Below are positions 1-64,000 of a stretch of 64,000 nt of DNA, piece by piece. Under the pieces are notes generated by a model. It saw only the letters and a program-made list of their open reading frames with translations, was not told the origin of the DNA and ran no database searches. The translations under genes were made by a program, and so were the position numbers. Position 1 is the first letter of the stretch, and every line of letters starts with the position of its first letter. Source of the stretch: Shinella curvata (GTDB lineage Bacteria > Pseudomonadota > Alphaproteobacteria > Rhizobiales > Rhizobiaceae); assembly GCF_022899935.1 (NCBI RefSeq), contig NZ_JALJCJ010000002.1, forward strand, positions 434,001 to 498,000, read 5' to 3'.

Positions 1-7
1 GCGTCTG

Positions 8-2251
8 ATGTCCGCCAGCCAGCGTCTCATCACGGAGGCGGCGCGGCTTTTCCCGCTCGCCGCAGCGCAGAACGAGCGCACGATGTGGCTGGAAGCCATG
101 ATCGACGAGGTGCCGGACTACCTCTATTTCAAGGACCGCAACAGCCGCTTCGTCGTGGCCAACCGCGCCATCGTCAACGACAACAGGCGCGAGGGGCTGG
201 AAAGCCTGGAAGGCCTGTCGGATTTCGATATCCACCCGGACCATGTTGCGCGCGGCTTCTTCGAGACCGAGCAGGAGATCATCCGCACCGGCCGGCCCAT
301 GCTCGATATGGAAGAGCTGATCCGCGATTCCAGCGGCAAGCTGAAATGGCTGCTCACCTCCAAGCTGCCGGTGCGCGACAGCAAGGGCGAGGTGATCGGC
401 ATCGTCGGCATCGCCCGCGATATCACCGAGCGCAAGCGCTCCGAAAGCCTGCATGTCGGCCAGGCGCATCTGCTGAAGATGATCGCGCTCGGCTCGCCGC
501 TGGTCGATGTCTTCTCCTCACTCATCCTGCTGATCGAGGCGCATGTCTCCGATGTCACCGGCTCGATCCTGATGCTGGCGCCCGATGGAAAGCACATCGT
601 CAATGGTGCAGCACCCAATCTCGACCCGGCCTATTGCCGGATGATCGAGGGGGCCGAGATAGGCCCGGCCATGGGCTCCTGCGGAACGGCCATGTGGCGC
701 GGCGAGCAGGTCATTGTTTCCGATATCGAGACGGATCCGCTCTGGGCCGACTACAAGGCGCTCGTCGCGCCCTATGGTTTCCGTGCCTGCTGGTCGGCGC
801 CCATACGCTCCTATCAGGGCAAGGTGCTCGGCACTTTCGCGCTCTATTCGCGCACGCCAGGCGAGCCGACGGCGGAATGCATGAAGCTCGTCGGCATGGC
901 GACGCACATTGCCGGCATCGCCATCGAGCGCAAGGAAGCCGAAGATAGCATCCAGTTCATGGCGCATCACGACACGCTGACGGGCCTGCCGAACCGCAGC
1001 ATGCTCGATGAGCGCGTGGCCTCGGCCATCGAGGCGGCGGACGATCGCGGCGGCTCCATGACGCTCGCCTTCATCGACCTCGACAATTTCAAGCTGGTCA
1101 ATGACAGCCTCGGCCACCATGCCGGCGATGAGCTTTTGAAGATCGTCGCCACGCGCATGCTGCGCTGCGTGCGCGCCAGCGACAGCATCGTGCGCCTCGG
1201 CGGCGATGAATTCGTCATCCTCATCAACGGCGCCATGCGGCGAGGCGAAAACGTGGACGACCGGCTGCGCGCGGTGCGCGAAGCGATCGCCGAACCCGTC
1301 GTCATCGAAGGCCGGTCCTTCCAGGTCACCTGTTCGATGGGCGTCGCCGCCTATCCCGAGCATGGCCGCAACGTCACCGAACTGCTCGCGCGCGCCGACG
1401 TCGCAATGTACCGCGCCAAGGAAATCGGCCGCGATGCCATGCAGGTCTTCACCGCCGAGCTTGCCAACCGCGCGCATGAAAAGCTGGAGCGGCAGGAGGA
1501 GCTGCGCCGCGCTCTGGCCAAGGGCGAACTCTTCCTGCAATACCAGCCACAGATGGACCTTTCGACCGGCCGCATCTTCGCCGTCGAGGCGCTGATCCGC
1601 TGGCGTCACCCCGAGCGTGGCCTGATCGGCCCCGGCGATTTCATTCCGCTTGCTGAAGAGACCGGCCTGATCGGCCCGATCGGCGACTGGACGCTGCGTG
1701 CCGCCTGCCGACAGAACAAGGCTTGGCAGGTCTCCGGCCTGCCGCCCATCGTCGTCAGCGTCAACGTCTCGGCCCGCCAGTTCCAGGAGAAGGACTGGGT
1801 GGAGCGCGTGGCGGCGGCGCTTGCCGAGAGCGGACTGGAAGCGCGCTATCTCGAGCTGGAGCTGACCGAAAGCCTGATCATGCAGGATGTGCAGCAGGCG
1901 GTGGAGACCATGCACCGGCTGGAAAAGCTCGGCGTGCATCTGGCCATCGACGATTTCGGCACGGGCTATTCCAGCCTCGCCTCGCTGAAGAGCTTCCCTG
2001 TCGGCCGCCTCAAGATCGATCGTTCCTTCGTGAAGGATCTGCCCGAGGATGGCGACGATGCCGCGATCGCCCGTGCCGTCATTTCGCTGGCGCGCACGCT
2101 GCAGCTGCGCGTCATTGCCGAGGGCGTGGAAACCCGCGACCAGGTCGATTTTCTGCGCGAGGCTGGCTGCGACGAAATCCAAGGCTATTACCTGAGCCGC
2201 CCGATCGATGCCCGCGCCCTCCAGGCAATCCTCTGCATCCCGAATCTCTGA
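8..2251 (+). CDS. PAS-GAF-GGDEF-EAL cyclic-di-GMP signalling protein
   Basis: The 747-residue product has a PAS domain with a PAC tail (about 25-145), a GAF domain (about 150-305), a GGDEF domain (about 315-480) with an intact GGDEF motif near residue 398, and an EAL domain from about 500 with Glu-Ala-Leu at 527-529. By family knowledge, GGDEF makes and EAL hydrolyses cyclic-di-GMP. Both motifs look intact, so direction of net activity cannot be read from sequence. No membrane segment is seen, so it is probably cytosolic and senses through PAS/GAF. The first ATG is only 8 bases into the window and the frame is open to the edge, so the true start could lie further left. Confidence 0.93.
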   Translation: MSASQRLITEAARLFPLAAAQNERTMWLEAMIDEVPDYLYFKDRNSRFVVANRAIVNDNRREGLESLEGLSDFDIHPDHVARGFFETEQEIIRTGRPMLDMEELIRDSSGKLKWLLTSKLPVRDSKGEVIGIVGIARDITERKRSESLHVGQAHLLKMIALGSPLVDVFSSLILLIEAHVSDVTGSILMLAPDGKHIVNGAAPNLDPAYCRMIEGAEIGPAMGSCGTAMWRGEQVIVSDIETDPLWADYKALVAPYGFRACWSAPIRSYQGKVLGTFALYSRTPGEPTAECMKLVGMATHIAGIAIERKEAEDSIQFMAHHDTLTGLPNRSMLDERVASAIEAADDRGGSMTLAFIDLDNFKLVNDSLGHHAGDELLKIVATRMLRCVRASDSIVRLGGDEFVILINGAMRRGENVDDRLRAVREAIAEPVVIEGRSFQVTCSMGVAAYPEHGRNVTELLARADVAMYRAKEIGRDAMQVFTAELANRAHEKLERQEELRRALAKGELFLQYQPQMDLSTGRIFAVEALIRWRHPERGLIGPGDFIPLAEETGLIGPIGDWTLRAACRQNKAWQVSGLPPIVVSVNVSARQFQEKDWVERVAAALAESGLEARYLELELTESLIMQDVQQAVETMHRLEKLGVHLAIDDFGTGYSSLASLKSFPVGRLKIDRSFVKDLPEDGDDAAIARAVISLARTLQLRVIAEGVETRDQVDFLREAGCDEIQGYYLSRPIDARALQAILCIPNL

Positions 2252-2292
2252 CGATACGGGCCGGGAAGCCTCCTCGCTCTTGACATTGTTAC

Positions 2293-2304
2293 GTTGATAT
2301 CAAC
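2293..2304. promoter_or_regulatory. Perfect 12-bp palindrome, probable MarR operator
   Basis: GTTGATATCAAC is a perfect palindrome ending 10 bases before the ATG of the MarR gene. It resembles the TTGATATCAA-like sites bound by MarR-family dimers. Autoregulation by the adjacent regulator is inferred. Confidence 0.5.
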
Positions 2305-2314
2305 AGTAAGAACC

Positions 2315-2761
2315 ATGTCCGACGATGTGTTGATTCCCTACGAGACCACGCTTTTCGTGCGTGACCATTGCCTGTGCCTGCATGCGCAGCGCGCGGCCCG
2401 CGCGCTCGCCCGCCGCTTCGACGATGCGCTGCGCCCGCTGGCGCTGACCAACGGCCAGTTCTCCCTGCTGATGGCGCTGAACCGCCCGGAGCCGCCGCCG
2501 ATGGGGCCGGTTGCCGCGGTGCTGGCCATGGACCGCACGACGCTGACGGCCGCGCTGAAACCGCTCGAACGCCGGGGCCTCGTGCGCGTCGAGGCCGATC
2601 CGCGCGACCGTCGCGGCCGCTTGCTGCGCCTGACGCCCGAGGGCCGGCGCCTGTTGACGGATGCCTTCCCGATCTGGAAGGAAACCCACGAAAAGATCGA
2701 CCGCCAGCTTTCCGCCGTTGATATGGGCGCGTTGCGCGCGGGCATGATGGCAATCGCCTGA
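2315..2761 (+). CDS. MarR-family transcriptional regulator
   Basis: The 148-residue protein has the MarR winged-helix layout: a central helix-turn-helix around the residues LAMDRTTLTAALKPLERRGL, followed by a basic wing rich in DPRDRRGR and a C-terminal dimerisation helix. The start at 2315 was preferred over an in-frame TTG at 2294 because the latter lies inside the palindrome upstream. Genes that respond to phenolics, antibiotics or oxidants are the usual targets of this family. No obvious partner enzyme is adjacent, so the ligand is unknown. Confidence 0.88.
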   Translation: MSDDVLIPYETTLFVRDHCLCLHAQRAARALARRFDDALRPLALTNGQFSLLMALNRPEPPPMGPVAAVLAMDRTTLTAALKPLERRGLVRVEADPRDRRGRLLRLTPEGRRLLTDAFPIWKETHEKIDRQLSAVDMGALRAGMMAIA

Positions 2762-2803
2762 GCGCCACTGGCAGAGCGCGCGAAAGCCGCTATCTTTCCT
2801 GCC

Positions 2804-3814
2804 ATGAAGCCCGATCAGCTCCTCAAGCCGGCGCCCGCCGGTCTCTATTGCCCTGCCGGCGATTTCTACATCGATCCCGTCCGCCCTGTGGCGCGGGCGC
2901 TGATCACGCATGGCCATTCCGACCACGCTCGCGCCGGCCATGGTGCGGTGCTGGCGACGCGCGAGACGCTGGACATCATGGCGATCCGCTACGGCGAGGA
3001 TTTTTGCGGCACGATGCAGGCCGCCGCCTTCGGCGAGCGCATCGACCTCGGCGGCGTCACCGTGTCGTTGCATCCCGCGGGCCACGTGCTCGGTTCCGCG
3101 CAGATCGCGGTCGAGAAGGACGGCCTGCGCATCGTCGCCTCGGGCGATTACAAGCGCGGCGCCGACCCCACCTGCGCGCCCTACGAGCCGGTGCCCTGCG
3201 ACGTGTTCATCACCGAGGCGACATTCGGTTTGCCGGTCTTTCATCACCCGGATCCCAAAGCCGAGATGGGCAAGCTGCTCACGTCGCTCCGGCAATTTCC
3301 CGAACGCAGCCACCTGGTTGGTGCCTACTCGCTCGGCAAGTCGCAGCGCGTTCTGCGGCTGCTGCGCGATTGCGGCTATGATGCGCCGATCTATATCCAT
3401 GGCTCGCTCGCGCGCCTGTGCGACTACTATGTCAGCCGCGGCATCGATCTCGGCGACCTGCGCCCCGCCACCACGGAAAAGAGCAGTCCCGCCGATTTCC
3501 GCGGCGCGGTCGTCGTCGGTCCGCCCTCGGCCTTTGCCGACCGCTGGGCGCGCCGCTTCAACGAACCGCTCATCGCGTTTGCCTCCGGCTGGATGATGGT
3601 GCGCCAGCGCGCCAAGCAGGGCGGCGTGGAGCTGCCGCTCGTCATCTCCGACCATTGCGACTGGCCGGAACTCACCGAGACGATCCGCGACCTCGCACCT
3701 CAGGAGGTCTGGGTCACGCACGGCCGCGAGGAAGCGCTCGTTCGCTGGTGCGAACTCTCCGGCGTGCCGGCCAGGCCGCTGCATCTGGTGGGCTATGAGG
3801 ATGAGGGGGATTGA
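2804..3814 (+). CDS. Ligase-associated DNA exonuclease (metallo-beta-lactamase/beta-CASP)
   Basis: The 336-residue protein has the metal-binding motif THGHSDH at residues 35-41, a GSAQI/SGDYKRG segment and a late His in THGREEAL, as in beta-CASP nucleases. This subfamily is annotated as a ligase-associated exonuclease because it is co-encoded with a bacterial ATP-dependent DNA ligase. That ligase lies about 260 bases downstream. The pair is thought to act in DNA repair together with a Lhr-type helicase and the phosphodiesterase PdeM. Neither of these partners is next to it here. Confidence 0.9.
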   Translation: MKPDQLLKPAPAGLYCPAGDFYIDPVRPVARALITHGHSDHARAGHGAVLATRETLDIMAIRYGEDFCGTMQAAAFGERIDLGGVTVSLHPAGHVLGSAQIAVEKDGLRIVASGDYKRGADPTCAPYEPVPCDVFITEATFGLPVFHHPDPKAEMGKLLTSLRQFPERSHLVGAYSLGKSQRVLRLLRDCGYDAPIYIHGSLARLCDYYVSRGIDLGDLRPATTEKSSPADFRGAVVVGPPSAFADRWARRFNEPLIAFASGWMMVRQRAKQGGVELPLVISDHCDWPELTETIRDLAPQEVWVTHGREEALVRWCELSGVPARPLHLVGYEDEGD

Positions 3815-3840
3815 TGCGCGCGACGATGCACCACCCGATA

Positions 3841-4020
3841 TCAGGAGAAAAGCGTCAGGAGCCTGATATGCAGCATGCCGATGGTGCAGCCCACGAAGGC
3901 GCCCACGGGAGCAAAGGTGATTGCGCCGAGGATGCCCGCGATGTCGTAGCCGCCCCAAAGGCCGACAAAGAGACCCACCGTGCTGAGAATGGTGGTGATG
4001 GCATTGTGTATTTTTCCCAT
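3841..4020 (-). CDS. Small glycine-rich membrane protein
   Basis: A 59-residue ORF on the opposite strand fills the gap between the exonuclease and ligase genes. It begins MGKIHNAITTIL and carries two hydrophobic stretches separated by Gly-Gly-Tyr-Asp, with several small-residue repeats as in GlsB/YeaQ-type small membrane proteins. The ATG at 4020 is preferred over an upstream in-frame start because the extra N-terminal residues are not hydrophobic or conserved-looking. Function is unknown. Its placement between two co-functioning repair genes on the opposite strand is unusual. Confidence 0.6.
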   Translation of the reverse strand: MGKIHNAITTILSTVGLFVGLWGGYDIAGILGAITFAPVGAFVGCTIGMLHIRLLTLFS

Positions 4021-4070
4021 GAAATGGCACTTGGGGAGCCGCGCTGGACATCGCAAGAGGCAGCCTCGCC

Positions 4071-5696
4071 ATGAGAGCCTTCGCCACCCTGCTGGACCGC
4101 CTTGTCCTCACCCCCTCGCGCAATGGCAAGCTGAAACTGCTCGCCGACTATTTTCGCGACACGCCGGATCCCGACCGCGGCTACGGCCTCGCCGCCATCG
4201 CCGGCACCCTGGACCTGAAGAGCGTTAAACCGGCGCTGCTGCGCGAACTCGTGCTGGAGCGTATGGACGAGGTGCTGTTCCGCTATTCCTACGACTATGT
4301 CGGCGATCTCGCCGAAACCATCGCGCTCGTCTGGGATCAGGAGCGCAAGGAGCGTGTGCCGGATGAAGCCCAGCCGCGCCTCGGCGCCGTCGTCAGCCGC
4401 ATGAACGCGCTCGGCCGTACGGAAGTGCGCGGTGCGGTGCGCGATCTGCTCGATCGGTTGGATCCCTCGGCCCGTTTCGCCTTCCTGAAGCTTGCGACCG
4501 GCGGCCTGCGCATCGGTGTGTCGGCGCGGCTCGCCAAGCAGGCGCTCGCCGAATTCTCCGGCATGGACGTCACGGAAATAGAGACGCTGTGGCACGGATT
4601 GCAGCCGCCCTATGAATCGCTCTTCGCCTGGCTGGAAGGCACGGCCGACCGGCCGGTTCTGGCGACCCCCGCCATCTTCCACTCCGTCATGCTCGCCAAT
4701 CCGGTGGGCGAGGGCGATCTCGACACTCTCGACCCTGCCGATTTCGCCGCCGAATGGAAATGGGACGGCATCCGCGTGCAGATGTCATCGTCCGGTGAAA
4801 CGCGGCGGCTCTATTCCCGCTCCGGCGACGATATCTCCGCCGCCTTCCCGGATGTGCTCGACGCCATGAATTTCGAGGGTGTGGTGGATGGCGAGCTTCT
4901 GGTCGGCGGTACGGCGCGCACCAACAGCCCGACACGCACGTTCTCCGATCTCCAGCAACGGCTGAACCGCAAGACGGTGAACGCGAAAATGCTGGAGGAC
5001 TTCCCGGCCTTCGTGCGCGCCTATGATATCCTGTTCGAAGGGGAGGCGGATGTGCGGCCTACCGCCTTCATCGAGCGCCGCGAGCGCCTCGCCGGCCTCA
5101 TCGAAAAGGCGCCGCACGATCGCTTCGACCTCTCGCCGCTCGTGCCCTTCAAAAGCTGGGAAGAACTCGAGACGATCCGCCGCGACCCGCCCGACCCGGT
5201 CATCGAGGGCGTGATGATCAAGCGGCTCGACAGCGCCTACCAGGCCGGCCGCATGAAGGGGCCGTGGTTCAAGTGGAAGCGCGATCCGTTCAATGTGGAT
5301 GCCGTGATGATGTATGCCCAGCGAGGCCACGGCAAACGCTCGAGCTACTATTCCGATTTCACCTTCGGTGTCTGGACAGCAGGACCCGACGGCGACGTTC
5401 TGGTGCCCGTCGGAAAAGCCTATTTCGGCTTTACCGATGCGGAACTGGAGGTGCTCGACCGCTATGTGCGCAACAACACGACCGAGCGCTTCGGCCCCGT
5501 GCGGGCGGTCCGGGCCGAGCCCGCCTACGGCTTCGTGCTGGAGGTCGCTTTCGAGGGCATCAATCGCTCCACCCGCCACAAATCCGGCGTCGCCATGCGC
5601 TTCCCCCGCATCGCGCGCCTGCGGCAGGACAAACTGCCGGCGGACGCCGACCGGCTGGAAACGCTGATGGCGATGGTGGAGGCCAAGGAGGCGTAA
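4071..5696 (+). CDS. ATP-dependent DNA ligase (bacterial repair type)
   Basis: The 541-residue protein has an N-terminal helical DNA-binding region, the adenylation motif KWDGIR with nucleophilic Lys230, a later nucleotidyltransferase motif EGVMIKRLDS and the motif V-like FKWKRD, then an OB-fold C-terminal domain. It seals nicks by lysine-AMP chemistry. The length and the neighbouring exonuclease place it in the family of ligases linked to that nuclease and not with LigD. A GAGG element nine bases before the ATG supports the start. Confidence 0.92.
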   Translation: MRAFATLLDRLVLTPSRNGKLKLLADYFRDTPDPDRGYGLAAIAGTLDLKSVKPALLRELVLERMDEVLFRYSYDYVGDLAETIALVWDQERKERVPDEAQPRLGAVVSRMNALGRTEVRGAVRDLLDRLDPSARFAFLKLATGGLRIGVSARLAKQALAEFSGMDVTEIETLWHGLQPPYESLFAWLEGTADRPVLATPAIFHSVMLANPVGEGDLDTLDPADFAAEWKWDGIRVQMSSSGETRRLYSRSGDDISAAFPDVLDAMNFEGVVDGELLVGGTARTNSPTRTFSDLQQRLNRKTVNAKMLEDFPAFVRAYDILFEGEADVRPTAFIERRERLAGLIEKAPHDRFDLSPLVPFKSWEELETIRRDPPDPVIEGVMIKRLDSAYQAGRMKGPWFKWKRDPFNVDAVMMYAQRGHGKRSSYYSDFTFGVWTAGPDGDVLVPVGKAYFGFTDAELEVLDRYVRNNTTERFGPVRAVRAEPAYGFVLEVAFEGINRSTRHKSGVAMRFPRIARLRQDKLPADADRLETLMAMVEAKEA

Positions 5697-5699
5697 GCA

Positions 5700-5945
5700 T
5701 CAGCGCGCGCGAAACCACGCGATCAGCCGCCATGCGGCAACCGGCAGCGCGATGATCAGCATGGCAAAGGCGCCAAGGCTTGCGATGAGCAGCATGTCGC
5801 CATAACCGGCGACCGGGCTGTTGCACTGGAAGCCGCCAAAACCGAAGGCGCAGTGGCGTTCGGAAATCGTGCTGGAGACCGCCAGAATGACGGCCGCGAT
5901 GGCCGTCAGTGCAATGCTCGCAACGGGGAATGGGCGCGTGCTCAT
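5700..5945 (-). CDS. Hypothetical small membrane protein
   Basis: An 81-residue product with two predicted transmembrane segments: near the N-terminus (VASIALTAIAAVILAV) and in the C-terminal half (LIASLGAFAMLIIALPVAAW). Between them lie two cysteines in a Gly/Phe-rich loop (CAFGFGGFQC), which could form a periplasmic disulfide. The ATG at 5945 was chosen over a TTG at 5957. It is convergent with the ligase gene, and no family could be recognised. Confidence 0.6.
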   Translation of the reverse strand: MSTRPFPVASIALTAIAAVILAVSSTISERHCAFGFGGFQCNSPVAGYGDMLLIASLGAFAMLIIALPVAAWRLIAWFRAR

Positions 5946-6012
5946 CGGCGGCGACAATTCCGTATAGGACCTTTGCGGTCAAGGCTTTGCTGGAGCGAAG
6001 CGAAACGAAGTT

Positions 6013-6381
6013 CTAGCTGTTGTAGGCGGCCGCGCTGGTGCCGTATCCGAAAAGCATTGAAACCCAGAAAAAGAAGGCGCCGGCCAGCAAGATACCGCCT
6101 GCGACAATGCCCGCCGAAAAATTGTACTTGCGACCGAGAATGACCGCGATGGCGGCGGGCGCCATCACAATCATCAACGCATGCCAGGCGTGGAAATAGG
6201 CAGGAACGGGCGATGTGTAATTATTCACCGTCGTTGCTATTATCCAGGCTGCGACGATAGCCGAGAGGACTGGCCACACCAGCCCGGTCAACAAAATCCC
6301 GTGGCGGCGATAGAGTCGCCGCGCCTCGGGAAAGGTAGCCAACAGGCCGATGGCCAATCCGGCGAATGCCACGATCTGCAT
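6013..6381 (-). CDS. Hypothetical membrane protein, four predicted helices
   Basis: The 122-residue protein begins MQIVAFAGLAIGLLATF and has about four hydrophobic segments joined by short polar loops. The start is set by the ATG at 6381, two bases after the stop codon of the upstream reductase gene, so the two are probably cotranscribed. The frame stays open much further upstream inside the reductase gene, but that part is a shadow. No family is recognised. Confidence 0.65.
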   Translation of the reverse strand: MQIVAFAGLAIGLLATFPEARRLYRRHGILLTGLVWPVLSAIVAAWIIATTVNNYTSPVPAYFHAWHALMIVMAPAAIAVILGRKYNFSAGIVAGGILLAGAFFFWVSMLFGYGTSAAAYNS

Positions 6382-6382
6382 A

Positions 6383-7342
6383 TCACAGCCCCAGCGCGGA
6401 AAGATCCGGCCCGAGCGGCACGATGCGGTTGGGGTTGAGCGACTTGATCGAATAGTAGCCGTGCTTGATATGGTCGATGTTGACGGTCCCGCGCACGCCG
6501 GGAAGGTCGAGCACCCGTTTCGTGTAGGCCGAGAGCGCCGCATAGTCGGCAAGGCGCCGGCGGTTGCATTTGAAGAGGCCGAAATAGGCGGCGTCGAAGC
6601 GGATGAGGGTGACGAAGAGGCGGATGTCGGCCTCGGTGAAGGTGTTGCCCGTCAGGAACGCACGGCCATCGGAAAGGCGGTTTTCGAGCTCGTCCAGCAT
6701 GGCGAAGACACCCTGGTAGGCTTCCTCGTAGGCGACCTGCGTGGTGGCGAAGCCGGCGCGGTAGACACCGTTGTTGAGCGCGGGATAGATGCGTTCGTTG
6801 AGCGCATCGATTTCGGCGCGAAGCGGCTCGGGATAGAGATCCACGCTCTCGTCGGCCAGCGTGCCGAAGCCGCTGTTGAGCATGCGCACGATATCGGCGG
6901 ACTCGTTGTTGACGATGGTCTTCTTCTCGTTGTCCCAGAGCACGGGCACGGTGGCGCGGCCGGTGAAGGTCGATGCGGCGTGTGTGTAGAGCTCGTGCAT
7001 GTAGGTCGCGCCGTTGAGCGCGTCGCGGTTGGAGCCGGGAAAGTCGCCGAATTGCCAGCCCTGGTCCGACAGCGCCGGCTCGACGACGGAGAGGGAGATC
7101 ACATCGTCCAGTTTCTTCAGTTTGCGGGCGATCAGCGTGCGCGAGGCCCAGGGGCAGATGAGCGCGACATAGAGGTGGTAGCGGCCCTTGGCGGCGGCGA
7201 AACCGCCTTCACCGGTCGGGCCGGCGCTGCCGTCCGGCGTCACCCAGTTGCGGAAGCTCGAAACCTGCCGCACGAAGCCGCCCTTGGCGTCCGTGGCCTG
7301 TACCGGCTGCCAGTCTTCCGTCCATTTGCCGTTGACCAGCAT
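6383..7342 (-). CDS. Glutathionyl-hydroquinone reductase (Xi-class GST, YqjG/ECM4 family)
   Basis: The 319-residue protein carries CPWASR with the catalytic Cys at residue 63, the glutathione-site segment VPVLWDNEKKTIVNNESADI and a C-terminal all-helical GST domain. Family members reduce glutathionyl-hydroquinones formed during quinone or chloroaromatic metabolism, using glutathione in the cytosol. The ATG at 7342 follows GAGGTGA by a good spacing. An in-frame ATG at 7372 would add ten residues and lacks such a site. A small membrane gene follows directly. Confidence 0.93.
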   Translation of the reverse strand: MLVNGKWTEDWQPVQATDAKGGFVRQVSSFRNWVTPDGSAGPTGEGGFAAAKGRYHLYVALICPWASRTLIARKLKKLDDVISLSVVEPALSDQGWQFGDFPGSNRDALNGATYMHELYTHAASTFTGRATVPVLWDNEKKTIVNNESADIVRMLNSGFGTLADESVDLYPEPLRAEIDALNERIYPALNNGVYRAGFATTQVAYEEAYQGVFAMLDELENRLSDGRAFLTGNTFTEADIRLFVTLIRFDAAYFGLFKCNRRRLADYAALSAYTKRVLDLPGVRGTVNIDHIKHGYYSIKSLNPNRIVPLGPDLSALGL

Positions 7343-7434
7343 TGCGTCACCTCGCGTCGTTTGATCGTGCATCCGAAGTAACGCCCGCGCGCGAAAACGG
7401 CAATTCGCGCGCCGATTGACACAGCGTTCACATC

Positions 7435-9567
7435 TTAGGCCATCAGCCGGTCGATGAGCGCCGAAGCGGCATCCGCGATCACCGTGCCCGGCGGGAAGAT
7501 CGCGTCGGCGCCGGCCTGTTCGAGGGCTGCAAAATCCTGCGGGGGAATGACGCCGCCGACCGCGATCAACATGTCGCGCGCACCACGCCTGACGAGGGCA
7601 GCCTTCAGCTCCGGCACCAGCGTCAGGTGGCCGGCGGCAAGCGAGGAGGCACCGACGATATGCGCACCCTCGCGGATGGCCAGCTCAGCCACTTCCTCCG
7701 GCGTCTGGAACATGGCGCCGACGATGACGTTGAAGCCGAGGTCGGCGAAGGCCGTGGCGATCACTTTCTGGCCGCGGTCGTGGCCGTCCTGGCCCATCTT
7801 GGCGACGAGGATCGCGGGCTTTTCGCGCTTCAGCTTCTCGAAGGCGGCGACCTTGTCGACGGCCGTGTTGAAGGCACGGTCGTTGGCGCCCATCTCCTTG
7901 CGGTAGACGCCGGAGATGGTGCGGATTTCCGCGACATGGCGGCCGAAGGCCTTTTCCAGCGCCAGCGCGATCTCGCCGACCGTGGCGCGGGCGCGGGCGG
8001 CCTTCACCGCGAATTCCAAGAGGTTGCCGTCGCCGCTTTTCGCCACGTCGGTCAACCGGTCGAGCGTGCTTTCGGCGGCGGCCGTGTCGCGGGTGCCCTT
8101 CAACTGCTGAAGCTTGGCAAGCTGGCGGGCACGCACCTCGGAATTGTCGACCTTCAGCACGTCGACCTCGATGTCGCGCTCGGGTCGTGAGAAATTCACG
8201 CCGACGACGGTCTGCTGGCCGGAGTCGATGCGTGCCTGCGTGCGGGCGGCGGCCTCCTCGATCCGGAGCTTGGGAATGCCCTTTTCGATGGCTTTGGCCA
8301 TGCCGCCGAGCGCCTCGACCTCCTCGATATGCGAGAGCGCACGCGCCGCAAGATCATGTGTCAGCCGTTCGACATAGGCCGAGCCGCCCCAGGGATCGAT
8401 GATGCGCGTCGTGCCGCTCTCCTTCTGGAGGAGGATCTGCGTGTTGCGGGCGATGCGGGCGGAATGGTCGGTCGGCAGCGCCAGCGCCTCGTCGAAGGAG
8501 TTGGTGTGCAGCGATTGCGTGTGGCCCTGCGTGGCGGCCATCGCTTCCACCATGGTGCGCATGACGTTGTTCATCGGGTCCTGCGCCGTCAGCGACCAGC
8601 CGGAGGTCTGGCAATGGGTGCGCAGCGCAAGCGACCGGGCATCTTTGGGCGCAAAATTCTTCTTCATCAGCGTGGCCCAGATCAGGCGGGCGGCCCGCAT
8701 CTTGGCGACTTCCATGAAGAAGTTCATGCCGATCGCCCAGAAGAAGGAGAGGCGAGGCGCGAAGGTGTCGATGTCGAGCCCGGCCGCGACACCCGCCCGG
8801 GCATAGTCGATCCCGTCGGCGATGGTATAGGCGAGCTCCAGGTCCGCTGTCGCACCCGCCTCCTGCATATGGTAGCCGGAGATCGAGATGGAGTTGAATT
8901 TCGGCATGCGCCGGCTGGTATAGCTGAAGATGTCGGAGATGATCCGCATCGAGGGCTGCGGCGGGTAGATATAGGTGTTGCGGACCATGAACTCCTTCAG
9001 GATGTCGTTCTGGATGGTCCCGGACAGCTTGTCCTCGGAAACGCCCTGTTCCTCCGCCGCGACGATGAACAGCGCCATGATCGGCAGTACCGCGCCGTTC
9101 ATGGTCATCGACACGCTCATCTCGTCGAGCGGGATGCCGTCGAAGAGCTGGCGCATGTCGAGGATGGAATCGATCGCCACGCCCGCCATGCCGACATCGC
9201 CCGCCACGCGGGGATGATCGCTGTCATAGCCGCGATGGGTGGCAAGGTCGAAGGCGACGGACAGGCCCTTCTGGCCTGCCGCGAGGTTGCGGCGGTAGAA
9301 GGCATTGGACTCTTCCGCCGTCGAGAAGCCGGCATATTGCCGGATCGTCCAGGGTTGCTGGACATACATCGTCGGGTAGGGGCCGCGCAGATAGGGAGCA
9401 GCACCCGGCCAGGTGTCGAGATAGGCGAGATCGGCAAGGTCCGCCGCACCGTAGGCACCGCTGACGGCGATGCCTTCCGGGGTGAGCCAGGAAGCCTCGC
9501 CGGTCGCGGTCGTCGGGGCGGCGGCTTTCGACCAGGCGACCGTCGAAAAATCGGGAATCCGGCTCAT
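7435..9567 (-). CDS. mutB: Methylmalonyl-CoA mutase, large (catalytic) subunit
   Basis: The 710-residue protein interconverts (R)-methylmalonyl-CoA and succinyl-CoA with adenosylcobalamin, feeding propionate and branched-chain or odd-chain carbon into the TCA cycle. The N-terminal TIM-barrel holds the substrate-site segment near [18 protein letters not shown]. The C-terminal cobalamin-binding domain has DxHxxG at Asp594, His596 and Gly599, the His being the lower cobalt ligand. Its start overlaps the stop of the small-subunit gene by 4 bases, which implies translational coupling. Confidence 0.96.
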
Positions 9568-10967
9568 GCGGCGGCTCCTGCGGTGAGATCGGCGAGCAGC
9601 ACGGGCGTGAGCCTTGTCTTCGCGGCGGCTTCCGCCAGCGGCCCGAGCACGGTGAACGGCCGTTCCGTCTTCAGCGGGAAGAGCGTGGTGCCGACGATGG
9701 GCTTTGCCTTGCGGTCCGCTCGCGCCGTCTCCACCAGCGCCTTGATCTTGCCCGAGGCGATGGCGGCGGAGAGGCCGCCATCCCTTTCGATCCCGGCGAA
9801 CGTCTCCCAGGCCTTTTCCGCCAGAGCATCCGTCAGCGCCTCGATACCGCCGGCGCCGGCTGCGGGATCGGCGACATGGGCGAGGTTGCTTTCGGTGATC
9901 AGCACGACCTGCGTGTTGCGTGCGATGCGGCGCGCCAGTGGATCGGGTACGCCGAGCGCCAGCGTGTGCGGCAGCACCGTGATCTCGTCCGCCCCGCCGG
10001 TGCCGGCGGAGAAGACGGCGATGGTGTTGCGCAGGATGTTGGTTTCCGGGTCGAGCCGGGTCAGCATGCGCCAGCTCGTCTCGGCATGAAGATGGGCGGG
10101 CTTCGGTTCGGCTATGCCGCAGGCAGCCTGCATGCGGGCGTGGATCCGCCGCGCGGCGCGCAGTTTCGCCGTCGTCAGGAACTGGTCCTGATCGGCCGCG
10201 AGCGACAGGCCCGTCAGGGCGAAGGTGGTTTCGGGGGCCATGCCCGCTGTATCGAGGAGGCGCAGGATTTCGGCGAGTGCCGCGGCGGCGACGGCAAGCT
10301 CCAGCGCTTCGCCGGCACCTGCATTGTGTACCAGACGCCCGTCCGCATTGAGCACGGTGCCGGAAAAACCGAAGCCGGCCAACTCCTTGACCAGGGCTGC
10401 GAGATCCGTTGTGCCGGACGCGGTGCCGGCAAGGGCCGCGCTGAAGGGATCGAGGCCGAAATGGACCGGCGCGCGCCGTGCGTCGGCTGCATCGAGCGCG
10501 CGGGCGAGCGTGCCGGCGAGCGCCCGGTCGGCATGCGGGGCTTCGAGGCGCAGCGAAAAGGCGGCGGCGGCGCGCGACGCTGCCGTCTTGCGGAAGGCGG
10601 TCTCGTCGCCGGCCGTCAGGCCCGCGCCATGGGCGCTGGCGCTGCCGGCAAAGACCAGCGCTATGCCGGTTGCGCCGTTTTCGAGATCGTCGGCCATTTG
10701 CGCGCGGGCGCGGACGAGATCAGCGTCGTCGCGGCGCTGGTTCACGGTCCAGGCGTCGCCCGCATGCGGCGTGCCGGCATGGTTGTGGGCGAGGGGCTCT
10801 GCGTCCACCCGGCGGGTGTAGATCGGCCGAATCGGCAGGCCGTCGTCGCTCTGCGAGACCAGCGTCGCGTCGAAATCGGCGCCCTTGAGGGCTTTTTCCG
10901 CCAGTTGGCGCCAGCCGGCTTCATCGATGGGCTGGAAACCCGCCTCGGTCAAAATGCTCGCGTCCAT
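9564..10967 (-). CDS. mutA: Methylmalonyl-CoA mutase, small subunit
   Basis: The 467-residue product is similar in fold to the barrel domain of the large subunit, for example [20 protein letters not shown], which mirrors the substrate-binding region. It ends before any DxHxxG motif, so it lacks a working cobalamin domain, and at this length appears to lack most of that domain altogether. Small subunits are non-catalytic partners in the heterodimer. The ATG at 10967 is preceded by GGAGAG. A second ATG at 10994 has no clear ribosome site. The MeaB chaperone and the epimerase are not nearby. Confidence 0.9.
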
Positions 10968-11204
10968 CCCGTCGCGCTCTCCGTTTTCCGGCATTCATAT
11001 CCATTCGGGATACAGGGTAAAGAACCACTTTGGTAGAGTGCGCGCGCGGCCACAGTCCGGCGAAAAAGGTCACGCGCAAGCCTCGGGTCAGCCGCAAATG
11101 CCACAATTATGGCAGGGTTGTGGACCTAGTTTGCGCCTCGTTAGTTAGTGATTCAGCCTCCTCGTTCATCCTGCCTTTCCGTCAAACGGATACCGATCCC
11201 TTCC

Positions 11205-11984
11205 ATGACCGACACTGCGCTCTCCCGCCGCCGCTTCCTTCAGTTTTCCGGGCTCGCCATGGCGACCGGCCTTGCAGGCTGCACCTCGTCCATGAATACG
11301 GACCGTTTCCGCGAGGAAACCCGGCCCTATTTCCGCAATCCCGCTCTGGAAGGCCGACCGGAAATCCTTGCCGACCGTCGCGGCCCCATCAGCATCTACG
11401 GCCAGACGCCGCCCTCGGGCCTGTTGCCCGATTCGTCGCACTATGCGGCAATGTACGGCCCCGTGAACGACGGCGGCTTCCAGGTTCCGGCGATCCCCTA
11501 TCAGCAGATCGATGCGCGCTTCTACCGTCATGAGGTGGACAGTCCCTTCGCCGAGCCGCCGGGCACGATCATCGTCGATACCGGCAACCGCTTCCTTTAT
11601 CTCATCCAGCCGAACGGCCGCGCCATGCGCTACGGCGTCGGCATCGGCCGGCAGGGTTTTGCCTGGTCAGGCCGTGGTGTTATCCAGTGGAAACAGGCCT
11701 GGCCGAAATGGACGCCGCCGGACGAAATGGTCCAGCGCCAGCCGGAGCTCGTCAAATATTCCGGCGCCAATGGCGGCATGGCCGGCGGTCTCAACAACCC
11801 GCTCGGCGCCCGCGCCCTCTATATCTTCAAGGACGGGCAGGACACGCTTTATCGCCTGCACGGTTCGCCGGAATGGAAATCCATCGGCAAGGCGGTGTCG
11901 TCCGGTTGCGTGCGTATGCTCAACCAGGACGTCATGGATCTCTATGACCGCGTGCGCGGCAAGGCACCGATCCTCGTCATCTGA
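11205..11984 (+). CDS. L,D-transpeptidase, lipoprotein with Tat-like signal
   Basis: The 259-residue protein has a YkuD catalytic domain ending in HGSPEWKSIGKAVSSGCVRM with the nucleophilic Cys at 235. These enzymes form 3-3 peptidoglycan cross-links or attach proteins to peptidoglycan. The N-terminus is SRRRFLQFSGLAMATGLAGC: a twin-arginine motif followed by a lipobox with Cys26, so it is probably Tat-exported and lipid-anchored. The ATG at 11205 gives this clean signal, while an upstream in-frame start at 11148 would add 19 unconvincing residues. An intrinsic terminator follows. Confidence 0.92.
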   Translation: MTDTALSRRRFLQFSGLAMATGLAGCTSSMNTDRFREETRPYFRNPALEGRPEILADRRGPISIYGQTPPSGLLPDSSHYAAMYGPVNDGGFQVPAIPYQQIDARFYRHEVDSPFAEPPGTIIVDTGNRFLYLIQPNGRAMRYGVGIGRQGFAWSGRGVIQWKQAWPKWTPPDEMVQRQPELVKYSGANGGMAGGLNNPLGARALYIFKDGQDTLYRLHGSPEWKSIGKAVSSGCVRMLNQDVMDLYDRVRGKAPILVI

Positions 11985-12006
11985 CGATCCGCCGATAGAG
12001 GCAAAG

Positions 12007-12031
12007 GGCCCGGATTGCATCCGGGCCTTTT
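12007..12031 (+). terminator. Intrinsic terminator after the L,D-transpeptidase gene
   Basis: A perfect 9-bp stem GGCCCGGAT/ATCCGGGCC with a 3-base loop is followed by TTTT, 23 bases after the stop codon. Confidence 0.85.
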
Positions 12032-12059
12032 CCGTTTTGCAGGCCTTAAAGTGCCGCTT

Positions 12060-12087
12060 GCACAGCGTCCAGGCGAGTGCGCTGTGC
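12060..12087. repeat. 8-bp inverted repeat upstream of the chemoreceptor gene
   Basis: GCACAGCG and CGCTGTGC are separated by 12 bases. The site precedes an AT-rich stretch (about 12095-12145) that probably holds the chemoreceptor promoter, so it could be an operator. No binding protein is known. Confidence 0.3.
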
Positions 12088-12187
12088 TTCATGCAACCAT
12101 TAATAAGTCATTTCTAATTTTAATTACTACTTAAATAAAGCCTGCCACGCTGGGGTATCCAAAAGTCCCGAACGGCAAGGCATTTCC

Positions 12188-14071
12188 ATGCAGATATCCA
12201 CGAAACTCGGCGCGGTGACGCTCTTCCTGACGCTGCTGCTCGCCGGCGCCATTCTTTCCACCTATCTCGTTCTCAACACCATGTCGGCCAAGATGGGCAC
12301 CATCGTCGTCGATCGGCTGGTTCCCGCCGCAAGCCTCAAGAAGGTCGGCGATCTCTACGCCGTCAACATCGTGGACACCGCGCACAAGGTGCGCAGCGGC
12401 GCGCTCTCCTGGGAAGAGGGGCACCGGCTGAACACCGAGGCCGTCGCCGAGATCCAGACGATCTGGGATGCCTATGCCGCGACCTATCTGACCGACGAAG
12501 AGCGTGGCCTCGCCAGGCAAATGACCGAGGAGATGCAGAAGCAGTCCGGCAGCATCAACGATCTGCTGGCCATCATGCAGAAGAAGGATCAGGCGGCGCT
12601 CGATACCTATGTGACGACCCGGCTTTATCCTACGATCGACCCGATCGGCACCTATGTCGCGGCCCTGATCGATCTCCAGATTCGTGTCGGCCAGGAAGAA
12701 TATGCCGCGGCGGAGACGCATGAACATGATTACCGGCTGCTTCTCGCCCTGTTCGGCGCTGTCGCCGTTGCGGTCGCCGGCCTGTCCTTCTGGATCATCG
12801 TCGCCGGTGTCTCGCGCCCGCTGCGCACCATCACCAAGGTGATGCAGACGCTGGCGCAGGGCGTCACGGATTTCGAGGTGCCGTTCCGCAACCGCAAGGA
12901 CGAGATCGGCCATATCGCCGGCGCCGTGGAAGTCTTCCGCCAGTCCGAGATCGCCAAGGTCAGGTTGCAGCACGAGGCGGAAGCCGCGCGTCTCCAGGCC
13001 GAGCAGGACCGCGTGCGCCTGCAGGAGGAGGCCGAGGCGGCCGCCCAGAAGCGACTCCAGCAGGCAACATCGGGCCTTGCCGCCGGCCTGCGCCGTCTGG
13101 CGGGCGGCGACCTGAGCTTCCAGCTCGACGAACCCTTCGCGCCGGATTTCGAGCAGTTGCGCAGCGACCTGAACTCCGCCGTGGCCGAACTCGGCGAGAC
13201 GCTGCGCGCGGTCTCGCAGGCCATCGACGAGATGGACACCGGCACGCGCGAAATCAGTACCGGCGCCGATTCGCTCTCCAAGCGCACGGAACAGCAGGCC
13301 GCCTCGCTGGAGGAGACCGCCGCCGCCCTCGACGAGATCACCGCCAATGTCGCCAATTCGACGCGGCGCGCCGAGGAGGCCCGTTCCGTCGCGGCCGAGG
13401 CCAATGGCAGCGCCGCGCAGTCGGGTACCGTCGTCGCCAATGCCGTCAATGCCATGCAGCGCATCGAACAGTCGTCGAGCCAGATTTCGTCGATCATCGG
13501 CGTGATTGACGAAATCGCCTTCCAGACCAATCTTCTGGCGCTCAATGCCGGCGTCGAGGCGGCGCGTGCCGGGGAGGCGGGCAAGGGCTTCGCGGTGGTT
13601 GCTCAGGAGGTGCGCGAGCTCGCCCAGCGTTCGGCGCAGGCCGCCCGCGAGATCAAGGACCTCATTCGCAATTCGGAAGCGGAGGTGCGCAGCGGCGTCA
13701 AGCTCGTCAGTGAGACCGGCGATGCCCTGCAGGCGATCGGCGGCCATGTCGCGACGATCAACCAGCACATGGAGGCGATCGCAGTGTCCGCCCGTGAACA
13801 GTCCGTGGGACTTTCGGAAATCAACACCGCCGTCAACCAGATGGACCAGACGACGCAGCAGAACGCCGCGATGGTGGAGGAAACCAACGCTGCCTCCGCC
13901 ACCCTGGTTACCCAGGCGGATCGCCTGCGCGGCCTGATCGAGCGGTTCTCCCTCGGCCAGCGGGTGCAGGCACCTCAGCCGGTACGCGCCATCCCGCAGC
14001 GTTCGGTGTCCGCCCGGCCGCGCGTTTCCGGCAATGCGGCGCTGAAGGCCGAGAACTGGGAAGAGTTCTGA
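12188..14071 (+). CDS. Methyl-accepting chemotaxis protein
   Basis: The 627-residue receptor has a first transmembrane helix at about 9-31, a periplasmic helical sensor region to about 180, a second helix (LLLALFGAVAVAVAGLSFW), a HAMP domain from about 207, a coiled coil and the conserved signalling tip (IGVIDEIAFQTNLLALNAG). The C-terminus ends NWEEF, matching the xWxxF tether that docks CheR/CheB. It would sense a small periplasmic ligand, here unknown, and control CheA through CheW. It is monocistronic, bounded by a terminator, with no che genes nearby. Confidence 0.95.
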   Translation: MQISTKLGAVTLFLTLLLAGAILSTYLVLNTMSAKMGTIVVDRLVPAASLKKVGDLYAVNIVDTAHKVRSGALSWEEGHRLNTEAVAEIQTIWDAYAATYLTDEERGLARQMTEEMQKQSGSINDLLAIMQKKDQAALDTYVTTRLYPTIDPIGTYVAALIDLQIRVGQEEYAAAETHEHDYRLLLALFGAVAVAVAGLSFWIIVAGVSRPLRTITKVMQTLAQGVTDFEVPFRNRKDEIGHIAGAVEVFRQSEIAKVRLQHEAEAARLQAEQDRVRLQEEAEAAAQKRLQQATSGLAAGLRRLAGGDLSFQLDEPFAPDFEQLRSDLNSAVAELGETLRAVSQAIDEMDTGTREISTGADSLSKRTEQQAASLEETAAALDEITANVANSTRRAEEARSVAAEANGSAAQSGTVVANAVNAMQRIEQSSSQISSIIGVIDEIAFQTNLLALNAGVEAARAGEAGKGFAVVAQEVRELAQRSAQAAREIKDLIRNSEAEVRSGVKLVSETGDALQAIGGHVATINQHMEAIAVSAREQSVGLSEINTAVNQMDQTTQQNAAMVEETNAASATLVTQADRLRGLIERFSLGQRVQAPQPVRAIPQRSVSARPRVSGNAALKAENWEEF

Positions 14072-14090
14072 GCCTCGTTTCAGGCAAATG

Positions 14091-14124
14091 AAAAAAGCCG
14101 CCCGGATCGCTCCGGGCGGCTTTT
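14091..14124. terminator. Bidirectional intrinsic terminator between chemoreceptor and ohr
   Basis: A run of A, a 10-bp perfect stem GCCGCCCGGA/TCCGGGCGGC with a TCGC loop, and a TTTT tract let it serve both convergent genes. Confidence 0.88.
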
Positions 14125-14141
14125 CATTGGGGAAAGGCCAA

Positions 14142-14564
14142 TCAGGCGACGGTCGTCTTGACGTCGAGATTGCCGCGCGTGGCGTGGCTGTAGGGGCAGA
14201 CGACGTGAGCCTTCTTGACGAGGTCTTCGACCACGGCCTTGTCGACGCCGGGTACGGAAACTTCAAGCGCTGCTTCGATGCCGAAGCCGCCGCCGTCTTC
14301 GCGCGGGCCGATGCCGACCGTCGCCGTGACCTTGGCCTCATCCGGAATCTTGACCTTTTCCTGGCCTGCGACGAACTTCAGCGCGCCGAGGAAGCAGGCG
14401 GAATAGCCGATGGCGAAGAGCTTTTCCGGGTTGGCACCGGCTGCGCCGTCGCCACCGAGTTCCTTCGGCAGTGTCAGCGTCACATCGACGGTGCCGTCTT
14501 CGGTTGCGCCATGGCCGGCGCGGCCGCCCGTTGCGAAAGCCTTGGTCGTGTAGAGAATGGGCAT
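14142..14564 (-). CDS. ohr: Organic hydroperoxide resistance protein Ohr
   Basis: The 140-residue protein is of OsmC/Ohr type and starts MPILYTTKAFATGGRAGHG. It contains the two redox cysteines expected of Ohr thiol peroxidases, the first in the segment FAIGYSACFLGAL and the second in KAHVVCPYSHATRGN. It reduces lipid and organic hydroperoxides in the cytosol using lipoylated partners. It is divergent from ohrR, with a 112-base intergenic region carrying two palindromes, which fits repression by OhrR released on oxidation. The ATG at 14564 sits behind AAGGAGA. Confidence 0.95.
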   Translation of the reverse strand: MPILYTTKAFATGGRAGHGATEDGTVDVTLTLPKELGGDGAAGANPEKLFAIGYSACFLGALKFVAGQEKVKIPDEAKVTATVGIGPREDGGGFGIEAALEVSVPGVDKAVVEDLVKKAHVVCPYSHATRGNLDVKTTVA

Positions 14565-14618
14565 GGGTGTCTCCTTCCTGCTGTCGTTGTTGATGGGATT
14601 TAAATAGCGCAAAATTAA

Positions 14619-14630
14619 ATTGCGCGCAAT
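14619..14630. promoter_or_regulatory. 12-bp palindrome in ohr/ohrR intergenic region, candidate OhrR site 1
   Basis: ATTGCGCGCAAT is perfectly palindromic, lies upstream of ohr and is AT-flanked. OhrR dimers bind such palindromes between the divergent genes. Confidence 0.55.
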
Positions 14631-14640
14631 ATGATTTTGC

Positions 14641-14652
14641 AAATTGCAATTT
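14641..14652. promoter_or_regulatory. 12-bp palindrome in ohr/ohrR intergenic region, candidate OhrR site 2
   Basis: AAATTGCAATTT is perfectly palindromic, centred 22 bases from the first site (two helical turns), and lies just upstream of ohrR. Confidence 0.55.
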
Positions 14653-14676
14653 TTGCCGCTTGTGCGACAATGGAGC

Positions 14677-15168
14677 ATGGTCGACAAACGTGACGAAGCT
14701 GAGACAGGCGCAATTCCCCCGGGCATGCTGGCACTCGACCAGCAGCTCTGTTTCGCCGTCTATTCCGCCGCCCACGCGCTCAACCGCACCTACAAGCCGC
14801 TGCTCGATCCCTATGGCCTCACCTATCCGCAATATATCGCGCTGATGACGCTTTGGCAGGAGGACGGCCGCACCGTGAAGGCGCTTGGCGCGACGCTCGG
14901 GCTGGATTCCGGTACGCTCTCGCCGTTGCTCAAACGTCTGGAGGCGGCGGGCTACATCACACGTGCCCGCGACAAGGCCGACGAGCGGCAGGTTCTCGTC
15001 ACCCTCACCGACAAGGGCAGGGCCATGCAGCACGATGCCGTCGCCATCCGCACGGAGATCGGCAAGGCGACCGGTTGCACGCTGGAGGCCCTGCAGGCGC
15101 TGACGGCCGATCTACAGGCGATGACCGAACGGCTCGAGGCCGGCGCCGCGCGCGACGACGCCGCCTGA
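14677..15168 (+). CDS. ohrR: OhrR, peroxide-sensing MarR-family repressor
   Basis: The 163-residue MarR-type protein has the conserved reactive cysteine in LALDQQLCFAVYSA (Cys25) and a second cysteine at 134 (ATGCTLEAL), so it is the two-Cys type that forms an intersubunit disulfide when oxidised by organic peroxides. The helix-turn-helix lies around TVKALGATLGLDSGTLSPLL and the wing around DKADERQVLV. It sits divergent from ohr, its known target. The ATG at 14677 follows GGAGC closely and gives the usual N-terminal length. Confidence 0.94.
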   Translation: MVDKRDEAETGAIPPGMLALDQQLCFAVYSAAHALNRTYKPLLDPYGLTYPQYIALMTLWQEDGRTVKALGATLGLDSGTLSPLLKRLEAAGYITRARDKADERQVLVTLTDKGRAMQHDAVAIRTEIGKATGCTLEALQALTADLQAMTERLEAGAARDDAA

Positions 15169-15272
15169 AAAGTACGATTTTACCGTAAAGCTTGTCCTGC
15201 GGCACCTGTTCGCGATTCAACCTTCGCGCTAGAGTGCGCGCGACGGCGAGTGAGCTGCCGAAGGGGGCACGG

Positions 15273-17192
15273 TTGAATTTCACATGGTCCTGGGAGAGGG
15301 CGACCGGCGCGGCGAGCCTGTGGTGCATCGCCGTGGGCGTCATCATGATGACGCTGTGGCTTGCCGAACCCGCCGGCCTTGCGGCCGCGCATCCGGGTCT
15401 GTTCGGCATGAAGTTCAACGCCGCGCTTGCCTTCGTGGTGCTCGGTGCAGGGCTTTACCTTGCCGCGCGCGGGCGGGTTCGCCTGGCCGTGCTGATGATG
15501 GTGCCGGTTTTCATCTATGGCGCGATCGCGTTTTCCCAGCATCTCTTCGGCATCGATACCGGCATAGACACGCTGCTCAACGAGCCCTTCGTCGACATCG
15601 GCACGAGCCGGCCGGGGCGTATCGCACCCAACACGGCGCTCTGCTTCATGCTGATGAGCCTCGCCATTGCCAGGCGTGCGCTTTGCCGGAAGAACGACAT
15701 CGTTCAGGTCGCCCTCGGTTTTGCGACCTTCATTATCGCCGCCGCCGCTCTGGTCGGCTACGCGATCTCGCTCGACTTCGCGCATGACTGGATCCGCTTC
15801 ACCCGCATGTCGTTCCAGAGTGCCAGTTGCTTCGTGGCGCTCAGCATCGCCATCATCTTCGTGGGCACGGAGAAAGCCGGTTACAACCGCCTGACCATTG
15901 CCGCCATTCTCGGTCTTCTGACCTATCTCATTCTGCTGGCGATGACCTATTACGAGCTGGCGCGCTACGAGACGGCCTTCGGCATCACCTTTTCGATCAA
16001 CGACATCAACGCACGCGGGACGCTCTCCTCGCTCGTGTTGATTTCGGGCGCGCTCTATGGTGCGCTCGTCGTGCATCTCTACTACTCCTCCCGCCGCGTC
16101 CGCGCCATGGCGGCCGACCTTGCCGAAAGCCGGGGGCGTCTCGCCGCCATCATCGACAACGCGGTGGACGGTATCATCACCATCGACCAGCACGGCCTCA
16201 TCCAGTCCGTCAACGACGCCTGCACGCGTATCTTCGGTTATGCGCCGGAAGAGATGATCGGCCGCAACGTCAAGATGCTGATGCCCGAGCCCTATCACAG
16301 CGCGCATGACGGCTATCTCGGCAACTACCACCGCACCGGTGAGGCGAAGATCATCGGCAGCGGGCGCGAGGTCGAGGGCCGGCGCAAGGATGGCTTCATC
16401 TTTCCGCTCGATCTCGCTGTCGCGAGGGTGGAGCTGAACGGCGCCACCATCTACAGCGGCATCGTGCGCGACATTTCCGAGCGCAAAGCAAGCGAACAGG
16501 CGCTGATCGAGGCGAATGCCGAGCTGGAGGAATTCGCCTACCGCACCTCGCACGATCTGCGCTCGCCGATCGCTTCCTCGCTGGGGCTGCTGGGTATTTC
16601 CAAGGATATGCTGGCGGAGGGCAATACGCCCGCGCTCGGCCAGATGCTGCAGCGCATGGAGGTGAATTTCCGGCGGCTCGACCATCTCATCCAGAACATC
16701 ATCACGGTGACGCGCACCCGGCTGATGGAGGAGGACGAAAGGCCGATCGAGCTCCACGCGCTTGTCGCCGAGGCAATCGAGGCGCTCTCGCATCTCGACG
16801 ATTTCAAGCGGATCCGCATCGAAAATCATGTGCCGGCCGAATTGACAATCGTCAGCAAGCCGTCGAAATTCCAGGTCATCGTCGGCAACATGCTCTCCAA
16901 CGCGGTCAAGTATCATGACCCGAAGGAGGCCGAGCCGGCGATCGATGTCCGCGCTTTCCGCTATGGCGGGCGATTGCGGTTGTCGGTGGAGGACAACGGC
17001 CTGGGCGTTCCGCCCGCAAGCCGTCATTTGTTGTTCAAGATGTTCAAACGGCTGCACCCCAACCGATCCTTCGGCAGCGGGCTCGGCCTCTACATATTGA
17101 GAAAGAGCGCGGAGGCCCTCGGCGGCGCGGCGCTCTATGAAGCAAGAGATAAGGGCAGCCGCTTTATGATCGAGCTGCCCGACGGGGATTAA
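15273..17192 (+). CDS. Membrane PAS sensor histidine kinase
   Basis: The 639-residue kinase has about seven to eight N-terminal transmembrane helices up to about residue 270, a PAS domain (about 290-395) with the typical GYAPEEMIGRN segment, a HisKA-like box FAYRTSHDLRSP with phospho-accepting His427, and a HATPase domain with N, G1 (VEDNGLGVP) and G2 (GSGLGLY) boxes. There is no ATG near the expected start. TTG at 15273 follows AAGGGGG by five bases and is preferred over TTG at 15192. The response regulator gene begins one base after its stop, so they form one two-component unit. Confidence 0.9.
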   Translation: MNFTWSWERATGAASLWCIAVGVIMMTLWLAEPAGLAAAHPGLFGMKFNAALAFVVLGAGLYLAARGRVRLAVLMMVPVFIYGAIAFSQHLFGIDTGIDTLLNEPFVDIGTSRPGRIAPNTALCFMLMSLAIARRALCRKNDIVQVALGFATFIIAAAALVGYAISLDFAHDWIRFTRMSFQSASCFVALSIAIIFVGTEKAGYNRLTIAAILGLLTYLILLAMTYYELARYETAFGITFSINDINARGTLSSLVLISGALYGALVVHLYYSSRRVRAMAADLAESRGRLAAIIDNAVDGIITIDQHGLIQSVNDACTRIFGYAPEEMIGRNVKMLMPEPYHSAHDGYLGNYHRTGEAKIIGSGREVEGRRKDGFIFPLDLAVARVELNGATIYSGIVRDISERKASEQALIEANAELEEFAYRTSHDLRSPIASSLGLLGISKDMLAEGNTPALGQMLQRMEVNFRRLDHLIQNIITVTRTRLMEEDERPIELHALVAEAIEALSHLDDFKRIRIENHVPAELTIVSKPSKFQVIVGNMLSNAVKYHDPKEAEPAIDVRAFRYGGRLRLSVEDNGLGVPPASRHLLFKMFKRLHPNRSFGSGLGLYILRKSAEALGGAALYEARDKGSRFMIELPDGD

Positions 17193-17193
17193 G

Positions 17194-17583
17194 ATGAGAA
17201 TCCATTCGATCCTGGTCGTCGATGACGACGAGAACGACCAGTTCATTTGTGAATACACGATCCGCAAGTTCGACCCGTCGATTCGCGTCCTCAAGGCGTT
17301 CGACGGCACGGAGGCGCTCGATATCCTGCGGAACGAGGAAATACCCGACGCCATCATCCTCGATATCAACATGCCGGTGATGAACGGCTTCGAGTTCCTT
17401 GACCGCTATGCGGAGGAATTCGAGCAGCACGCCCCCGTCGTCGCCATGCTCACCAGCTCGCATCTCGGCAAGGACCGTGAGCGGGCCATGCAATACAGTT
17501 TCGTGAAGAGCTATTTCGAAAAGCCGCTGCAGTCCGACCACCTGCGCATCATGGCCGAGCTTCTCGGCCATAAAGAGCCGTAA
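17194..17583 (+). CDS. Single-domain response regulator
   Basis: The 129-residue protein is a receiver domain only: acidic pocket in VVDDDENDQ, phospho-acceptor Asp57 in ILDINMPVMNG, Thr/Ser in MLTSSH and Lys110 in FEKPLQ. With no output domain it must act by protein interaction, or pass the phosphate on. It follows the sensor kinase gene with a one-base gap and is presumably its partner. Receivers of this type with an FDPSIRVLKAFDG segment are common beside bacteriophytochrome-like and PAS kinases. Confidence 0.92.
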   Translation: MRIHSILVVDDDENDQFICEYTIRKFDPSIRVLKAFDGTEALDILRNEEIPDAIILDINMPVMNGFEFLDRYAEEFEQHAPVVAMLTSSHLGKDRERAMQYSFVKSYFEKPLQSDHLRIMAELLGHKEP

Positions 17584-17613
17584 CCTTGTCTTTGGAAAAA
17601 TAGTTGCTATATT

Positions 17614-17627
17614 CTTTCCATGGAAAG
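17614..17627. promoter_or_regulatory. 14-bp palindrome over the translation-initiation region of the RES-Xre operon
   Basis: CTTTCCATGGAAAG is perfectly palindromic. It contains an in-frame ATG at 17620 and covers part of the AAAGGA ribosome site for the ATG at 17638. An AT-rich stretch upstream (17594-17616) would hold the promoter. It is a likely autoregulatory site for the Xre antitoxin. Confidence 0.55.
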
Positions 17628-17637
17628 GATTAAGGCC

Positions 17638-18015
17638 ATGCAGCGCAAACCCATACAGCAGGTCAATGCGGAGGGCGCCGTACTCACCAAGGCGGCCGTC
17701 AATGCGGCGGACCGGCTGGGGCTGACGGCGCGCATCCTCTCGGCGGTCATCGGCGTGTCGGAGGCGACGGTCTCGCGGCTGAAGCGGCAGGACGTGCTGC
17801 TGGAGCGTGGCACGAAGCCGTTCGAGCTCGCCGTGCTGCTGGTTCGCCTGTTCCGCTCGCTCGACGCCATCGTGGGTGGTGACGAGACTGTCGCGCGAAA
17901 CTGGATGACGGCGGAAAACACCGCGCTCGGTGCCCGCCCGGTCGATCGTATCGTCTCCATATCCGGCCTTGTCGATGTCCTTGCCTATCTGGACGCCCGC
18001 CGCGCTCTCGTCTGA
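17638..18015 (+). CDS. Xre/MbcA/ParS-type antitoxin of a RES toxin-antitoxin pair
   Basis: The 125-residue protein has an Xre-like helix-turn-helix (ILSAVIGVSEATVSRLKRQ) and a C-terminal toxin-binding domain of the DUF2384 type, including the ENTALGARPVDRI-like helix and VDVLAYLDARRALV tail. It should bind and neutralise the RES toxin encoded immediately downstream and repress its own operon. The ATG at 17638 is favoured by the AAAGGA site. An ATG at 17620 lies within the palindrome and has no ribosome site. The toxin gene overlaps its end by 41 bases. Confidence 0.88.
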   Translation: MQRKPIQQVNAEGAVLTKAAVNAADRLGLTARILSAVIGVSEATVSRLKRQDVLLERGTKPFELAVLLVRLFRSLDAIVGGDETVARNWMTAENTALGARPVDRIVSISGLVDVLAYLDARRALV

Positions 18016-18733
18016 GGCGCGGCCCTTCGCGGGCAGCGTCTGGCGGTTCGTCGAGGCGCAGCACCGCGTCTCGACGTTGAAACTCGTCGATACGCTGGAT
18101 GAGCAGGCATTGCTCGAAGACATTCTCGAAGAAAGCAAACCGGTGCTGCCGCCCGAATGCGCCGGCCTCGATTACCTGCTTGCCACACCCTTCCGCTATG
18201 GCGCCATCTATCCGCACGGCTCGCGTTTCCGTCGGGCAGGCCGCACGCTCGGCGTCTATTATGCGGCGCTGACGGTGGAGACGGCACTGGCCGAAATGGC
18301 CTTCTACCGTCTCCTGTTCTTCTCGGAATCGCCAGCCACGCCGCTGCCGGCCAATGCGGCCGACTACACCGCCTTTTCCGCCGCCGTGGCGACCGGTGAG
18401 GCGATCGACCTCACGCTGCCGCCGCTCGACCGGGATGAGGCCTTATGGACGCACCCGACCGACTATGCCGCTTGCCAATCGCTGGCCGAAAGCGCGCGGG
18501 AAGGCGGGCTCGCCGCTATCCTCTACCGTTCGGTGCGCGATCCCGGTGCCGGCAACAACCTCGCGCTCCTAACGGCCAAAGCCTTTGCCACACCGAAGCC
18601 GGTGGAGCGCCAGACCTGGCGCATCCGCCTTTCAGCACTCGGCGTGCAGGCTTTGTGCGACCACCCGCCGAGGCGCATCGGCTTCTCCCGCGAGGATTTT
18701 TCCGCCGATCCGCGCATCGCCTCACGCGGATAA
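17975..18733 (+). CDS. RES-domain toxin
   Basis: The 252-residue protein has the RES fold expected of NAD-degrading toxins: WRFVEAQHRVST near the N-terminus (Arg for NAD binding), a Tyr-rich segment GVYYAALTVETALAEMAFYR with the conserved Glu, and a later Ser in the ALAESAREGGLAAILYRSVRDPG region. RES toxins (Xre-RES family) deplete NAD+. The start at 17975 makes it overlap the antitoxin gene by 41 bases, so coupling is likely. An upstream in-frame ATG at 17930 is less likely. Its 3' end overlaps the convergent ABC-F gene by 12 bases. Confidence 0.88.
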   Translation: MSLPIWTPAALSSEARPFAGSVWRFVEAQHRVSTLKLVDTLDEQALLEDILEESKPVLPPECAGLDYLLATPFRYGAIYPHGSRFRRAGRTLGVYYAALTVETALAEMAFYRLLFFSESPATPLPANAADYTAFSAAVATGEAIDLTLPPLDRDEALWTHPTDYAACQSLAESAREGGLAAILYRSVRDPGAGNNLALLTAKAFATPKPVERQTWRIRLSALGVQALCDHPPRRIGFSREDFSADPRIASRG

Positions 18734-20242
18734 GGCGGCCTCCTCGAAGAAGTCCTCCGGGCCGTCCACCTCGATCAGCCGGCGCTTCTCGATCAGCCAG
18801 AAACGGTTGGCCACCGCCCGCACGAAGGCGCGGTCGTGCGAGACGAAGAGGCAGCTCGCCTGCTGCGCGGTCAGCTCCCGCTCCAAGGCTTCCTGACCCT
18901 CGATGTCGAGATGGTTGGTCGGCTCGTCGAGCAGATAGAAGTTCGGATTGGTGAGCCTGAGCACCAGCATGCCGAGCCGCGCCTTCTGCCCGCCCGAGAG
19001 CAACCCGACCGGCCGCCCCTGCATTTCCACGGAAAAGCCGGCACCGGCGAGCAGGCTGCGCGCCCGCTGATCGCCGACGTCGAAGCGGTGGATGATCGTG
19101 CCATGCGGCGTCTCCGTATCGGAGAGATCCGACAGCGCCTGGTCGCCATAACCGAGCACCAGCGACGGCGTCGGCTTGATGCCTTCCCGTGCCGCGCCAT
19201 CGATTGCTTCGCGCAGCCGCAGCACGAACCGCGTCTTGCCGGTGCCGTTCAGCCCGAGCAGCACGATACGGTCGCCCTGGCAGATGAATTTTTGGGCGGT
19301 GCGGAAGAGCAGCGTGCCATCGGGGGTCTCGACCGGGCTATCCTCCAGCGTCACCAGCACCTTGGCATGGGTGCCGCGGTTGGCGAGCCGGATGGCGCCG
19401 GCGGAGTTCTCCTGGTGGGCGGGACGCGCCGCGTCCTCGATGCGCTCGGCGCGCGCCTTCAGTTGCTTGGTCTTCACCACCAGCAGGTCGCTGCCCGAAT
19501 TGATGCCGATATTGTTGAGCTTCGCCGCCTGCTGACGCAGCTGAGCGGCGGCCTTCATGTCCTTCTCGAAGCGCCGCTCCTCGGCCGCATCCGCCTCGTC
19601 CAGTGCGGCGCGGGCGCGGGAATAGGGCAGGGCGAAGAGCTGCGAGCGTTCGGGCCGCAAGAACAGCGTGCGGTTCGTCACGGCATCGAGGAAGGCGCGG
19701 TCGTGGCTGGAGAGGATAACCGGCATATCGCGCGGCAGCGTGCCGAGCCAGCTTTCCAGCCGGGCGATCTTTTCGAGGTCGAGATGGTTGGTCGGCTCGT
19801 CGAGCAGCAGCACATCCGGCTCGCTGACGCGCACGCGGGCAATCAGCGCGATACGTTGCCAGCCGCCGCTGAGCGCCGCCAGCGGGCGTTCGCGTAACGC
19901 CTCGGGCACCTCGAGTTCTTCGAGCGTCACATCCGCCCGCCAGCTTTCGCTGTCCTGCTGTTCGAGTGAGAGCGCGTCGAGCACGGCCTCGCGAAAGGTC
20001 AGTTTCTCCAGGCCTGGGGCGAGGTTCTGTTCCATATGCCCGACGGTGAGGCCGCGGGCGCGGGTAATCTCGCCGCTGGTCGGCTCGACATCGCCGGTGA
20101 TGCAGCGGAGCAGGGTGGATTTGCCGCGCCCGTTGGCGGCGACGAGGCCGATACGGTCGCCAGCGGCGATCGCCAGGTTGAGATTGGCAAAGAGGGGGGT
20201 GGAGAGCGTGACGCCGAGCGCACGGATATTGATGAGCGACAT
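18722..20242 (-). CDS. ABC-F family ATPase
   Basis: The 506-residue protein has two ABC domains without membrane segments: Walker A GLVAANGRGKSTLL with LSGGWQRIALIARV and LLLDEPTNHLD in the first, and GLNGTGKT, LSGGQKARLGML and LLDEPTNHLDIEG in the second, joined by a charged linker. ABC-F proteins act on the ribosome, either as translation factors or in antibiotic protection. Sequence alone does not separate the two. The gene has a leader of about 200-300 bases with a short ORF and hairpins (see 20376-20447), which is more typical of inducible, antibiotic-related members. Confidence 0.93.
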   Translation of the reverse strand: MSLINIRALGVTLSTPLFANLNLAIAAGDRIGLVAANGRGKSTLLRCITGDVEPTSGEITRARGLTVGHMEQNLAPGLEKLTFREAVLDALSLEQQDSESWRADVTLEELEVPEALRERPLAALSGGWQRIALIARVRVSEPDVLLLDEPTNHLDLEKIARLESWLGTLPRDMPVILSSHDRAFLDAVTNRTLFLRPERSQLFALPYSRARAALDEADAAEERRFEKDMKAAAQLRQQAAKLNNIGINSGSDLLVVKTKQLKARAERIEDAARPAHQENSAGAIRLANRGTHAKVLVTLEDSPVETPDGTLLFRTAQKFICQGDRIVLLGLNGTGKTRFVLRLREAIDGAAREGIKPTPSLVLGYGDQALSDLSDTETPHGTIIHRFDVGDQRARSLLAGAGFSVEMQGRPVGLLSGGQKARLGMLVLRLTNPNFYLLDEPTNHLDIEGQEALERELTAQQASCLFVSHDRAFVRAVANRFWLIEKRRLIEVDGPEDFFEEAALSA

Positions 20243-20316
20243 GAAAAATCTCTGGTCTTCAAGGCCTCGCGGCGCGGCATCAGCCGTCGATCACGCGAAA
20301 AGGCACAAGGAAATTG

Positions 20317-20335
20317 GATGCGGGGAAACCGCATC
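20317..20335 (-). other. Hairpin in the ABC-F 5' leader (distal)
   Basis: On the minus strand GATGCGG and CCGCATC pair (7 bp) around a five-base loop, about 75 bases before the ABC-F start. The 5' arm repeats the GATGCG found in the loop of the proximal hairpin, so the two structures can compete for the same 3' arm. Confidence 0.4.
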
Positions 20336-20375
20336 GCCGGACAGGCGGACCAGAAGAAAAGTGTGTTCGTTCCGA

Positions 20376-20447
20376 TCAGCCCTGCAAACGCATCTGCAGG
20401 GCAAGATTGGGACCGTGCGTGCGGTGTGGCAGAAATTCGTGTTTCAC
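20376..20447 (-). CDS. Candidate leader peptide upstream of the ABC-F gene
   Basis: A 23-codon ORF begins at GTG (20447) behind AGAGGA with about six bases spacing and ends at TGA 133 bases before the ABC-F ATG. The peptide is basic and His-rich at the start (VKHEFLPHRTHG). A perfect 8-bp hairpin lies over its last codons (20379-20402). The arrangement resembles ribosome-stalling leaders of ABC-F and other antibiotic-resistance genes. A TTGCCA/TATCGC promoter-like pair with 17-base spacing is seen upstream. Translation is not proven. Confidence 0.35.
   Translation of the reverse strand: MKHEFLPHRTHGPNLALQMRLQG
20379..20402 (-). other. Hairpin in the ABC-F 5' leader (proximal)
   Basis: GCCCTGCA and TGCAGGGC form a perfect 8-bp stem with the loop GATGCGTT, overlapping the last codons of the candidate leader ORF, so a ribosome translating it would open the stem. 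Confidence 0.45.
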
Positions 20448-20541
20448 GCGCAGTCCTCTCTTACGTGTTGCGAACGGGCAAGCGATACCATCGGTAGGCG
20501 CAATTGGCAACCGGGAGAGGGGAAGGGGGCAAGCCGGAGGC

Positions 20542-21435
20542 TCAGATCTTCTCCGCGAGGAAGTCGATAAACGCCCGGATGCGGGCCGCCAGATGCTCGT
20601 GGCCGACATAGACGGCATGCACCTGTTCCGGCTGCTCCGGATTGTAATCCGCAAGCACCTCGACCAGAACGCCCGCTGCAATGTCGCCTTCGACATGGAA
20701 CTTGCCGATGCGCGCGATGCCGAGCCCCTGAAGGCAGAGCAGCCGCGCGACGGAGCCGCTGGCAGCCATCAGATTGCCGGCGGCCGGCGCTGGATAGACC
20801 ATGCTTTCGCCGGGATCGCGGAACGGCCATTCGCCCGGCGTGCGGCCGAAGGTGAAGGTGATGCAATTGTGCGTGGCGAGATCCGTCGGCGTGCGCGGCG
20901 TGCCGCGCCGCGCAAGATAGCCGGGCGTGGCGACGGTCACGCGATGGCTGACCAGCAGCTTACGCGCCTTGAGCGCGGAATCGGCCATCGGCGCGGTGCG
21001 GAAGGCGATATCGGTGCGTTCCTCCACGAGGTCGATCAGGCCGTCGCTCAGCGACAATTCCAGCTTCACATCCGGATAGAGCGCCAGGAATTCGCCGACG
21101 AGCGGGATGATGTAGCACTCGCCGAAGCCGATCGTGGCGTTGATGCGCAGCAGGCCGCGCGGTTTCGCCTGCGCGCCGCGCGCGACCAGCCGCTCCATCT
21201 CGTCGATTTCCGCCAGCACGCGCCGCGCCCGCGCCAGATAGGTTTCGCCTTCCGGCGTCAAGAGGAGAGAGCGGGTGGTGCGCACCAGCAGGCGCGTGCC
21301 CAGGCGATCCTCGATGCGGGTCACCAGCTTGCTCACCGCCGAGGGCGTCAGCTTCAGCAACCGGGCCGCGGCGGAAAAGCTGCCGGTCTCGGCGGCCGCG
21401 ACGAAGACATCCATTTCACCGGTGCGATTATCCAT
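20542..21435 (-). CDS. LysR-family transcriptional regulator
   Basis: The 297-residue protein begins MDNRTGEMDVFVAAAETGSF with the LysR helix-turn-helix (FSAAARLLKLTPSAVSKLVTRIE), followed by a two-lobed effector-binding domain. It is divergent from an MFS exporter gene and shares with it a 135-base region bearing a 17-bp palindrome, so it probably controls that exporter and perhaps the aldo/keto reductase after it. The ATG at 21435 is chosen because the region upstream contains the operator and codes for nothing LysR-like. Confidence 0.93.
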   Translation of the reverse strand: MDNRTGEMDVFVAAAETGSFSAAARLLKLTPSAVSKLVTRIEDRLGTRLLVRTTRSLLLTPEGETYLARARRVLAEIDEMERLVARGAQAKPRGLLRINATIGFGECYIIPLVGEFLALYPDVKLELSLSDGLIDLVEERTDIAFRTAPMADSALKARKLLVSHRVTVATPGYLARRGTPRTPTDLATHNCITFTFGRTPGEWPFRDPGESMVYPAPAAGNLMAASGSVARLLCLQGLGIARIGKFHVEGDIAAGVLVEVLADYNPEQPEQVHAVYVGHEHLAARIRAFIDFLAEKI

Positions 21436-21445
21436 GGTTTGATCC

Positions 21446-21462
21446 TGTGAATTTATTTCACA
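21446..21462. promoter_or_regulatory. LysR-type operator in the LysR/MFS intergenic region
   Basis: TGTGAA and TTCACA flank a five-base AT core. Within it is a T-N11-A box (T21448, A21460), the hallmark of LysR binding sites. It lies 11 bases upstream of the regulator start. Confidence 0.6.
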
Positions 21463-21570
21463 GTCCTTTATCCATTGCAGATTCTTATCATTCAAGTGGC
21501 CGCACCGCATATTCCCGCCGTAACTCCCGCACGGCGTCCGATTGCGCCGCCCAAGCTCCTAAGGTGCTCC

Positions 21571-22764
21571 ATGCCACTTGCTCTCTTCGCACTTACCGTC
21601 GCGGCCTACGCGATCGGCACCACAGAATTCGTGATCGTCGGCCTGTTGCCGACCGTCGCCTCCGATCTTCACATCACCCTGCAGCTCGCCGGCCTCATCG
21701 TCTCCGTCTACGCTCTCGGCGTCACCTTTGGCGCGCCGGTGCTCACCGCGCTTACCGGAAAGCTCGGCCGCAAGCCTTTGCTGCTCGGGCTCATGGCGCT
21801 CTTCATCGCCGGCAATGCCATCGCTGCCCTGTCGCCGAGTTATGAAATGCTGCTCGTCGGCCGCGTGCTCTCGGCCTTTGCGCATGGCGTCTTCTTCTCC
21901 GTCGGCGCCACCATCGCGGCCGATCTCGTGGCACCCGATCGCCGCGCCTCGGCCATCGCCATGATGTTCATGGGCCTGACCGTCGCCATCGTGACCGGCG
22001 TGCCGCTCGGCACCTTCATCGGCCAGACCTTCGGCTGGCGCGCCACCTTCTGGGCCGTCGCCGGCCTCGGCCTCGTCGCTTTCGCGGCCGTCGCCCTGCT
22101 GCTTCCGAACAACCTCAAGCGCGAAAAGCCGGCGGGCCTGATGGACCAGGTGCGCGTGCTCGGTTCCGGCCGCCTCATCATCGTCTTCGCCATGACGGCG
22201 CTGGGCTATGGCGGCACGTTCGTCACCTTCACCTTCCTGTCGCCGCTGCTGCAGGAGATTACCGGCTTCTCCGCCAACACGGTCAGCCTCGTTCTGGTGC
22301 TCTATGGCGCGGCCATCGCGGCCGGCAATATCTTCGGCGGCAAGGTCGCGGACAAGGATCCCGTCAAGGCGCTCGTCGTGCTCTTCGCCCTGCAAGCCAT
22401 CGTGCTCGTCGTGCTCACCTTCACCGCACCGTCGCCGGTCTTCGCCCTGGTCACGCTCGCCGCGCTCGGCTTCCTGTCCTTCGCCAATGTGCCGGGTCTC
22501 CAGCTCTATGTCGTCGACATGGCCAAGCGCCATCGCCCGGCCGGCATCGATGTCGCCTCGGCCCTCAATATCGCCGCCTTCAATCTCGGCATCGCGGCCG
22601 GCGCCTGGATCGGCGGATTGGTCGTCGCTTCCCCGCTCGGCCTCGGCGCCACGCCCTGGGTCGGTGCCATCCTCGTCGCCGGTGCTCTCGGCCTGACGCT
22701 CATCAGCGGCGCGCTCGACCGCCGTGAGCACAGCCAGTCCGATGCCGTCTGCCAGCCGGCCTGA
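21571..22764 (+). CDS. MFS transporter (DHA1/AraJ-type exporter)
   Basis: The 397-residue protein has 12 predicted helices, the characteristic N-terminal AYAIGTTEFVIVGLLPTV and the MFS loop motif around ALTGKLGRKPLLLGLM. This branch (AraJ, YdhP, PbuE-like) exports sugars, nucleosides or drugs. The substrate here is unknown. The ATG at 21571 is used in place of an upstream in-frame start (21475), which would add 32 non-membrane residues. The aldo/keto reductase gene starts 28 bases after the stop, so they likely share a transcript. Confidence 0.92.
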   Translation: MPLALFALTVAAYAIGTTEFVIVGLLPTVASDLHITLQLAGLIVSVYALGVTFGAPVLTALTGKLGRKPLLLGLMALFIAGNAIAALSPSYEMLLVGRVLSAFAHGVFFSVGATIAADLVAPDRRASAIAMMFMGLTVAIVTGVPLGTFIGQTFGWRATFWAVAGLGLVAFAAVALLLPNNLKREKPAGLMDQVRVLGSGRLIIVFAMTALGYGGTFVTFTFLSPLLQEITGFSANTVSLVLVLYGAAIAAGNIFGGKVADKDPVKALVVLFALQAIVLVVLTFTAPSPVFALVTLAALGFLSFANVPGLQLYVVDMAKRHRPAGIDVASALNIAAFNLGIAAGAWIGGLVVASPLGLGATPWVGAILVAGALGLTLISGALDRREHSQSDAVCQPA

Positions 22765-22792
22765 ACCCTTTCAAACCCATCAGGAGAATTCC

Positions 22793-23626
22793 ATGAAAAC
22801 CATCAACGCCAATGGCGCCCACATTCCCCAACTGGGCTTCGGCACCTTCCGCATGCCGGAAGCCGATGTCCTCTCCATCCTGCCGAGGGCGCTCCAGAGC
22901 GGCTTCACCCATGTCGATACCGCCCAGATCTACGAGAACGAGGCGGCCGTCGGCGACGCCATCCAAAAGTCCGGCGTCGCGCGCGAAACCATCTTCCTGA
23001 CCACCAAGGTCTGGGTTGCGAATTATGCAAAGGATGCCTTCGCGGTTTCCGTCGCGGAAAGCCTGCGCAAGCTGAAGACCGACCATGTCGATCTTCTCCT
23101 GCTGCACTGGCCAAACGAGGCGGTGCCGCTCGAGGTGCAGATCGCCGAACTCAACGCCGTGCGCGAAAAGGGTCTTGCCCGGCATATCGGCGTCAGCAAT
23201 TTCAACACGGCGCTGATGGCCGAGGCCGTGCGCCTGAGTGCCGCGCCGCTCGTCACCAACCAGGTCGAGTACCATCCCTTCCTCGACCAGACGGCGGTGC
23301 TGGAGGCAGCCGGGAAACACGGCATGGCGCTGACCGCCTATTTCGCCATGGCCGATGGCAAGGTGCCGGCCGATCCTGTTCTCAATGAGATCGCCGCTGC
23401 CCATGGCAAGTCCGCCGCGCAGATCGCGCTGCGCTGGTTGATCCAGCAGCCGGACGTGGTGGCGCTGACCAAGACGGTAACGGAAGCGCGGCTTGCCGAA
23501 AACCTGGCGATCTTCGACTTCGCGCTGACGCCAGACGAGATGGCACGCATCCATGCGCTCGCCCGTCCCGATGGCCGCATCGTCAGCCCGGATGGCCTGG
23601 CGCCGGTCTGGGACCGCGCGGCTTAA
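22793..23626 (+). CDS. Aldo/keto reductase
   Basis: The 277-residue AKR has the catalytic set in order: Asp and Tyr in VDTAQIYENEAAVG, Lys in IFLTTKVW, and His in DLLLLHWPN, followed by GVSNF and the NADPH-binding tail with VVALTKTV. Such enzymes reduce aldehydes and ketones (2,5-diketogluconate reductase-like group). The ATG at 22793 follows AGGAGA. It sits behind the MFS exporter and divergent LysR gene, a typical detoxification unit. Confidence 0.92.
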   Translation: MKTINANGAHIPQLGFGTFRMPEADVLSILPRALQSGFTHVDTAQIYENEAAVGDAIQKSGVARETIFLTTKVWVANYAKDAFAVSVAESLRKLKTDHVDLLLLHWPNEAVPLEVQIAELNAVREKGLARHIGVSNFNTALMAEAVRLSAAPLVTNQVEYHPFLDQTAVLEAAGKHGMALTAYFAMADGKVPADPVLNEIAAAHGKSAAQIALRWLIQQPDVVALTKTVTEARLAENLAIFDFALTPDEMARIHALARPDGRIVSPDGLAPVWDRAA

Positions 23627-23744
23627 TGATATCAGGCGGGGCTCCAATCTCCGCCGATTCCGCCCTGGGGAGAGGCCGGCTTTCCAAATCGCTGCCGGGC
23701 AGGTATGGGTATCGCGCCGCCCGGTGTGCGGCAGGGAGCCCTTC

Positions 23745-24899
23745 ATGCAGTCCTCGTCTTCATCCGTCCTCGCGCCGGATTGGTCGGCCATTGTTGCCGT
23801 CGTGCTTGGCGCGACGGCGTTTTCCGTGGCGCAGGGGCTCACCTATCCGCTCGTCTCGCTGACGCTGGAATCGCGCGGCTATTCCTCGTCGATGATCGGC
23901 GTTAACGCCATCGCCTATGCCGCCGGCATGGGGGCCTCGACCCTGCTCGTCGGCAGCCTCACCGCGCGCTGGCGGCCGGATCGGCTGATCATCTTCAGCC
24001 TCATCATCTGCTCGCTGTGCCTGGCAACCTTCGCGGCCACGTCGTCCTTCGTCGTCTGGGGGCTCGCCCGCTTCCTGCTCGGCTTCTTCGCCAGCGTCAT
24101 CTTCATGCTCGGCGAGGCCTGGCTGAACGCCGCCTGCCCGGACCGCCTGCGCGGTCGCGTCTCCGGCCTCTACGGCATGGGAATCTGCGGTGGCTTCGCC
24201 GCGGGACCGCTGGCGATCCCGCTGTTCGGCAGCGCTGGCGGGCTCGGTTTTGCGCTGACGGCCGTCTATCTCGCCATCGTCGCCTTTGCGACCGCCATGC
24301 TGATGTTCTCGACAAAAACGGCGCCCGAACCGTCGTCCACGGTCGATGTCTTCCGCTTCTTCAAGGCCGCGCCCATTCTCGTCGGCATGGTCTATGTCTT
24401 CGGCTTTGCCGATATCGCCGCGATCTCCGCCATGCCGGTCTATTTCGTGAAGACGGGCTACAGCGAGGCCTTCGCCGCCATCACCGTGACGGTGATGGCG
24501 CTGCCCACCGCGCTCGCCCAACCCTTCATCGGCGTGCTGCTCGACAAGTTTCCGCGCGAGCGGGTGGCGCTCGCCACGGTCATTGTTGCTGCCGCGAGCT
24601 ATCTCGTCCTGCCGTCGGTAACATCGGAAATCGCGATCCTGGCGCTTCTGGCGGTGATGGGAACGGCGATCTTCTCGCTCTATACCTGCGCACTCACCAT
24701 GCTTGGCGAACGCTACAGCGGCTCCATGCTGGTTGCCGGTTCGGCTGCTTTCGCGCTCGTCTATGCGGCAGGCAGCGCCACCGGCTCGGGCCTCACCGGC
24801 GCGATCATGGAAGCCGGTGGCCCGCAGGCCGGGCCGCTCTCGGTCGGCCTCGGCCTCACCGCCTTCACCGCCCTGCTGATTCTGACGCGCAGGCGCTAG
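23745..24899 (+). CDS. MFS transporter (YcaD-like)
   Basis: The 384-residue protein has 12 predicted helices starting at WSAIVAVVLGATAFSVAQGL, with the inter-helix segment GSLTARWRPDRLI and the Glu/Trp segment GEAWLNAACPDRLRGRVSGLY typical of the YcaD/UMF group. The start at 23745 follows AGGGAG by five bases. An ATG at 23553 would begin inside the preceding reductase gene. Substrate is unknown. The next gene starts eight bases after its stop. Confidence 0.9.
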   Translation: MQSSSSSVLAPDWSAIVAVVLGATAFSVAQGLTYPLVSLTLESRGYSSSMIGVNAIAYAAGMGASTLLVGSLTARWRPDRLIIFSLIICSLCLATFAATSSFVVWGLARFLLGFFASVIFMLGEAWLNAACPDRLRGRVSGLYGMGICGGFAAGPLAIPLFGSAGGLGFALTAVYLAIVAFATAMLMFSTKTAPEPSSTVDVFRFFKAAPILVGMVYVFGFADIAAISAMPVYFVKTGYSEAFAAITVTVMALPTALAQPFIGVLLDKFPRERVALATVIVAAASYLVLPSVTSEIAILALLAVMGTAIFSLYTCALTMLGERYSGSMLVAGSAAFALVYAAGSATGSGLTGAIMEAGGPQAGPLSVGLGLTAFTALLILTRRR

Positions 24900-24906
24900 A
24901 GCCGCC

Positions 24907-25419
24907 GTGGCCGTTCCGCAGAACAAGGACGAACTGCTTGCCGCCATCGCGCTGGAATCCGGCAAGCTCCTGAAGGCGCTGGACGATGTTGCGCCGGATC
25001 GCGTGCAGATGCGCACGATGGAGGGGCATGCCAAGGGCACGCTCATGAGCCCGTGCGATCTCGTGGCCTACCTTACCGGCTGGAACGAGCTTGTGCTGAA
25101 ATGGCTGGAGCGGGATGCGGCCGGCGAGCCGATCGATTTTCCGGAAACCGGTTTCCAATGGAACGAGCTTGGAAAGCTCGCCCAGAAATTCTACCGCGAC
25201 TATGCGGATGTTCCCTATCCCGCACTTGTCGCGCGCCTTGAGGCGGCGAAGGGGAGGATCGTCGAAGCCATCGGCCGGCACGACGATGCGGCGCTCTACG
25301 GCCGCCCTTGGTATGGAAAATGGACGATGGGCCGGATGATCCAGTTCAACACGTCGTCACCCTATGCCAATGCGCGTGGCCGGCTGCGCAAATGGTTGAA
25401 ATCCCAGGGCAGCGCGTGA
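24907..25419 (+). CDS. ClbS/DfsB family four-helix protein (DUF1706)
   Basis: The 170-residue protein has the helical-bundle layout of ClbS/DfsB: an N-terminal KDELLAAIALESGKLLKAL helix, DLVAYLTGWNELVLKWLERD, and the C-terminal YGKWTMGRMIQFNTSSPYANARGRLRKW signature. ClbS protects cells from colibactin as a cyclopropane hydrolase. Most other members are uncharacterised and a resistance role here is only inferred. The start is GTG at 24907, close behind the MFS gene. Confidence 0.85.
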   Translation: MAVPQNKDELLAAIALESGKLLKALDDVAPDRVQMRTMEGHAKGTLMSPCDLVAYLTGWNELVLKWLERDAAGEPIDFPETGFQWNELGKLAQKFYRDYADVPYPALVARLEAAKGRIVEAIGRHDDAALYGRPWYGKWTMGRMIQFNTSSPYANARGRLRKWLKSQGSA

Positions 25420-25460
25420 GAAGGCCATCCCGCGCGGACGCGGGATGGCGAAGGCAAAAA

Positions 25461-25853
25461 TCAGACGAACTGGCTGAGGCCCGGCACGGAGGCGACGACT
25501 TCGTCGACCACGTCGGCACCGGCATGTTCGCGGGCAACGGCCATGGTTTCCTTGGCGAGGCCGGAGATCTCGCCCATGCCGAGACCCTGGCTCATCAGCT
25601 GCTGGCCGAGACCCATGATGCCGCCGCCGCCGATGGCGCTCATCAGGCCGCCAAGCAGGCCGCCGCCGCCGGTGCCTTCGCCATTGTACTGGGCGACCAG
25701 CTCGGAGGCGCCGGGAATGGATTCGATCATCCTGGCGACCGGGCCGTCCGCCGCTTCGCGCTGCAGGAAGCCGAGCATCATGCCGATGGCCTTTTCAGCA
25801 AGGGCCGGGTCGATGCCGACGGCATCGGCAACGCGGGTGACGAGATCGTTCAT
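25461..25853 (-). CDS. Conserved hypothetical protein with Gly-rich centre
   Basis: The 130-residue protein begins MNDLVTRVADAVGIDPALAEKA, an all-helical N-terminal part, then a glycine-rich stretch (GEGTGGGGLLGGLMSAIGGGG) and a helical C-terminus. This pattern resembles DUF2780/DUF2267-like bacterial proteins but the family was not firmly recognised. GGAGGA seven bases before the ATG sets the start. It is convergent with the ClbS-like gene and divergent from the HerA-like ATPase. Confidence 0.75.
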   Translation of the reverse strand: MNDLVTRVADAVGIDPALAEKAIGMMLGFLQREAADGPVARMIESIPGASELVAQYNGEGTGGGGLLGGLMSAIGGGGIMGLGQQLMSQGLGMGEISGLAKETMAVAREHAGADVVDEVVASVPGLSQFV

Positions 25854-26083
25854 GGAAAATCCTCCGAAGAAATTGACGTTGACGTCAAGGTAAATGAACT
25901 CTCCGGCAAATTCAAGCCGGCTTCGCATTCCGTGGCAGGGGCACGAAGGCCTTGAAATCGTGTTGTTCCCGTGCCGGACTATCCTTATAACTTGCCTGAG
26001 ACGATTCAATGAAAACCGTCGGCGCGCGGCAATCCGCGCTTTCGGGAATCGGACGAGGAACCGGCAGTCAGGGAGTTTTCAGC

Positions 26084-27661
26084 GTGACGGATTCCATTCT
26101 TCAGGACGGCAAGCTTTATATCGGCACCAGCCGCAAGCCTGACGACACCAACAACAAGCCGGAATATCTGGAGCTGAAGTTCGGCAACCGCCACGGCCTC
26201 GTGACGGGCGCGACCGGCACCGGCAAGACCGTGACGCTGCAGATCCTCGCCGAAGGCTTTTCGAATGCCGGCGTGCCGGTGTTCTGCGCCGACGTGAAGG
26301 GCGACCTCTCGGGCATCGGCGCCATGGGCGAGCCGAAGGACTTTCTCCAGAAGCGCGCCGACCAGATCGGGCTCACGCCCTACGACTTCCAGGAATTCCC
26401 CGTCATATTCTGGGATCTCTACGGCGAGAAGGGCCACCGCGTCCGCACGACCATGTCCGAGATGGGGCCGCTTTTGCTCTCGCGCCTGATGAACGCGACG
26501 GATGCGCAGGAAGGCGTCATCAACATCGCCTTCAAGATCGCCGATCAGGGTGGCCTGCCGCTGCTCGACCTCAAGGATTTCCAGGCGCTGCTCAACTATA
26601 TGGGCGAGAACGCCACGACGCTGTCCAACCAGTTCGGCTTCATCTCCAAGGCCTCCGTCGGCTCGATCCAGCGCGAATTGCTGATCCTCGAGCAGCAGGG
26701 CGCCGAACAGTTCTTCGGCGAGCCGGCGCTCAAGATCTCCGACATCATGCGCACCACCAATGACGGCCGTGGCGCGATCTCGGTGCTTGCCGCCGACAAG
26801 CTGATGATGAACCCGCGCCTCTATGGCACCTTCCTCTTGTGGATGCTCTCCGAGCTGTTCGAAGTGCTGCCGGAAGTCGGCGACCCGGAAAAGCCCAAGC
26901 TGGTGTTCTTCTTCGATGAGGCGCATCTGCTGTTCAACGATGCACCGAAGGTTTTGACCGAGCGGGTCGAGCAGGTCGTGCGCCTCATCCGCTCCAAGGG
27001 CGTGGGCGTCTATTTCGTCACGCAGAACCCGCTCGACGTGCCGGAAACGGTGCTCGCCCAGCTCGGCAACCGCGTGCAGCATGCGCTGCGCGCCTATACG
27101 CCGCGCGAGCAGAAGGCGGTGAAGACGGCGGCCGATACGTTCCGCCCCAACCCGGAATTCGACTGCGCCACCGTCATCACCAATCTCGGCACCGGCGAGG
27201 CTCTGGTCTCGACGCTGGAAGGCAAGGGCGCGCCCTCGATGGTGGAACGCACCCTGATCCGGCCGCCGGCCTCGCGGCTCGGCCCGGTCACGGATGCCGA
27301 GCGCAAGCAGATCATGGGCGTCAGCCCCGTCGCCGGCCTTTACGACGAGGATTTCGACCGCGAATCCGCCTATGAAATCCTCATGGCGCGCGCCAAGAAG
27401 GCGGCCGATTCGGCTGCTGCGCAGGAGCAGGCGCAGGCCGAACAGTCCGCCGGGCAATCCTCTGGCGGCAGCCGCTGGACGCTGCCCGGTTTCGGCGACG
27501 ACGAGCCGGCGGCACCCGCAGCACCCAAGCAGGCAAAGCCGCGCTCCGGCTATCAGCGCGAGACGGTGGCGGAAGCGGCGATGAAATCGGTGGCGCGAAC
27601 CGTCGCGTCCTCGCTCGGGCGCGCGCTGGTGCGCGGCATTCTGGGCAGCCTGCGGCGCTAG
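26084..27661 (+). CDS. HerA-like ATPase (DUF853/YjgR family)
   Basis: The 525-residue protein has Walker A GATGTGKT at 42-49 and Walker [14 protein letters not shown], with [19 protein letters not shown] as in E. coli YjgR. It is a FtsK/HerA-superfamily ATPase of unknown substrate. No NurA-like nuclease is adjacent, so a role in end resection is not supported by context. GTG at 26084 follows AGGGAG and gives the YjgR-like short N-terminus. An ATG at 26009 would add 25 residues. Confidence 0.88.
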
Positions 27662-27689
27662 GCGTCGCGTGTTCTGAACGGAAAACTGA

Positions 27690-27719
27690 GGCGAGGGGAT
27701 ATCATTCCCTCGCCTTTTT
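27690..27719. terminator. Intrinsic terminator between HerA-like ATPase and tam
   Basis: GGCGAGGG and CCCTCGCC pair (8 bp) around a nine-base loop and are followed by TTTTT, in the 60-base convergent gap. Confidence 0.85.
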
Positions 27720-27721
27720 CG

Positions 27722-28495
27722 TCAGGCCTTCACCGCCACGATGAACAGCCGCGGGAAGCGCAACAGCCGTCGGCCGTCGGCCATCGGCGCGTAGGCCTTG
27801 GCGATGCGGTTTTCGTAGTCGGCAAGGAAGCCATCACGCTGCCCGGCCGGGATACGGTCGAGATAGGGCCGCAGCCCCGTGCCCTTCACCCATTCGACGA
27901 TCGCCGCCGCATCGGCCATCGGATGATTGTAGGCGGTGTGCCAGACATCGACGCGCGCCGCCTTCGGGCCGAGCGCGTCGATGTAGGCGGCGGGCGCGGG
28001 CAGCGGCTTGCGGCGCGGCGTGCCGGCCTCGAAGGCCCTCTTCCAGGGGCCGGCCATCGCACTTTCCTCCATCAGCAGATGGGAGGGTTCGGAAAGATTA
28101 TCCGGCATCTGCACGGCGAGCACGCCGCCCGGACGCAGGCCATCCATCAGCTCGGCCAGAAGCGGCAGGTGATCCGGCAGCCACTGGAAGACGGCGTTGG
28201 CGTAGAGCAGGGCGGACGGCATCGGCGGGCGCCATTTCGCCAGATCGCATTCGACGAAATCGATACCCGGCAGGCGCTGGCGGGCAGCCTTCAGCATGTC
28301 CGCGGCATTGTCGACACCCTTGACGCCGCGCCCGGGAAAACGCTTCGCCAGCAGCTCCGTCGAGTTGCCGGGGCCGCAGCCGAGATCGAAGACCAGACCG
28401 GCGACGAGATCGTCGGGCACCTGGGCGAGCAGGTCGCGCGCCGGGCGTGTGCGTTCGTCCTCGAATTTCAGGTATTGGGTGGCGGACCAGGCCAT
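27722..28495 (-). CDS. tam: Trans-aconitate 2-methyltransferase
   Basis: The 257-residue class I SAM methyltransferase has motif [17 protein letters not shown], and the Tam-type N-terminus [23 protein letters not shown]. It methylates trans-aconitate, an inhibitory by-product of aconitase, in the cytosol. The ATG at 28495 lies one base from the stop of the upstream dehalogenase gene, so the two are cotranscribed. Confidence 0.94.
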
Positions 28496-28496
28496 G

Positions 28497-29147
28497 TCAG
28501 AGGCTTTCGAGCGAGGGCAGGATCAGCGAGGGGCCGAGATCGAAATATTCGTCCGGCATGTTGGCGCGGTTGATCCACACGGTGCGGAACCCGAACTTCG
28601 TGGCGCCGGCAATGTCCCAGCGGTTGGAGGACTGGAAGGAGACGACATTGGGATAGAGCCGGTAATGCGTCGTCACGAGATCGTAGACGCTCGGCGCCGT
28701 CTTGTAGGTCTTCAGGGTATCGACGGAAAAAATGTCGTCGATGACGGTGTCGAGCGCGGCGTTCTTCACCGCCGAGGCGAGCATGGAGGGCGAGCCGTTC
28801 GACAGGATGGCGATATGCGCGCCCCGGCTTCTCAGCGCCTTGAGCACGGCGGGCACCTCCGGGTAGCAATCGAGCTTCCAATAGGCATCGAGCAGCTTCT
28901 GCCTGAGCGCCGGATCGACCCCGCCGACCCGCTTGAACGTATAGTCGAGCGCCTGTTCGGTCAGCTGCCAGAAATCGGCGTAAGCGCCCATCAGGGCCCG
29001 CGTCCAGGAATATTCCAGCTGCTTGGCGCGCCACATCTCCGAAAACGCCTGATAATTCGGCCCCACATCCCCGGCATGCCGCCGCACCGCCGCATGCACA
29101 TCGAACAGCGTGCCATAGGCATCGAACACATAGGCGGCATGGGACAT
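28497..29147 (-). CDS. Haloacid dehalogenase type II (HAD superfamily)
   Basis: The 216-residue protein has HAD motif [11 protein letters not shown] with nucleophilic Asp9, motif II ILSNGSP, and the type II dehalogenase segments [25 protein letters not shown]. These enzymes hydrolyse 2-haloacids. The natural substrate may differ. GGAGGAA eight bases before the ATG at 29147 supports this start over an ATG at 29168. It is followed at once by tam. Confidence 0.9.
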
Positions 29148-29418
29148 GAACGGCGATTCCTCCAGCATTTACGGGGGATTGGGTGGTATCGGCGGGGGAA
29201 TGTCAATTGTGGAGTTGAGGAATGCGGTTCTCGACAACGTTGGCGGCATACACCAAAGGCGAGCTCGATGGCGTATGTCTCGCGGCCTCTGGGCACCGCA
29301 TTTCTACGAGCGCTCGATAACTGGCAAATGATGGCGGCCCTCGGTCCGTGCGATGCCCCACGCGAAACCCATTGCCTAACGCCCTTGGTGCACGACCAAA
29401 AGCATGCCTACAACAATT
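29148..29418. other. Intergenic region, no gene seen
   Basis: This 271-base stretch between the dehalogenase gene and the 3' end of the orphan exported protein holds no convincing ORF, RNA or terminator. Base composition falls towards A+T rightwards, marking the left edge of the unusual region that follows. Confidence 0.4.
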
Positions 29419-30639
29419 TCATTTTTGTGGGCCGATATTAAAAATGGCCATCGTCGCCCCGCCGGTGATCCAGGCCTGCTTGCTGTCCGAGGAAAAGCCA
29501 AGCGTCAGGCTGCCCCAGCCTGGCATCCGAAATCGCTGAAGAACAGAGCCATCAGTCATCGACACAAGGCCGATATCTTCATGGTCACCGGGCATTGTTA
29601 TCAAGGCATATTGGTCATCCGGGCTGATCGCAGGGAGATCGCTGTTCGAGAACTGCTTGGCAGTTCCCATTATAGACCAAACCAGCCGACCCGAGCTTAC
29701 GTCTCTCAACTCCGCGATCATGCCTGACTGTGGCGTCGGCGTCGGGCAGGGATTATGAAATTCGCATATCAATCCGGTTGCGCTCAGATTTCCCATGATC
29801 AGCACCTTGGTGCCGTCCATGGAAAGCGTGTAACTCGCTCTAGCTGTCTTGTTGTGGATAGGCAGAATGCGCGGGCTCTCACCTTGATCCCAGAGCAACC
29901 AAGTATTTGGCAGCCAGGCAGTCAAAACACGCGCCCGCCCGCTCTTGTCGACACGAGAAGATATCCCGGTTAAGTTTTTGTAGCTGGGTAGACCTGATAT
30001 CGCTGCGGTTTCAACGTCTTCCAAAATCTGCCCGACCTTCGCGTCAACGAGAGATATCGTCGGGTTTAGGTCTTCATGTTCTGGTTTGTAGTACGCGCCC
30101 TTGGTCCCGAACGTCGCGAATGCCAAGCCTGAGCCGCCGATCCAAAAGATTTCGTCCAGCGGTCCATTCGGATGCGAGAGAGCCGGCAAACGCGTTTGCC
30201 TGCCATCGTTCGTGAACAAATAGGGTTGCAGTGGCCCAAGCGCAAAACCCCCTCTATTGCTATTCCGCTTGACACCGATGACCTCGGACGAGTCGGCAAG
30301 CCATTCGAAGGGCACCGTCTTGTCGCTGAAGACGGATGAAAGTACACGCCCCGGAAAAGTGTGGTTTGCATCGGACCGATTGAGGCCACCGATCCATAGT
30401 CCCTCAATACTGTGAAAGCTGAATATCTTGCTTCCGTCGGGCGAAAGTGAAACCGGGTAGCCGCTTTGCGGGAGAGGTAGGCAACGGATCGCCGACAGAG
30501 TTGCCGGCCCCTCAGGTTGTGGCTCAAGGGATTCAATGGTCTTGGCCCAATTGCCAGTGCAGTTGATCGCCAGTGGAGCGCTGATCGCGACTGGAGCGAA
30601 AGCAAAGCTAAGCACTACCAATGCGGCCGATCTAAGCAT
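29419..30639 (-). CDS. Exported beta-propeller-like protein, unknown function
   Basis: The 406-residue protein starts with a signal peptide (MLRSAALVVLSFAFAPVAISA). It then carries several blocks like those in WD40/PD40 propellers, each with SPDGSK or MDGTKVLI-like turns: PVSLSPDGSKIFSF, YTLSMDGTKVLIMG, PAISPDDQYALITM and GFSSDSKQAWITGG. Four cysteines suggest disulfides in the periplasm. Codon use is visibly less GC-biased than that of its neighbours, suggesting transfer. It stands alone with nothing recognisable as a partner, and no function can be assigned. Confidence 0.75.
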   Translation of the reverse strand: MLRSAALVVLSFAFAPVAISAPLAINCTGNWAKTIESLEPQPEGPATLSAIRCLPLPQSGYPVSLSPDGSKIFSFHSIEGLWIGGLNRSDANHTFPGRVLSSVFSDKTVPFEWLADSSEVIGVKRNSNRGGFALGPLQPYLFTNDGRQTRLPALSHPNGPLDEIFWIGGSGLAFATFGTKGAYYKPEHEDLNPTISLVDAKVGQILEDVETAAISGLPSYKNLTGISSRVDKSGRARVLTAWLPNTWLLWDQGESPRILPIHNKTARASYTLSMDGTKVLIMGNLSATGLICEFHNPCPTPTPQSGMIAELRDVSSGRLVWSIMGTAKQFSNSDLPAISPDDQYALITMPGDHEDIGLVSMTDGSVLQRFRMPGWGSLTLGFSSDSKQAWITGGATMAIFNIGPQK

Positions 30640-30933
30640 ATGCCACTCTCCATTTTTACTGACACCGTATCGTGTTCGGAAACCTAAAAGTTCCTGAATC
30701 GCGTGGCGGCATTCGATGAGTCGGAATAGAACACAACAGTTCCACGGTGGCAGCCGAATGGCGCGCCGCTATCGGTTTCGTCGAAATTGGAACCTGTCGC
30801 AATGCCCGCTTCCGGCAAGGCGGCTATCGTTATGTGTCGGCTGTCGAGCAGCCGCGTATTTCAGCCCGCCGCCAACGTTCCTGGAAAGAAGATACCTCGT
30901 TCGTGAGGGGAACGCCCCGAAGAACCTACCCCC
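30640..30933. other. Intergenic region upstream of the orphan exported protein
   Basis: This 294-base stretch presumably contains the promoter of the 406-residue protein gene. Open frames across it look like chance. No repeat, transposase remnant or RNA was recognised. Confidence 0.4.
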
Positions 30934-31974
<1,041 letters not shown>

Positions 31975-32053
31975 GATCGTCTCCCTTTGCTTCCTGTATT
32001 GCATGCACCCCGAAGGGCCTCAATCGCGCGACCCATGATAAGACCTGATACAC

Positions 32054-32073
32054 CCATTCAACATCTTGAATGG
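32054..32073. promoter_or_regulatory. 8-bp inverted repeat between alcohol dehydrogenase and aminotransferase genes
   Basis: CCATTCAA and TTGAATGG flank CATC in the 184-base divergent region. It may be an operator or a small hairpin in the aminotransferase leader. No regulator gene is adjacent. Confidence 0.35.
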
Positions 32074-32158
32074 ACAAGCGGCGTGCGCTGTCGGAAGGCA
32101 GATGCAGCTTGACCGGCCCTGCCGGCCGGGCGTTTGATGGGCGAAAAGGAGTAGAACA

Positions 32159-33043
32159 ATGCCAGTCGATACATCACCACGCTCGACGACCTGGACCTTC
32201 GTGGACGGCGAATGGATTTCGGGCAACCCGCCGCTGATCGGCCCCACCTCGCACGCCATGTGGCTCGGCTCGACCGTGTTCGACGGCGGCCGCTGGTTCG
32301 ACGGCATCGCGCCGGACCTCGACCTGCATTGCCAGCGCGTCAACCGCTCGGCGCAAGCGCTGGGCCTCAAGGCGACGATGCGGGCGGAAGAAATCGAGAC
32401 GCTCGCCTGGGAAGGCGTCAAGAGGTTCGACGGCAAGACGGCGATCTATATCAAGCCGATGTACTGGGCCGAGCACGGTTCTCCCAGTGGCGTCGTCGCG
32501 CCGGATGACGAGTCGACGCGCTTCGCGCTCTGCCTCTTCGAAGCCCCGATGGGCGATCCGAAGGCAGCGTCCTCGCTGACCGTCTCGCCCTTCCGCCGTC
32601 CGACGGTGGAATGCATGCCGACGGATGCCAAGGCCGGCTGCCTCTACCCCAACAATGCCCGCATGCAGATAGAGGCGCGCAAGCGCGGCTTCGACAACGC
32701 GCTGGTGCGCGACATGCTCGGAAATGTTGCGGAAACGGCGTCGTCCAACGTCTTCATGGTCCGGGACGGCGTCGTCTTCACGCCGGCCGCCAACCGCACG
32801 TTCCTCGCCGGCATCACTCGCAGCCGGGTCATCGGCCTGCTCCGCGAAGCCGGCTTCGAGGTGGTCGAAACCACCCTGACGGTCGCCGATTTCGAGGCCG
32901 CCGACGAGATCTTCACCTCGGGCAACTATTCCAAGGTCGTTCCGGTAACGCGTCTCGACGGCCGCGACCTGCAGCCCGGCCCGATCACCGCCAAGGCCCG
33001 CGACCTCTATTTTGACTGGGCCCATTCCAGCGGGGATGCGTAA
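32159..33043 (+). CDS. Class IV aminotransferase (branched-chain aminotransferase-like)
   Basis: The 294-residue PLP enzyme has the fold-type IV pattern: FDGGRWFDG near residue 45, AIYIKPMYW, the segment VRDMLGNVAETASSNVFMVRDG with the Glu that contacts the pyridine ring, and TPAANRTFLAGITRSRVI near the phosphate-binding loop. It probably transaminates branched-chain keto acids, though D-amino-acid and aminodeoxychorismate lyase relatives cannot be excluded. AAAGGAG precedes the ATG. Confidence 0.88.
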   Translation: MPVDTSPRSTTWTFVDGEWISGNPPLIGPTSHAMWLGSTVFDGGRWFDGIAPDLDLHCQRVNRSAQALGLKATMRAEEIETLAWEGVKRFDGKTAIYIKPMYWAEHGSPSGVVAPDDESTRFALCLFEAPMGDPKAASSLTVSPFRRPTVECMPTDAKAGCLYPNNARMQIEARKRGFDNALVRDMLGNVAETASSNVFMVRDGVVFTPAANRTFLAGITRSRVIGLLREAGFEVVETTLTVADFEAADEIFTSGNYSKVVPVTRLDGRDLQPGPITAKARDLYFDWAHSSGDA

Positions 33044-33050
33044 ACGACAA

Positions 33051-33076
33051 GAAAGCCGGTCAAACGACCGGCTTTC
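33051..33076. terminator. Terminator between aminotransferase gene and secreted-protein gene
   Basis: GAAAGCCGGTC and GACCGGCTTTC form a perfect 11-bp stem around AAAC in a convergent gap of 60 bases. The flanking runs are short. Confidence 0.75.
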
Positions 33077-33103
33077 TGCTTTCAAAGGCCAGTTTCGCGA
33101 CGC

Positions 33104-33496
33104 CTATTCCTGCCCCGCGGCATCCTCCGTCTTGTTGTCGCCGGTCGCGGCCTTCTGCTCGGCCGCCGCGGCGCGCTCGCTTTCGCGCACCACATGCAGA
33201 AACTCGGCGGCGATCGGTGGCGACACCTCCACCGTCTTCTTCTGCTTGTCGTATATGCAGACATAGGTGATCTGGCTCTTGGCCTCCGGCGAAAGCCCTT
33301 CGACGGCGGCGATGCCGAAAGACTCCGTACCGGTCGGCTCGACGAACACGGTCGGCGTTCCCAGCGCCTCGGGCAGGCTCGCCAGGCAGCTTTTCTCCAC
33401 ATCAGCGCGGAATTCCTCCCAGGCGTCGGAGGAGGAGGCGTGGGCCAGCGGGGCGGCGAGCGAAAGGGCGAGGAGGGCAAGGGGGATGGCGCGCAT
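33104..33496 (-). CDS. Hypothetical secreted protein
   Basis: The 130-residue product has a signal peptide (MRAIPLALLALSLAAPLAHA) and a mature part with two cysteines (KSCLASLPEAL and YVCIYDKQKK), then an acidic Ala/Glu-rich tail. GGAG precedes the ATG at 33496, and an ATG at 33508 is an alternative. Presumably periplasmic. No family is recognised. It is divergent from sodB. Confidence 0.75.
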   Translation of the reverse strand: MRAIPLALLALSLAAPLAHASSSDAWEEFRADVEKSCLASLPEALGTPTVFVEPTGTESFGIAAVEGLSPEAKSQITYVCIYDKQKKTVEVSPPIAAEFLHVVRESERAAAAEQKAATGDNKTEDAAGQE

Positions 33497-33704
33497 GAAA
33501 AACTCCACATTGGCGGGGGACGGGCGAAATGCTGCAAATCACAATTCGTTCCGCTTCACCTTTGATCTAACAGGAAAAACCGGAAGGATTTTGTCGAAGG
33601 TCAGGAAATTTTGGAACCCGGGCGGTTGCCTCTTCCAGTTGCCGCTCCTATGTTCCGGTCACGGATTTCCTTTAAAAATTCCGTCGCCAAGAGGAGACAC
33701 CACA

Positions 33705-34307
33705 ATGGCTTTCGAACTTCCGCCGCTTCCCTATGATTACGACGCCCTCGCGCCCTTCATGTCGCGCGAAACGCTCGAATATCACCACGACAAGCACCAC
33801 AAGGCCTATGTCGATAACGGCAACAAGCTGGCGGAAGAAGCCGGTCTGGCCGATCTCTCGCTCGAAGAGATCGTCAAGAAGTCCTACGGCACCAACCAGG
33901 GCCTCTTCAACAATGCCGGCCAGCACTACAACCACATCCATTTCTGGAAGTGGCTGAAGAAGGACGGCGGCGGCAAGAGCCTGCCGGGCGCCCTCCAGAA
34001 GGCCATCGACAGCGATCTCGGCGGCTACGACAAGTTCCGCACCGATTTCATCGCCGCCGGCACGACGCAGTTCGGTTCGGGCTGGGCCTGGCTCTCCGTC
34101 AAGGACGGCAAGCTCGCGATCTCCAAGACCCCGAACGGCGAAAACCCGCTGGTGCACGGCGCAGAGCCGATCCTCGGCGTCGACGTCTGGGAACACTCCT
34201 ATTACATCGACTACCGCAACGCCCGCCCGAAGTACCTCGAAGCCTTCGTCGACAGCCTGATCAACTGGGACTACGTCCTGGAGCGCTACGAAGCCGCCAC
34301 GAAGTAA
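33705..34307 (+). CDS. sodB: Superoxide dismutase, Fe/Mn family (Fe type)
   Basis: The 200-residue enzyme has metal ligands at His27 (EYHHDKHH), the second His in NNAGQHYNHIHFW, and Asp and His in LGVDVWEHSYYIDYRN. The Gln in NNAGQ occupies the position found in iron enzymes, so Fe use is favoured, though cambialism is possible. It dismutates superoxide in the cytosol. GAGGAGA precedes the ATG and a terminator follows, so it is a single-gene unit. Confidence 0.95.
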   Translation: MAFELPPLPYDYDALAPFMSRETLEYHHDKHHKAYVDNGNKLAEEAGLADLSLEEIVKKSYGTNQGLFNNAGQHYNHIHFWKWLKKDGGGKSLPGALQKAIDSDLGGYDKFRTDFIAAGTTQFGSGWAWLSVKDGKLAISKTPNGENPLVHGAEPILGVDVWEHSYYIDYRNARPKYLEAFVDSLINWDYVLERYEAATK

Positions 34308-34331
34308 TTTTCGCACGCAGTGGCATTTCGG

Positions 34332-34364
34332 AAACCCCGGTCGTAAACGGCCGGGGTTTTTGTT
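34332..34364 (+). terminator. Intrinsic terminator after sodB
   Basis: AAACCCCGG pairs with CCGGGGTTT (9 bp), followed by further T residues. Confidence 0.82.
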
Positions 34365-34424
34365 TGCTCTGTCATTTCACCTGCGTTGTGCTAGTTTGTA
34401 CACATCTCAACACAGGTGGCGACC

Positions 34425-34682
34425 ATGAGCAGCACAACGATGACGATCCGCGTCAGTACGGATCTGAAGGAACGGCTGGACAGACTGGCGGCGGATACAC
34501 GGCGAAGCCGGTCGTTTCTCGCGGCGGAAGCCGTCGAGGCCTATGTGGCGAGGGAGCTTGCCATCGTCGATGGTATCAATGAAGCGCTTGGCGATGTCCG
34601 TGGCGGGCGGACGATAGCGCATGACGATGCGATGGCCGAATTGAATGCCGCAATCGATGCTGCCGAGCGCGAAAGAAGGTGA
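34425..34682 (+). CDS. Ribbon-helix-helix antitoxin (ParD/CopG type)
   Basis: The 85-residue protein has an RHH domain, MTIRVSTDLKERLDRLAADTRRSRSFLAAEAVEAYV, with the N-terminal strand and two helices expected of DNA-binding antitoxins, followed by an acidic C-terminal tail that would wrap the toxin. Its stop overlaps the GTG of the toxin gene. AGGTGG precedes the ATG at 34425. Confidence 0.9.
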   Translation: MSSTTMTIRVSTDLKERLDRLAADTRRSRSFLAAEAVEAYVARELAIVDGINEALGDVRGGRTIAHDDAMAELNAAIDAAERERR

Positions 34683-34987
34683 AGCGGCCCGTCCGCTGGT
34701 CGCGCGCGGCGCTCGATGATCTCACTGAGCAGGTGCGCCATATCGCTCTCGATGACCCCGCGGCCGCCCGCGCCGTTGCCCAGCGAATTGGCGCCGCCGT
34801 TCGCCTGCTGGGTGAGCGCGCCATTGGGCGGCCGGGCCGTGTCGGTGGCACCTATGAGAAATCGGTGACCGGCTTTCCCTATGTGATCGCCTATAGCCTG
34901 GAAATGATGGACGGCCGCGAAACGCTGTTCGTCCTGCGTGTCATTCATACGGCGCGTGACTGGCCATCCGGCGAATGGCCGGACTAG
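34679..34987 (+). CDS. RelE/ParE-family toxin
   Basis: The 102-residue protein has the ParE fold pattern: VRWSRAALDDLTEQVRHIALDDPAAARAV, a central GRPGRVGGTYEKSVTGFPYVIAYSLE, and the C-terminal LRVIHTARDWP. It starts at GTG overlapping the antitoxin stop by four bases, the normal coupling in such pairs. ParE members poison gyrase, and RelE members cleave mRNA on the ribosome. The Arg/His C-terminus here is ParE-like. It overlaps the convergent WYL regulator gene by four bases. Confidence 0.9.
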   Translation: MKRPVRWSRAALDDLTEQVRHIALDDPAAARAVAQRIGAAVRLLGERAIGRPGRVGGTYEKSVTGFPYVIAYSLEMMDGRETLFVLRVIHTARDWPSGEWPD

Positions 34988-35694
34988 GGCGCCGCCGCCC
35001 GGTTCTCCACCCATCCGGCAATCCACAACTGCCGCAGCCCATCCCCTTCGCCGCGAAAATACGCCTCCGTCCTCTCGCAAGCCTCCACTCGGTCTGCGCG
35101 AAAATTGCGGATGGCCTGGCGCAGCTCGCACCAGGCGACGATGTTGGCCGTTTCCGAATAGTAGATGAGGGCGATGGGGTGGATGGTGCGTTCGGTGGCG
35201 CGGGCATATTCGTCGCGGTAGTCGATCAGCAATTTTTCTTCGTCGCGAATGGCGCGGCGCGCGGTGGCGAGGTCGATGCCTTCGGGCTGGCGCGGCACGC
35301 TGCCCCAGGCATGCAGCGCGCGGGCCGAGAGCGTCTGGCGCAGCGGCGGCGGCACCGCACCGGCGATTTTTTTCGCGACGCGGCCGGCGGCGGCCCTCAG
35401 TTCGGTGTCGCCGGTGCGCTCGAGAAGCGCGAGCGCCAGAACGATCGCCTCCGTCTCCTCGATGGAAAACATCAGCGGCGGCAGATCGAAGCCGGGGCGC
35501 AGGATATAGCCGATGCCGCGTTCGCCCTCGACGGGCACGCGCATCGCCTGCAGGGCGGCGATATCACGGTAGATCGAGCGCACTGTCACCTCCAACCGGG
35601 CGGCGATCTCGGCGGCCGTTATCGGGTTGCGGGCAAGCCGCAAAATCTGGATGATCTCGAACAGCCGCGAGGCCTTGCGCATCGGTTTCCCCAT
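34984..35694 (-). CDS. YafY-type transcriptional regulator (HTH_11-WYL)
   Basis: The protein of about 236 residues has an N-terminal winged helix (RLFEIIQILRLARNPITAAEIAARLEVTVRSIYRDIAAL) and a WYL-type domain with the segment IDYRDEYARATERTIHPIALIYYSETANIVAWCELRQAIRNFRADRV. WYL regulators bind nucleotide-like or DNA ligands. It is divergent from a LysE exporter gene and a 24-bp inverted repeat with a third copy of its half-site lies between them. Start candidates are ATG 35694, ATG 35682 and GTG 35706, the last within the repeat. Confidence 0.88.
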   Translation of the reverse strand: MGKPMRKASRLFEIIQILRLARNPITAAEIAARLEVTVRSIYRDIAALQAMRVPVEGERGIGYILRPGFDLPPLMFSIEETEAIVLALALLERTGDTELRAAAGRVAKKIAGAVPPPLRQTLSARALHAWGSVPRQPEGIDLATARRAIRDEEKLLIDYRDEYARATERTIHPIALIYYSETANIVAWCELRQAIRNFRADRVEACERTEAYFRGEGDGLRQLWIAGWVENRAAAP

Positions 35695-35696
35695 CA

Positions 35697-35720
35697 CAAC
35701 TGACACATCCCTGTCAGTTG
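35697..35720. promoter_or_regulatory. 24-bp inverted repeat in WYL regulator/LysE intergenic region
   Basis: CAACTGACA and TGTCAGTTG are perfect 9-bp arms separated by CATCCC. The site lies at the start of the regulator gene, so it is a likely autoregulatory operator. A third copy of the half-site occurs at 35796-35804. Confidence 0.65.
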
Positions 35721-35795
35721 GCTTCCTTTATAGCACGCCCCAAGCGCTTGAAACAAAAGGCAGCATAGGGCCGCCGCGCAGAAAACGGCAATGGA

Positions 35796-35804
35796 CAACT
35801 GACA
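35796..35804 (+). promoter_or_regulatory. Third CAACTGACA half-site overlapping the LysE start codon
   Basis: The same 9-mer as the arms of the 35697-35720 repeat ends on the A of the LysE ATG. It could let the WYL regulator block LysE initiation or transcription. Confidence 0.45.
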
Positions 35805-36439
35805 TGACCTACAGTGAAAATCTCTGGCTCTTCTTCCTGCTCGTCTCGGGCATCATCATCGTGCCGGGCATGGACATGGTTTTCGTCATGGCGAGCTCCC
35901 TGTCGGGCGGGCGCAAGGCCGGTCTTTCGGCGACCTTCGGCATCATGGCGGGCGGGCTGGTGCACACGCTCTATGCCGCGCTCGGCGTCGGCGTGCTCCT
36001 GCATTTCGCGCCGCAGCTCTTCAATGCGCTGCTGGTCGCCGGCGCGCTCTATGTCGCCTGGATCGGCTGGCAACTTTTTCGAAGCTCGATTGTCATCGAT
36101 TCCGTCGATGGCATCGACCGGCGCGGTCTCGTCACCCGCTTCCGCCAGGGCGCGCTGACGAGCCTGATGAACCCGAAGGCCTATCTCTTCATGCTTGCGG
36201 TTTTCCCGCAGTTCCTGCGCCCGGAATTCGGCCCCGTCTGGCGGCAGGCAACGATCATGCTGCTGGTGATCTGGGTGACGCAGCTCGCGGTCTATGGCGG
36301 GCTGGCGCTGGCCGCCGCCCGCAGCCGCGATGCGCTGACCGGCAATCCGGCGGTTACCCGCTTCATCGGCCGCGCGGCCGGCGTGCTCCTGGTGGTCATC
36401 GCCGTTTTCACACTGTGGCGGGGCTGGGGCAGCCTCTGA
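35804..36439 (+). CDS. LysE-family translocator
   Basis: The 211-residue protein has about six helices, with PGMDMVFVMASSLSGGRKAGLSATFGI near the N-terminus and LMNPKAYLFMLAVFPQF after the third helix, both diagnostic for LysE/RhtB exporters of amino acids and related compounds. The ATG at 35804 is used. The frame is open upstream but that part covers the regulator's operator. It is divergent from the WYL regulator gene, its likely controller. Confidence 0.92.
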   Translation: MTYSENLWLFFLLVSGIIIVPGMDMVFVMASSLSGGRKAGLSATFGIMAGGLVHTLYAALGVGVLLHFAPQLFNALLVAGALYVAWIGWQLFRSSIVIDSVDGIDRRGLVTRFRQGALTSLMNPKAYLFMLAVFPQFLRPEFGPVWRQATIMLLVIWVTQLAVYGGLALAAARSRDALTGNPAVTRFIGRAAGVLLVVIAVFTLWRGWGSL

Positions 36440-36562
36440 TCCAAAAGGATTTCGGCCGTCAAAAAGATTTTACTTTCATCGGGTTCCTAAAATGCAATCA
36501 TGCCCCTGCATCGTCAAACCGGCGGCGCGGAGACAGCCGCCCGCCAGAATCGGGAGCAATCG

Positions 36563-37006
36563 ATGAAGTTCAGAACTTTGGCAGCCGCGGCCGCGCTTGC
36601 CGTCATCGGCGCAGGCGCCGTCGTGGCGGCGGATGAACCGCAGGTCGTCCGCCAGGAGATGATGAAGAAGGTCGGCGGCGCCATGGGCGCGCTCGCCGGC
36701 ATCGCCAAAGGCGAAAAGCCCTACGACGCCGAGATCGTCAAGGCATCCCTGACCACGATGAGCGAAGTGGCCAAGGCCTTCCCGGAACAGTTCCCGGCCG
36801 GCTCCGAAACGGGTCACGAGACGGAAGCAAGCCCGAAGATCTGGGAGCAGATGGACGACTTCAAGGCGAAGTCCGCCAAGCTAGGCGCGGATGCCGACGC
36901 CGTGCTGGCGAGCCTGCCGGCGGATCAGGCGGCGGTGGGGGCGGCCCTCGGGGCGATCGGCCCCAATTGCGGGGCCTGTCATGAGGTCTACCGCATCAAG
37001 AAGTAA
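36563..37006 (+). CDS. Cytochrome c' (c556-like)
   Basis: The 147-residue protein has a signal peptide (MKFRTLAAAAALAVIGAGAVVAA), a four-helix body beginning EPQVVRQEMMKKVGGAMGALAGI, and a C-terminal heme motif CGACH, the arrangement of the cytochrome c' family. It would be a periplasmic, pentacoordinate or c556-type heme protein. The first axial ligand in c556 is Met (EMM near the mature N-terminus). GGGAGC precedes the ATG. The diheme cytochrome gene follows 144 bases downstream. Confidence 0.93.
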   Translation: MKFRTLAAAAALAVIGAGAVVAADEPQVVRQEMMKKVGGAMGALAGIAKGEKPYDAEIVKASLTTMSEVAKAFPEQFPAGSETGHETEASPKIWEQMDDFKAKSAKLGADADAVLASLPADQAAVGAALGAIGPNCGACHEVYRIKK

Positions 37007-37150
37007 GCGGTAGGCCGGACAATCCCTCACAAGACATGCACTGTCCCGGCGCCGGCCGCCGGGGCGGTGCGTCTACGGCTTTGCGCGGCGGGGCGCTGAT
37101 CCCCCGGGGCGAAGCCTCGAAGCAACGGGTTCTGGCGAGAGGACACGCCC

Positions 37151-38059
37151 ATGGCGCTCAAAAAACTCCTTGGCGGCATCGTTCTGCTCGGCGCGGTCGG
37201 CGCCGGAGCGTTCCTGTTCATCACCCGGCCGGAGCGTCTGACGGCGGAAACCTGGGCCGCCGCGGGCGATCCCGATCTTGTCAACGGCGAGCGCATCTTT
37301 CATGCCGGGGGATGTGTCAGCTGTCACGCGGCGCCCGGCGCGCCCGACGACCAGAAGCTGGTGCTGGCCGGAGGGCTTTCGCTCAAAAGCCCGTTCGGCA
37401 CGTTCCACGCACCGAACATCTCGCCGGACGAGACGGCCGGCATCGGCGCCTGGACGCTCGCCGAATTCGGCGATGCGATGCGGCGCGGCACGGGCCGCGA
37501 CGGCGAACACCTCTATCCGTCCTTCCCCTACGCTTCCTATGCGCGCATGACGGTGAAGGATGTGAACGACCTTTACGGCTACCTGAAAACGCTGCCAAAG
37601 AGCGCCAATGTTGCGCCCGGACACGACCTGCCGTTCCCCTTCAACATCCGCCTGGCCCTCGGCGGCTGGAAGTTCCTCTATCTCAACGAGGATCCGCGCG
37701 TGACGCTCGCCGATGCCGACGAGACGGTGAAGCGCGGGCAATATCTCGTCGAGGGGCCTGGCCATTGCGGCGAATGTCACACTCCGCGCGACCTGCTCGG
37801 CGGCCTGAAGGTCGATCAGTGGCTTGCTGGCGGGCCGAATCCGGAAGGCGAGGGGCGCATTCCCAACATCACGCCGGCGGAAGGCGGCTTCGGCAGCTGG
37901 AGCGCCGGCGACATCGCCAGCTACCTCGAAACCGGCTTCACTCCGGATTTCGACAGCGTCGGCGGTTCGATGGTGTCGGTCCAGAAGAACATGGCGCAAT
38001 TGCCGAAGGAGGACCGCGAGGCGATCGCGGCCTATCTGAAGGCGGTGCCGGCACATTGA
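37151..38059 (+). CDS. Diheme c-type cytochrome, membrane-anchored
   Basis: The 302-residue protein has an N-terminal hydrophobic segment (LLGGIVLLGAVGAGAFLFI) and two heme c motifs, HAGGCVSCHAAPGA and GPGHCGECHTPRD, each with a later Met ligand region. Two-heme subunits of this kind carry electrons from periplasmic dehydrogenases to the respiratory chain. No dehydrogenase gene is adjacent, although gcd, which passes electrons to quinone, lies a few kb away. It lies just downstream of the cytochrome c' gene and may share its transcript. Confidence 0.9.
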   Translation: MALKKLLGGIVLLGAVGAGAFLFITRPERLTAETWAAAGDPDLVNGERIFHAGGCVSCHAAPGAPDDQKLVLAGGLSLKSPFGTFHAPNISPDETAGIGAWTLAEFGDAMRRGTGRDGEHLYPSFPYASYARMTVKDVNDLYGYLKTLPKSANVAPGHDLPFPFNIRLALGGWKFLYLNEDPRVTLADADETVKRGQYLVEGPGHCGECHTPRDLLGGLKVDQWLAGGPNPEGEGRIPNITPAEGGFGSWSAGDIASYLETGFTPDFDSVGGSMVSVQKNMAQLPKEDREAIAAYLKAVPAH

Positions 38060-38089
38060 GGTGACTGCGGTTCCCCGTCACCCGGCATT

Positions 38090-38117
38090 ATCCACCGCTC
38101 GCAGACGAGCGGTGGAT
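38090..38117. terminator. Convergent terminator-like hairpin after the diheme cytochrome gene
   Basis: ATCCACCGCTCG and CGAGCGGTGGAT form a perfect 12-bp stem with a CAGA loop in the convergent gap. No T tract follows on either strand, so it may act as an RNA stabiliser instead. Confidence 0.6.
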
Positions 38118-38142
38118 GATGCATCGCTGGGCTGCGGCGGTG

Positions 38143-39180
38143 CTAGAGGATGAAATCGCCGGCCGACAGGGCTTTCGTGCCATCCAGAACAATGGCGAAA
38201 TCGGCAGTGCCGTTGCCGTCCGTATCGCCGTAGACGAATGCATTCCCGCCTGACACCTTGTAGATCAGTTCGCCCGCGACCTTCGAAAACGCGACGGCAC
38301 CCTTGAAGGCGAAGGCCTGATCGCCGCCGATTTTGTCGTTCGCATCGATTGCCTTGAGGTCGATCCTGTCCTGGCCGGACTTGAAGTCGGTGATCGTGTC
38401 GCGACCCGCCTTCGCAACCGTCGAATCCGATTTGGATTTGAAGACGAACGTGTCGCGGTTGTTGTTTCCAGACAGGATGTCCGCGCCCGCGCCGCCATAG
38501 AGCGTATCGTCGCCAAAGCCGCCGGAGAGCGTGTCGTTCCCGTTGCCGCCATCCAGCGTGTCGGCGTTGGAATCGCCGAAAAGCTTGTCGTTGCCGTCCT
38601 GGCCGAACAGGGTGTCATTGCCATATCCGCCGCGCAGCGTATCGTTCCCGGCGCCGCCATAGGCTTTGTCGACACCGGAATCGCCGTTGATGGCGTCGTT
38701 GCCGGCTCCGCCCTTCAAGGTGTCGTTCCCCAGGCCACCGAGAATTTTGTCATTGCCGGCATTGCCGTTGATCGTGTCGTTTCCGCGTGCGCCATAAAGG
38801 ACGTCGCCATAGCGCGTGCCGTTGATCGTGTCGTTGGCGCGCAGAAGATAGTTCAGCGCCCCCTTGGCGTCGGCGGCGATATAATAGTCGAACAGCTGGG
38901 CCGCGGTTATGTTCAGGTCGCTGACCGACAGAACCTTCGTCCCCGCAACCGCCAGCTCCGCCGCGGTGATCGTGCCGGACGTCACATCGGTGAGCGAACC
39001 GTTGCTGGTCACATAACCAAAGTTCGTCCCTGTCAGCAGGGTATAGTTCTTCGAGTCGTCGAAGAATTTCGCGCTGGTTTTCGTCAGTTTCGCGTCGTCG
39101 TAGGTCAACAGGTCCGCGATATCCAGCGCGGACAAATCGAACCCTCTGGTCCCGATGTTTTTCAGTGTTATGACGGCCAT
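38143..39180 (-). CDS. RTX calcium-binding repeat protein
   Basis: The 345-residue protein has no N-terminal signal peptide. About residues 125-250 contain tandem nonapeptides of the form GGxGxDxLx, for example GGAGNDTLRGGYGNDTLFG and GGNGNDTLSGGFGDDTLYG, which form calcium-binding beta-rolls. The C-terminal DxIxDFKSGQDRIDLKAIDAND region and final strands match the type I secretion signal end of RTX proteins. It should leave the cell through an ABC-MFP-OMF system not encoded here. The N-terminal 120 residues carry no recognised enzyme domain. GGAGGGG precedes the ATG. Confidence 0.9.
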   Translation of the reverse strand: MAVITLKNIGTRGFDLSALDIADLLTYDDAKLTKTSAKFFDDSKNYTLLTGTNFGYVTSNGSLTDVTSGTITAAELAVAGTKVLSVSDLNITAAQLFDYYIAADAKGALNYLLRANDTINGTRYGDVLYGARGNDTINGNAGNDKILGGLGNDTLKGGAGNDAINGDSGVDKAYGGAGNDTLRGGYGNDTLFGQDGNDKLFGDSNADTLDGGNGNDTLSGGFGDDTLYGGAGADILSGNNNRDTFVFKSKSDSTVAKAGRDTITDFKSGQDRIDLKAIDANDKIGGDQAFAFKGAVAFSKVAGELIYKVSGGNAFVYGDTDGNGTADFAIVLDGTKALSAGDFIL

Positions 39181-39479
39181 GTAAATCCCCTCCAGGACGG
39201 TACAGGCTCCCGAAAATTATCGGCAGCCGACGCGATAGACATTGAGTCCAAGTTCTGCACGAGTATTGCGAAGGGAAGACGACAGTCGCGGCATCGGTGA
39301 ATGCAACTCCCTGTACGCTTCAGGTATGCGGGCAGGCTTCGAGAACCAGACTTGAAGCTTTCAGCTTGCAGGCACTCATGGCAAAGCGTGTGACAGACGG
39401 TCTGTTTTGCCGGTGTTATGGCACGGTGCAACCGACATCCGCCGTATTGTCGAAGGTGGGGATGGGGACTGGCGGGTCG
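39181..39479. other. Intergenic region upstream of the RTX gene
   Basis: This 299-base stretch contains the RTX promoter and the TetR-like palindrome at 39393-39405. Short open frames in it look like chance, and no intact gene or RNA was recognised. Confidence 0.4.
39393..39405. promoter_or_regulatory. TetR-type palindrome ACAGACnGTCTGT
   Basis: ACAGAC and GTCTGT flank one base, matching the form of many TetR/AcrR operators. No TetR gene is in the window, so it may be controlled from elsewhere or be left from a lost regulator gene. Confidence 0.45.
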
Positions 39480-40064
39480 TCAGCCGCCAGCCTTGCGGTG
39501 CTCGTTGCCATACATGTCGAGATAGTCGAACAGTTCCGGCGAGCCGAGCCCGATGGCGTCGAGGATTTCCCGTGCAAAGGAGACCGGCGCGGCGCCCGAC
39601 GCGGTGATGACGCCGCCGCCGCGCACGGCCTGCGGCTGGTCGCGGTACAGGGCGGCACCCCGATAGTCCGGCACGAGGTCGCGCAACTCGCTGGGGTGGT
39701 TGCCGGTATGCGCGCGGGTATCCAGCAGGCCCATGCGTCCGAGCGCCAGCGTGGCGTCGCAGATGCCGGCGACCGGCTTGCCCGCCGCGACGAAGCGTGC
39801 GACCGCAGCCGAGAGATCGGGCACGTCGTCGCTCTGCCAGATGGTGCCGCCGCACAGGACCAGCACGTCGAAATCGGCGGGCTGGGCATCCTCCGCTGCC
39901 CCCGACGACTTGATGGAGACGCCGCCGAGTGACGTTACGTCCCGGCCGCCGGGTGTCAGGGCAGCGGTCCGGGCTGCGCATACATGGCGCGCGCTCGCCA
40001 TCAGCAGGCCGCATTCCCAGTCCGCGTAGCCCTCGGTGAGTACGATCGCCAGTCGCTTCGTCAT
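39480..40064 (-). CDS. DJ-1/PfpI family protein
   Basis: The 194-residue protein has the class I glutamine amidotransferase-like fold: N-terminal MTKRLAIVLTEGYADWECGLL, central DVLVLCGGTIWQ, and the nucleophile-elbow segment PVAGICDATLALG with Cys as the candidate reactive residue. Relatives are stress proteases, glyoxalases or deglycases, and the role is not settled by sequence. It lies directly downstream of the GNAT gene and so behind the predicted attenuator. Confidence 0.85.
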   Translation of the reverse strand: MTKRLAIVLTEGYADWECGLLMASARHVCAARTAALTPGGRDVTSLGGVSIKSSGAAEDAQPADFDVLVLCGGTIWQSDDVPDLSAAVARFVAAGKPVAGICDATLALGRMGLLDTRAHTGNHPSELRDLVPDYRGAALYRDQPQAVRGGGVITASGAAPVSFAREILDAIGLGSPELFDYLDMYGNEHRKAGG

Positions 40065-40087
40065 ATCCTGTCCTCTTTTCGTGCGTT

Positions 40088-40588
40088 TCAGCCCAAGGCC
40101 TGTACGTAGCGCATGCCCGTGACAGGGCCGGCGCGGAAATTCATCTGCTCGTAGAAACGGTGCGCGCCGAAATTGCCGGTGGCGGCGCTGACGGAGAGAT
40201 AGCCGCAGCCGGCGATGCGGGCATGCTCGCGGGCGCGCGAAACGAGGTGGCGGCCGATGCCATGGCCGCGATGATCCTTGCGCACGAAGATCTGGTGCAG
40301 TTCCATGCCGCGCATGCCCTCGGCGGCGCGGTACATCGGCACGAGCAGCGCGTAGCCGATCAGCCGGCCGCCCGCTTCGGCGACAAGCGCGGTGATCCAA
40401 GGATTTGCGCCGAACAGGTCGCGGTCGAGGTCTACGGCGGAGATTTTCGCGGTGTCGCCGTGGCATTCGGCGTGCAGCGCGATCATGTCGAGGATCTGCT
40501 GCAGATCGCCCTGGCGCGCGGCGCGGATGGTCAGCATCGGCGGGCGTTCGAGGGCGGCTGGGTCCAGTTTGATGACGGTATTGGGCAT
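40088..40588 (-). CDS. GNAT-family N-acetyltransferase
   Basis: The 166-residue protein has the GNAT fold with acetyl-CoA loop RKDHRGHGIGRHLV and a C-terminal YLSVSAATGNFGAHRFYEQMNF, typical of small-molecule or aminoglycoside-like acetyltransferases. AAGGAG precedes the ATG at 40588. Upstream lies a short-ORF and terminator leader (40625-40765). A DJ-1/PfpI gene follows 23 bases later, so the two form one operon. The acceptor is unknown, but the leader suggests control by translation status, such as drug or amino-acid stress. Confidence 0.9.
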   Translation of the reverse strand: MPNTVIKLDPAALERPPMLTIRAARQGDLQQILDMIALHAECHGDTAKISAVDLDRDLFGANPWITALVAEAGGRLIGYALLVPMYRAAEGMRGMELHQIFVRKDHRGHGIGRHLVSRAREHARIAGCGYLSVSAATGNFGAHRFYEQMNFRAGPVTGMRYVQALG

Positions 40589-40636
40589 TTCGGGCTCCTT
40601 GGTTTTCGTGCCATCAGGTGCCCTTTAAAACAACAA

Positions 40637-40654
40637 AGCCGCCTGATGGCGGCT
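40637..40654 (-). terminator. Attenuator terminator hairpin upstream of the GNAT gene
   Basis: On the minus strand AGCCGCC, ATCA and GGCGGCT form a 7-bp stem (eight with a G-U), followed by the U-rich stretch TTTGTTGTTTTA. The GNAT start is about 50 bases further on. A copy of its 5' arm can instead pair with GCGGCT at 40672-40677, six bp, giving an antiterminator. Confidence 0.7.
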
Positions 40655-40679
40655 CGTTGACATGATCAAACAGCCGCTC

Positions 40680-40730
40680 CTATCGGAACAGCCAAAAATA
40701 CGTCGCGGCGATGTGCGTGCTCTTGATCAT
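40680..40730 (-). CDS. Predicted leader peptide of the GNAT attenuator
   Basis: A 16-codon ORF, MIKSTHIAATYFWLFR then TAG, precedes the terminator hairpin. The run Tyr-Phe-Trp-Leu-Phe lies near its end, the expected stalling zone. A TTGACA/GAATAT promoter places the transcript start at about the A of its ATG, so it would be leaderless, as is the rhizobial trp leader. GCCGC inside the ORF can pair with GCGGC after its stop. Translation and start site are unproven. Confidence 0.65.
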   Translation of the reverse strand: MIKSTHIAATYFWLFR

Positions 40731-40737
40731 GGTCGCG

Positions 40738-40765
40738 ATATTCTCCGTTTCGCGGCCGTTGTCAA
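40738..40765 (-). promoter_or_regulatory. Promoter of the GNAT leader
   Basis: On the minus strand a perfect TTGACA (40765-40760), a 16-base spacer and GAATAT (40743-40738) are seen. The hexamer ends seven bases before the ATG of the leader ORF, predicting a transcript that begins on that ATG. Confidence 0.6.
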
Positions 40766-40800
40766 TCGGCTTTTTTCACGCGCCCGGAACACGGGGAAAT

Positions 40801-40829
40801 GAAGCGGAGGCTGGTCAGGCCTCCGCTTC
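40801..40829 (-). terminator. Hairpin over the stop codon of the conserved hypothetical gene
   Basis: GAAGCGGAGGC and GCCTCCGCTTC form a perfect 11-bp stem with a seven-base loop that includes the stop codon at 40815-40817. No T tract follows, so it may be a transcript end or an RNA-stabilising structure. Confidence 0.5.
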
Positions 40830-41267
40830 CTCCGTGCCGGCGGTGGCTTGCCCGTCCATGGCGCCGGCGTGTCGGGTTTCGTCGATGCCGAGTTGTTCCT
40901 TGATGGCGCGGCGGATGTCTTCCTCGATCGCCTCGCGCTGCTCGTCCGGCAGGGCGGCGAGGCTCGCCTCGTCGAGACCCATACGGTCGAGGATTTCCTT
41001 CCGCAGGCGCTCGGCGGGCGTCATCTTGGAAAGCTCCATGAATTCGGCGATCAGGCTGTCGCTTTCGGCCTGCGCCTTCTCGACCTTGGCATTGGTGAGC
41101 CACAGCGCATTAGCAAGGCCGGATGGCATCGTGCCTGCCGCACTGACGGTCGGGATATTCTTCCGGGCAGACGATTGTCCATCCGTGCCCGCATAGGCGC
41201 TCTCGTCGCTGGTCGTGCGCTGCCGGGTGGTCGCATAGGCCGAAATGAGGCTGCCGTCGATCTTCAT
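40815..41267 (-). CDS. Conserved hypothetical protein
   Basis: The 150-residue protein has a Ser/Thr-rich N-terminus (MKIDGSLISAYATTRQRTTS), then helical charged segments such as AEFMELSKMTPAERLRKEILDRMG and EEQREAIEEDIRR-like repeats, ending in an acidic Gly/Thr/Glu tail. No signal peptide, membrane segment or catalytic motif is seen. It might be a structural or cytosolic adaptor. No function is recognised. Confidence 0.75.
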   Translation of the reverse strand: MKIDGSLISAYATTRQRTTSDESAYAGTDGQSSARKNIPTVSAAGTMPSGLANALWLTNAKVEKAQAESDSLIAEFMELSKMTPAERLRKEILDRMGLDEASLAALPDEQREAIEEDIRRAIKEQLGIDETRHAGAMDGQATAGTEEAEA

Positions 41268-41362
41268 GGAAAAGGTCTCCCTGAAACGTGTTCGGGGAGA
41301 CCTTTAGCGGGTGCAGCTTTTGCGAGACTTGCTGCGGTGTTTCGCGCGATCGCGTTAAGAGC

Positions 41363-41398
41363 ATTTCCAGCCGAAGCGAACCCGCTTCGGCTGGAAAT
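41363..41398. repeat. 16-bp perfect inverted repeat after gcd
   Basis: ATTTCCAGCCGAAGCG and CGCTTCGGCTGGAAAT are exact arms around AACC, in the gap downstream of gcd. It resembles dispersed intergenic palindromes that begin GCATTTCCAGC in rhizobial genomes. It lacks a clear T run, so it is more likely a repeat element than a classic terminator. Confidence 0.6.
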
Positions 41399-41415
41399 TC
41401 GGTAAAACAAATGCC

Positions 41416-43749
41416 CTAAGGCAGCGTGTAGGCGATGACGTAGTCGCCCGGCTTGGTGCCGACCGAACCATGGCCGCCGGCAACGATCAGCACATATTGC
41501 TTGTCGCCGACCGTATAGGTCATGGGCGTCGCCTGTCCGCCGGCAGGAAGGCGGCCTTCCCAGAGTTGCCGTCCGGTGGTGACGTCATAGGCGCGGATAT
41601 AGTCATCGACCGCAGCACCGAGGAAGGCGACGCCGCCCTTGGTGATGATCGGGCCGCCGATGCCGGGCACGCCGAGCTTGAAGGCAAGCGGCAGCGGCGT
41701 CATGTCCCGGACCGTGCCGTTCTTGTGCTTGTAGGCGATGTGACCCGTTGCAAGGTCCGCACCCGCGACATAGCCCCATGGCGGCGCCTGGCAGGGGATG
41801 CCGAGCGGACCGAGGAACGGTCCCATGAAGACGCCGTAGGGTGCGCCGTCATTGCGGTTGAGGCCCTGTTCGGAGCCCTTCTCGTCCTGCCCCTTCGCCG
41901 GGATCTGATCGCGCGGCACGAGCCGCGAGGTGAAGGCGAGATAGGTCGGCATGCCGAACATGATCTGCCGTTCGGGATCGACCGCAACCGAGCCCCAGTT
42001 GAACGTGCCGAAATTGCCGGGATAGACGATGGTGCCTTCCAGCGAGGGCGGCGTGTAGCGGCCCTCGTATTTCATCGACAGGAAGTCGATGCGGCACTTG
42101 AGCTGGTCGAACATGGTGACGCCCCACATGTTCTTTTCCGTCAGCGGATCGGGCATGAAGGTGAGGCCCGAGACCGGCTGGGTCGGCGCGGTGAAGTCTT
42201 CTGGGATCGCGCCCGTCGGCGCCGGCACTTCCTTGACCTCGATGATCGGCTCGCCGGTGCGCCGGTCGAGCACATAGATGTCGCCCTGCTTGGTCGGGCC
42301 GACGAGGGCGGGGATGGTGGCGCCATCCTTGGTGATGTCGATCAGGACAGGCTGGGCCGGCACGTCCATGTCCCAGAGGTCATGGTGGACCGTCTGGCGC
42401 ACCCAGCGCATGGCGCCGGTCTTGATATCGAGTGCGACGATGGAGGACGAGTATTTTTCGACATGCTCGCTGCGGCCCATGCCGAGCTGGTCCGGCACCT
42501 GGTTGCCGAGGGGCACATAGACGAGGCCAAGCGCATCGTCATAGCTGAATACCGACCAGGAATTCGGCGAGTTGACCGTGTAGACCTGGCCCTCCGGCAG
42601 CGGCGTGGTGGTATCCGGATTGCCGGAATCCCAGTTCCAGATCAGCGCACCGGAATTCACGTCGAAGGCGCGGATGACACCGGACTGCTCCTGCGTCGAA
42701 TAGTTGTCGTTGACCGCGCCGCCGATGATGATCTTGCCATCGGTGATGGCCGGCGGCGATGTCGAATAATAGTAGCCGGCCGGATTGTACGGCATGCCCT
42801 TTTCGAGGTGCAGCACGCCGTTTTCGGCGAAGCTCGTGCAGACATCGCCTGTTTCGGCGTCGAGCGCGATCAGGCGGGCATCCGACGTCGGCAGATAGAC
42901 GCGGGCCGCGCAGGTCGTGCCGGCGGTGGCCGCCGGATCGGCATAGTAGGTGACGCCGCGGCAGGTCTGGTGCTGGCGATCCGGGTTCATGCCGGAATTG
43001 GAATCGTATTTCCACTTCTCCTTGCCGGTGGCGGCGTCGAGCGCGATTGCCCAGTTGTGCGGCGTGCACATGTAGAGCGTGTCACCCACCTTGAGCGGCG
43101 TCACCTGGTAGGTGGTCTCGCCGACGTCGTCGGGTTTCTTCACGTCGCCGGTCTGGTATTGCCAGGCGACAGCCAGTTTCGCGACGTTGTCGGTATTGAT
43201 CTGGTCGAGCGGCGAATAGCGCTGGCCGTACGGGGTGCGGCCATACTGGTGCCATTCGCCTGACGGCACGTTGCCGCCCAGCGCCGGTGTCGCATTCACG
43301 ATATCGGTCGGCAGCGCGCCGGAGAGATCGTGCTGATCCTGCGTCATCGAATAGCCGGCGACGGCAATCGCGACGATCACCGCAACGCCGAGCGGCAGCG
43401 CGGAGGCGGGGTAGGGCGTGCCGGTCGGGCTGGCGAAGCCGAGCGGCCGGCGGATGCCCGGCAGCATCAGCCACAGGCCGAGAAGCACGATGACGCCGCC
43501 GCGCGGGCCGAGCTGCCACCAGTCGAAGCCGACTTCCCAGACCGCCCAGCCGAGCGAACCGAGGACGATGAGGGCATAGAGCCAAAGTGCGGCGCTGGAG
43601 CGGCGGAAGAGCAGGAAGGCCGTGGCGAGAAAGGCAAGGCCTGTGACGAGATAATAGGGACTGCCGCCGAGCGACAGCAGCCATCCGCCCCCGCCCGTCA
43701 GCACCAGACCGATGAGGGCGACGAGCGTGGCAGTGAGAGAAAGCAGCAT
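41416..43749 (-). CDS. gcd: PQQ-dependent membrane-bound glucose dehydrogenase
   Basis: The 777-residue protein has four to five N-terminal transmembrane helices and a periplasmic eight-bladed PQQ propeller, with blade signatures such as RVYLPTSDARLIALDAETGDVC and WDMDVPAQPVLID. It oxidises glucose to gluconolactone on the outer face of the inner membrane and passes electrons to ubiquinone. Length is close to the usual 796 of the E. coli enzyme. The ATG at 43749 follows GGAGA. PQQ biosynthesis genes are not in the window. Confidence 0.95.
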   Translation of the reverse strand: MLLSLTATLVALIGLVLTGGGGWLLSLGGSPYYLVTGLAFLATAFLLFRRSSAALWLYALIVLGSLGWAVWEVGFDWWQLGPRGGVIVLLGLWLMLPGIRRPLGFASPTGTPYPASALPLGVAVIVAIAVAGYSMTQDQHDLSGALPTDIVNATPALGGNVPSGEWHQYGRTPYGQRYSPLDQINTDNVAKLAVAWQYQTGDVKKPDDVGETTYQVTPLKVGDTLYMCTPHNWAIALDAATGKEKWKYDSNSGMNPDRQHQTCRGVTYYADPAATAGTTCAARVYLPTSDARLIALDAETGDVCTSFAENGVLHLEKGMPYNPAGYYYSTSPPAITDGKIIIGGAVNDNYSTQEQSGVIRAFDVNSGALIWNWDSGNPDTTTPLPEGQVYTVNSPNSWSVFSYDDALGLVYVPLGNQVPDQLGMGRSEHVEKYSSSIVALDIKTGAMRWVRQTVHHDLWDMDVPAQPVLIDITKDGATIPALVGPTKQGDIYVLDRRTGEPIIEVKEVPAPTGAIPEDFTAPTQPVSGLTFMPDPLTEKNMWGVTMFDQLKCRIDFLSMKYEGRYTPPSLEGTIVYPGNFGTFNWGSVAVDPERQIMFGMPTYLAFTSRLVPRDQIPAKGQDEKGSEQGLNRNDGAPYGVFMGPFLGPLGIPCQAPPWGYVAGADLATGHIAYKHKNGTVRDMTPLPLAFKLGVPGIGGPIITKGGVAFLGAAVDDYIRAYDVTTGRQLWEGRLPAGGQATPMTYTVGDKQYVLIVAGGHGSVGTKPGDYVIAYTLP

Positions 43750-43904
43750 GATAGTCTCCGTGGCAATGCCGGCGGGGAGGGGCCGACATGACGTCCGGCT
43801 CAAGGGAGGACGCAGGAGAAATTAGGGCAGAACCGTGACGCTTCAATGCGCGCGACCAGGCGATTTTGCATGGCTGCGATGAGCTGACTGCGTCTCAGTG
43901 CAGG

Positions 43905-45386
43905 CTACGTTCCGCAGAAGGTCGCGGTGATCTCCTCGCCGGGCTTGGGCGGTTGGGCATAGGCGGCAAAGGTCGGCTGGTCTTCGTAAGGCCTTGAAAG
44001 AACGTCATTCAAGGCTTCGAACAACGAAAAATCGCGGTGGTCGACGGCCGCCGTCAGAGCCTCGTCGACCTTGTGGTTGCGCGGGATGAAGGCGGGGTTG
44101 ACCATGCGCATCGCCGTCGCGCGGGCGGTAGCCTTCGTCGCATCCTGCGAAAGCCGTTCGCGCCAGGCGGCAAGCCAGGGATCGAGCGCTGCCTGGTCCT
44201 CCAGCAAGGCCCCGAGCGCGGCGTCTGCGCTCTCATTTTCGGCCGCATCGGCAAGCCGGCGGAAGGCCAGTGTATAGTCGGCCTTCTGCTCGTACAGCGT
44301 GACGAGCAGATCGCGGATCAGATCCTGATCGCTTTCGCGCTCCTCGTCACCCAAGCCAAGCTTGGCGCGGATCACGCTTTTCCAATGAACCTGAAAACGG
44401 TCCATGAAGCGGCTGACCGCGGCATTCGCCGCCTCCACTGCCTTGTCCTCGTTCTCGTCGAGAATAGGCAGCAGGGCTTCGGCAAGGCGCGCAATGTTCC
44501 ACTGGCCGATGCCGGGCTGGTTGCCGAAGGCATAGCGACCGTGCTGGTCGATCGAGGAATAGACGGTGCGCGGGTCGTAGCGATCCATGAAGGCGCAGGG
44601 CCCGAAGTCGATCGTCTCGCCCGAGATCGTCATGTTGTCGGTGTTCATCACGCCATGGATGAAGCCGACGCCGAGCCATTTCGCGATGAGCGACGCCTGC
44701 CGTTCCGCCACCGCGTCGAGCAGCGCAAGATAGGGCTTTTCGGCATTCTTCAGCTCGGGGTAGTGCCGGTCGATGACGTGGTCGGCGAGGATGCGCAGAT
44801 TATCGATTTCACCGCGTGCGGCGAAAAACTGGAAGGTGCCGACGCGGATATGGCTGGCGGCCACGCGCGTGAAGACGGCGCCGGGCAGCACGCGGTCGCG
44901 ATAGACCGGCTGTCCGGTGGTGACGGCGGCAAGCGCGCGGGTCGTCGGAATGCCGAGCGCATGCATCGCCTCGCTGATGATATATTCGCGCAGGACGGGC
45001 CCGAGCGCGGCGCGGCCGTCGCCGCGACGCGAATAGGGCGTCTGGCCGGCACCCTTCAGCTGGATGTCGCGGCGTTTGCCCGCGCGGTCGATGACCTCGC
45101 CGATCAGGATCGCCCGCCCGTCGCCGAGCCGCGGCACGAACTGGCCGAACTGGTGGCCGGCATAGGCCATGGCGAGTGGCAGGGAGCCGGGCAGCGGTAC
45201 GTTGCCGGAGAAATAGGCCGCGCCGTGGCGCTCCAGCGCATCGGCGTCCAGGCCGAGCGCTTCGGCGAGCGGGCGGTTGAACGCGATCAGCCGTGGCGCT
45301 TCCACCGGCGTCGGATCGACCGGCGCGAAAAAGCCGTCCGGCAGGCGCGCATAGCTGTTGTCGAAATGGATCGTCGCGGCGCTCAT
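43905..45386 (-). CDS. selO: Protein adenylyltransferase SelO (YdiU/selenoprotein O)
   Basis: The 493-residue protein has the SelO pseudokinase-like catalytic core, with VPRLGDGRAILIGEVIDRAGKRRDIQLKGAGQTPYSRRGDGRAALGPVLREY and VMNTDNMTISGETIDFGPCAFMD. It adds AMP to Ser, Thr or Tyr of target proteins and is linked to redox stress. No Sec codon or C-terminal selenocysteine region is seen, and it ends ATFCGT with a Cys in the equivalent position. ATG 45386 is favoured, AGGGA upstream. ATG 45392 is an alternative. Confidence 0.93.
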   Translation of the reverse strand: MSAATIHFDNSYARLPDGFFAPVDPTPVEAPRLIAFNRPLAEALGLDADALERHGAAYFSGNVPLPGSLPLAMAYAGHQFGQFVPRLGDGRAILIGEVIDRAGKRRDIQLKGAGQTPYSRRGDGRAALGPVLREYIISEAMHALGIPTTRALAAVTTGQPVYRDRVLPGAVFTRVAASHIRVGTFQFFAARGEIDNLRILADHVIDRHYPELKNAEKPYLALLDAVAERQASLIAKWLGVGFIHGVMNTDNMTISGETIDFGPCAFMDRYDPRTVYSSIDQHGRYAFGNQPGIGQWNIARLAEALLPILDENEDKAVEAANAAVSRFMDRFQVHWKSVIRAKLGLGDEERESDQDLIRDLLVTLYEQKADYTLAFRRLADAAENESADAALGALLEDQAALDPWLAAWRERLSQDATKATARATAMRMVNPAFIPRNHKVDEALTAAVDHRDFSLFEALNDVLSRPYEDQPTFAAYAQPPKPGEEITATFCGT

Positions 45387-45450
45387 GATCATCCGTCCCT
45401 GGTGGAATTGCTGTAGAGATAGGGTCGCGCATGCGCAAACGAAAGGTTTG

Positions 45451-46623
45451 TCAGGCGACGATCAGGAAAAGACCCAGACTTTGGCCGAGCTGGGCGAGGC
45501 GGCGCAGCCGGTAGGGCAAGCCGTAATAGAGGCGCTTCAGGCCGGGGCGCAGGCGCTCGGTCCAGAGGCCTGCATAGGCGCGGCCGGCAAGGCTGGCGGG
45601 CAGGGCATAGGACTGCAGCCTGAGCGTCCGGTTGCTCCAGCTGTCCTTGTAGTCGGCGGGATTGCCGAGCAGGTCGTAGGTCTTCACGCCGCGCTCGATC
45701 AGCCAGCAGACGGTCATGTCCATCTGCACCTTGCCGGGGGAGACCTCACGGAGTGCCCAGTCGAAAGCGCCGAGATAGGCGTGATAGTGGCCGTGATGCA
45801 GGAAGCCGATCTCGCCCGCGACAAGCCGGTCGCCGGCCTTCAGAATGGAAAGGCAGGCGCCGGATAGGTCCGTCTCGTCTCCCGAAAGCGAAGCGAGAAA
45901 GCGGTCGAAGCCGTCGAAGGCGAGCCCCGTGCCGCGCCGGCCGGTTTCGCGCAGCCATTGGCGCTTGAGGGCCACGCAGGCCGCCACGCCCTCGGCAAAA
46001 CCGGCGTCGCCGGGGAACAGCACGGCAAAGGAGAGGGCACCCTCGCGCGCCAATGCATTGCGCCGCCGGTTACGGTTGCGGCGTTGCGTCTTGCTGAGCG
46101 TGTCCGTATAGGCCTGCGGCGTCGCGAACGCGGAGAGGTCCAGCATCGCGGCGCTGTTGGCAAGCGAGGCGAGCGGCGGCGTTGCGCCAAGCAGGCCGGC
46201 CAGAGCGGAGCCGTCGGGCACGCCGTCGAGAAGCGCAACGTCATGACCCGCCAGCCTTGCCAGCAGTCCGGCGGTCGCGCCGCCGCCATGGAGCGGATCC
46301 ATCAGGAGATTGGCATATTGGCTATGCGGCCAGCCGAGCGGCTCCAGCCGCTTCAGCGCGCCGCCCGACGCCATCAGGGGCCAGACGGCAATCAGCCGTC
46401 CGTCCTGCCAGAGCGTATGGATTTCCGGCCGGCATTTCGGCCCGGCGAAGGTCTCGGTCCATTTGAGACACCAGTCGGCACTCTGGAAATAGGTGAGGGG
46501 ATCGCCGGCGCGGATCTCGAGATCACGCCAGGCCGCCGCCGCTTCGGCCATGGCCGCGCGATCGCGGAGCACGCGGTGCTCCGCGCCTGCCTCGCCTGGC
46601 AGTGCGCGCATCAGAAGGGTCAT
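45451..46623 (-). CDS. GNAT/FemAB-like acetyltransferase (BioF2-like domain)
   Basis: The 390-residue protein has an N-terminal region typical of CelD/BioF2 acyltransferases (WCLKWTETFAGPKCRPEIHTLWQDGRLIAVWPL) and a C-terminal GNAT_acetyltransf_6 fold with EIGFLHHGHYHAYLGAFDWALREVSPGKVQMD. Family members modify cell-surface or cellulose-related polysaccharides, but other acceptors are possible. It is upstream of selO on the same strand and may be cotranscribed or independent. Confidence 0.85.
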   Translation of the reverse strand: MTLLMRALPGEAGAEHRVLRDRAAMAEAAAAWRDLEIRAGDPLTYFQSADWCLKWTETFAGPKCRPEIHTLWQDGRLIAVWPLMASGGALKRLEPLGWPHSQYANLLMDPLHGGGATAGLLARLAGHDVALLDGVPDGSALAGLLGATPPLASLANSAAMLDLSAFATPQAYTDTLSKTQRRNRNRRRNALAREGALSFAVLFPGDAGFAEGVAACVALKRQWLRETGRRGTGLAFDGFDRFLASLSGDETDLSGACLSILKAGDRLVAGEIGFLHHGHYHAYLGAFDWALREVSPGKVQMDMTVCWLIERGVKTYDLLGNPADYKDSWSNRTLRLQSYALPASLAGRAYAGLWTERLRPGLKRLYYGLPYRLRRLAQLGQSLGLFLIVA

Positions 46624-46872
46624 GACGCTTCCGTTGGTTTCCTGCGGCGACGCTAGCAGCAGCGTCTCAACAAAACCTTTCCCTCGGCCCGTCTTGCCGC
46701 TTTTGTCCCCGCTCCGGGCCTTGCCGCGCGCGCAAGCCAGACTTTCATCATCGTTTCTTCAACAAGCGGACTGAATAAGCGGGCGTGTCCGTCCGTCCCT
46801 TTCTCAGCATGTCATGCGTGTGTCAGGTCGGCAGGGCCGGCGCGCATCGTCGTTTCCTTGAGGGAGGATAAC
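46624..46872. other. Intergenic region, no gene seen
   Basis: This 249-base gap separates divergent genes and presumably holds both promoters. No palindrome or ORF of note was seen. Confidence 0.4.
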
Positions 46873-48906
46873 GTGCAGCGCAATGTCCATCGCATGATCG
46901 GGGCGCTTGTCGCCTGTCTTGTTCTCCTGGTAGCGCCCTCGGCTTTTGCCGCCGAGCGTTATGCGCTGCTCATCGGCAATGCCGATTACGAGGATGCCGA
47001 GCCGCTGGAAAACCCGCTGAACGATATCGATCTTGTGGGCGAAGCGCTGGAGCGGGCGGGTTTCGACGTGACCCGCGTTACCGATACGGACAACCTCGCC
47101 ATGCTCTCGGCGCTGAACACGTTCACGCGCCGGGCGGAGAAGGCGCAGGACCCGGTGCTCTTCGTCTATTTCTCCGGCTATGCCGTGCAGCTCGACGGCG
47201 ACAATTTCCTGCTTCCGACCGACGCCTCCGGCCGTACGCTGACAGGTCTCAAGAACCGCTCTCTTCCTGTCTCGCAAGTCAGCGACACGCTGCGCGGGAT
47301 CGGCAAGGGCCTCAAGGTCGTGCTGTTCGACGCCGCGCATGAAAATCCGTTCCCGACGCTGCGCGATATCCCCGATGGCCTCGCCGAGCCGAAGAACGGC
47401 ACGGGCATCCACTATGCCTATGCCGCGGCCCCCGGCACGACCTACGACTACGAGGGAACGCCGATCAGCCCCTTCGCGTCGGCCTTCGTCGATGCGATCA
47501 GCATTCCCGGCATCGCGCTGGAGGATGCCTTCCGCAAGGTCGGCGAGATCGTCAAGGAGCGCAGCAAGGGCAAGCAGGACATCTGGCAGAGCGATGCCGA
47601 CTACGGCAAGTTCGCGCTGAGTTCCAAGGGCGACAAGGTCGACGACGCGGAAATCGCCTTCTACGAATTCGCCTCGCTCTCCGACAGCCGCGAGGCCTAC
47701 GACCGCTATCTCAGCCGCTACCCGCAGGGCACCTTCTCCACCATCGCGCAGCGCAAGATCGACCTCATCGGCAAACGATTCGAGAAGGAGCACGAGGACA
47801 CCGGCAATCTGCCTTATCTCACCTTCTCCAACGACCGGCATGATCCCTGCGGCCGCTTCTCTTTCAACGACAGCGACCGGAGGCTCGGCGATCTCTACAA
47901 GGACGGCCAGCTCGCTCTCGTGGATTTCCGCTTCTGGACGCCGCCGGAAAGCTGCGACACCATTTCCTATTTCACGACGGTCTATTCGCATGAGCGGCTG
48001 CGCAACATCATCACCTCGGCGGGCATTCCCGAGCGTCGCATCCATGTCGCGACGCAGGATGACCTGAGCCCGAGCGAAGAGCGGTCGATCTACGATTATT
48101 TCGACGAGGATCGCCGCGGTTACGCGCAGTCCCTGATGTTCCGTGCGATCAACGACGAGCGCCGCCATGGCTTCGGCGTCGCGGTGAAGACGCCCGACGA
48201 CAATGCCCGCGAATATGTCGACGAGATCGACTGCGGCGAGGGCTGCCTGCGTTTGCGGGGCCTGGTGCGCCTGCGCGACAACAGCGTGCGCTCGCTGGAG
48301 GACTACGAGCTGGAATTCGTCGACGTGCGCCGCTTCGGTTACTTCGATCGCTACCGCGACCTGCTGCGCGATTTCCCGGCCGACGATCATGCATCCAACG
48401 ATCATTCCAACCCGTCGAGCCACCAGGCCAAGTCCGATGCCTATGCCGACAACGGCAGCACGAACCACGATGACGGCTACGGTTCGGATGCCGATCCCTA
48501 CCGCACATCGCGCTCGGTCGGCGGCTGGGACATCGTCGCCGATTTCGGCAGCGACCGGCGCTTCCTGAACTGCCGCGCCACCCGCCGCGGCGACGGCGAC
48601 CGCACGGTCGCCTTCCGCTGGTACGGCGACGACCACGTGACCTTCGGCTTCCAGGATACGGCCTATGACTATGCCGACAGTTACGCGAGCGACGCGAAGT
48701 ACTGGATCGACGACGGCAAGGGCTACGATGTCAGGGGCAAGGCCTATGGCCGCCAGGAGATCGCCTACGATCTCGGCAGCGACCGTTCCGTCATCGAGGC
48801 CCTGAAACGCGGCAGCCGCCTGCGGATCGGCGATATCAGCACCAGCCTCAAGGGCTCGACGGCCATGCTGAACGATCTGCAGGCCTGTGTGGGGGCCTTT
48901 CACTGA
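46873..48906 (+). CDS. Pseudo-caspase (peptidase C14-fold) exported protein
   Basis: The 677-residue protein starts at GTG behind AGGGAGGA and has a signal peptide ending APSAFA. Residues about 28-240 have the caspase-like fold: ERYALLIGNADYEDAEPLENPLNDIDLV and later GIHYAYAAAPGTTYDYEG. The catalytic His, normally in a SGHG-type motif, is Tyr103 (YFSGYAVQ), and the catalytic Cys of DAC is Ala155 (FDAAHEN). Thus it cannot act as a cysteine protease by the usual mechanism. A long C-terminal region with many Asp/Tyr residues and two cysteine pairs has no recognised domain. A terminator follows. Confidence 0.88.
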   Translation: MQRNVHRMIGALVACLVLLVAPSAFAAERYALLIGNADYEDAEPLENPLNDIDLVGEALERAGFDVTRVTDTDNLAMLSALNTFTRRAEKAQDPVLFVYFSGYAVQLDGDNFLLPTDASGRTLTGLKNRSLPVSQVSDTLRGIGKGLKVVLFDAAHENPFPTLRDIPDGLAEPKNGTGIHYAYAAAPGTTYDYEGTPISPFASAFVDAISIPGIALEDAFRKVGEIVKERSKGKQDIWQSDADYGKFALSSKGDKVDDAEIAFYEFASLSDSREAYDRYLSRYPQGTFSTIAQRKIDLIGKRFEKEHEDTGNLPYLTFSNDRHDPCGRFSFNDSDRRLGDLYKDGQLALVDFRFWTPPESCDTISYFTTVYSHERLRNIITSAGIPERRIHVATQDDLSPSEERSIYDYFDEDRRGYAQSLMFRAINDERRHGFGVAVKTPDDNAREYVDEIDCGEGCLRLRGLVRLRDNSVRSLEDYELEFVDVRRFGYFDRYRDLLRDFPADDHASNDHSNPSSHQAKSDAYADNGSTNHDDGYGSDADPYRTSRSVGGWDIVADFGSDRRFLNCRATRRGDGDRTVAFRWYGDDHVTFGFQDTAYDYADSYASDAKYWIDDGKGYDVRGKAYGRQEIAYDLGSDRSVIEALKRGSRLRIGDISTSLKGSTAMLNDLQACVGAFH

Positions 48907-48942
48907 TCCCGGTTAGGACGACCCTCTGACCGGAAACTTGAT

Positions 48943-48977
48943 GGTCGGCACCGGCATGGTGCCGGCCTTTCTTTTTC
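48943..48977 (+). terminator. Intrinsic terminator after the pseudo-caspase gene
   Basis: GGTCGGCACC pairs with GGTGCCGGCC (10 bp, one G-T) around a five-base loop, followed by a T-rich run. Confidence 0.85.
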
Positions 48978-49010
48978 GGGATCGCACTGCCGGCAAACCT
49001 GTCGTTGAAA

Positions 49011-49038
49011 ATAAAAAAGGCCGGCGCTGGGGCCGGCC
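49011..49038 (-). terminator. Minus-strand intrinsic terminator
   Basis: GGCCGG (49019-49024) pairs with CCGGCC (49033-49038), and on the minus strand T residues follow. It suits the end of the small gene at 49104-49274. Confidence 0.65.
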
Positions 49039-49103
49039 CAAGGTCTCGATGATGTCACCGACTGTCGGCGTTTAATGGCTGCCTGCTCGTCAAATTTCCT
49101 GGT

Positions 49104-49274
49104 TCATGCTACGCGCAAGCACGCTTCATGACCGGCAACGCTATCTGCTTCTTCCTTATTCTCTTCCAGCGCCACGGCTGCAAGATAGGCCAGCAATGAC
49201 ATGCTGTCCTGCCGTGCAAGATGCTGAACGAGCTCAAGAAGATAGCGGATTTGATCCTGGTGACGGCGCATCAT
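49104..49274 (-). CDS. Small conserved-looking cytosolic protein
   Basis: A 56-residue ORF begins MMRRHQDQIRYLLELVQ with a good AGGA site just upstream and ends in a Cys-containing tail. It has a helical, charged pattern and an intrinsic terminator on its own strand, both of which favour a real gene. No family is recognised. A longer open frame starts at 49307. Confidence 0.55.
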   Translation of the reverse strand: MMRRHQDQIRYLLELVQHLARQDSMSLLAYLAAVALEENKEEADSVAGHEACLRVA

Positions 49275-49306
49275 TTTTTCCTTTCTGCTATGCGACGCAA
49301 TAAGCA

Positions 49307-49432
49307 TCAGGATTTCTTAAAGCGCTTCAATCCCCAGTTATAAGGGTAATTTATCCCATAAAGCGGCACTTCGAGCCCCTTTTTAGTCCATTTCGGCAGC
49401 TCTATTCTCGTTTTGCGAGAGTTGGGTTGCAT
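49307..49432 (-). CDS. Candidate small basic protein, divergent from the lipoprotein gene
   Basis: A 41-residue ORF begins MQPNSRKTRIELPKWTKK and ends KRFKKS, rich in Lys, Pro and aromatic residues. Its start codon overlaps the start of the divergent lipoprotein gene. The region is AT-rich and no clear ribosome site was seen, so this is a weak call. Confidence 0.25.
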   Translation of the reverse strand: MQPNSRKTRIELPKWTKKGLEVPLYGINYPYNWGLKRFKKS

Positions 49433-49700
49433 GATGATCAAACGATATACGCTGATAATCCTGCCCGTGATTCTGATGCTTTCGGCCTGCGCGGGCACGT
49501 CAATGCCACCCTCCGCCAGCACCCGCCCCATGGACGAGGTGCCGACGCAGGTAACGCTGGCCAGCGGTGACCGCCAATATGGCTTCAGGAACGGCTGCGT
49601 GATCGTGCTGGAGCCGAAACGCGCTGTGGTGAAGACCGAGGGACGGACTTGCGTGCTTCACCACAGGGATATCGCGCTGCTTTATGCCTCAGGAGATTGA
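49431..49700 (+). CDS. Small lipoprotein
   Basis: The 89-residue protein has the signal MMIKRYTLIILPVILMLSAC with lipobox LSAC, so it is a predicted lipoprotein. The mature part is short with two further cysteines (NGCVIVLEPKR and GRTCVLHHR), which may form a disulfide. No family is recognised. Its 3' end overlaps the convergent oligopeptidase B gene by 19 bases. Confidence 0.7.
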   Translation: MMIKRYTLIILPVILMLSACAGTSMPPSASTRPMDEVPTQVTLASGDRQYGFRNGCVIVLEPKRAVVKTEGRTCVLHHRDIALLYASGD

Positions 49701-51805
49701 GCCGGCAGGAACGACATCTTCCCCGCCACCTTGATCGCGAAGGCGTATTCGAAGGCGATTTCCTCCAGGCGCTGGAAGCGGCCGGAGGCGCCGCCGTGGC
49801 CGGCGCCCATATTGGTCTTGAGGAGGATCGGCTCGGTGCCGGTCGTCTTTTCGCGCAGCTTGGCCACCCACTTGGTCGGTTCCCAATAGGTGACGCGGGG
49901 GTCGGTCAGTCCTGACAGTGCGAGGATGGCGGGATAGGGTTTTGCCTCGACATTGTCGTAGGGCGAGTAGCTTGCCATCAGCTGGTAGAAATCCTTGCTG
50001 TCGATGGGATTACCCCATTCCGGCCATTCCGGCGGGGTCAGCGGCAGCGTGTCGTCGAGCATGGTGTTGAGCACATCGACGAAGGGCACGGCGGCGATGA
50101 TGCCGCCGAACTTTTCCGGCGCCATGTTGGCGATCGCCCCCATCAGCATGCCGCCCGCCGAGCCGCCTTCGGCGACGATGTTCGCGTAGGACGTGAACTT
50201 CTCTTGATTCAGATAATCGGCCGCGGCGATAAAGTCCTTGAAGGTGTTGGTCTTCTTGTCCATCTTGCCGTTTTCGTACCAGGCGAAACCCTTGTCCTTG
50301 CCGCCGCGGATATGGGCGATGGCATAGACGAAGCCGCGATCGACCAGCGACAGGCAATTGGTGTTGAAGGACGCCGGAATGGTAATGCCATAGGCGCCGT
50401 AGCCGTAGAGCAGGCAGGGTGCGGAGCCGTCGAGGGGCACGTCCTTGCGATAAAGCAGCGTGATGGGAACGGTCTCGCCATCCCAGGCCGGGGCAAAGAC
50501 GCGGCGGGTGACGTAGTCGTCGGGATTATGGCCCGACGGCACTTCCTGCGTCTTCAGAAGCGTGCGCTCGCGCGTCGCCATATTGTAGTCAAAGAGCTGC
50601 GAGGGCGTCGTCATCGAGGAATAGGAAAAGCGGATGACGTCGGTGTCGTATTCCGCCGCGCCCGACAGGCCGAGCGAATAGGCCTCCTCGGCAAAGGCGA
50701 TGGCGTGTTCCTCGCCGCTCTTGCGGTCGCGCACGATGATGCGCGGCAGGCCCTCATGGCGCTCCAGCCAGACGAGGTGGCGAGCAAAGGCCATGTGGTT
50801 GAGGATGAGTGTGCCGGCGCGGTGCGGCACGACATCCACCCAGTTCTCGCGGCCCGGCGCCGTCACCGGCGTCTGCATGATCTTGAAGTCCTTGGCGCCA
50901 TCGGCATTGGTCAGGATGTAGAAGACGTCGCCGCCCTCCGTCATCGAATATTCGAGGCCCGTCTGGCGCGGCGCGACGAGAACCGGGGTGGCCGTCAGAT
51001 CCTTGGTCGAAAGCAGGCGGTATTCGCTCGTCTCGTGGTCATGGATGTCGATATAGATGAAATCGTCGATCAGCGAGCCGCCGACGCCCATGAAGAAGCC
51101 CGCATCCTTTTCCTCATAGACCAGCCGGTCGTTCTCCTGCCGCTCGCCGAGGATGTGATGGAAAATCTTCGACGGGCGGTGGTTCTCGTCGAGTGCGGTG
51201 TAGAAGAAGCTCTTCGCATCCGGCGCCCAGACGCCGTCGCCGCCGGTGTTGACCAGCGTGTCGTGGCGGTCCTCGCCGGTCGCGAGATCGCGCACTTTCA
51301 GCGTGAAATATTCCGAGCCCTTGTCGTCATAGCCCCAGATGCCGACGGAATGATCGGTGGAATGGTCGATGCCGGCAAGGCGGAAATAGTCCTTGCCATC
51401 CGCTTCCTTGTCGCCGTCGAGCAGGACCACGCGCTCGCCGCCGTCGCGCGGCTCGCGGAAGTAGCGCGGCTGCTCGCCGCCGGTGACATAGGCGGTGCCA
51501 TAGGCATAGGGGCCGTCCTTGACCGGCACAGAGCTGTCGTCTTCCTTGATGCGGCCGCGCATCTCGGCAAACAGCAGCTTCTGCAACGCCTCGGTATCGG
51601 CCATCGCCGCGTTCATATAGGCGTTTTCGGCCTCCAGATGTGTGCGGATTTCCGGCTGGAGGATCGAGGGATCCTTGAACATCGCCTGCCAGTTCTCGTC
51701 GCGGAACCAGGCATAGTCGTCGGTGCGGGTGATGCCGTGACGGGTATCCGTCACGGGCTTCTTGACGGCGACGGGGGCGGTGGGCAGGTTCTTGAAGACG
51801 GGCAA
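49682..51805 (-). CDS. ptrB: Oligopeptidase B (S9A serine peptidase)
   Basis: The 707-residue enzyme has an N-terminal propeller and a C-terminal alpha/beta hydrolase with the nucleophile in AEGGSAGGMLMGA, Asp in SGLTDPRVTYWEP and His in NMGAGHGG. It cleaves short peptides after Lys or Arg, in the cytosol. The start at TTG (51805) follows GGAG and yields the usual LPVFKNLPTAP N-terminus. A GTG at 51838 is the alternative. Terminator-like hairpin 51891-51910 separates it from the transporter gene upstream on the same strand. Confidence 0.92.
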   Translation of the reverse strand: MPVFKNLPTAPVAVKKPVTDTRHGITRTDDYAWFRDENWQAMFKDPSILQPEIRTHLEAENAYMNAAMADTEALQKLLFAEMRGRIKEDDSSVPVKDGPYAYGTAYVTGGEQPRYFREPRDGGERVVLLDGDKEADGKDYFRLAGIDHSTDHSVGIWGYDDKGSEYFTLKVRDLATGEDRHDTLVNTGGDGVWAPDAKSFFYTALDENHRPSKIFHHILGERQENDRLVYEEKDAGFFMGVGGSLIDDFIYIDIHDHETSEYRLLSTKDLTATPVLVAPRQTGLEYSMTEGGDVFYILTNADGAKDFKIMQTPVTAPGRENWVDVVPHRAGTLILNHMAFARHLVWLERHEGLPRIIVRDRKSGEEHAIAFAEEAYSLGLSGAAEYDTDVIRFSYSSMTTPSQLFDYNMATRERTLLKTQEVPSGHNPDDYVTRRVFAPAWDGETVPITLLYRKDVPLDGSAPCLLYGYGAYGITIPASFNTNCLSLVDRGFVYAIAHIRGGKDKGFAWYENGKMDKKTNTFKDFIAAADYLNQEKFTSYANIVAEGGSAGGMLMGAIANMAPEKFGGIIAAVPFVDVLNTMLDDTLPLTPPEWPEWGNPIDSKDFYQLMASYSPYDNVEAKPYPAILALSGLTDPRVTYWEPTKWVAKLREKTTGTEPILLKTNMGAGHGGASGRFQRLEEIAFEYAFAIKVAGKMSFLPAQSPEA

Positions 51806-51890
51806 GATGTCACTCCGGAAATGCTCTGGGCGGGACACCAGAGATAGAGAGCCGGGCGCGCCGCATCAAGCAAGCTTTTGCAAAAGGCAG

Positions 51891-51910
51891 CACCGCCGAT
51901 AGGCGGTGCA
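51891..51910 (-). terminator. Hairpin between AI-2E transporter and oligopeptidase B genes
   Basis: On the minus strand GCACCGCC and GGCGGTGC (8 bp) flank TATC, followed by TGCCTTTTGC. A weak intrinsic terminator for the transporter gene is likely. Confidence 0.55.
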
Positions 51911-51966
51911 GAGCCGGAGCTGCAACCTCCCATGAGAGAAATACATCTACGCTGCTTTTGTGTTCT

Positions 51967-53094
51967 TCAGCCGGGCAGGGTGCGCTTTGCCTTGCGTTTG
52001 GCGGGGCGCAGTTCGTCGGCGATGGTCATGCCGATGATCGACAGGGGAAGCGCCAGCATGGCGCCGGCGGCACCCCACATCCAGGTCCAGAAGATGATGG
52101 CGGTGAAGATGATGAAGGCGTTGACCTCCAGCCGCTTGCCCATCACGGCGGGCATGACGAGGTTTTCCATGGCAAGGTGCACGACGAAGAAGGCGAGCGC
52201 GGGCATCAGGCCCATCATGACCGTATCATGGGTGAGCAGGCCGGCGGTGGCGAGCGCGATCGTCATCAGCGTCACGCCGAGGAAGGGCACGAAGCTGGAG
52301 ATGAAGGCAAACACCCCCCACAGCGCCGGCATGGCGAGCCCGCCGCCCCAGGTGATGAGCGTGGTGACGACGCCAAGCCCGGCATAGACCAGCGTCGCGG
52401 TGGCGAAATAATAGCCGAGCGCGCTGTCGATGGCGTTCATGATGCGGATGGTGGTGAGCCGCTGGCTGCGGCGGGGAAAGCCCATGATGATCATCTGGCG
52501 CAGCTTCAGCCGGGCCGAGAGGAAAAGCACGAGCGCGGCGAAGAAGATCATGCCCTGCAGCAGGGCCGGCGTCAGGCTGGAAGAGAGGATGCCCAGGATG
52601 CTGCCGGTGTTCTCCAGCACCTTTTCCATCGACATCTGGCCGGACTGGAAGGTTTCCGGATGGATGCTGAGCCAGCCAAGTCGGGAAAACAGCGGCGTGA
52701 TGCGATCGTAAGCGCCACGCACCAGATCCGGTGCATTGGAGGCGAGTTGGGCGATGGGATCTGCCAGAACGCCGGCGACGAGGAAGAGGCCGGTGCCGAA
52801 GGCGCCGGCCAGAAGCAGGGCAGTTGGCAATGGGGGAATGCCGAACTCGTTCAGCTTCTCCGCGGCCACCCCGAAGATGAGGCCGGTGACGACGGCGAGA
52901 CAGAGCGGAATGAGGATCGGCGCCATCAGATAGACGACGCCCATCGCCATGATGAAGAAGATGCCGATGACGGCCCAACTGCTCGCCATGTCGAGGCCAC
53001 GGCGGCGCGGCGCTTCTTCCACAAGATCCTTTTCGAGGTCGAGGCCGGCGCGCAGGAGGCGCCGTTCGGCCGGCTTTGCCGACATGTCATGCAT
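51967..53094 (-). CDS. AI-2E family transporter
   Basis: The 375-residue protein has eight or so predicted helices, with an N-terminal tail MHDMSAKPAERRLL before SSWAVIGIFFIMAMGVVYLMAP and the family-typical GGGLAMPALWGVFAFISSFVPFLGV. The family includes TqsA exporters and sodium or proton-coupled permeases, so the cargo is not assignable. GGGGAA precedes the ATG at 53094. The frame stays open upstream. Confidence 0.9.
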   Translation of the reverse strand: MHDMSAKPAERRLLRAGLDLEKDLVEEAPRRRGLDMASSWAVIGIFFIMAMGVVYLMAPILIPLCLAVVTGLIFGVAAEKLNEFGIPPLPTALLLAGAFGTGLFLVAGVLADPIAQLASNAPDLVRGAYDRITPLFSRLGWLSIHPETFQSGQMSMEKVLENTGSILGILSSSLTPALLQGMIFFAALVLFLSARLKLRQMIIMGFPRRSQRLTTIRIMNAIDSALGYYFATATLVYAGLGVVTTLITWGGGLAMPALWGVFAFISSFVPFLGVTLMTIALATAGLLTHDTVMMGLMPALAFFVVHLAMENLVMPAVMGKRLEVNAFIIFTAIIFWTWMWGAAGAMLALPLSIIGMTIADELRPAKRKAKRTLPG

Positions 53095-53260
53095 GGTGTG
53101 TTCCCCAATTCCGCCTTTTGAACGCGCGGGAGGCCATGAAGTTCCATCAGCATTTGCCGTTGAAACCGCAGGTGGGTTGCGGGGTGTCGTCAAATCGACA
53201 TATTGCGCGTTAACCCCGAATTAAGACGTCGGAAACGACGCCACGAAGAGGAGTGTCCCT

Positions 53261-53659
53261 TTGAAACGGCAGGTATCCGGGCTTCTCGCCGCCCTCTGCA
53301 CACTGACGCTCGCGTCCCCCGCGTTTTCCATCGATGCGCGCATCCGCGGCCAGCTGGAAAAATTGACGCCGGAAGAACGACTGGAGCAGCGTTGCGACAT
53401 GGAGGCGATGGACAAGATCGGCGCGGCGAAGGACGGCTTTCGCCCCGACAAGGTGATCGCCTACGCCTTCGGTGATCCCAAGCTCGACGGCACCACCTTC
53501 AGGACGAAGGGCGCGGTCTTCCGCAGCCAGGGCGAATGGTACCGCCTGTCCTACAAATGCGAAGCCAGCGCCGACCGCCTGGAGGTCAACGCCTTCAAGT
53601 ACAAGATCGGCGACCAAGTGCCGCACGAGGACTGGGCGGCGCATTATTTGTATGATTGA
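53261..53659 (+). CDS. DUF930 domain protein, exported
   Basis: The 132-residue protein has a signal peptide (MKRQVSGLLAALCTLTLASPAFS) and the mature segment RLEQRCDMEAMDKIGAAKDGFRPDKVIAYAF followed by WYRLSYKCEA, matching DUF930, a family common in Rhizobiales. Two cysteines suggest a disulfide. It starts at TTG 53261 behind GAGGAG. Function is unknown. Confidence 0.85.
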   Translation: MKRQVSGLLAALCTLTLASPAFSIDARIRGQLEKLTPEERLEQRCDMEAMDKIGAAKDGFRPDKVIAYAFGDPKLDGTTFRTKGAVFRSQGEWYRLSYKCEASADRLEVNAFKYKIGDQVPHEDWAAHYLYD

Positions 53660-53739
53660 GCGGGGTTTGTAAGACTGAGCGGGCGACGTCACAGGCGAGC
53701 CCAAGGATATCATTTCCTGCCCAACGACATCGCCAAATG

Positions 53740-53767
53740 AAAACGGCGCGTCCTCACGCGCCGTTTC
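53740..53767. terminator. Bidirectional terminator between DUF930 and VOC genes
   Basis: AAACGGCGCG and CGCGCCGTTT form a perfect 10-bp stem around TCCTCA, flanked by A and T residues, in the convergent gap. Confidence 0.82.
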
Positions 53768-53772
53768 TAACA

Positions 53773-54732
53773 TTACGCCGAAAGCTTCAGCCCGATCCCC
53801 CAGGGATCGATCAGCGAGACCGTATCGCCCGAGCGGGTGCTTGCCAGCGAGAGTTCGTCCAGCTTCGCGACGGCGGCGTCCAGTTTGGCCTTGTCGTTGA
53901 AGCGGATCGTGTAGTCGGCAAGGCCGGTCATGCCGGTCTGGCGCTTCGGCTGGCCGCGGGAGTTCCAGACATTGGCCGCCACGTGGTGGTGGTACTTGCC
54001 GGTGGCGAAGAAGCTTGCGCCCGGATAGCTCGTCATGATGTCGAGGCCGAGCACGCCGTTGAAGAAGGCGTTGGCTTCCGGAATGTCGGAGACCTGCAGG
54101 TGGATATGGCCGATGACCGTGCCGTTTTCCTGGTGCGTCCAGCCGTCCTTCGGGGCTTCGTCATAAAGCGCCTGCAAATCGAGCCGGTTCGTCGCCATCT
54201 TCACGGTGCCGTCAGGCACATAGGTCCATTCCGACCGGTCGCGGTCGCGATAGATCTCGATGCCGTTGCCCTCGGGATCGTCGAGATAGATCGCCTCGCT
54301 GACGAGGTGATCGGACGCGCCGGTGAGCTGGACATTGTTGTGCGCGGCATGCGCCAGCCAGCGGCCGAGCTCCTTGCGGTTGGGCACGAGGAAGGCGGTG
54401 TGGAAGAGGCCGGGCGCATTGCGTGGTGCGCGGGCGGAATTGTTGCCCGTCGTCAGCGTCAGAAGCGGACGGCCGGCGACGCCGAGCGTCTCGCCGGATG
54501 CCGAGGTATCGAGAACCGTGAGGCCCATGACCTTCTGGTAGAAGGCCGAGGTCATCGGCAGGTCGACCACCGTCAGGTGCGAGTGATCGACGAAAGCCGG
54601 CATGTCGACGGCGTGGGTCTTGGTCGTTGCATCAGTCATGGGGGCGGTCTCCGCGTGCGTGGGGCCGGCCTTGGCGACGGCGATGCCGGCGGCGGCTGCG
54701 CCGAGGAACGTGCGTCTGTCGAGGTCCGTCAT
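53773..54732 (-). CDS. VOC-family dioxygenase-like protein with Tat signal
   Basis: The 319-residue protein has a twin-arginine signal, MTDLDRRTFLGAAAAGIAVA, then two vicinal-oxygen-chelate modules of the CatE (catechol 2,3-dioxygenase-like) type: HSHLTVVDLP with LFHTAFLVP and GNGIEIYRD, and GHIHLQVSDIPEA with YHHHVAANVW. The last Glu of the second module is not obvious (WGIGLKLS). It may oxidise an aromatic or act as a metal-binding isomerase in the periplasm. ATG 54732 with AGGATGG is favoured, ATG 54741 possible. Confidence 0.85.
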   Translation of the reverse strand: MTDLDRRTFLGAAAAGIAVAKAGPTHAETAPMTDATTKTHAVDMPAFVDHSHLTVVDLPMTSAFYQKVMGLTVLDTSASGETLGVAGRPLLTLTTGNNSARAPRNAPGLFHTAFLVPNRKELGRWLAHAAHNNVQLTGASDHLVSEAIYLDDPEGNGIEIYRDRDRSEWTYVPDGTVKMATNRLDLQALYDEAPKDGWTHQENGTVIGHIHLQVSDIPEANAFFNGVLGLDIMTSYPGASFFATGKYHHHVAANVWNSRGQPKRQTGMTGLADYTIRFNDKAKLDAAVAKLDELSLASTRSGDTVSLIDPWGIGLKLSA

Positions 54733-54942
54733 GATATCCATCCTGTGATCGGTTTCCCTCGGAAACCGTTGTGTTGGGGTGAATATGGCGGAAGCGCCGT
54801 GTTCACGAAAGACGACGTTTCGGCGATTTACTGTCAACGCAGCGTTGACGATGAGCGCAAGATAGCTTGATTCCGATCAATGCCGTTTGACAATGCCGGT
54901 GCCATTTTCCCCGCAGGCTTTCCAACAAGGGAGACGGAAATC

Positions 54943-55266
54943 GTGACGGATCTGGCTGGCTACAAGGACATTCTTCTCACCCGCAAGCGCGAGCTCTATC
55001 ATCGCCTGAACAGGATCGAGACCGATCTCGACACGCTGAAAAGCGGCGACAGCGCCGATCGTGCCATCGAGCGCGAAAACGACGAGGTGCTAGAGGAATT
55101 CGGCGCGACCGGCCTCAAGGAGTTGAAGGCCATCGAAGCGGCTCTGGATCGCGTCGCCGCCGGGACCTTCGGCACCTGTGCCAAGTGCGGCAATCCCATC
55201 ACACTGGCGCGTCTCGCCGCCGTGCCGCATGCCGCCCTCTGCGAGGAATGCATCGCGCAGGCGTAA
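54943..55266 (+). CDS. DksA/TraR-family zinc-finger protein
   Basis: The 107-residue protein starts at GTG 54943 behind AGGGAGA. It has a helical coiled-coil N-terminal part and a zinc finger CAKCGNPITLARLAAVPHAALCEEC near the C-terminus with the four cysteines intact. It is shorter than DksA (about 150) and resembles TraR/YbiI-type members that bind RNA polymerase. Stress regulation is inferred. A longer open frame at 54880 has no ribosome site. Confidence 0.85.
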   Translation: MTDLAGYKDILLTRKRELYHRLNRIETDLDTLKSGDSADRAIERENDEVLEEFGATGLKELKAIEAALDRVAAGTFGTCAKCGNPITLARLAAVPHAALCEECIAQA

Positions 55267-55367
55267 GAAACGGCAACCTTTCGTGATCCGCCGAGAGCAC
55301 CGAAGGTCTTGTTTCAGAACGCCGAACACGCCACCATGGCCCGACCGACACAACAGGGCAGGCCAGC

Positions 55368-56033
55368 GTGGAAATCAAGGGCGTCAAATGGACCTATGAC
55401 CGGTCGGAAGTGATCGCCGATGGCATCGTGCATGGCGTCGGCGTGGTTTTCGCGCTGATCGGCGTCACGGCGCTGATCTTCTACGCCACTGTCTGGGCGA
55501 CGAGCGGGCAGCTCGCGGCCGCCTGGGTCTATGGCGTCGGCCTCGTCGCGGCGCTCGCCACCTCCTTCGCCTACAATCTCTGGCCGGTCTCGAAGGTGAA
55601 GTGGCACCTGCGCCGCTTCGACCATTCGGCGATCTTCGTTTTGATTGCGGCCACCTACACGCCCTTCCTGCAACGCGGCATGGACGATCCGCTGCTCGCC
55701 GGCATGCTGATCTTCATCTGGCTGATGGCGGCGGCCGGTGTGGCGCTGAAATTCCTGTTTCCCGGCCGGTACGACCGGCTGGCCATTCTCGTCTATCTCG
55801 CGATGGGCTGGAGCGGCGTGTTCGCGGCCGGCCCCCTGACGACGCATCTTCCGATCGCCACGCTCGTGCTGATCGTCGCCGGCGGCGTGCTCTATTCCGT
55901 CGGCGTGATCTTCCATGTCTGGGAAAAGCTGCGCTTCCAGAACGCCATTTGGCACGGCTTCGTTGTCGCCGCCGCCGCCGTGCACTATTCCGCCGTCGTC
56001 ACCAGTGTGGTGATGGGCGCGCCCGGCCTCTGA
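55368..56033 (+). CDS. Hemolysin III family membrane protein (PAQR/YqfA type)
   Basis: The 221-residue protein has seven predicted helices with conserved histidine positions: IADGIVHGVGVVFALIG, KVKWHLRRFDHSAIFVLIAATYTPF, and WHGFVVAAAAVHYSAVV. The family contains a putative metal site shared with PAQR receptors and acts in membrane-lipid homeostasis. Despite the name, hemolysis is not expected. GTG at 55368 is the start. It runs tail-to-tail with the next gene. Confidence 0.9.
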   Translation: MEIKGVKWTYDRSEVIADGIVHGVGVVFALIGVTALIFYATVWATSGQLAAAWVYGVGLVAALATSFAYNLWPVSKVKWHLRRFDHSAIFVLIAATYTPFLQRGMDDPLLAGMLIFIWLMAAAGVALKFLFPGRYDRLAILVYLAMGWSGVFAAGPLTTHLPIATLVLIVAGGVLYSVGVIFHVWEKLRFQNAIWHGFVVAAAAVHYSAVVTSVVMGAPGL

Positions 56034-56038
56034 ACGCT

Positions 56039-56542
56039 TCACTGCGCAGCGGGGGCGGCACCCTGCGCCGTGGTGCAGCCTTCGGCCGGATGCAGCGATT
56101 TCACCAGCTTGCCGACGAAGGGCGAAATCTCGGCCTTCATCGATTCGGGATATTCCAGCACGAAGGATGCCACGGCATCGTCGCAAAGCCGGATAGTGCG
56201 GTGATAGAGGATGCGGTCGCCGCGTGTGCCCGAAAGGCTTGCCCAGCCGGCCTTCTGCCGATCGTAGCTCAAATCCCAGCCCTCCTGCTTGTAGGTGGCG
56301 CGCCGGTCGGCGACGTCAAGCTCGAAGGGACCGGCCGCGAGATAGTGGCCCCAGACGGCCAGGGCCGCGCCCCCCTTCGAATAGGTACGCCCATCGCCAT
56401 TATCGGCCTCGCTGGACAGCGCAAAACCCGGCGGGATATCCACGGCATAGCCGAAGCGATCGTTGACATAGGGCTCCCAACCGGCTGCGGCGGCGAGGGT
56501 CGGGAGGAGGAGAAGAAAAACGGAAAAAATCAAACGCTGCAC
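56039..56542 (-). CDS. Hypothetical exported protein
   Basis: The 167-residue protein starts at GTG behind AAGGGG and has a signal peptide (VQRLIFSVFLLLLPTLAAAA). The mature part, starting GWEPYVNDRFGYAVDIPPGF, resembles small periplasmic proteins of unknown function in rhizobia, and has two cysteines (LCDDAVASF and AEGCTTAQG). An upstream ATG at 56572 would add ten residues. No family is recognised. Confidence 0.7.
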   Translation of the reverse strand: MQRLIFSVFLLLLPTLAAAAGWEPYVNDRFGYAVDIPPGFALSSEADNGDGRTYSKGGAALAVWGHYLAAGPFELDVADRRATYKQEGWDLSYDRQKAGWASLSGTRGDRILYHRTIRLCDDAVASFVLEYPESMKAEISPFVGKLVKSLHPAEGCTTAQGAAPAAQ

Positions 56543-56672
56543 GAAAAACCCCTTAAATGCCTGTGCTTTCATGACGGCCCAGCATCGCGGTTTCATCGAG
56601 CATGACAACACATGACTGGACAGGTTTCCCGCTCCTCCTGTAAGCGAAGGCAAACAAGTGGGGGGAACCACC

Positions 56673-57173
56673 ATGGACATAACAATACGCGACGCCGTGG
56701 AAGCGGATCTCCCCGGCATACTCGACATCTACAACGATGCCGTTGCCAACACCACGGCGATCTGGAACGATGCGGTGGTCGATCTCGACAACCGCAAGGC
56801 CTGGTTTGCCGCCCGCCGCGAGCGCGGTTTTCCCATCCTCGTCGCGCTGCGCGGAAAACAGGTGATCGGCTACGCTTCCTACGGCGACTGGCGCGCCTTC
56901 GACGGTTTTCGCCACACGGTAGAGCACTCCGTTTATGTGCGGAGCGACGTGCGCCGCACCGGCAGCGGACGCAAGCTGATGAAGGCGCTGATCGAGCGCG
57001 CGACCTTCAACGGCATCCATGTCATGGTCGGCTGTATCGAGGCGGAGAACGCCGCCTCGATCAAACTGCACGAGCAGATGGGTTTTAGCATGGTTGGCCG
57101 CTTCAGCGAGGTGGGCATCAAGTTCGGCCGCTGGCTGGACCTGACCTGCATGGAGCTGAAACTCTCGAAGTAG
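56673..57173 (+). CDS. GNAT acetyltransferase of the phosphinothricin/methionine-sulfoximine type
   Basis: The 166-residue protein has the Pat/Bar-like pattern: ITIRDAVEADLPGILDIYNDAVANTTAIW, HSVYVRSDVRRTGSGRKLMKALIE (acetyl-CoA loop with RRTGSG) and HEQMGFSMVGRFSEVGIKFGRWLDLTCM. Related enzymes acetylate phosphinothricin, methionine sulfoximine or sulfone. GGGGGAA precedes the ATG at 56673. It is single-gene and convergent with msrB, which is of interest because both genes touch methionine oxidation chemistry. Confidence 0.92.
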   Translation: MDITIRDAVEADLPGILDIYNDAVANTTAIWNDAVVDLDNRKAWFAARRERGFPILVALRGKQVIGYASYGDWRAFDGFRHTVEHSVYVRSDVRRTGSGRKLMKALIERATFNGIHVMVGCIEAENAASIKLHEQMGFSMVGRFSEVGIKFGRWLDLTCMELKLSK

Positions 57174-57177
57174 CGAC

Positions 57178-57194
57178 CCGGACGATCAGTCCGG
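57178..57194. terminator. Short hairpin between the acetyltransferase gene and msrB
   Basis: CCGGAC and GTCCGG pair around GATCA in the 12-base convergent gap, covering the msrB stop codon. It may end both transcripts. T tracts are absent. Confidence 0.35.
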
Positions 57195-57593
57195 ATCGAA
57201 GCTCAGCGCGACGCCATTCATGCAATAGCGCAGGCCCGTCGGCGGCGGGCCGTCGGGGAAGACGTGGCCCAGATGGGCGTCGCAATCCGTGCAGCGGATT
57301 TCCGTGCGCGTCATGCCGTAGGAATAATCCGAATGGTCCGTCACGGCGCCGGGCGCGATCGGCTGGTAGAAGCTCGGCCAGCCGGTGCCGGAATTGAACT
57401 TCGTCTCCGACCGGTAGAGCGGTGCGTTGCAGCAGATGCAGCGATAGGTGCCCTTCTTGGAGAGATCGAAGTCCGGGCTGGAAAAGGCGCGCTCCGTGCC
57501 GTGTTCGCGCGTGATGCGGAACTGCTCAGGCGTCAGAATTTCCCGCCATTCTTCCTTGGTCTTGTAGACTTTCAACGTCGTCGTATCGTTCAT
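57186..57593 (-). CDS. msrB: Peptide-methionine (R)-S-oxide reductase
   Basis: The 135-residue enzyme has two zinc CxxC pairs (CICC and CTDC), the substrate-site segment [14 protein letters not shown] and the reductive Cys in [12 protein letters not shown]. It repairs R-methionine sulfoxide in proteins using thioredoxin. AGGAGGA precedes the ATG at 57593. It is convergent with the GNAT gene and divergent from the vapBC pair. Confidence 0.96.
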
Positions 57594-57668
57594 GACGTCC
57601 TCCTGTTGGAAACATAGATAGGATGCGGGAAGGGTGAAGACAATCGGCTCTGCGCAGCTTGAAAGCGC

Positions 57669-57716
57669 CATGATTTCCTCCTATCCTCCATATTGATGCA
57701 GAAGGAGGAAATCATG
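57669..57716. repeat. 14-bp inverted repeat spanning the vapB ribosome site
   Basis: CATGATTTCCTCCT and AGGAGGAAATCATG are perfect arms 20 bases apart. The right arm contains the Shine-Dalgarno sequence and ATG of vapB. It could be a VapBC operator, and in RNA a hairpin that hides the start. Confidence 0.7.
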
Positions 57717-57965
57717 CCTTTGAACATCAAGGACAATGAGGCGCACATCCTTGCCCGCAAGCTCGCGGAGGCGACGGGCGAGAGCCTGACTCAGGCCGTC
57801 AAGGTCTCCCTTGAGGAGCGGCTGGCGCGCATTCAGGTTGCCAACGGGCCGCGCCTTGCCGACCTGCTGGACCGCATCGCCCTCGACTGTGCGAGCCTGC
57901 CGGTTCTCGATCCGCGTTCGCCAGAAGAGATCCTCGGCTATGACGAAAACGGCTTGCCGCGATGA
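57714..57965 (+). CDS. vapB: VapB-type antitoxin (PSK/Rv0623 family)
   Basis: The 83-residue protein begins MPLNIKDNEAHILARKLAEATGESLTQAV, matching the PSK-type antitoxin N-terminus that forms the DNA-binding dimer, with a C-terminal LGYDENGLPR tail. It should neutralise the PIN toxin next to it and autorepress the operon, with the inverted repeat over its start as a likely site. AGGAGG precedes the ATG and its stop overlaps the vapC start by four bases. Confidence 0.9.
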   Translation: MPLNIKDNEAHILARKLAEATGESLTQAVKVSLEERLARIQVANGPRLADLLDRIALDCASLPVLDPRSPEEILGYDENGLPR

Positions 57966-58357
57966 TCGTGCTGGACACGTCAGCGCTTGTTGCCATCCTC
58001 ACTGACGAGCCGGAACGGCGCGCCTTCAACGAAGCCATCGAAGGCGCCGCCGAACGGGTCATGAGCGCGGCGAGCCTCTTGGAAACCAAGATGGTGCTGT
58101 TCGCCCGCTATGGCAGCAGCGGCGTGAACGCGTTCGATGCTTTTCTGCTGCGGGCCAATATCCGGATCGAGGCTGTTACGGCGGCACAGGCCGAGATCGC
58201 CTTCGATGCTTTCCGCCGTTTCGGGCGCGGCACCGGTCATGCCGCACATTTGAACTATGGTGATTGCTTTTCCTATGCATTGGCGCGTGAAAACGCCGCG
58301 CCCTTGCTGTTCAAGGGTGGTGATTTCGGTTTGACCGACGTAGAAAAGGCGCTCTGA
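57962..58357 (+). CDS. vapC: VapC-type PIN-domain toxin
   Basis: The 131-residue protein has the PIN acidic quartet: Asp in MIVLDTSALVAIL, Glu in SLLETKMV, then Asp in NYGDCFSYAL and Asp in FKGGDFGLTD. VapC ribonucleases cut tRNA or rRNA. The gene overlaps vapB by four bases (ATGA), giving coupling. The start of mrpA lies 49 bases downstream, so read-through into the antiporter genes is possible. Confidence 0.92.
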   Translation: MIVLDTSALVAILTDEPERRAFNEAIEGAAERVMSAASLLETKMVLFARYGSSGVNAFDAFLLRANIRIEAVTAAQAEIAFDAFRRFGRGTGHAAHLNYGDCFSYALARENAAPLLFKGGDFGLTDVEKAL

Positions 58358-58406
58358 TTTCTTGCAATGCCAATGACGGGCGAAGCCCGCAAATGAGGGG
58401 AGGGGC

Positions 58407-60737
58407 ATGACAGCGGACACGATGGGCCTGACCTTCCTCGCCTTCTGCCTGCCGTTTCTCGGTGCGCTCGCCGCGCCGGCGCTGACGCGGCTTCTCGGTC
58501 ATCACGCGGCCTGGCCGCTGGCGCTCGTACCGCTGGCCGTTTTCCTTCATTTCCTCGGCTTCAATGCCGAAATCGCCCGCGGCGAAATCGTCACCGGCGG
58601 CTATGCCTGGGTGCCGTCCTACAATGTCAGCTTCTCCTGGCTGATCGACGGGCTCTCGCTTGCGTTCCTGCTGCTGATTTCCGGTATCGGCGCGCTGATC
58701 GTGCTCTATGCCGGCGGCTACCTGAAGGGGCATCCGCATCAGGGGCGGTTCTTTTCCTTCATCCTGATGTTCATGGGGTCTATGCTCGGCGTCGTCGCGT
58801 CGGACAGTTTCCTGATGCTCTTCGTCTTCTGGGAGATGACCTCGATCACCTCCTTCCTGCTGATCGGCTTCGACCATGCGCGCGAGGCCTCGCGCCGCGC
58901 GGCGCTTCAGGCGCTAATCGTTACGGGCGGCGGCGGGCTCTTCCTGCTCGCCGGGCTGCTGCTGCTCTGGGACGTCACCGGTGTTACCCAGTTCTCGCTG
59001 CTGATGTCCTTCGGTCCCGAGTTGCGCGCCAGCCCGTTCTATCTCGCCATCCTCTTCCTCGTGCTGGGCGGCGCTTTCACCAAGTCGGCGCAGTTTCCGT
59101 TCCATTTCTGGCTGCCCAACGCCATGGAGGCGCCCACACCGGTCTCGGCCTATCTGCATTCGGCGACCATGGTGAAGGCCGGCGTCTATCTCCTGATGCG
59201 GCTCAACCCCGTGATGGGCGAAACGCCCGCCTGGGAAACCGTCCTGCCGGCCGTCGGCGGGCTGACGCTGCTCGTCGGCGCCGTGCTCGCCATCCGCCAG
59301 ACCGATCTCAAGCTGATGCTCGCCTATACGACGGTGGCGTCGCTTGGTCTTCTCGTCATGCTGACCGGCTTCGGCTCGGAGCATGCGATTGCCGCCGCGG
59401 CGCTCTATCTCGTCGCCCATTCGCTCTTCAAGGGCGCGCTCTTCATGGTCGCCGGCCTGATCGATCACGAGACGGGCACGCGCGATATCACGAAGCTCGG
59501 CGGCCTCCGGCGCGCCATGCCCGTCACCTTCCTCGCGGCTCTTCTCGCTGCGCTTTCGATGGGCGGCCTGCCGCCGTTCTTCGGCTTCCTCGCCAAGGAG
59601 GAGGTCTACGCGGCCCTATCCGGCGGGAGTCTGCGCCAGATCGCCTTCACGGCCGCCGCCATCATCGGTAACGGCCTGATGTTTGCGGTCGCCTTCGCCG
59701 TGGCGCTGAAACCCTTCCTCGGCGCACCCGTCCAAACGCCGAAACATGCGCATGAAGGCCCGGCGCTGCTGTGGATCGGCCCGATGTTGCTGGCGGTCAA
59801 GGGCCTCGTCATCGGCCTGTTTTCCGCGGTCACCCATGCCCTTCTGACCTCGCCGCTCGCCTCCGCCATCTCGGGCGCGCCGCAGACCGTCACCATCTCC
59901 GCCCTGCCGCATCTCAGCCTCGCCTTCGGCCTGTCGCTCTTGACGGTCGCCTTCGGCCTCGGCGTCTTCCTGATGCTGGACCGGGCGCGGGAGGCGGCGA
60001 ACCGTCTGGTCGAGGATATCGGCTGGGGGCCGGATCGCGGTTTCGACCAGGCGATGACCGGCCTCGTGCGCGCCGCCGCCGCCATCAGTCGGCTCCTCCA
60101 GCCGGGTCGTATGGAAATCTATATGACCGCCACCTTCGCGGTGATCGCGCTGGCGCTGCTGGTGCCGCCGGTGGTTTATGGCGAATGGCCGCGCCTGCCG
60201 GTCTGGCCGGCCGGAATGCCGTTCCATGAGCTGGCGGTGATGCTGCTCGCCGCCCTTGGCATCGGCGCGGTGCTGACCGCCGGCAACCGCCTGACGGCCA
60301 TCGTGGCGCTCGGCATCCAGGGGCTCTGCGTCGCCTTGCTCTTCCTGCTGTTCGGCGCGCCGGATCTCGCCTTCACCCAGTTCATGATCGAGACGCTCTC
60401 CGTCGTCATTCTCGCCCTGGTGATGACGCGCCTGAAACTCACGCCGCGCGATCACCGACCGCTGCGGGAAAAAATCCCCGACGCGGTGATCGCCATTGCC
60501 TGCGGCGTCGGCTTCGCGCTCTATCTCCTGAGGGTCACGCAGGGCCGCTTCGACACCGCGCTGACGGATTTCTTCAATCTCTATTCGAAGACCATCGCGC
60601 ATGGCGCCAATGTGGTGAATGTCATCATCGTCGATTTCCGCGGTACCGACACGCTCGGCGAAATCGCCGTCGTCATGGTCACGGGCCTGGCGATCCTCTC
60701 GATCATCCGCATCCGCAAGGGGAGGGCCGGGGCATGA
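58407..60737 (+). CDS. mrpA: Monovalent cation/H+ antiporter subunit A
   Basis: The 776-residue membrane protein has the NuoL-like antiporter domain with [18 protein letters not shown] and [22 protein letters not shown], followed by the MrpA C-terminal regions related to MbhD and MbhE. It is the largest part of a multi-subunit Na+ or K+/H+ antiporter (Mrp/Mnh/Pha) that lets cells survive alkaline or saline conditions. AGGGGAGGGG precedes the ATG. The stop of mrpA overlaps mrpB by four bases. Confidence 0.94.
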
Positions 60738-61153
60738 ACACCCTCATCTTCCGCACCGTCGCCCCGTTCCTCACCGCGCTCATGGCGCTGTTTTCCATTT
60801 TCGTTTTGCTGCGCGGCCATAACGAGCCGGGCGGGGGCTTCATCGGCGGGTTGATTGCCGTGTCGGCATTGGCGATCTTCGGCATTGCCAATGGCATTGC
60901 GGCGGTGCGCCGCGCGCTGTGGTTCCATCCGATGGCCATTTCCGCCTTCGGCCTGTTCATCGCCTGCCTTGCCGGCCTGCTCTCGGCCGCCTTCGGCGTG
61001 CCGTTCATGACGGGGCTCTGGATCACTCCGACCGTGCTCGGCGTCGAAATCCCGCTTTCCTCCGTGATGCTGTTCGATACTGGCGTCTATCTCGTCGTGG
61101 TGGGCGCGATCACGTCGATTGCGCTGGCGCTGGAAGCGGGGGACGACGTCTGA
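60734..61153 (+). CDS. mrpB: Monovalent cation/H+ antiporter subunit B
   Basis: The 139-residue protein has about four helices and the MnhB motif [19 protein letters not shown]. It overlaps mrpA and mrpC by four and one bases. In the Rhizobium Pha1 type this subunit is fused to A, but here it is a separate gene, as in the second type of rhizobial locus. Confidence 0.93.
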
Positions 61154-61530
61154 TGGAGTTTCCCTTCGTCCTTCTGATCGGCCTTTTCTTCGCCGCCGCC
61201 GTCTATCTGATGCTGTCGAAGTTTCTGGTGCGCGTGCTGCTCGGGGTGGTGCTGCTCGGCAATGGCGTGAACCTGCTGCTCTTCACCAACGGCCGCATCC
61301 TGCGCGAGATACCGCCGATCATTCCCGAGGGACACGACGTGCCGGCGACGCTGACGGCCAATGCGCTGCCGCAGGCGCTGATCCTGACGGCCATCGTCAT
61401 CTCCTTCTCCTTCTTCGCCTTCCTGCTGGTGCTGGTCTACCGCGCCTATCAGGACCTCGGCACCGACAATGGCAATGAGATGCGCTTGGCGGAGCCGGAA
61501 GACGATCCGCTACCGCCGACCGGCTACTGA
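61153..61530 (+). CDS. mrpC: Monovalent cation/H+ antiporter subunit C
   Basis: The 125-residue protein is NuoK-like: LSKFLVRVLLGVVLLGNGVNLLLFTNGR and ALPQALILTAIVISFSFFAFLLVLVYR, with three helices. Its ATG overlaps the mrpB stop (TGATG). Glu and Lys residues of this family take part in the proton path. Confidence 0.93.
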   Translation: MEFPFVLLIGLFFAAAVYLMLSKFLVRVLLGVVLLGNGVNLLLFTNGRILREIPPIIPEGHDVPATLTANALPQALILTAIVISFSFFAFLLVLVYRAYQDLGTDNGNEMRLAEPEDDPLPPTGY

Positions 61531-61547
61531 CAGGAACCGCCCCGCCA

Positions 61548-63089
61548 ATGGCCGCAAATCCCGCCGATCTTTCCGCAGCCCTCGTCCTGACGCCGGTTCC
61601 CGCCGCCGACTGGCTGGTCGTGCTGCCGCCTGCCTGGTGTCTTCTGGTCGGCGCGGTGCTGCTGATGCTGCGCAAGTCGCTGCACCTGCAGGCGCTGATC
61701 GCCATTCCCGCGCTCGCCGTGCTTGTCGTCATCGATGCCCTTCTGCTCGCCCATGTCGCCGCCAACGGACCGGTGACGATGGTGATGGGGCGTTGGCTGC
61801 CGCCCTTCGGCATCGCGTTTACGGCTGACCTGACCGGCGTGCTCTTCGCGCTGGCCGGCGCGGTCGTCGCCTTTGCAGGGAGCGTGCATGCACTCGCCGA
61901 TATCGATGCGAGCGGCCGGCGCTACGGTTTTTATCCGTTCCTGCTCCTGCTGATGGCCGGCGTCTCCGGCGCGTTCCTGACGGGCGACATCTTCAACCTC
62001 TATGTCTGGTTCGAGGTGCTGCTGATCTCGTCCTTCGGCCTGATCACGCTGGGGTCCGAGCCGCGCCAGATCGACGGCGCGATCAAATATGCCTTCCTCA
62101 ACCTCGTCGCGACGACGCTGTTCCTCGTCACGACGGGCTATCTCTACGGTATCTTCGGCACGCTCAACATGGCCGACATCGCGGTGAAGGCGGCAGCGGG
62201 CCGCGCCGAACTGCCGCTGATGACGCTGGCCACGCTGTATTTCCTCGCTTTCGGCATGAAGGCGGCGGCCTTTCCGGTGAATTTCTGGCTGCCGGCCTCC
62301 TACCACACGCCGCGCGTCGTGGTGTCGGCGCTGTTTGCCGGCCTGCTCACCAAGGTCGGCATCTATGCGCTGCTGCGCACGCTGGTCATGCTGTTTCCCG
62401 TCGAGCGGGAGGAACTGAGTTTCCTCATCGCGATTGTCGGTGTCGCCACCATGCTTCTCGGCGCGCTTGGCGCGCTCGGTCAGAGCGATATCCGCCGGCT
62501 GCTCGGCTATGTCGTCATTTCCGGTATCGGCGTGATACTGGCGGGCCTGTCGCTGGGCAGTCCCGGCGGCATCGGCGGCGCCATATTTTATGCGCTGCAT
62601 TCCATGGTGGTGATGACGGCGCTCTACATGGCAGCGGGACTGGCGGGGCGGCTGGCCGGCTCCTTCGATCTCAACCGGCTGGGCGGGCTCTATAGCCGCT
62701 CGGCGCTGTTTTCCGCCCTGTCGCTGGTGCTGTTCTTCGCCGCCTCCGGACTGCCGCCCTTCTCCGGCTTCTGGCCGAAAGTGATGGTGGCGAAGGCGGC
62801 GATCGATATCGGTGCCTGGTGGCTGACGGCATCGGTGTTCCTCGCCGGCTTCCTCACCACCATCGCGCTCGGCCGCGTCTTCGCGCTCGCCTATTGGCGC
62901 GCGGAGGTGCGGGGGCTACCGGCGCAAAGTATTCCCGCAAGCGCGCTGCTGCCGCTCGCCGGCCTCACGGCGCTGACGGTCGTCTTCGGTCTCTTCCCGG
63001 ATGCGTTGCTGTCGCTGGTCCAGCATGCCGAGCAGAGCCTTGCCAATCCGGACGCCTATATCGGCTCCGTCTTTCCGGGAGGGAAGTGA
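61548..63089 (+). CDS. mrpD: Monovalent cation/H+ antiporter subunit D
   Basis: The 513-residue NuoN/NuoM-like subunit has about 14 helices, including MKAAAFPVNFWLPASYHTPRVVVSALFAGLLTKVGIYAL with the conserved Lys and Pro-rich transport helix. It works with subunit A as a second ion-conducting module. It follows mrpC after 17 bases, close behind. Confidence 0.93.
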   Translation: MAANPADLSAALVLTPVPAADWLVVLPPAWCLLVGAVLLMLRKSLHLQALIAIPALAVLVVIDALLLAHVAANGPVTMVMGRWLPPFGIAFTADLTGVLFALAGAVVAFAGSVHALADIDASGRRYGFYPFLLLLMAGVSGAFLTGDIFNLYVWFEVLLISSFGLITLGSEPRQIDGAIKYAFLNLVATTLFLVTTGYLYGIFGTLNMADIAVKAAAGRAELPLMTLATLYFLAFGMKAAAFPVNFWLPASYHTPRVVVSALFAGLLTKVGIYALLRTLVMLFPVEREELSFLIAIVGVATMLLGALGALGQSDIRRLLGYVVISGIGVILAGLSLGSPGGIGGAIFYALHSMVVMTALYMAAGLAGRLAGSFDLNRLGGLYSRSALFSALSLVLFFAASGLPPFSGFWPKVMVAKAAIDIGAWWLTASVFLAGFLTTIALGRVFALAYWRAEVRGLPAQSIPASALLPLAGLTALTVVFGLFPDALLSLVQHAEQSLANPDAYIGSVFPGGK

Positions 63090-63090
63090 C

Positions 63091-63564
63091 ATGCGGCCCG
63101 CCGTCATCATCGCCGTCTTCACGCTGGTCTGGCTTGCGGTTTCCGGCAGTTTCACCATCCCCAATCTCGTGCTCGGCATCGCCGCCGCGGCGCTGTCACT
63201 TCTTCTCGTCCGGGGCCATATCCAGCCGGACGGGCGGCGGTTGCGGCCGTTGAAGGCGCTCTCGCTGCTCGCTCTTTTCCTCAGGGAACTGGCGCTTTCC
63301 GCCTGGAAGGTGGCGGTGCTGGTGGTCCGCCCGAAGATGGACCTGAAACCGGGCATCTTCGCCTTTCCGCTGACCGTCGACCGGGACTTCGAGATCACGC
63401 TGCTCGCCAATCTCATCACGCTGACGCCGGGCACGCTGTCGGTCGATGTCTCCGAGGACCGGAAGACGCTGTATGTGCATGCGCTCGATTGCTCCGACCC
63501 GGCCGGCGCGCGGCGCGATATCGCGAATGGTTTCGAGAAGAAAATCCTGGAGGCCTTCCGCTGA
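63091..63564 (+). CDS. mrpE: Monovalent cation/H+ antiporter subunit E
   Basis: The 157-residue protein has two N-terminal helices and the MnhE segment [40 protein letters not shown] precedes the ATG, one base after the mrpD stop. Confidence 0.93.
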
Positions 63565-63926
63565 TGGGCGCTCAAATGATCCTTTCCGTGGCCTGCGGCA
63601 TCGCGCTCCTGCTGATGTGCGCGGCCTTCTTCCTTGCCGCCTGGCGCGTCATCAAGGGGCCGACCCTGCCGGACCGCATCGTCGCGCTCGACACGCTCAC
63701 CGCCATCGCCATCGGCTTCATCGCCGTCATCGCCATCAGGACGGGGTTCAACCTCTATATCGACATCGCCATTGCGCTCGGTCTCGTCGGTTTCCTCGCC
63801 ACCGTCGCTTTCGCGCGGTTCGTGCTGAGCCAGGGCATGCAGCCGGGCGAGGCGGCCGCGCCGGAAGAAACGGCGGCCGATGCCAGGGCACGACGCGGCG
63901 GTGGCCATGCCAGGAGGCTGCGCTGA
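63564..63926 (+). CDS. mrpF: Monovalent cation/H+ antiporter subunit F
   Basis: The 120-residue protein has three helices and the MnhF pattern [24 protein letters not shown]. The Arg-rich C-terminal tail ([12 protein letters not shown]) is cytoplasmic. Its start and stop overlap the genes on each side by one base (TGATG). Confidence 0.92.
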
Positions 63927-64000
63927 TGCTGGATCTCGTTCTCGCGCTTGTCGTCGGCGTCATGCTCGTCGCGGGCGGTGTCTTCACCTTTCTCGCCGCG
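63926..64000 (+). CDS. mrpG: Monovalent cation/H+ antiporter subunit G (partial)
   Basis: Only the first 25 codons lie in the window, starting [18 protein letters not shown], a hydrophobic segment as in MnhG. Gene order and one-base overlap with mrpF (TGATG) support the identification. It runs off the right end. Confidence 0.75.
   Translation, partial: MLDLVLALVVGVMLVAGGVFTFLAA

Follow-up and report, generated by a model that had tools for sequence, protein, structure and literature searches.

A predicted leaderless attenuator with Tyr-Phe-Trp codons before an acetyltransferase gene of Rhizobiaceae

In the window analysed here, a stretch of 64,000 nucleotides from Shinella curvata, the gene of a GNAT acetyltransferase is preceded on the minus strand by a short leader that is very probably a ribosome-dependent transcription attenuator, carried on a leaderless transcript and reporting a shortage of charged aromatic tRNAs. 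The parts of this leader (Table 1) are conserved, its helices covary, and computed folding gives distinct states according to the position of the ribosome. The start of transcription, the stalling, the termination and the physiological cue would be connected in the following way. Transcription would begin with the leader AUG, and a ribosome would follow the polymerase; under a shortage of Tyr-, Phe- or Trp-tRNA, this ribosome would halt at UAU-UUU-UGG and cover segment 1; segment 2 could then pair with segment 3, the terminator would be blocked, and the GNAT gene, with the PfpI gene where present, would be transcribed. When charged tRNAs are plentiful, the ribosome would reach the stop and cover segment 2, and the 3:4 terminator would form; without translation, the closing helix P1 and the 1:2 hairpin would sequester segment 2, and the terminator would form as well. 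An acetyltransferase of many Rhizobiaceae, and of Sinorhizobium meliloti, would thereby be tied to aromatic amino-acid supply, offering a direct handle on its function.

Promoter, leader ORF and RNA segments

Table 1. Features of the leader and its target genes (positions of the window)
Feature	Position	Strand	Basis
-35 element TTGACA	40760..40765	minus	sequence; kept as TTGA[CT] in GNAT loci
-10-like GAATAT, 7 nt 5' of leader ATG	40738..40743	minus	sequence
P1 closing helix, 5' arm AUGAUCAAG, contains start codon	40722..40730	minus	fold and compensatory changes
Leader ORF MIKSTHIAATYFWLFR, stop UAG	40680..40730	minus	ORF list; conserved in 84 loci
UAU-UUU-UGG codons (Tyr-Phe-Trp)	40700-40692	minus	within leader ORF
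Segment 1, GGCUGUUCC, partner of segment 2	40685..40693	minus	fold and pair counts
Segment 2, GGAGCGGCUG, partner of segment 1 or segment 3 (antiterminator)	40671..40680	minus	covariation and state folding
P1 closing helix, 3' arm UUUGAUCAU	40662..40670	minus	fold and pair counts
Segment 3, GAGCCGCC	40648..40655	minus	terminator scan and pair counts
Segment 4, GGCGGCU, terminator right arm	40637..40643	minus	terminator scan and pair counts
U-rich run UUGUUGUUUU	40627..40636	minus	sequence and terminator scan
Segment 5, CCUGAUGGC, complementary to terminator left arm and loop (GCCAUCAGG)	40610..40618	minus	complementarity, covariation
Shine-Dalgarno GGAG of GNAT	40595..40598	minus	sequence
GNAT acetyltransferase, 166 aa	40088..40588	minus	Pfam PF00583, E 2.8e-18
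DJ-1/PfpI-like protein, 194 aa, second gene of operon	39480..40064	minus	TIGR01382

The leader was followed through the orthologs of the GNAT gene; of 394 Rhizobiaceae genomes sampled, 101 carry it (E <= 1e-25), spread over 23 of 109 genera. The loci compared number 84, namely 71 from these 101 genomes (the returned loci plus 40 picked to spread over the genera, all 23 positive genera being covered and 30 genomes staying outside) and 13 more from the same genus; the GNAT search gave 14 named loci, 13 of which are Shinella, 83-99% identical. Outside the 84 loci, a Sinorhizobium meliloti Ak57 record labelled pSymB carries the leader MIKNAPISSVYFWLFR ahead of the GNAT gene, and Sinorhizobium sp. 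K101 has a GNAT leader resembling it; three of six plasmid records were read.

The original prediction of a TTGACA/GAATAT promoter with its -10 box seven bases from an ATG is borne out on the minus strand, where 29 nt separate TTGACA from the leader ATG, and the leaderless geometry that it proposed extends far beyond the genus, as TTGA[CT] stands 28-33 nt 5' of the ATG in 84/84 GNAT loci. In most of them, 79 of the 84, the distance is 29 nt (56 loci) or 30 nt (23 loci, two of which have a second TTGA[CT] match close to the ATG); it is 28 nt in three, 31 in one and 33 in one. This constant spacing predicts that transcription begins with the leader AUG or right beside it, the first nucleotide of the leaderless transcript being the A of the ATG or its neighbour. 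The -10 box is weak: GAATAT matches TATAAT at three of six positions, and consensus promoter scans of the window missed the leader promoter; in an alignment, GAATATC is present in 21 same-genus loci and not in the 22nd locus (L022). That same locus has, at 102-185, a long, near-perfect inverted repeat, perhaps a repeated palindromic element, and on the plus strand of the window a hairpin followed by Ts, resembling a terminator (40754-40771), overlaps the leader promoter.

The ORF, predicted as 16 codons with an aromatic run before the stop, has its ATG at 40730 and a stop ending at 40680, and an ATG-started ORF is kept in all 84 loci, with 16 codons in 68 and 17 in 16. Tyr and Phe are clustered in every one of these ORFs and Trp in 83, in the order YFW in 71 loci, WYF in 11, YFT in one and WFYY in one, while the residues ahead of the cluster vary. 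In seven genes of the window, the leaders' usual Tyr codon, UAU, is commoner than its alternative (59 to 38) and the Phe codon UUU is rare (14 to 80), so that UUU is the only rare codon of the cluster, which counts against the model.

The 107-nt leader folds with a minimum free energy of -42.9 kcal/mol, compared with -28.65 +/- 3.11 for its shuffles (z -4.58; 0/200 as good). A terminator is predicted at 40655-40636 on the minus strand, with eight pairs, six of them G-C, followed by the U-rich run; in the 4-kb scan, terminator-like sites number three, as against a shuffle mean of 3.4, that is, no excess. Segments 2, 3 and 4 and the U-rich run lie as first proposed, GGAGCGGCUG being directly 3' of the leader stop, and almost every aligned GNAT leader, judged by eye, has a U-rich run, a weak one in the case of L048, L058 and L081. 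Segment 1, on the other hand, had been misplaced: the GCCGC first proposed (nt 22-26) is paired with segment 2 in 198/340 cells (58%) over 68 leaders, as against 84% of cells for the conserved GGCUGUUCC (nt 38-46), which overlaps the Trp-Leu-Phe codons. The pairing AUGAUC/GAUCAU of the leader start with the sequence after the ORF is present, with compensatory changes; it is kept despite sequence change in L086 (AUGACA with UGUCAU), also in L087, and in Paracoccus as GUGCAUG with CAUGCAC.

Covariation and folding according to ribosome position

In 68 leaders, P1, 1:2 and 3:4 taken together lie above 500/500 shuffles on all five measures, with seven pairs changed on both sides compared with 2.8 in shuffles (0/500), although many loci are closely related and such shuffle tests overstate their independence. 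The antiterminator 2:3 scores 0.086 as against 0.054 when shuffled (0/500; the same 68 leaders), and exceeds the shuffles on three of the five measures, the other two being non-discriminating (500 of 500 shuffles); five terminator pairs are invariant in the 68-leader pair counts.

The RNA that a ribosome leaves free was folded for 82 distinct leaders, on the assumption that the ribosome covers 12 nt counted from its A site. Whichever of the three cluster codons occupies the A site, segment 3 finds an upstream partner in 82/82 leaders as long as segment 4 has not been made (mean -15 to -17 kcal/mol). With the ribosome on the stop, such pairing is seen in 1/82 (mean -2.0), the terminator forming in 82/82; with the ribosome absent, the terminator also folds in 82/82. 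In folding, antiterminator and terminator thus exclude each other, the position of the ribosome deciding between them while segment 4 does not yet exist, and the attenuator logic first read from the window holds in its conserved parts, in its covariation and in this computed contrast. Once segment 4 has been added and equilibrium is reached, a ribosome on the aromatic codons still leaves the terminator as the lowest-energy form in 49-57 of the 82 leaders, so that the switch must be kinetic and 2:3 must form first, during transcription.

Searches with an RNA model built from the 68 GNAT leaders (R1) give a concordant picture, though one not fully independent, as the leaders are the same: among 297 Rhizobiaceae genomes, 68 match at E <= 5e-9, all of them GNAT-positive when the rows were compared by eye. 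Eighteen weak R1 rows followed (E 4e-5 to 9e-4), of which the six fetched (L141, L143-L147) look like gene ends or terminators, and a weak match in the genome's own sequence (L142) looks like one or the other. At E <= 0.01, R1 matched 81/297 genomes; besides L128 and L142, 11 of the loci were inspected (L112-L122), of which six are leaders outside Rhizobiaceae (L112-L115, L117, L118) and five are not, L116 and L119 resembling by eye the ends of a gene and of a tRNA, with a terminator. In two more model searches, 17/297 genomes gave five Rhizobiaceae GNAT leaders (by place), five tyrS, three tyrA and four others (L116, L119, L124 and L164), and 12/337 genomes gave the window's own leader, eight leaders and three sites resembling plain terminators (L159, L161, L162).

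Related leaders and known attenuators

The same scaffold, picked up by R1 and by a broader model, R2, stands with Tyr-rich codons before tyrosyl-tRNA synthetase genes (L112, L113, L117, L138, L139, L152, L163, and L128, where the gene was read from its translation), and Tyr-Tyr leaders stand before prephenate dehydrogenase, tyrA (L114, L115, L118, L157). A Trp-Trp leader (L156) precedes a class I W/Y synthetase, a Pfam assignment that does not separate TrpRS from TyrRS, and this enzyme is probably TrpRS. The regulatory codons thus match the regulated gene for tyrS, tyrA and the probable trpS relatives; wherever the downstream gene tells its amino acid, the leader codons follow it, and the YFW leader would accordingly sense aromatic aminoacyl-tRNA supply. 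This match, together with the aromatic codons kept in the 84 loci, supports the proposal that these codons are the sensor, and is the strongest argument for it. Predicted attenuators akin to the rhizobial trp leader thus occur with Tyr codons as well as with mixed aromatic ones, before tyrS, tyrA and GNAT genes.

Other members are more scattered. WYF leaders precede GNAT genes in L154, L155 and L160, and in L153 (read from translation); three WYF-led GNATs of other orders match the window GNAT weakly (E 5e-4 to 5e-3). The GNAT of Paracoccus marcusii, 38% identical to that of the window, has a Tyr-Tyr leader in which the U-run is absent after the 3:4 hairpin; its close relatives are found in 2/318 genomes (the own genome and G843), so this branch is rare. 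TTGA[CT] lies 28-31 nt 5' of the ATG in 16 of 22 distant leaders; it is absent before the ATG in six tyrS-type leaders (L112, L113, L137-L140), three of which have a looser TTGCC-like element. L137-L140 appear as second leader copies with Tyr-Tyr codons in two Rhizobiaceae genera; the TyrRS gene is truncated after the Tyr-Tyr leader of L137, and no tyrS is seen after the YY leader of L140, so the leader can outlive its gene. Three further loci were observed in passing: an AYFT leader before a free-standing 92-aa S4-domain protein weakly like the TyrRS C-terminal domain (L158:1181-1456, minus strand); a shorter leader, MINALKIARY, with a single Tyr before a GNAT and the promoter spacing of 29 nt kept (L171); and, near position 1500 on the minus strand of L164, what may be a short ORF containing Ile codons (MDNRRAPALSIIRAIE), followed by a hairpin and a small protein, perhaps an attenuator.

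The attenuators of Escherichia coli pheA/pheST and trp stall at codons for the amino acid concerned; they differ from the present leader in that they are not leaderless, respond to one amino acid each, and act on biosynthesis or synthetase targets. T-box riboswitches, which control tyrS, sense uncharged tRNA, but by binding it directly, with no leader ORF; PMC2494555 and PMC3315439 concern such riboswitches of tyrS genes. In Streptomyces, trpS and leuS are predicted to have attenuators ahead of them (PMC1262725), again in front of aminoacyl-tRNA synthetases like the tyrS and probable trpS relatives described here, although in Actinobacteria and with no GNAT target in the text examined of that source.

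The nearest known system is the trp attenuator of S. meliloti (rnTrpL / RcsR1, RF02552, with its peptide peTrpL), which shares with the window leader the aromatic codons near the stop, followed by segments of the GCGGC / GCCGCC / GGCGGC type and a terminator, but differs in that the target of the window leader is an acetyltransferase and its codons are Tyr-Phe-Trp. At the gathering cut-off, no Rfam family was found in the window or in 14 relative loci; the window leader scores 14.2 bits with RF02552 (E 1.5; cut-off 60 bits), and isrK and RcsR1 were rejected as its Rfam identity, both being weak matches far below their cut-offs. In the parts of the sources consulted, rnTrpL starts with the ATG of trpL (PMC7298713), and RcsR1 and the trp attenuator RNA rnTrpL share the position from which they are transcribed (PMC7143759). 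The likeness to the rhizobial trp leader, first claimed for the transcript start, stands for the RNA segments of the genome's own trpL, which encodes MINIAGWWWVR (WWW before the stop) with segments like those of the window leader, and scores 22 bits with the broader model R2 (E 0.55). For the start it is less certain: TTGA[CT] was not found in the 45 nt 5' of the trpL ATG used (L148), and a second in-frame ATG lies 9 nt upstream, making the ORF three codons longer, so that where the own trpL begins is less evident than for the GNAT leader.

Among the literature matches listed, there is no description of a GNAT, tyrS or tyrA leader of this kind in alphaproteobacteria, and an earlier prediction is possible; the main text of an attenuator survey (PMC2965389) is without terms for such a leader, and the word "acetyltransferase" is absent from the main text of a published S. 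meliloti Ribo-seq study (PMC10117765).

Alternative readings, segment 5 and the target genes

Hardly credible is the chance occurrence of an ORF and a hairpin in a GC-rich intergenic region: GC-rich windows do form hairpins easily, and the terminator scan gave no excess over shuffles, but the presence of the leader in 84/84 loci, its fold z-score and its covariation go against chance, and the conservation by itself already refutes a chance ORF. A constitutive unit, in which a stable small RNA would act mainly in trans while GNAT read-through went unregulated, is very unlikely; rnTrpL of S. meliloti, a trp attenuator RNA, does act in trans according to portions of PMC7143759 and PMC7298713, but the conserved antiterminator and the match of codons to targets would serve no purpose in such a unit. 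Somewhat better placed, though still quite improbable, is a drug-inducible arrest-peptide leader, in which the peptide or a ribosome-targeting antibiotic would stall the ribosome and the GNAT would modify the drug. GNATs include antibiotic acetyltransferases, AAC(3)-XI and AAC(6')-Iy are among the best 1000 chains that Foldseek matches to the GNAT fold, and any stall on the cluster codons would permit the antiterminator. However, the variable order and make-up of the aromatic cluster, and the variable residues ahead of it, are more in keeping with the sensing of codons than with an invariant peptide that arrests in response to a drug, and the same scaffold, Tyr-rich or Trp-Trp, stands before tRNA synthetases and a Tyr biosynthesis gene.

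The remaining alternative, a translational attenuator, is unlikely as well. Here the last hairpins would hide the GNAT ribosome binding site, and stalling on the leader would free it; consistent with this, GGGC/GGCUCC can pair with the Shine-Dalgarno region (in the predicted fold of the minus strand, GGGC 40623-40620 with GCCC 40595-40592), segment 5 covaries with the terminator loop, and the Paracoccus leader is without a U-run. Nevertheless, the Shine-Dalgarno pairing is nearly equal whether the antiterminator or the terminator is enforced (means of 0.74 and 0.78), the difference being >0.2 in 6/73 leaders with a script-placed site, and the U-rich terminator is present in the window and in nearly all aligned GNAT leaders. 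With enforced folds so nearly identical, the freeing of the Shine-Dalgarno by segment 5 upon antitermination was also rejected as the main mechanism, and the transcriptional attenuator sensing aromatic aminoacyl-tRNAs is the reading preferred here.

To our knowledge, a fifth segment after the terminator is absent from the classical attenuation model, relative to which segment 5, a covarying RNA segment past the terminator, would be new. Its complementarity to the terminator left arm and loop beats that of shuffled tails of the same composition at p <= 0.05 in 60 of 78 distinct leaders, and at p <= 0.01 in 53; the mean run is 6.35, compared with 4.75 when tails are swapped between 17 loop classes (0/300 as high). 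Among distant leaders, 13/21 reach p < 0.05, the exceptions being the own trpL (0.136) and seven others, of which L118 is the weakest (0.744). Since segment 5 covaries with the terminator loop, it points to RNA pairing rather than to a protein site in the DNA, and since it lies downstream of the terminator, it is made too late to influence the first termination event; one possibility is that a released leader RNA may pair with the read-through mRNA. A wider proposal, which we regard as doubtful, would make of all these leaders a leaderless aromatic attenuator family, swapped among alphaproteobacterial tyrS, tyrA, trpS, trpE and GNAT genes by codon change. Its GNAT branch would be an alarm for any aromatic amino acid (Tyr, Phe and Trp together), switching on an acetyltransferase directed at a toxic aromatic analogue or a synthetase inhibitor, and the terminator loop of the released leader RNA would pair in trans with segment 5 beside the GNAT start, adding a second control.

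As to the target, originally given as an acetyltransferase together with a PfpI gene, the GNAT is constant, and PfpI is an optional partner, found on the same strand 8-169 nt past the GNAT match in 48/84 loci (of the 36 loci without it, L087 is too short in sequence to tell). The PfpI-like protein of the window matches TIGR01382 with E 3e-9 and 36.7 bits, below the curated cut-off of 139. Among Foldseek's top 1000 chains, the fold of the GNAT is closest to the SSAT/thialysine acetyltransferases (SSAT/SSAT2), and our guess would be that it acts on a small amine or amino-acid-like molecule. Upstream of the leader, also on the minus strand, the window has a 150-aa ORF without a Pfam match (40815-41267) and a PQQ-dependent dehydrogenase (Pfam PQQ; 41416-43803); a PQQ dehydrogenase likewise lies near the GNAT gene at the S. 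meliloti locus (L149), where it is annotated as belonging to the glucose/quinate/shikimate family.
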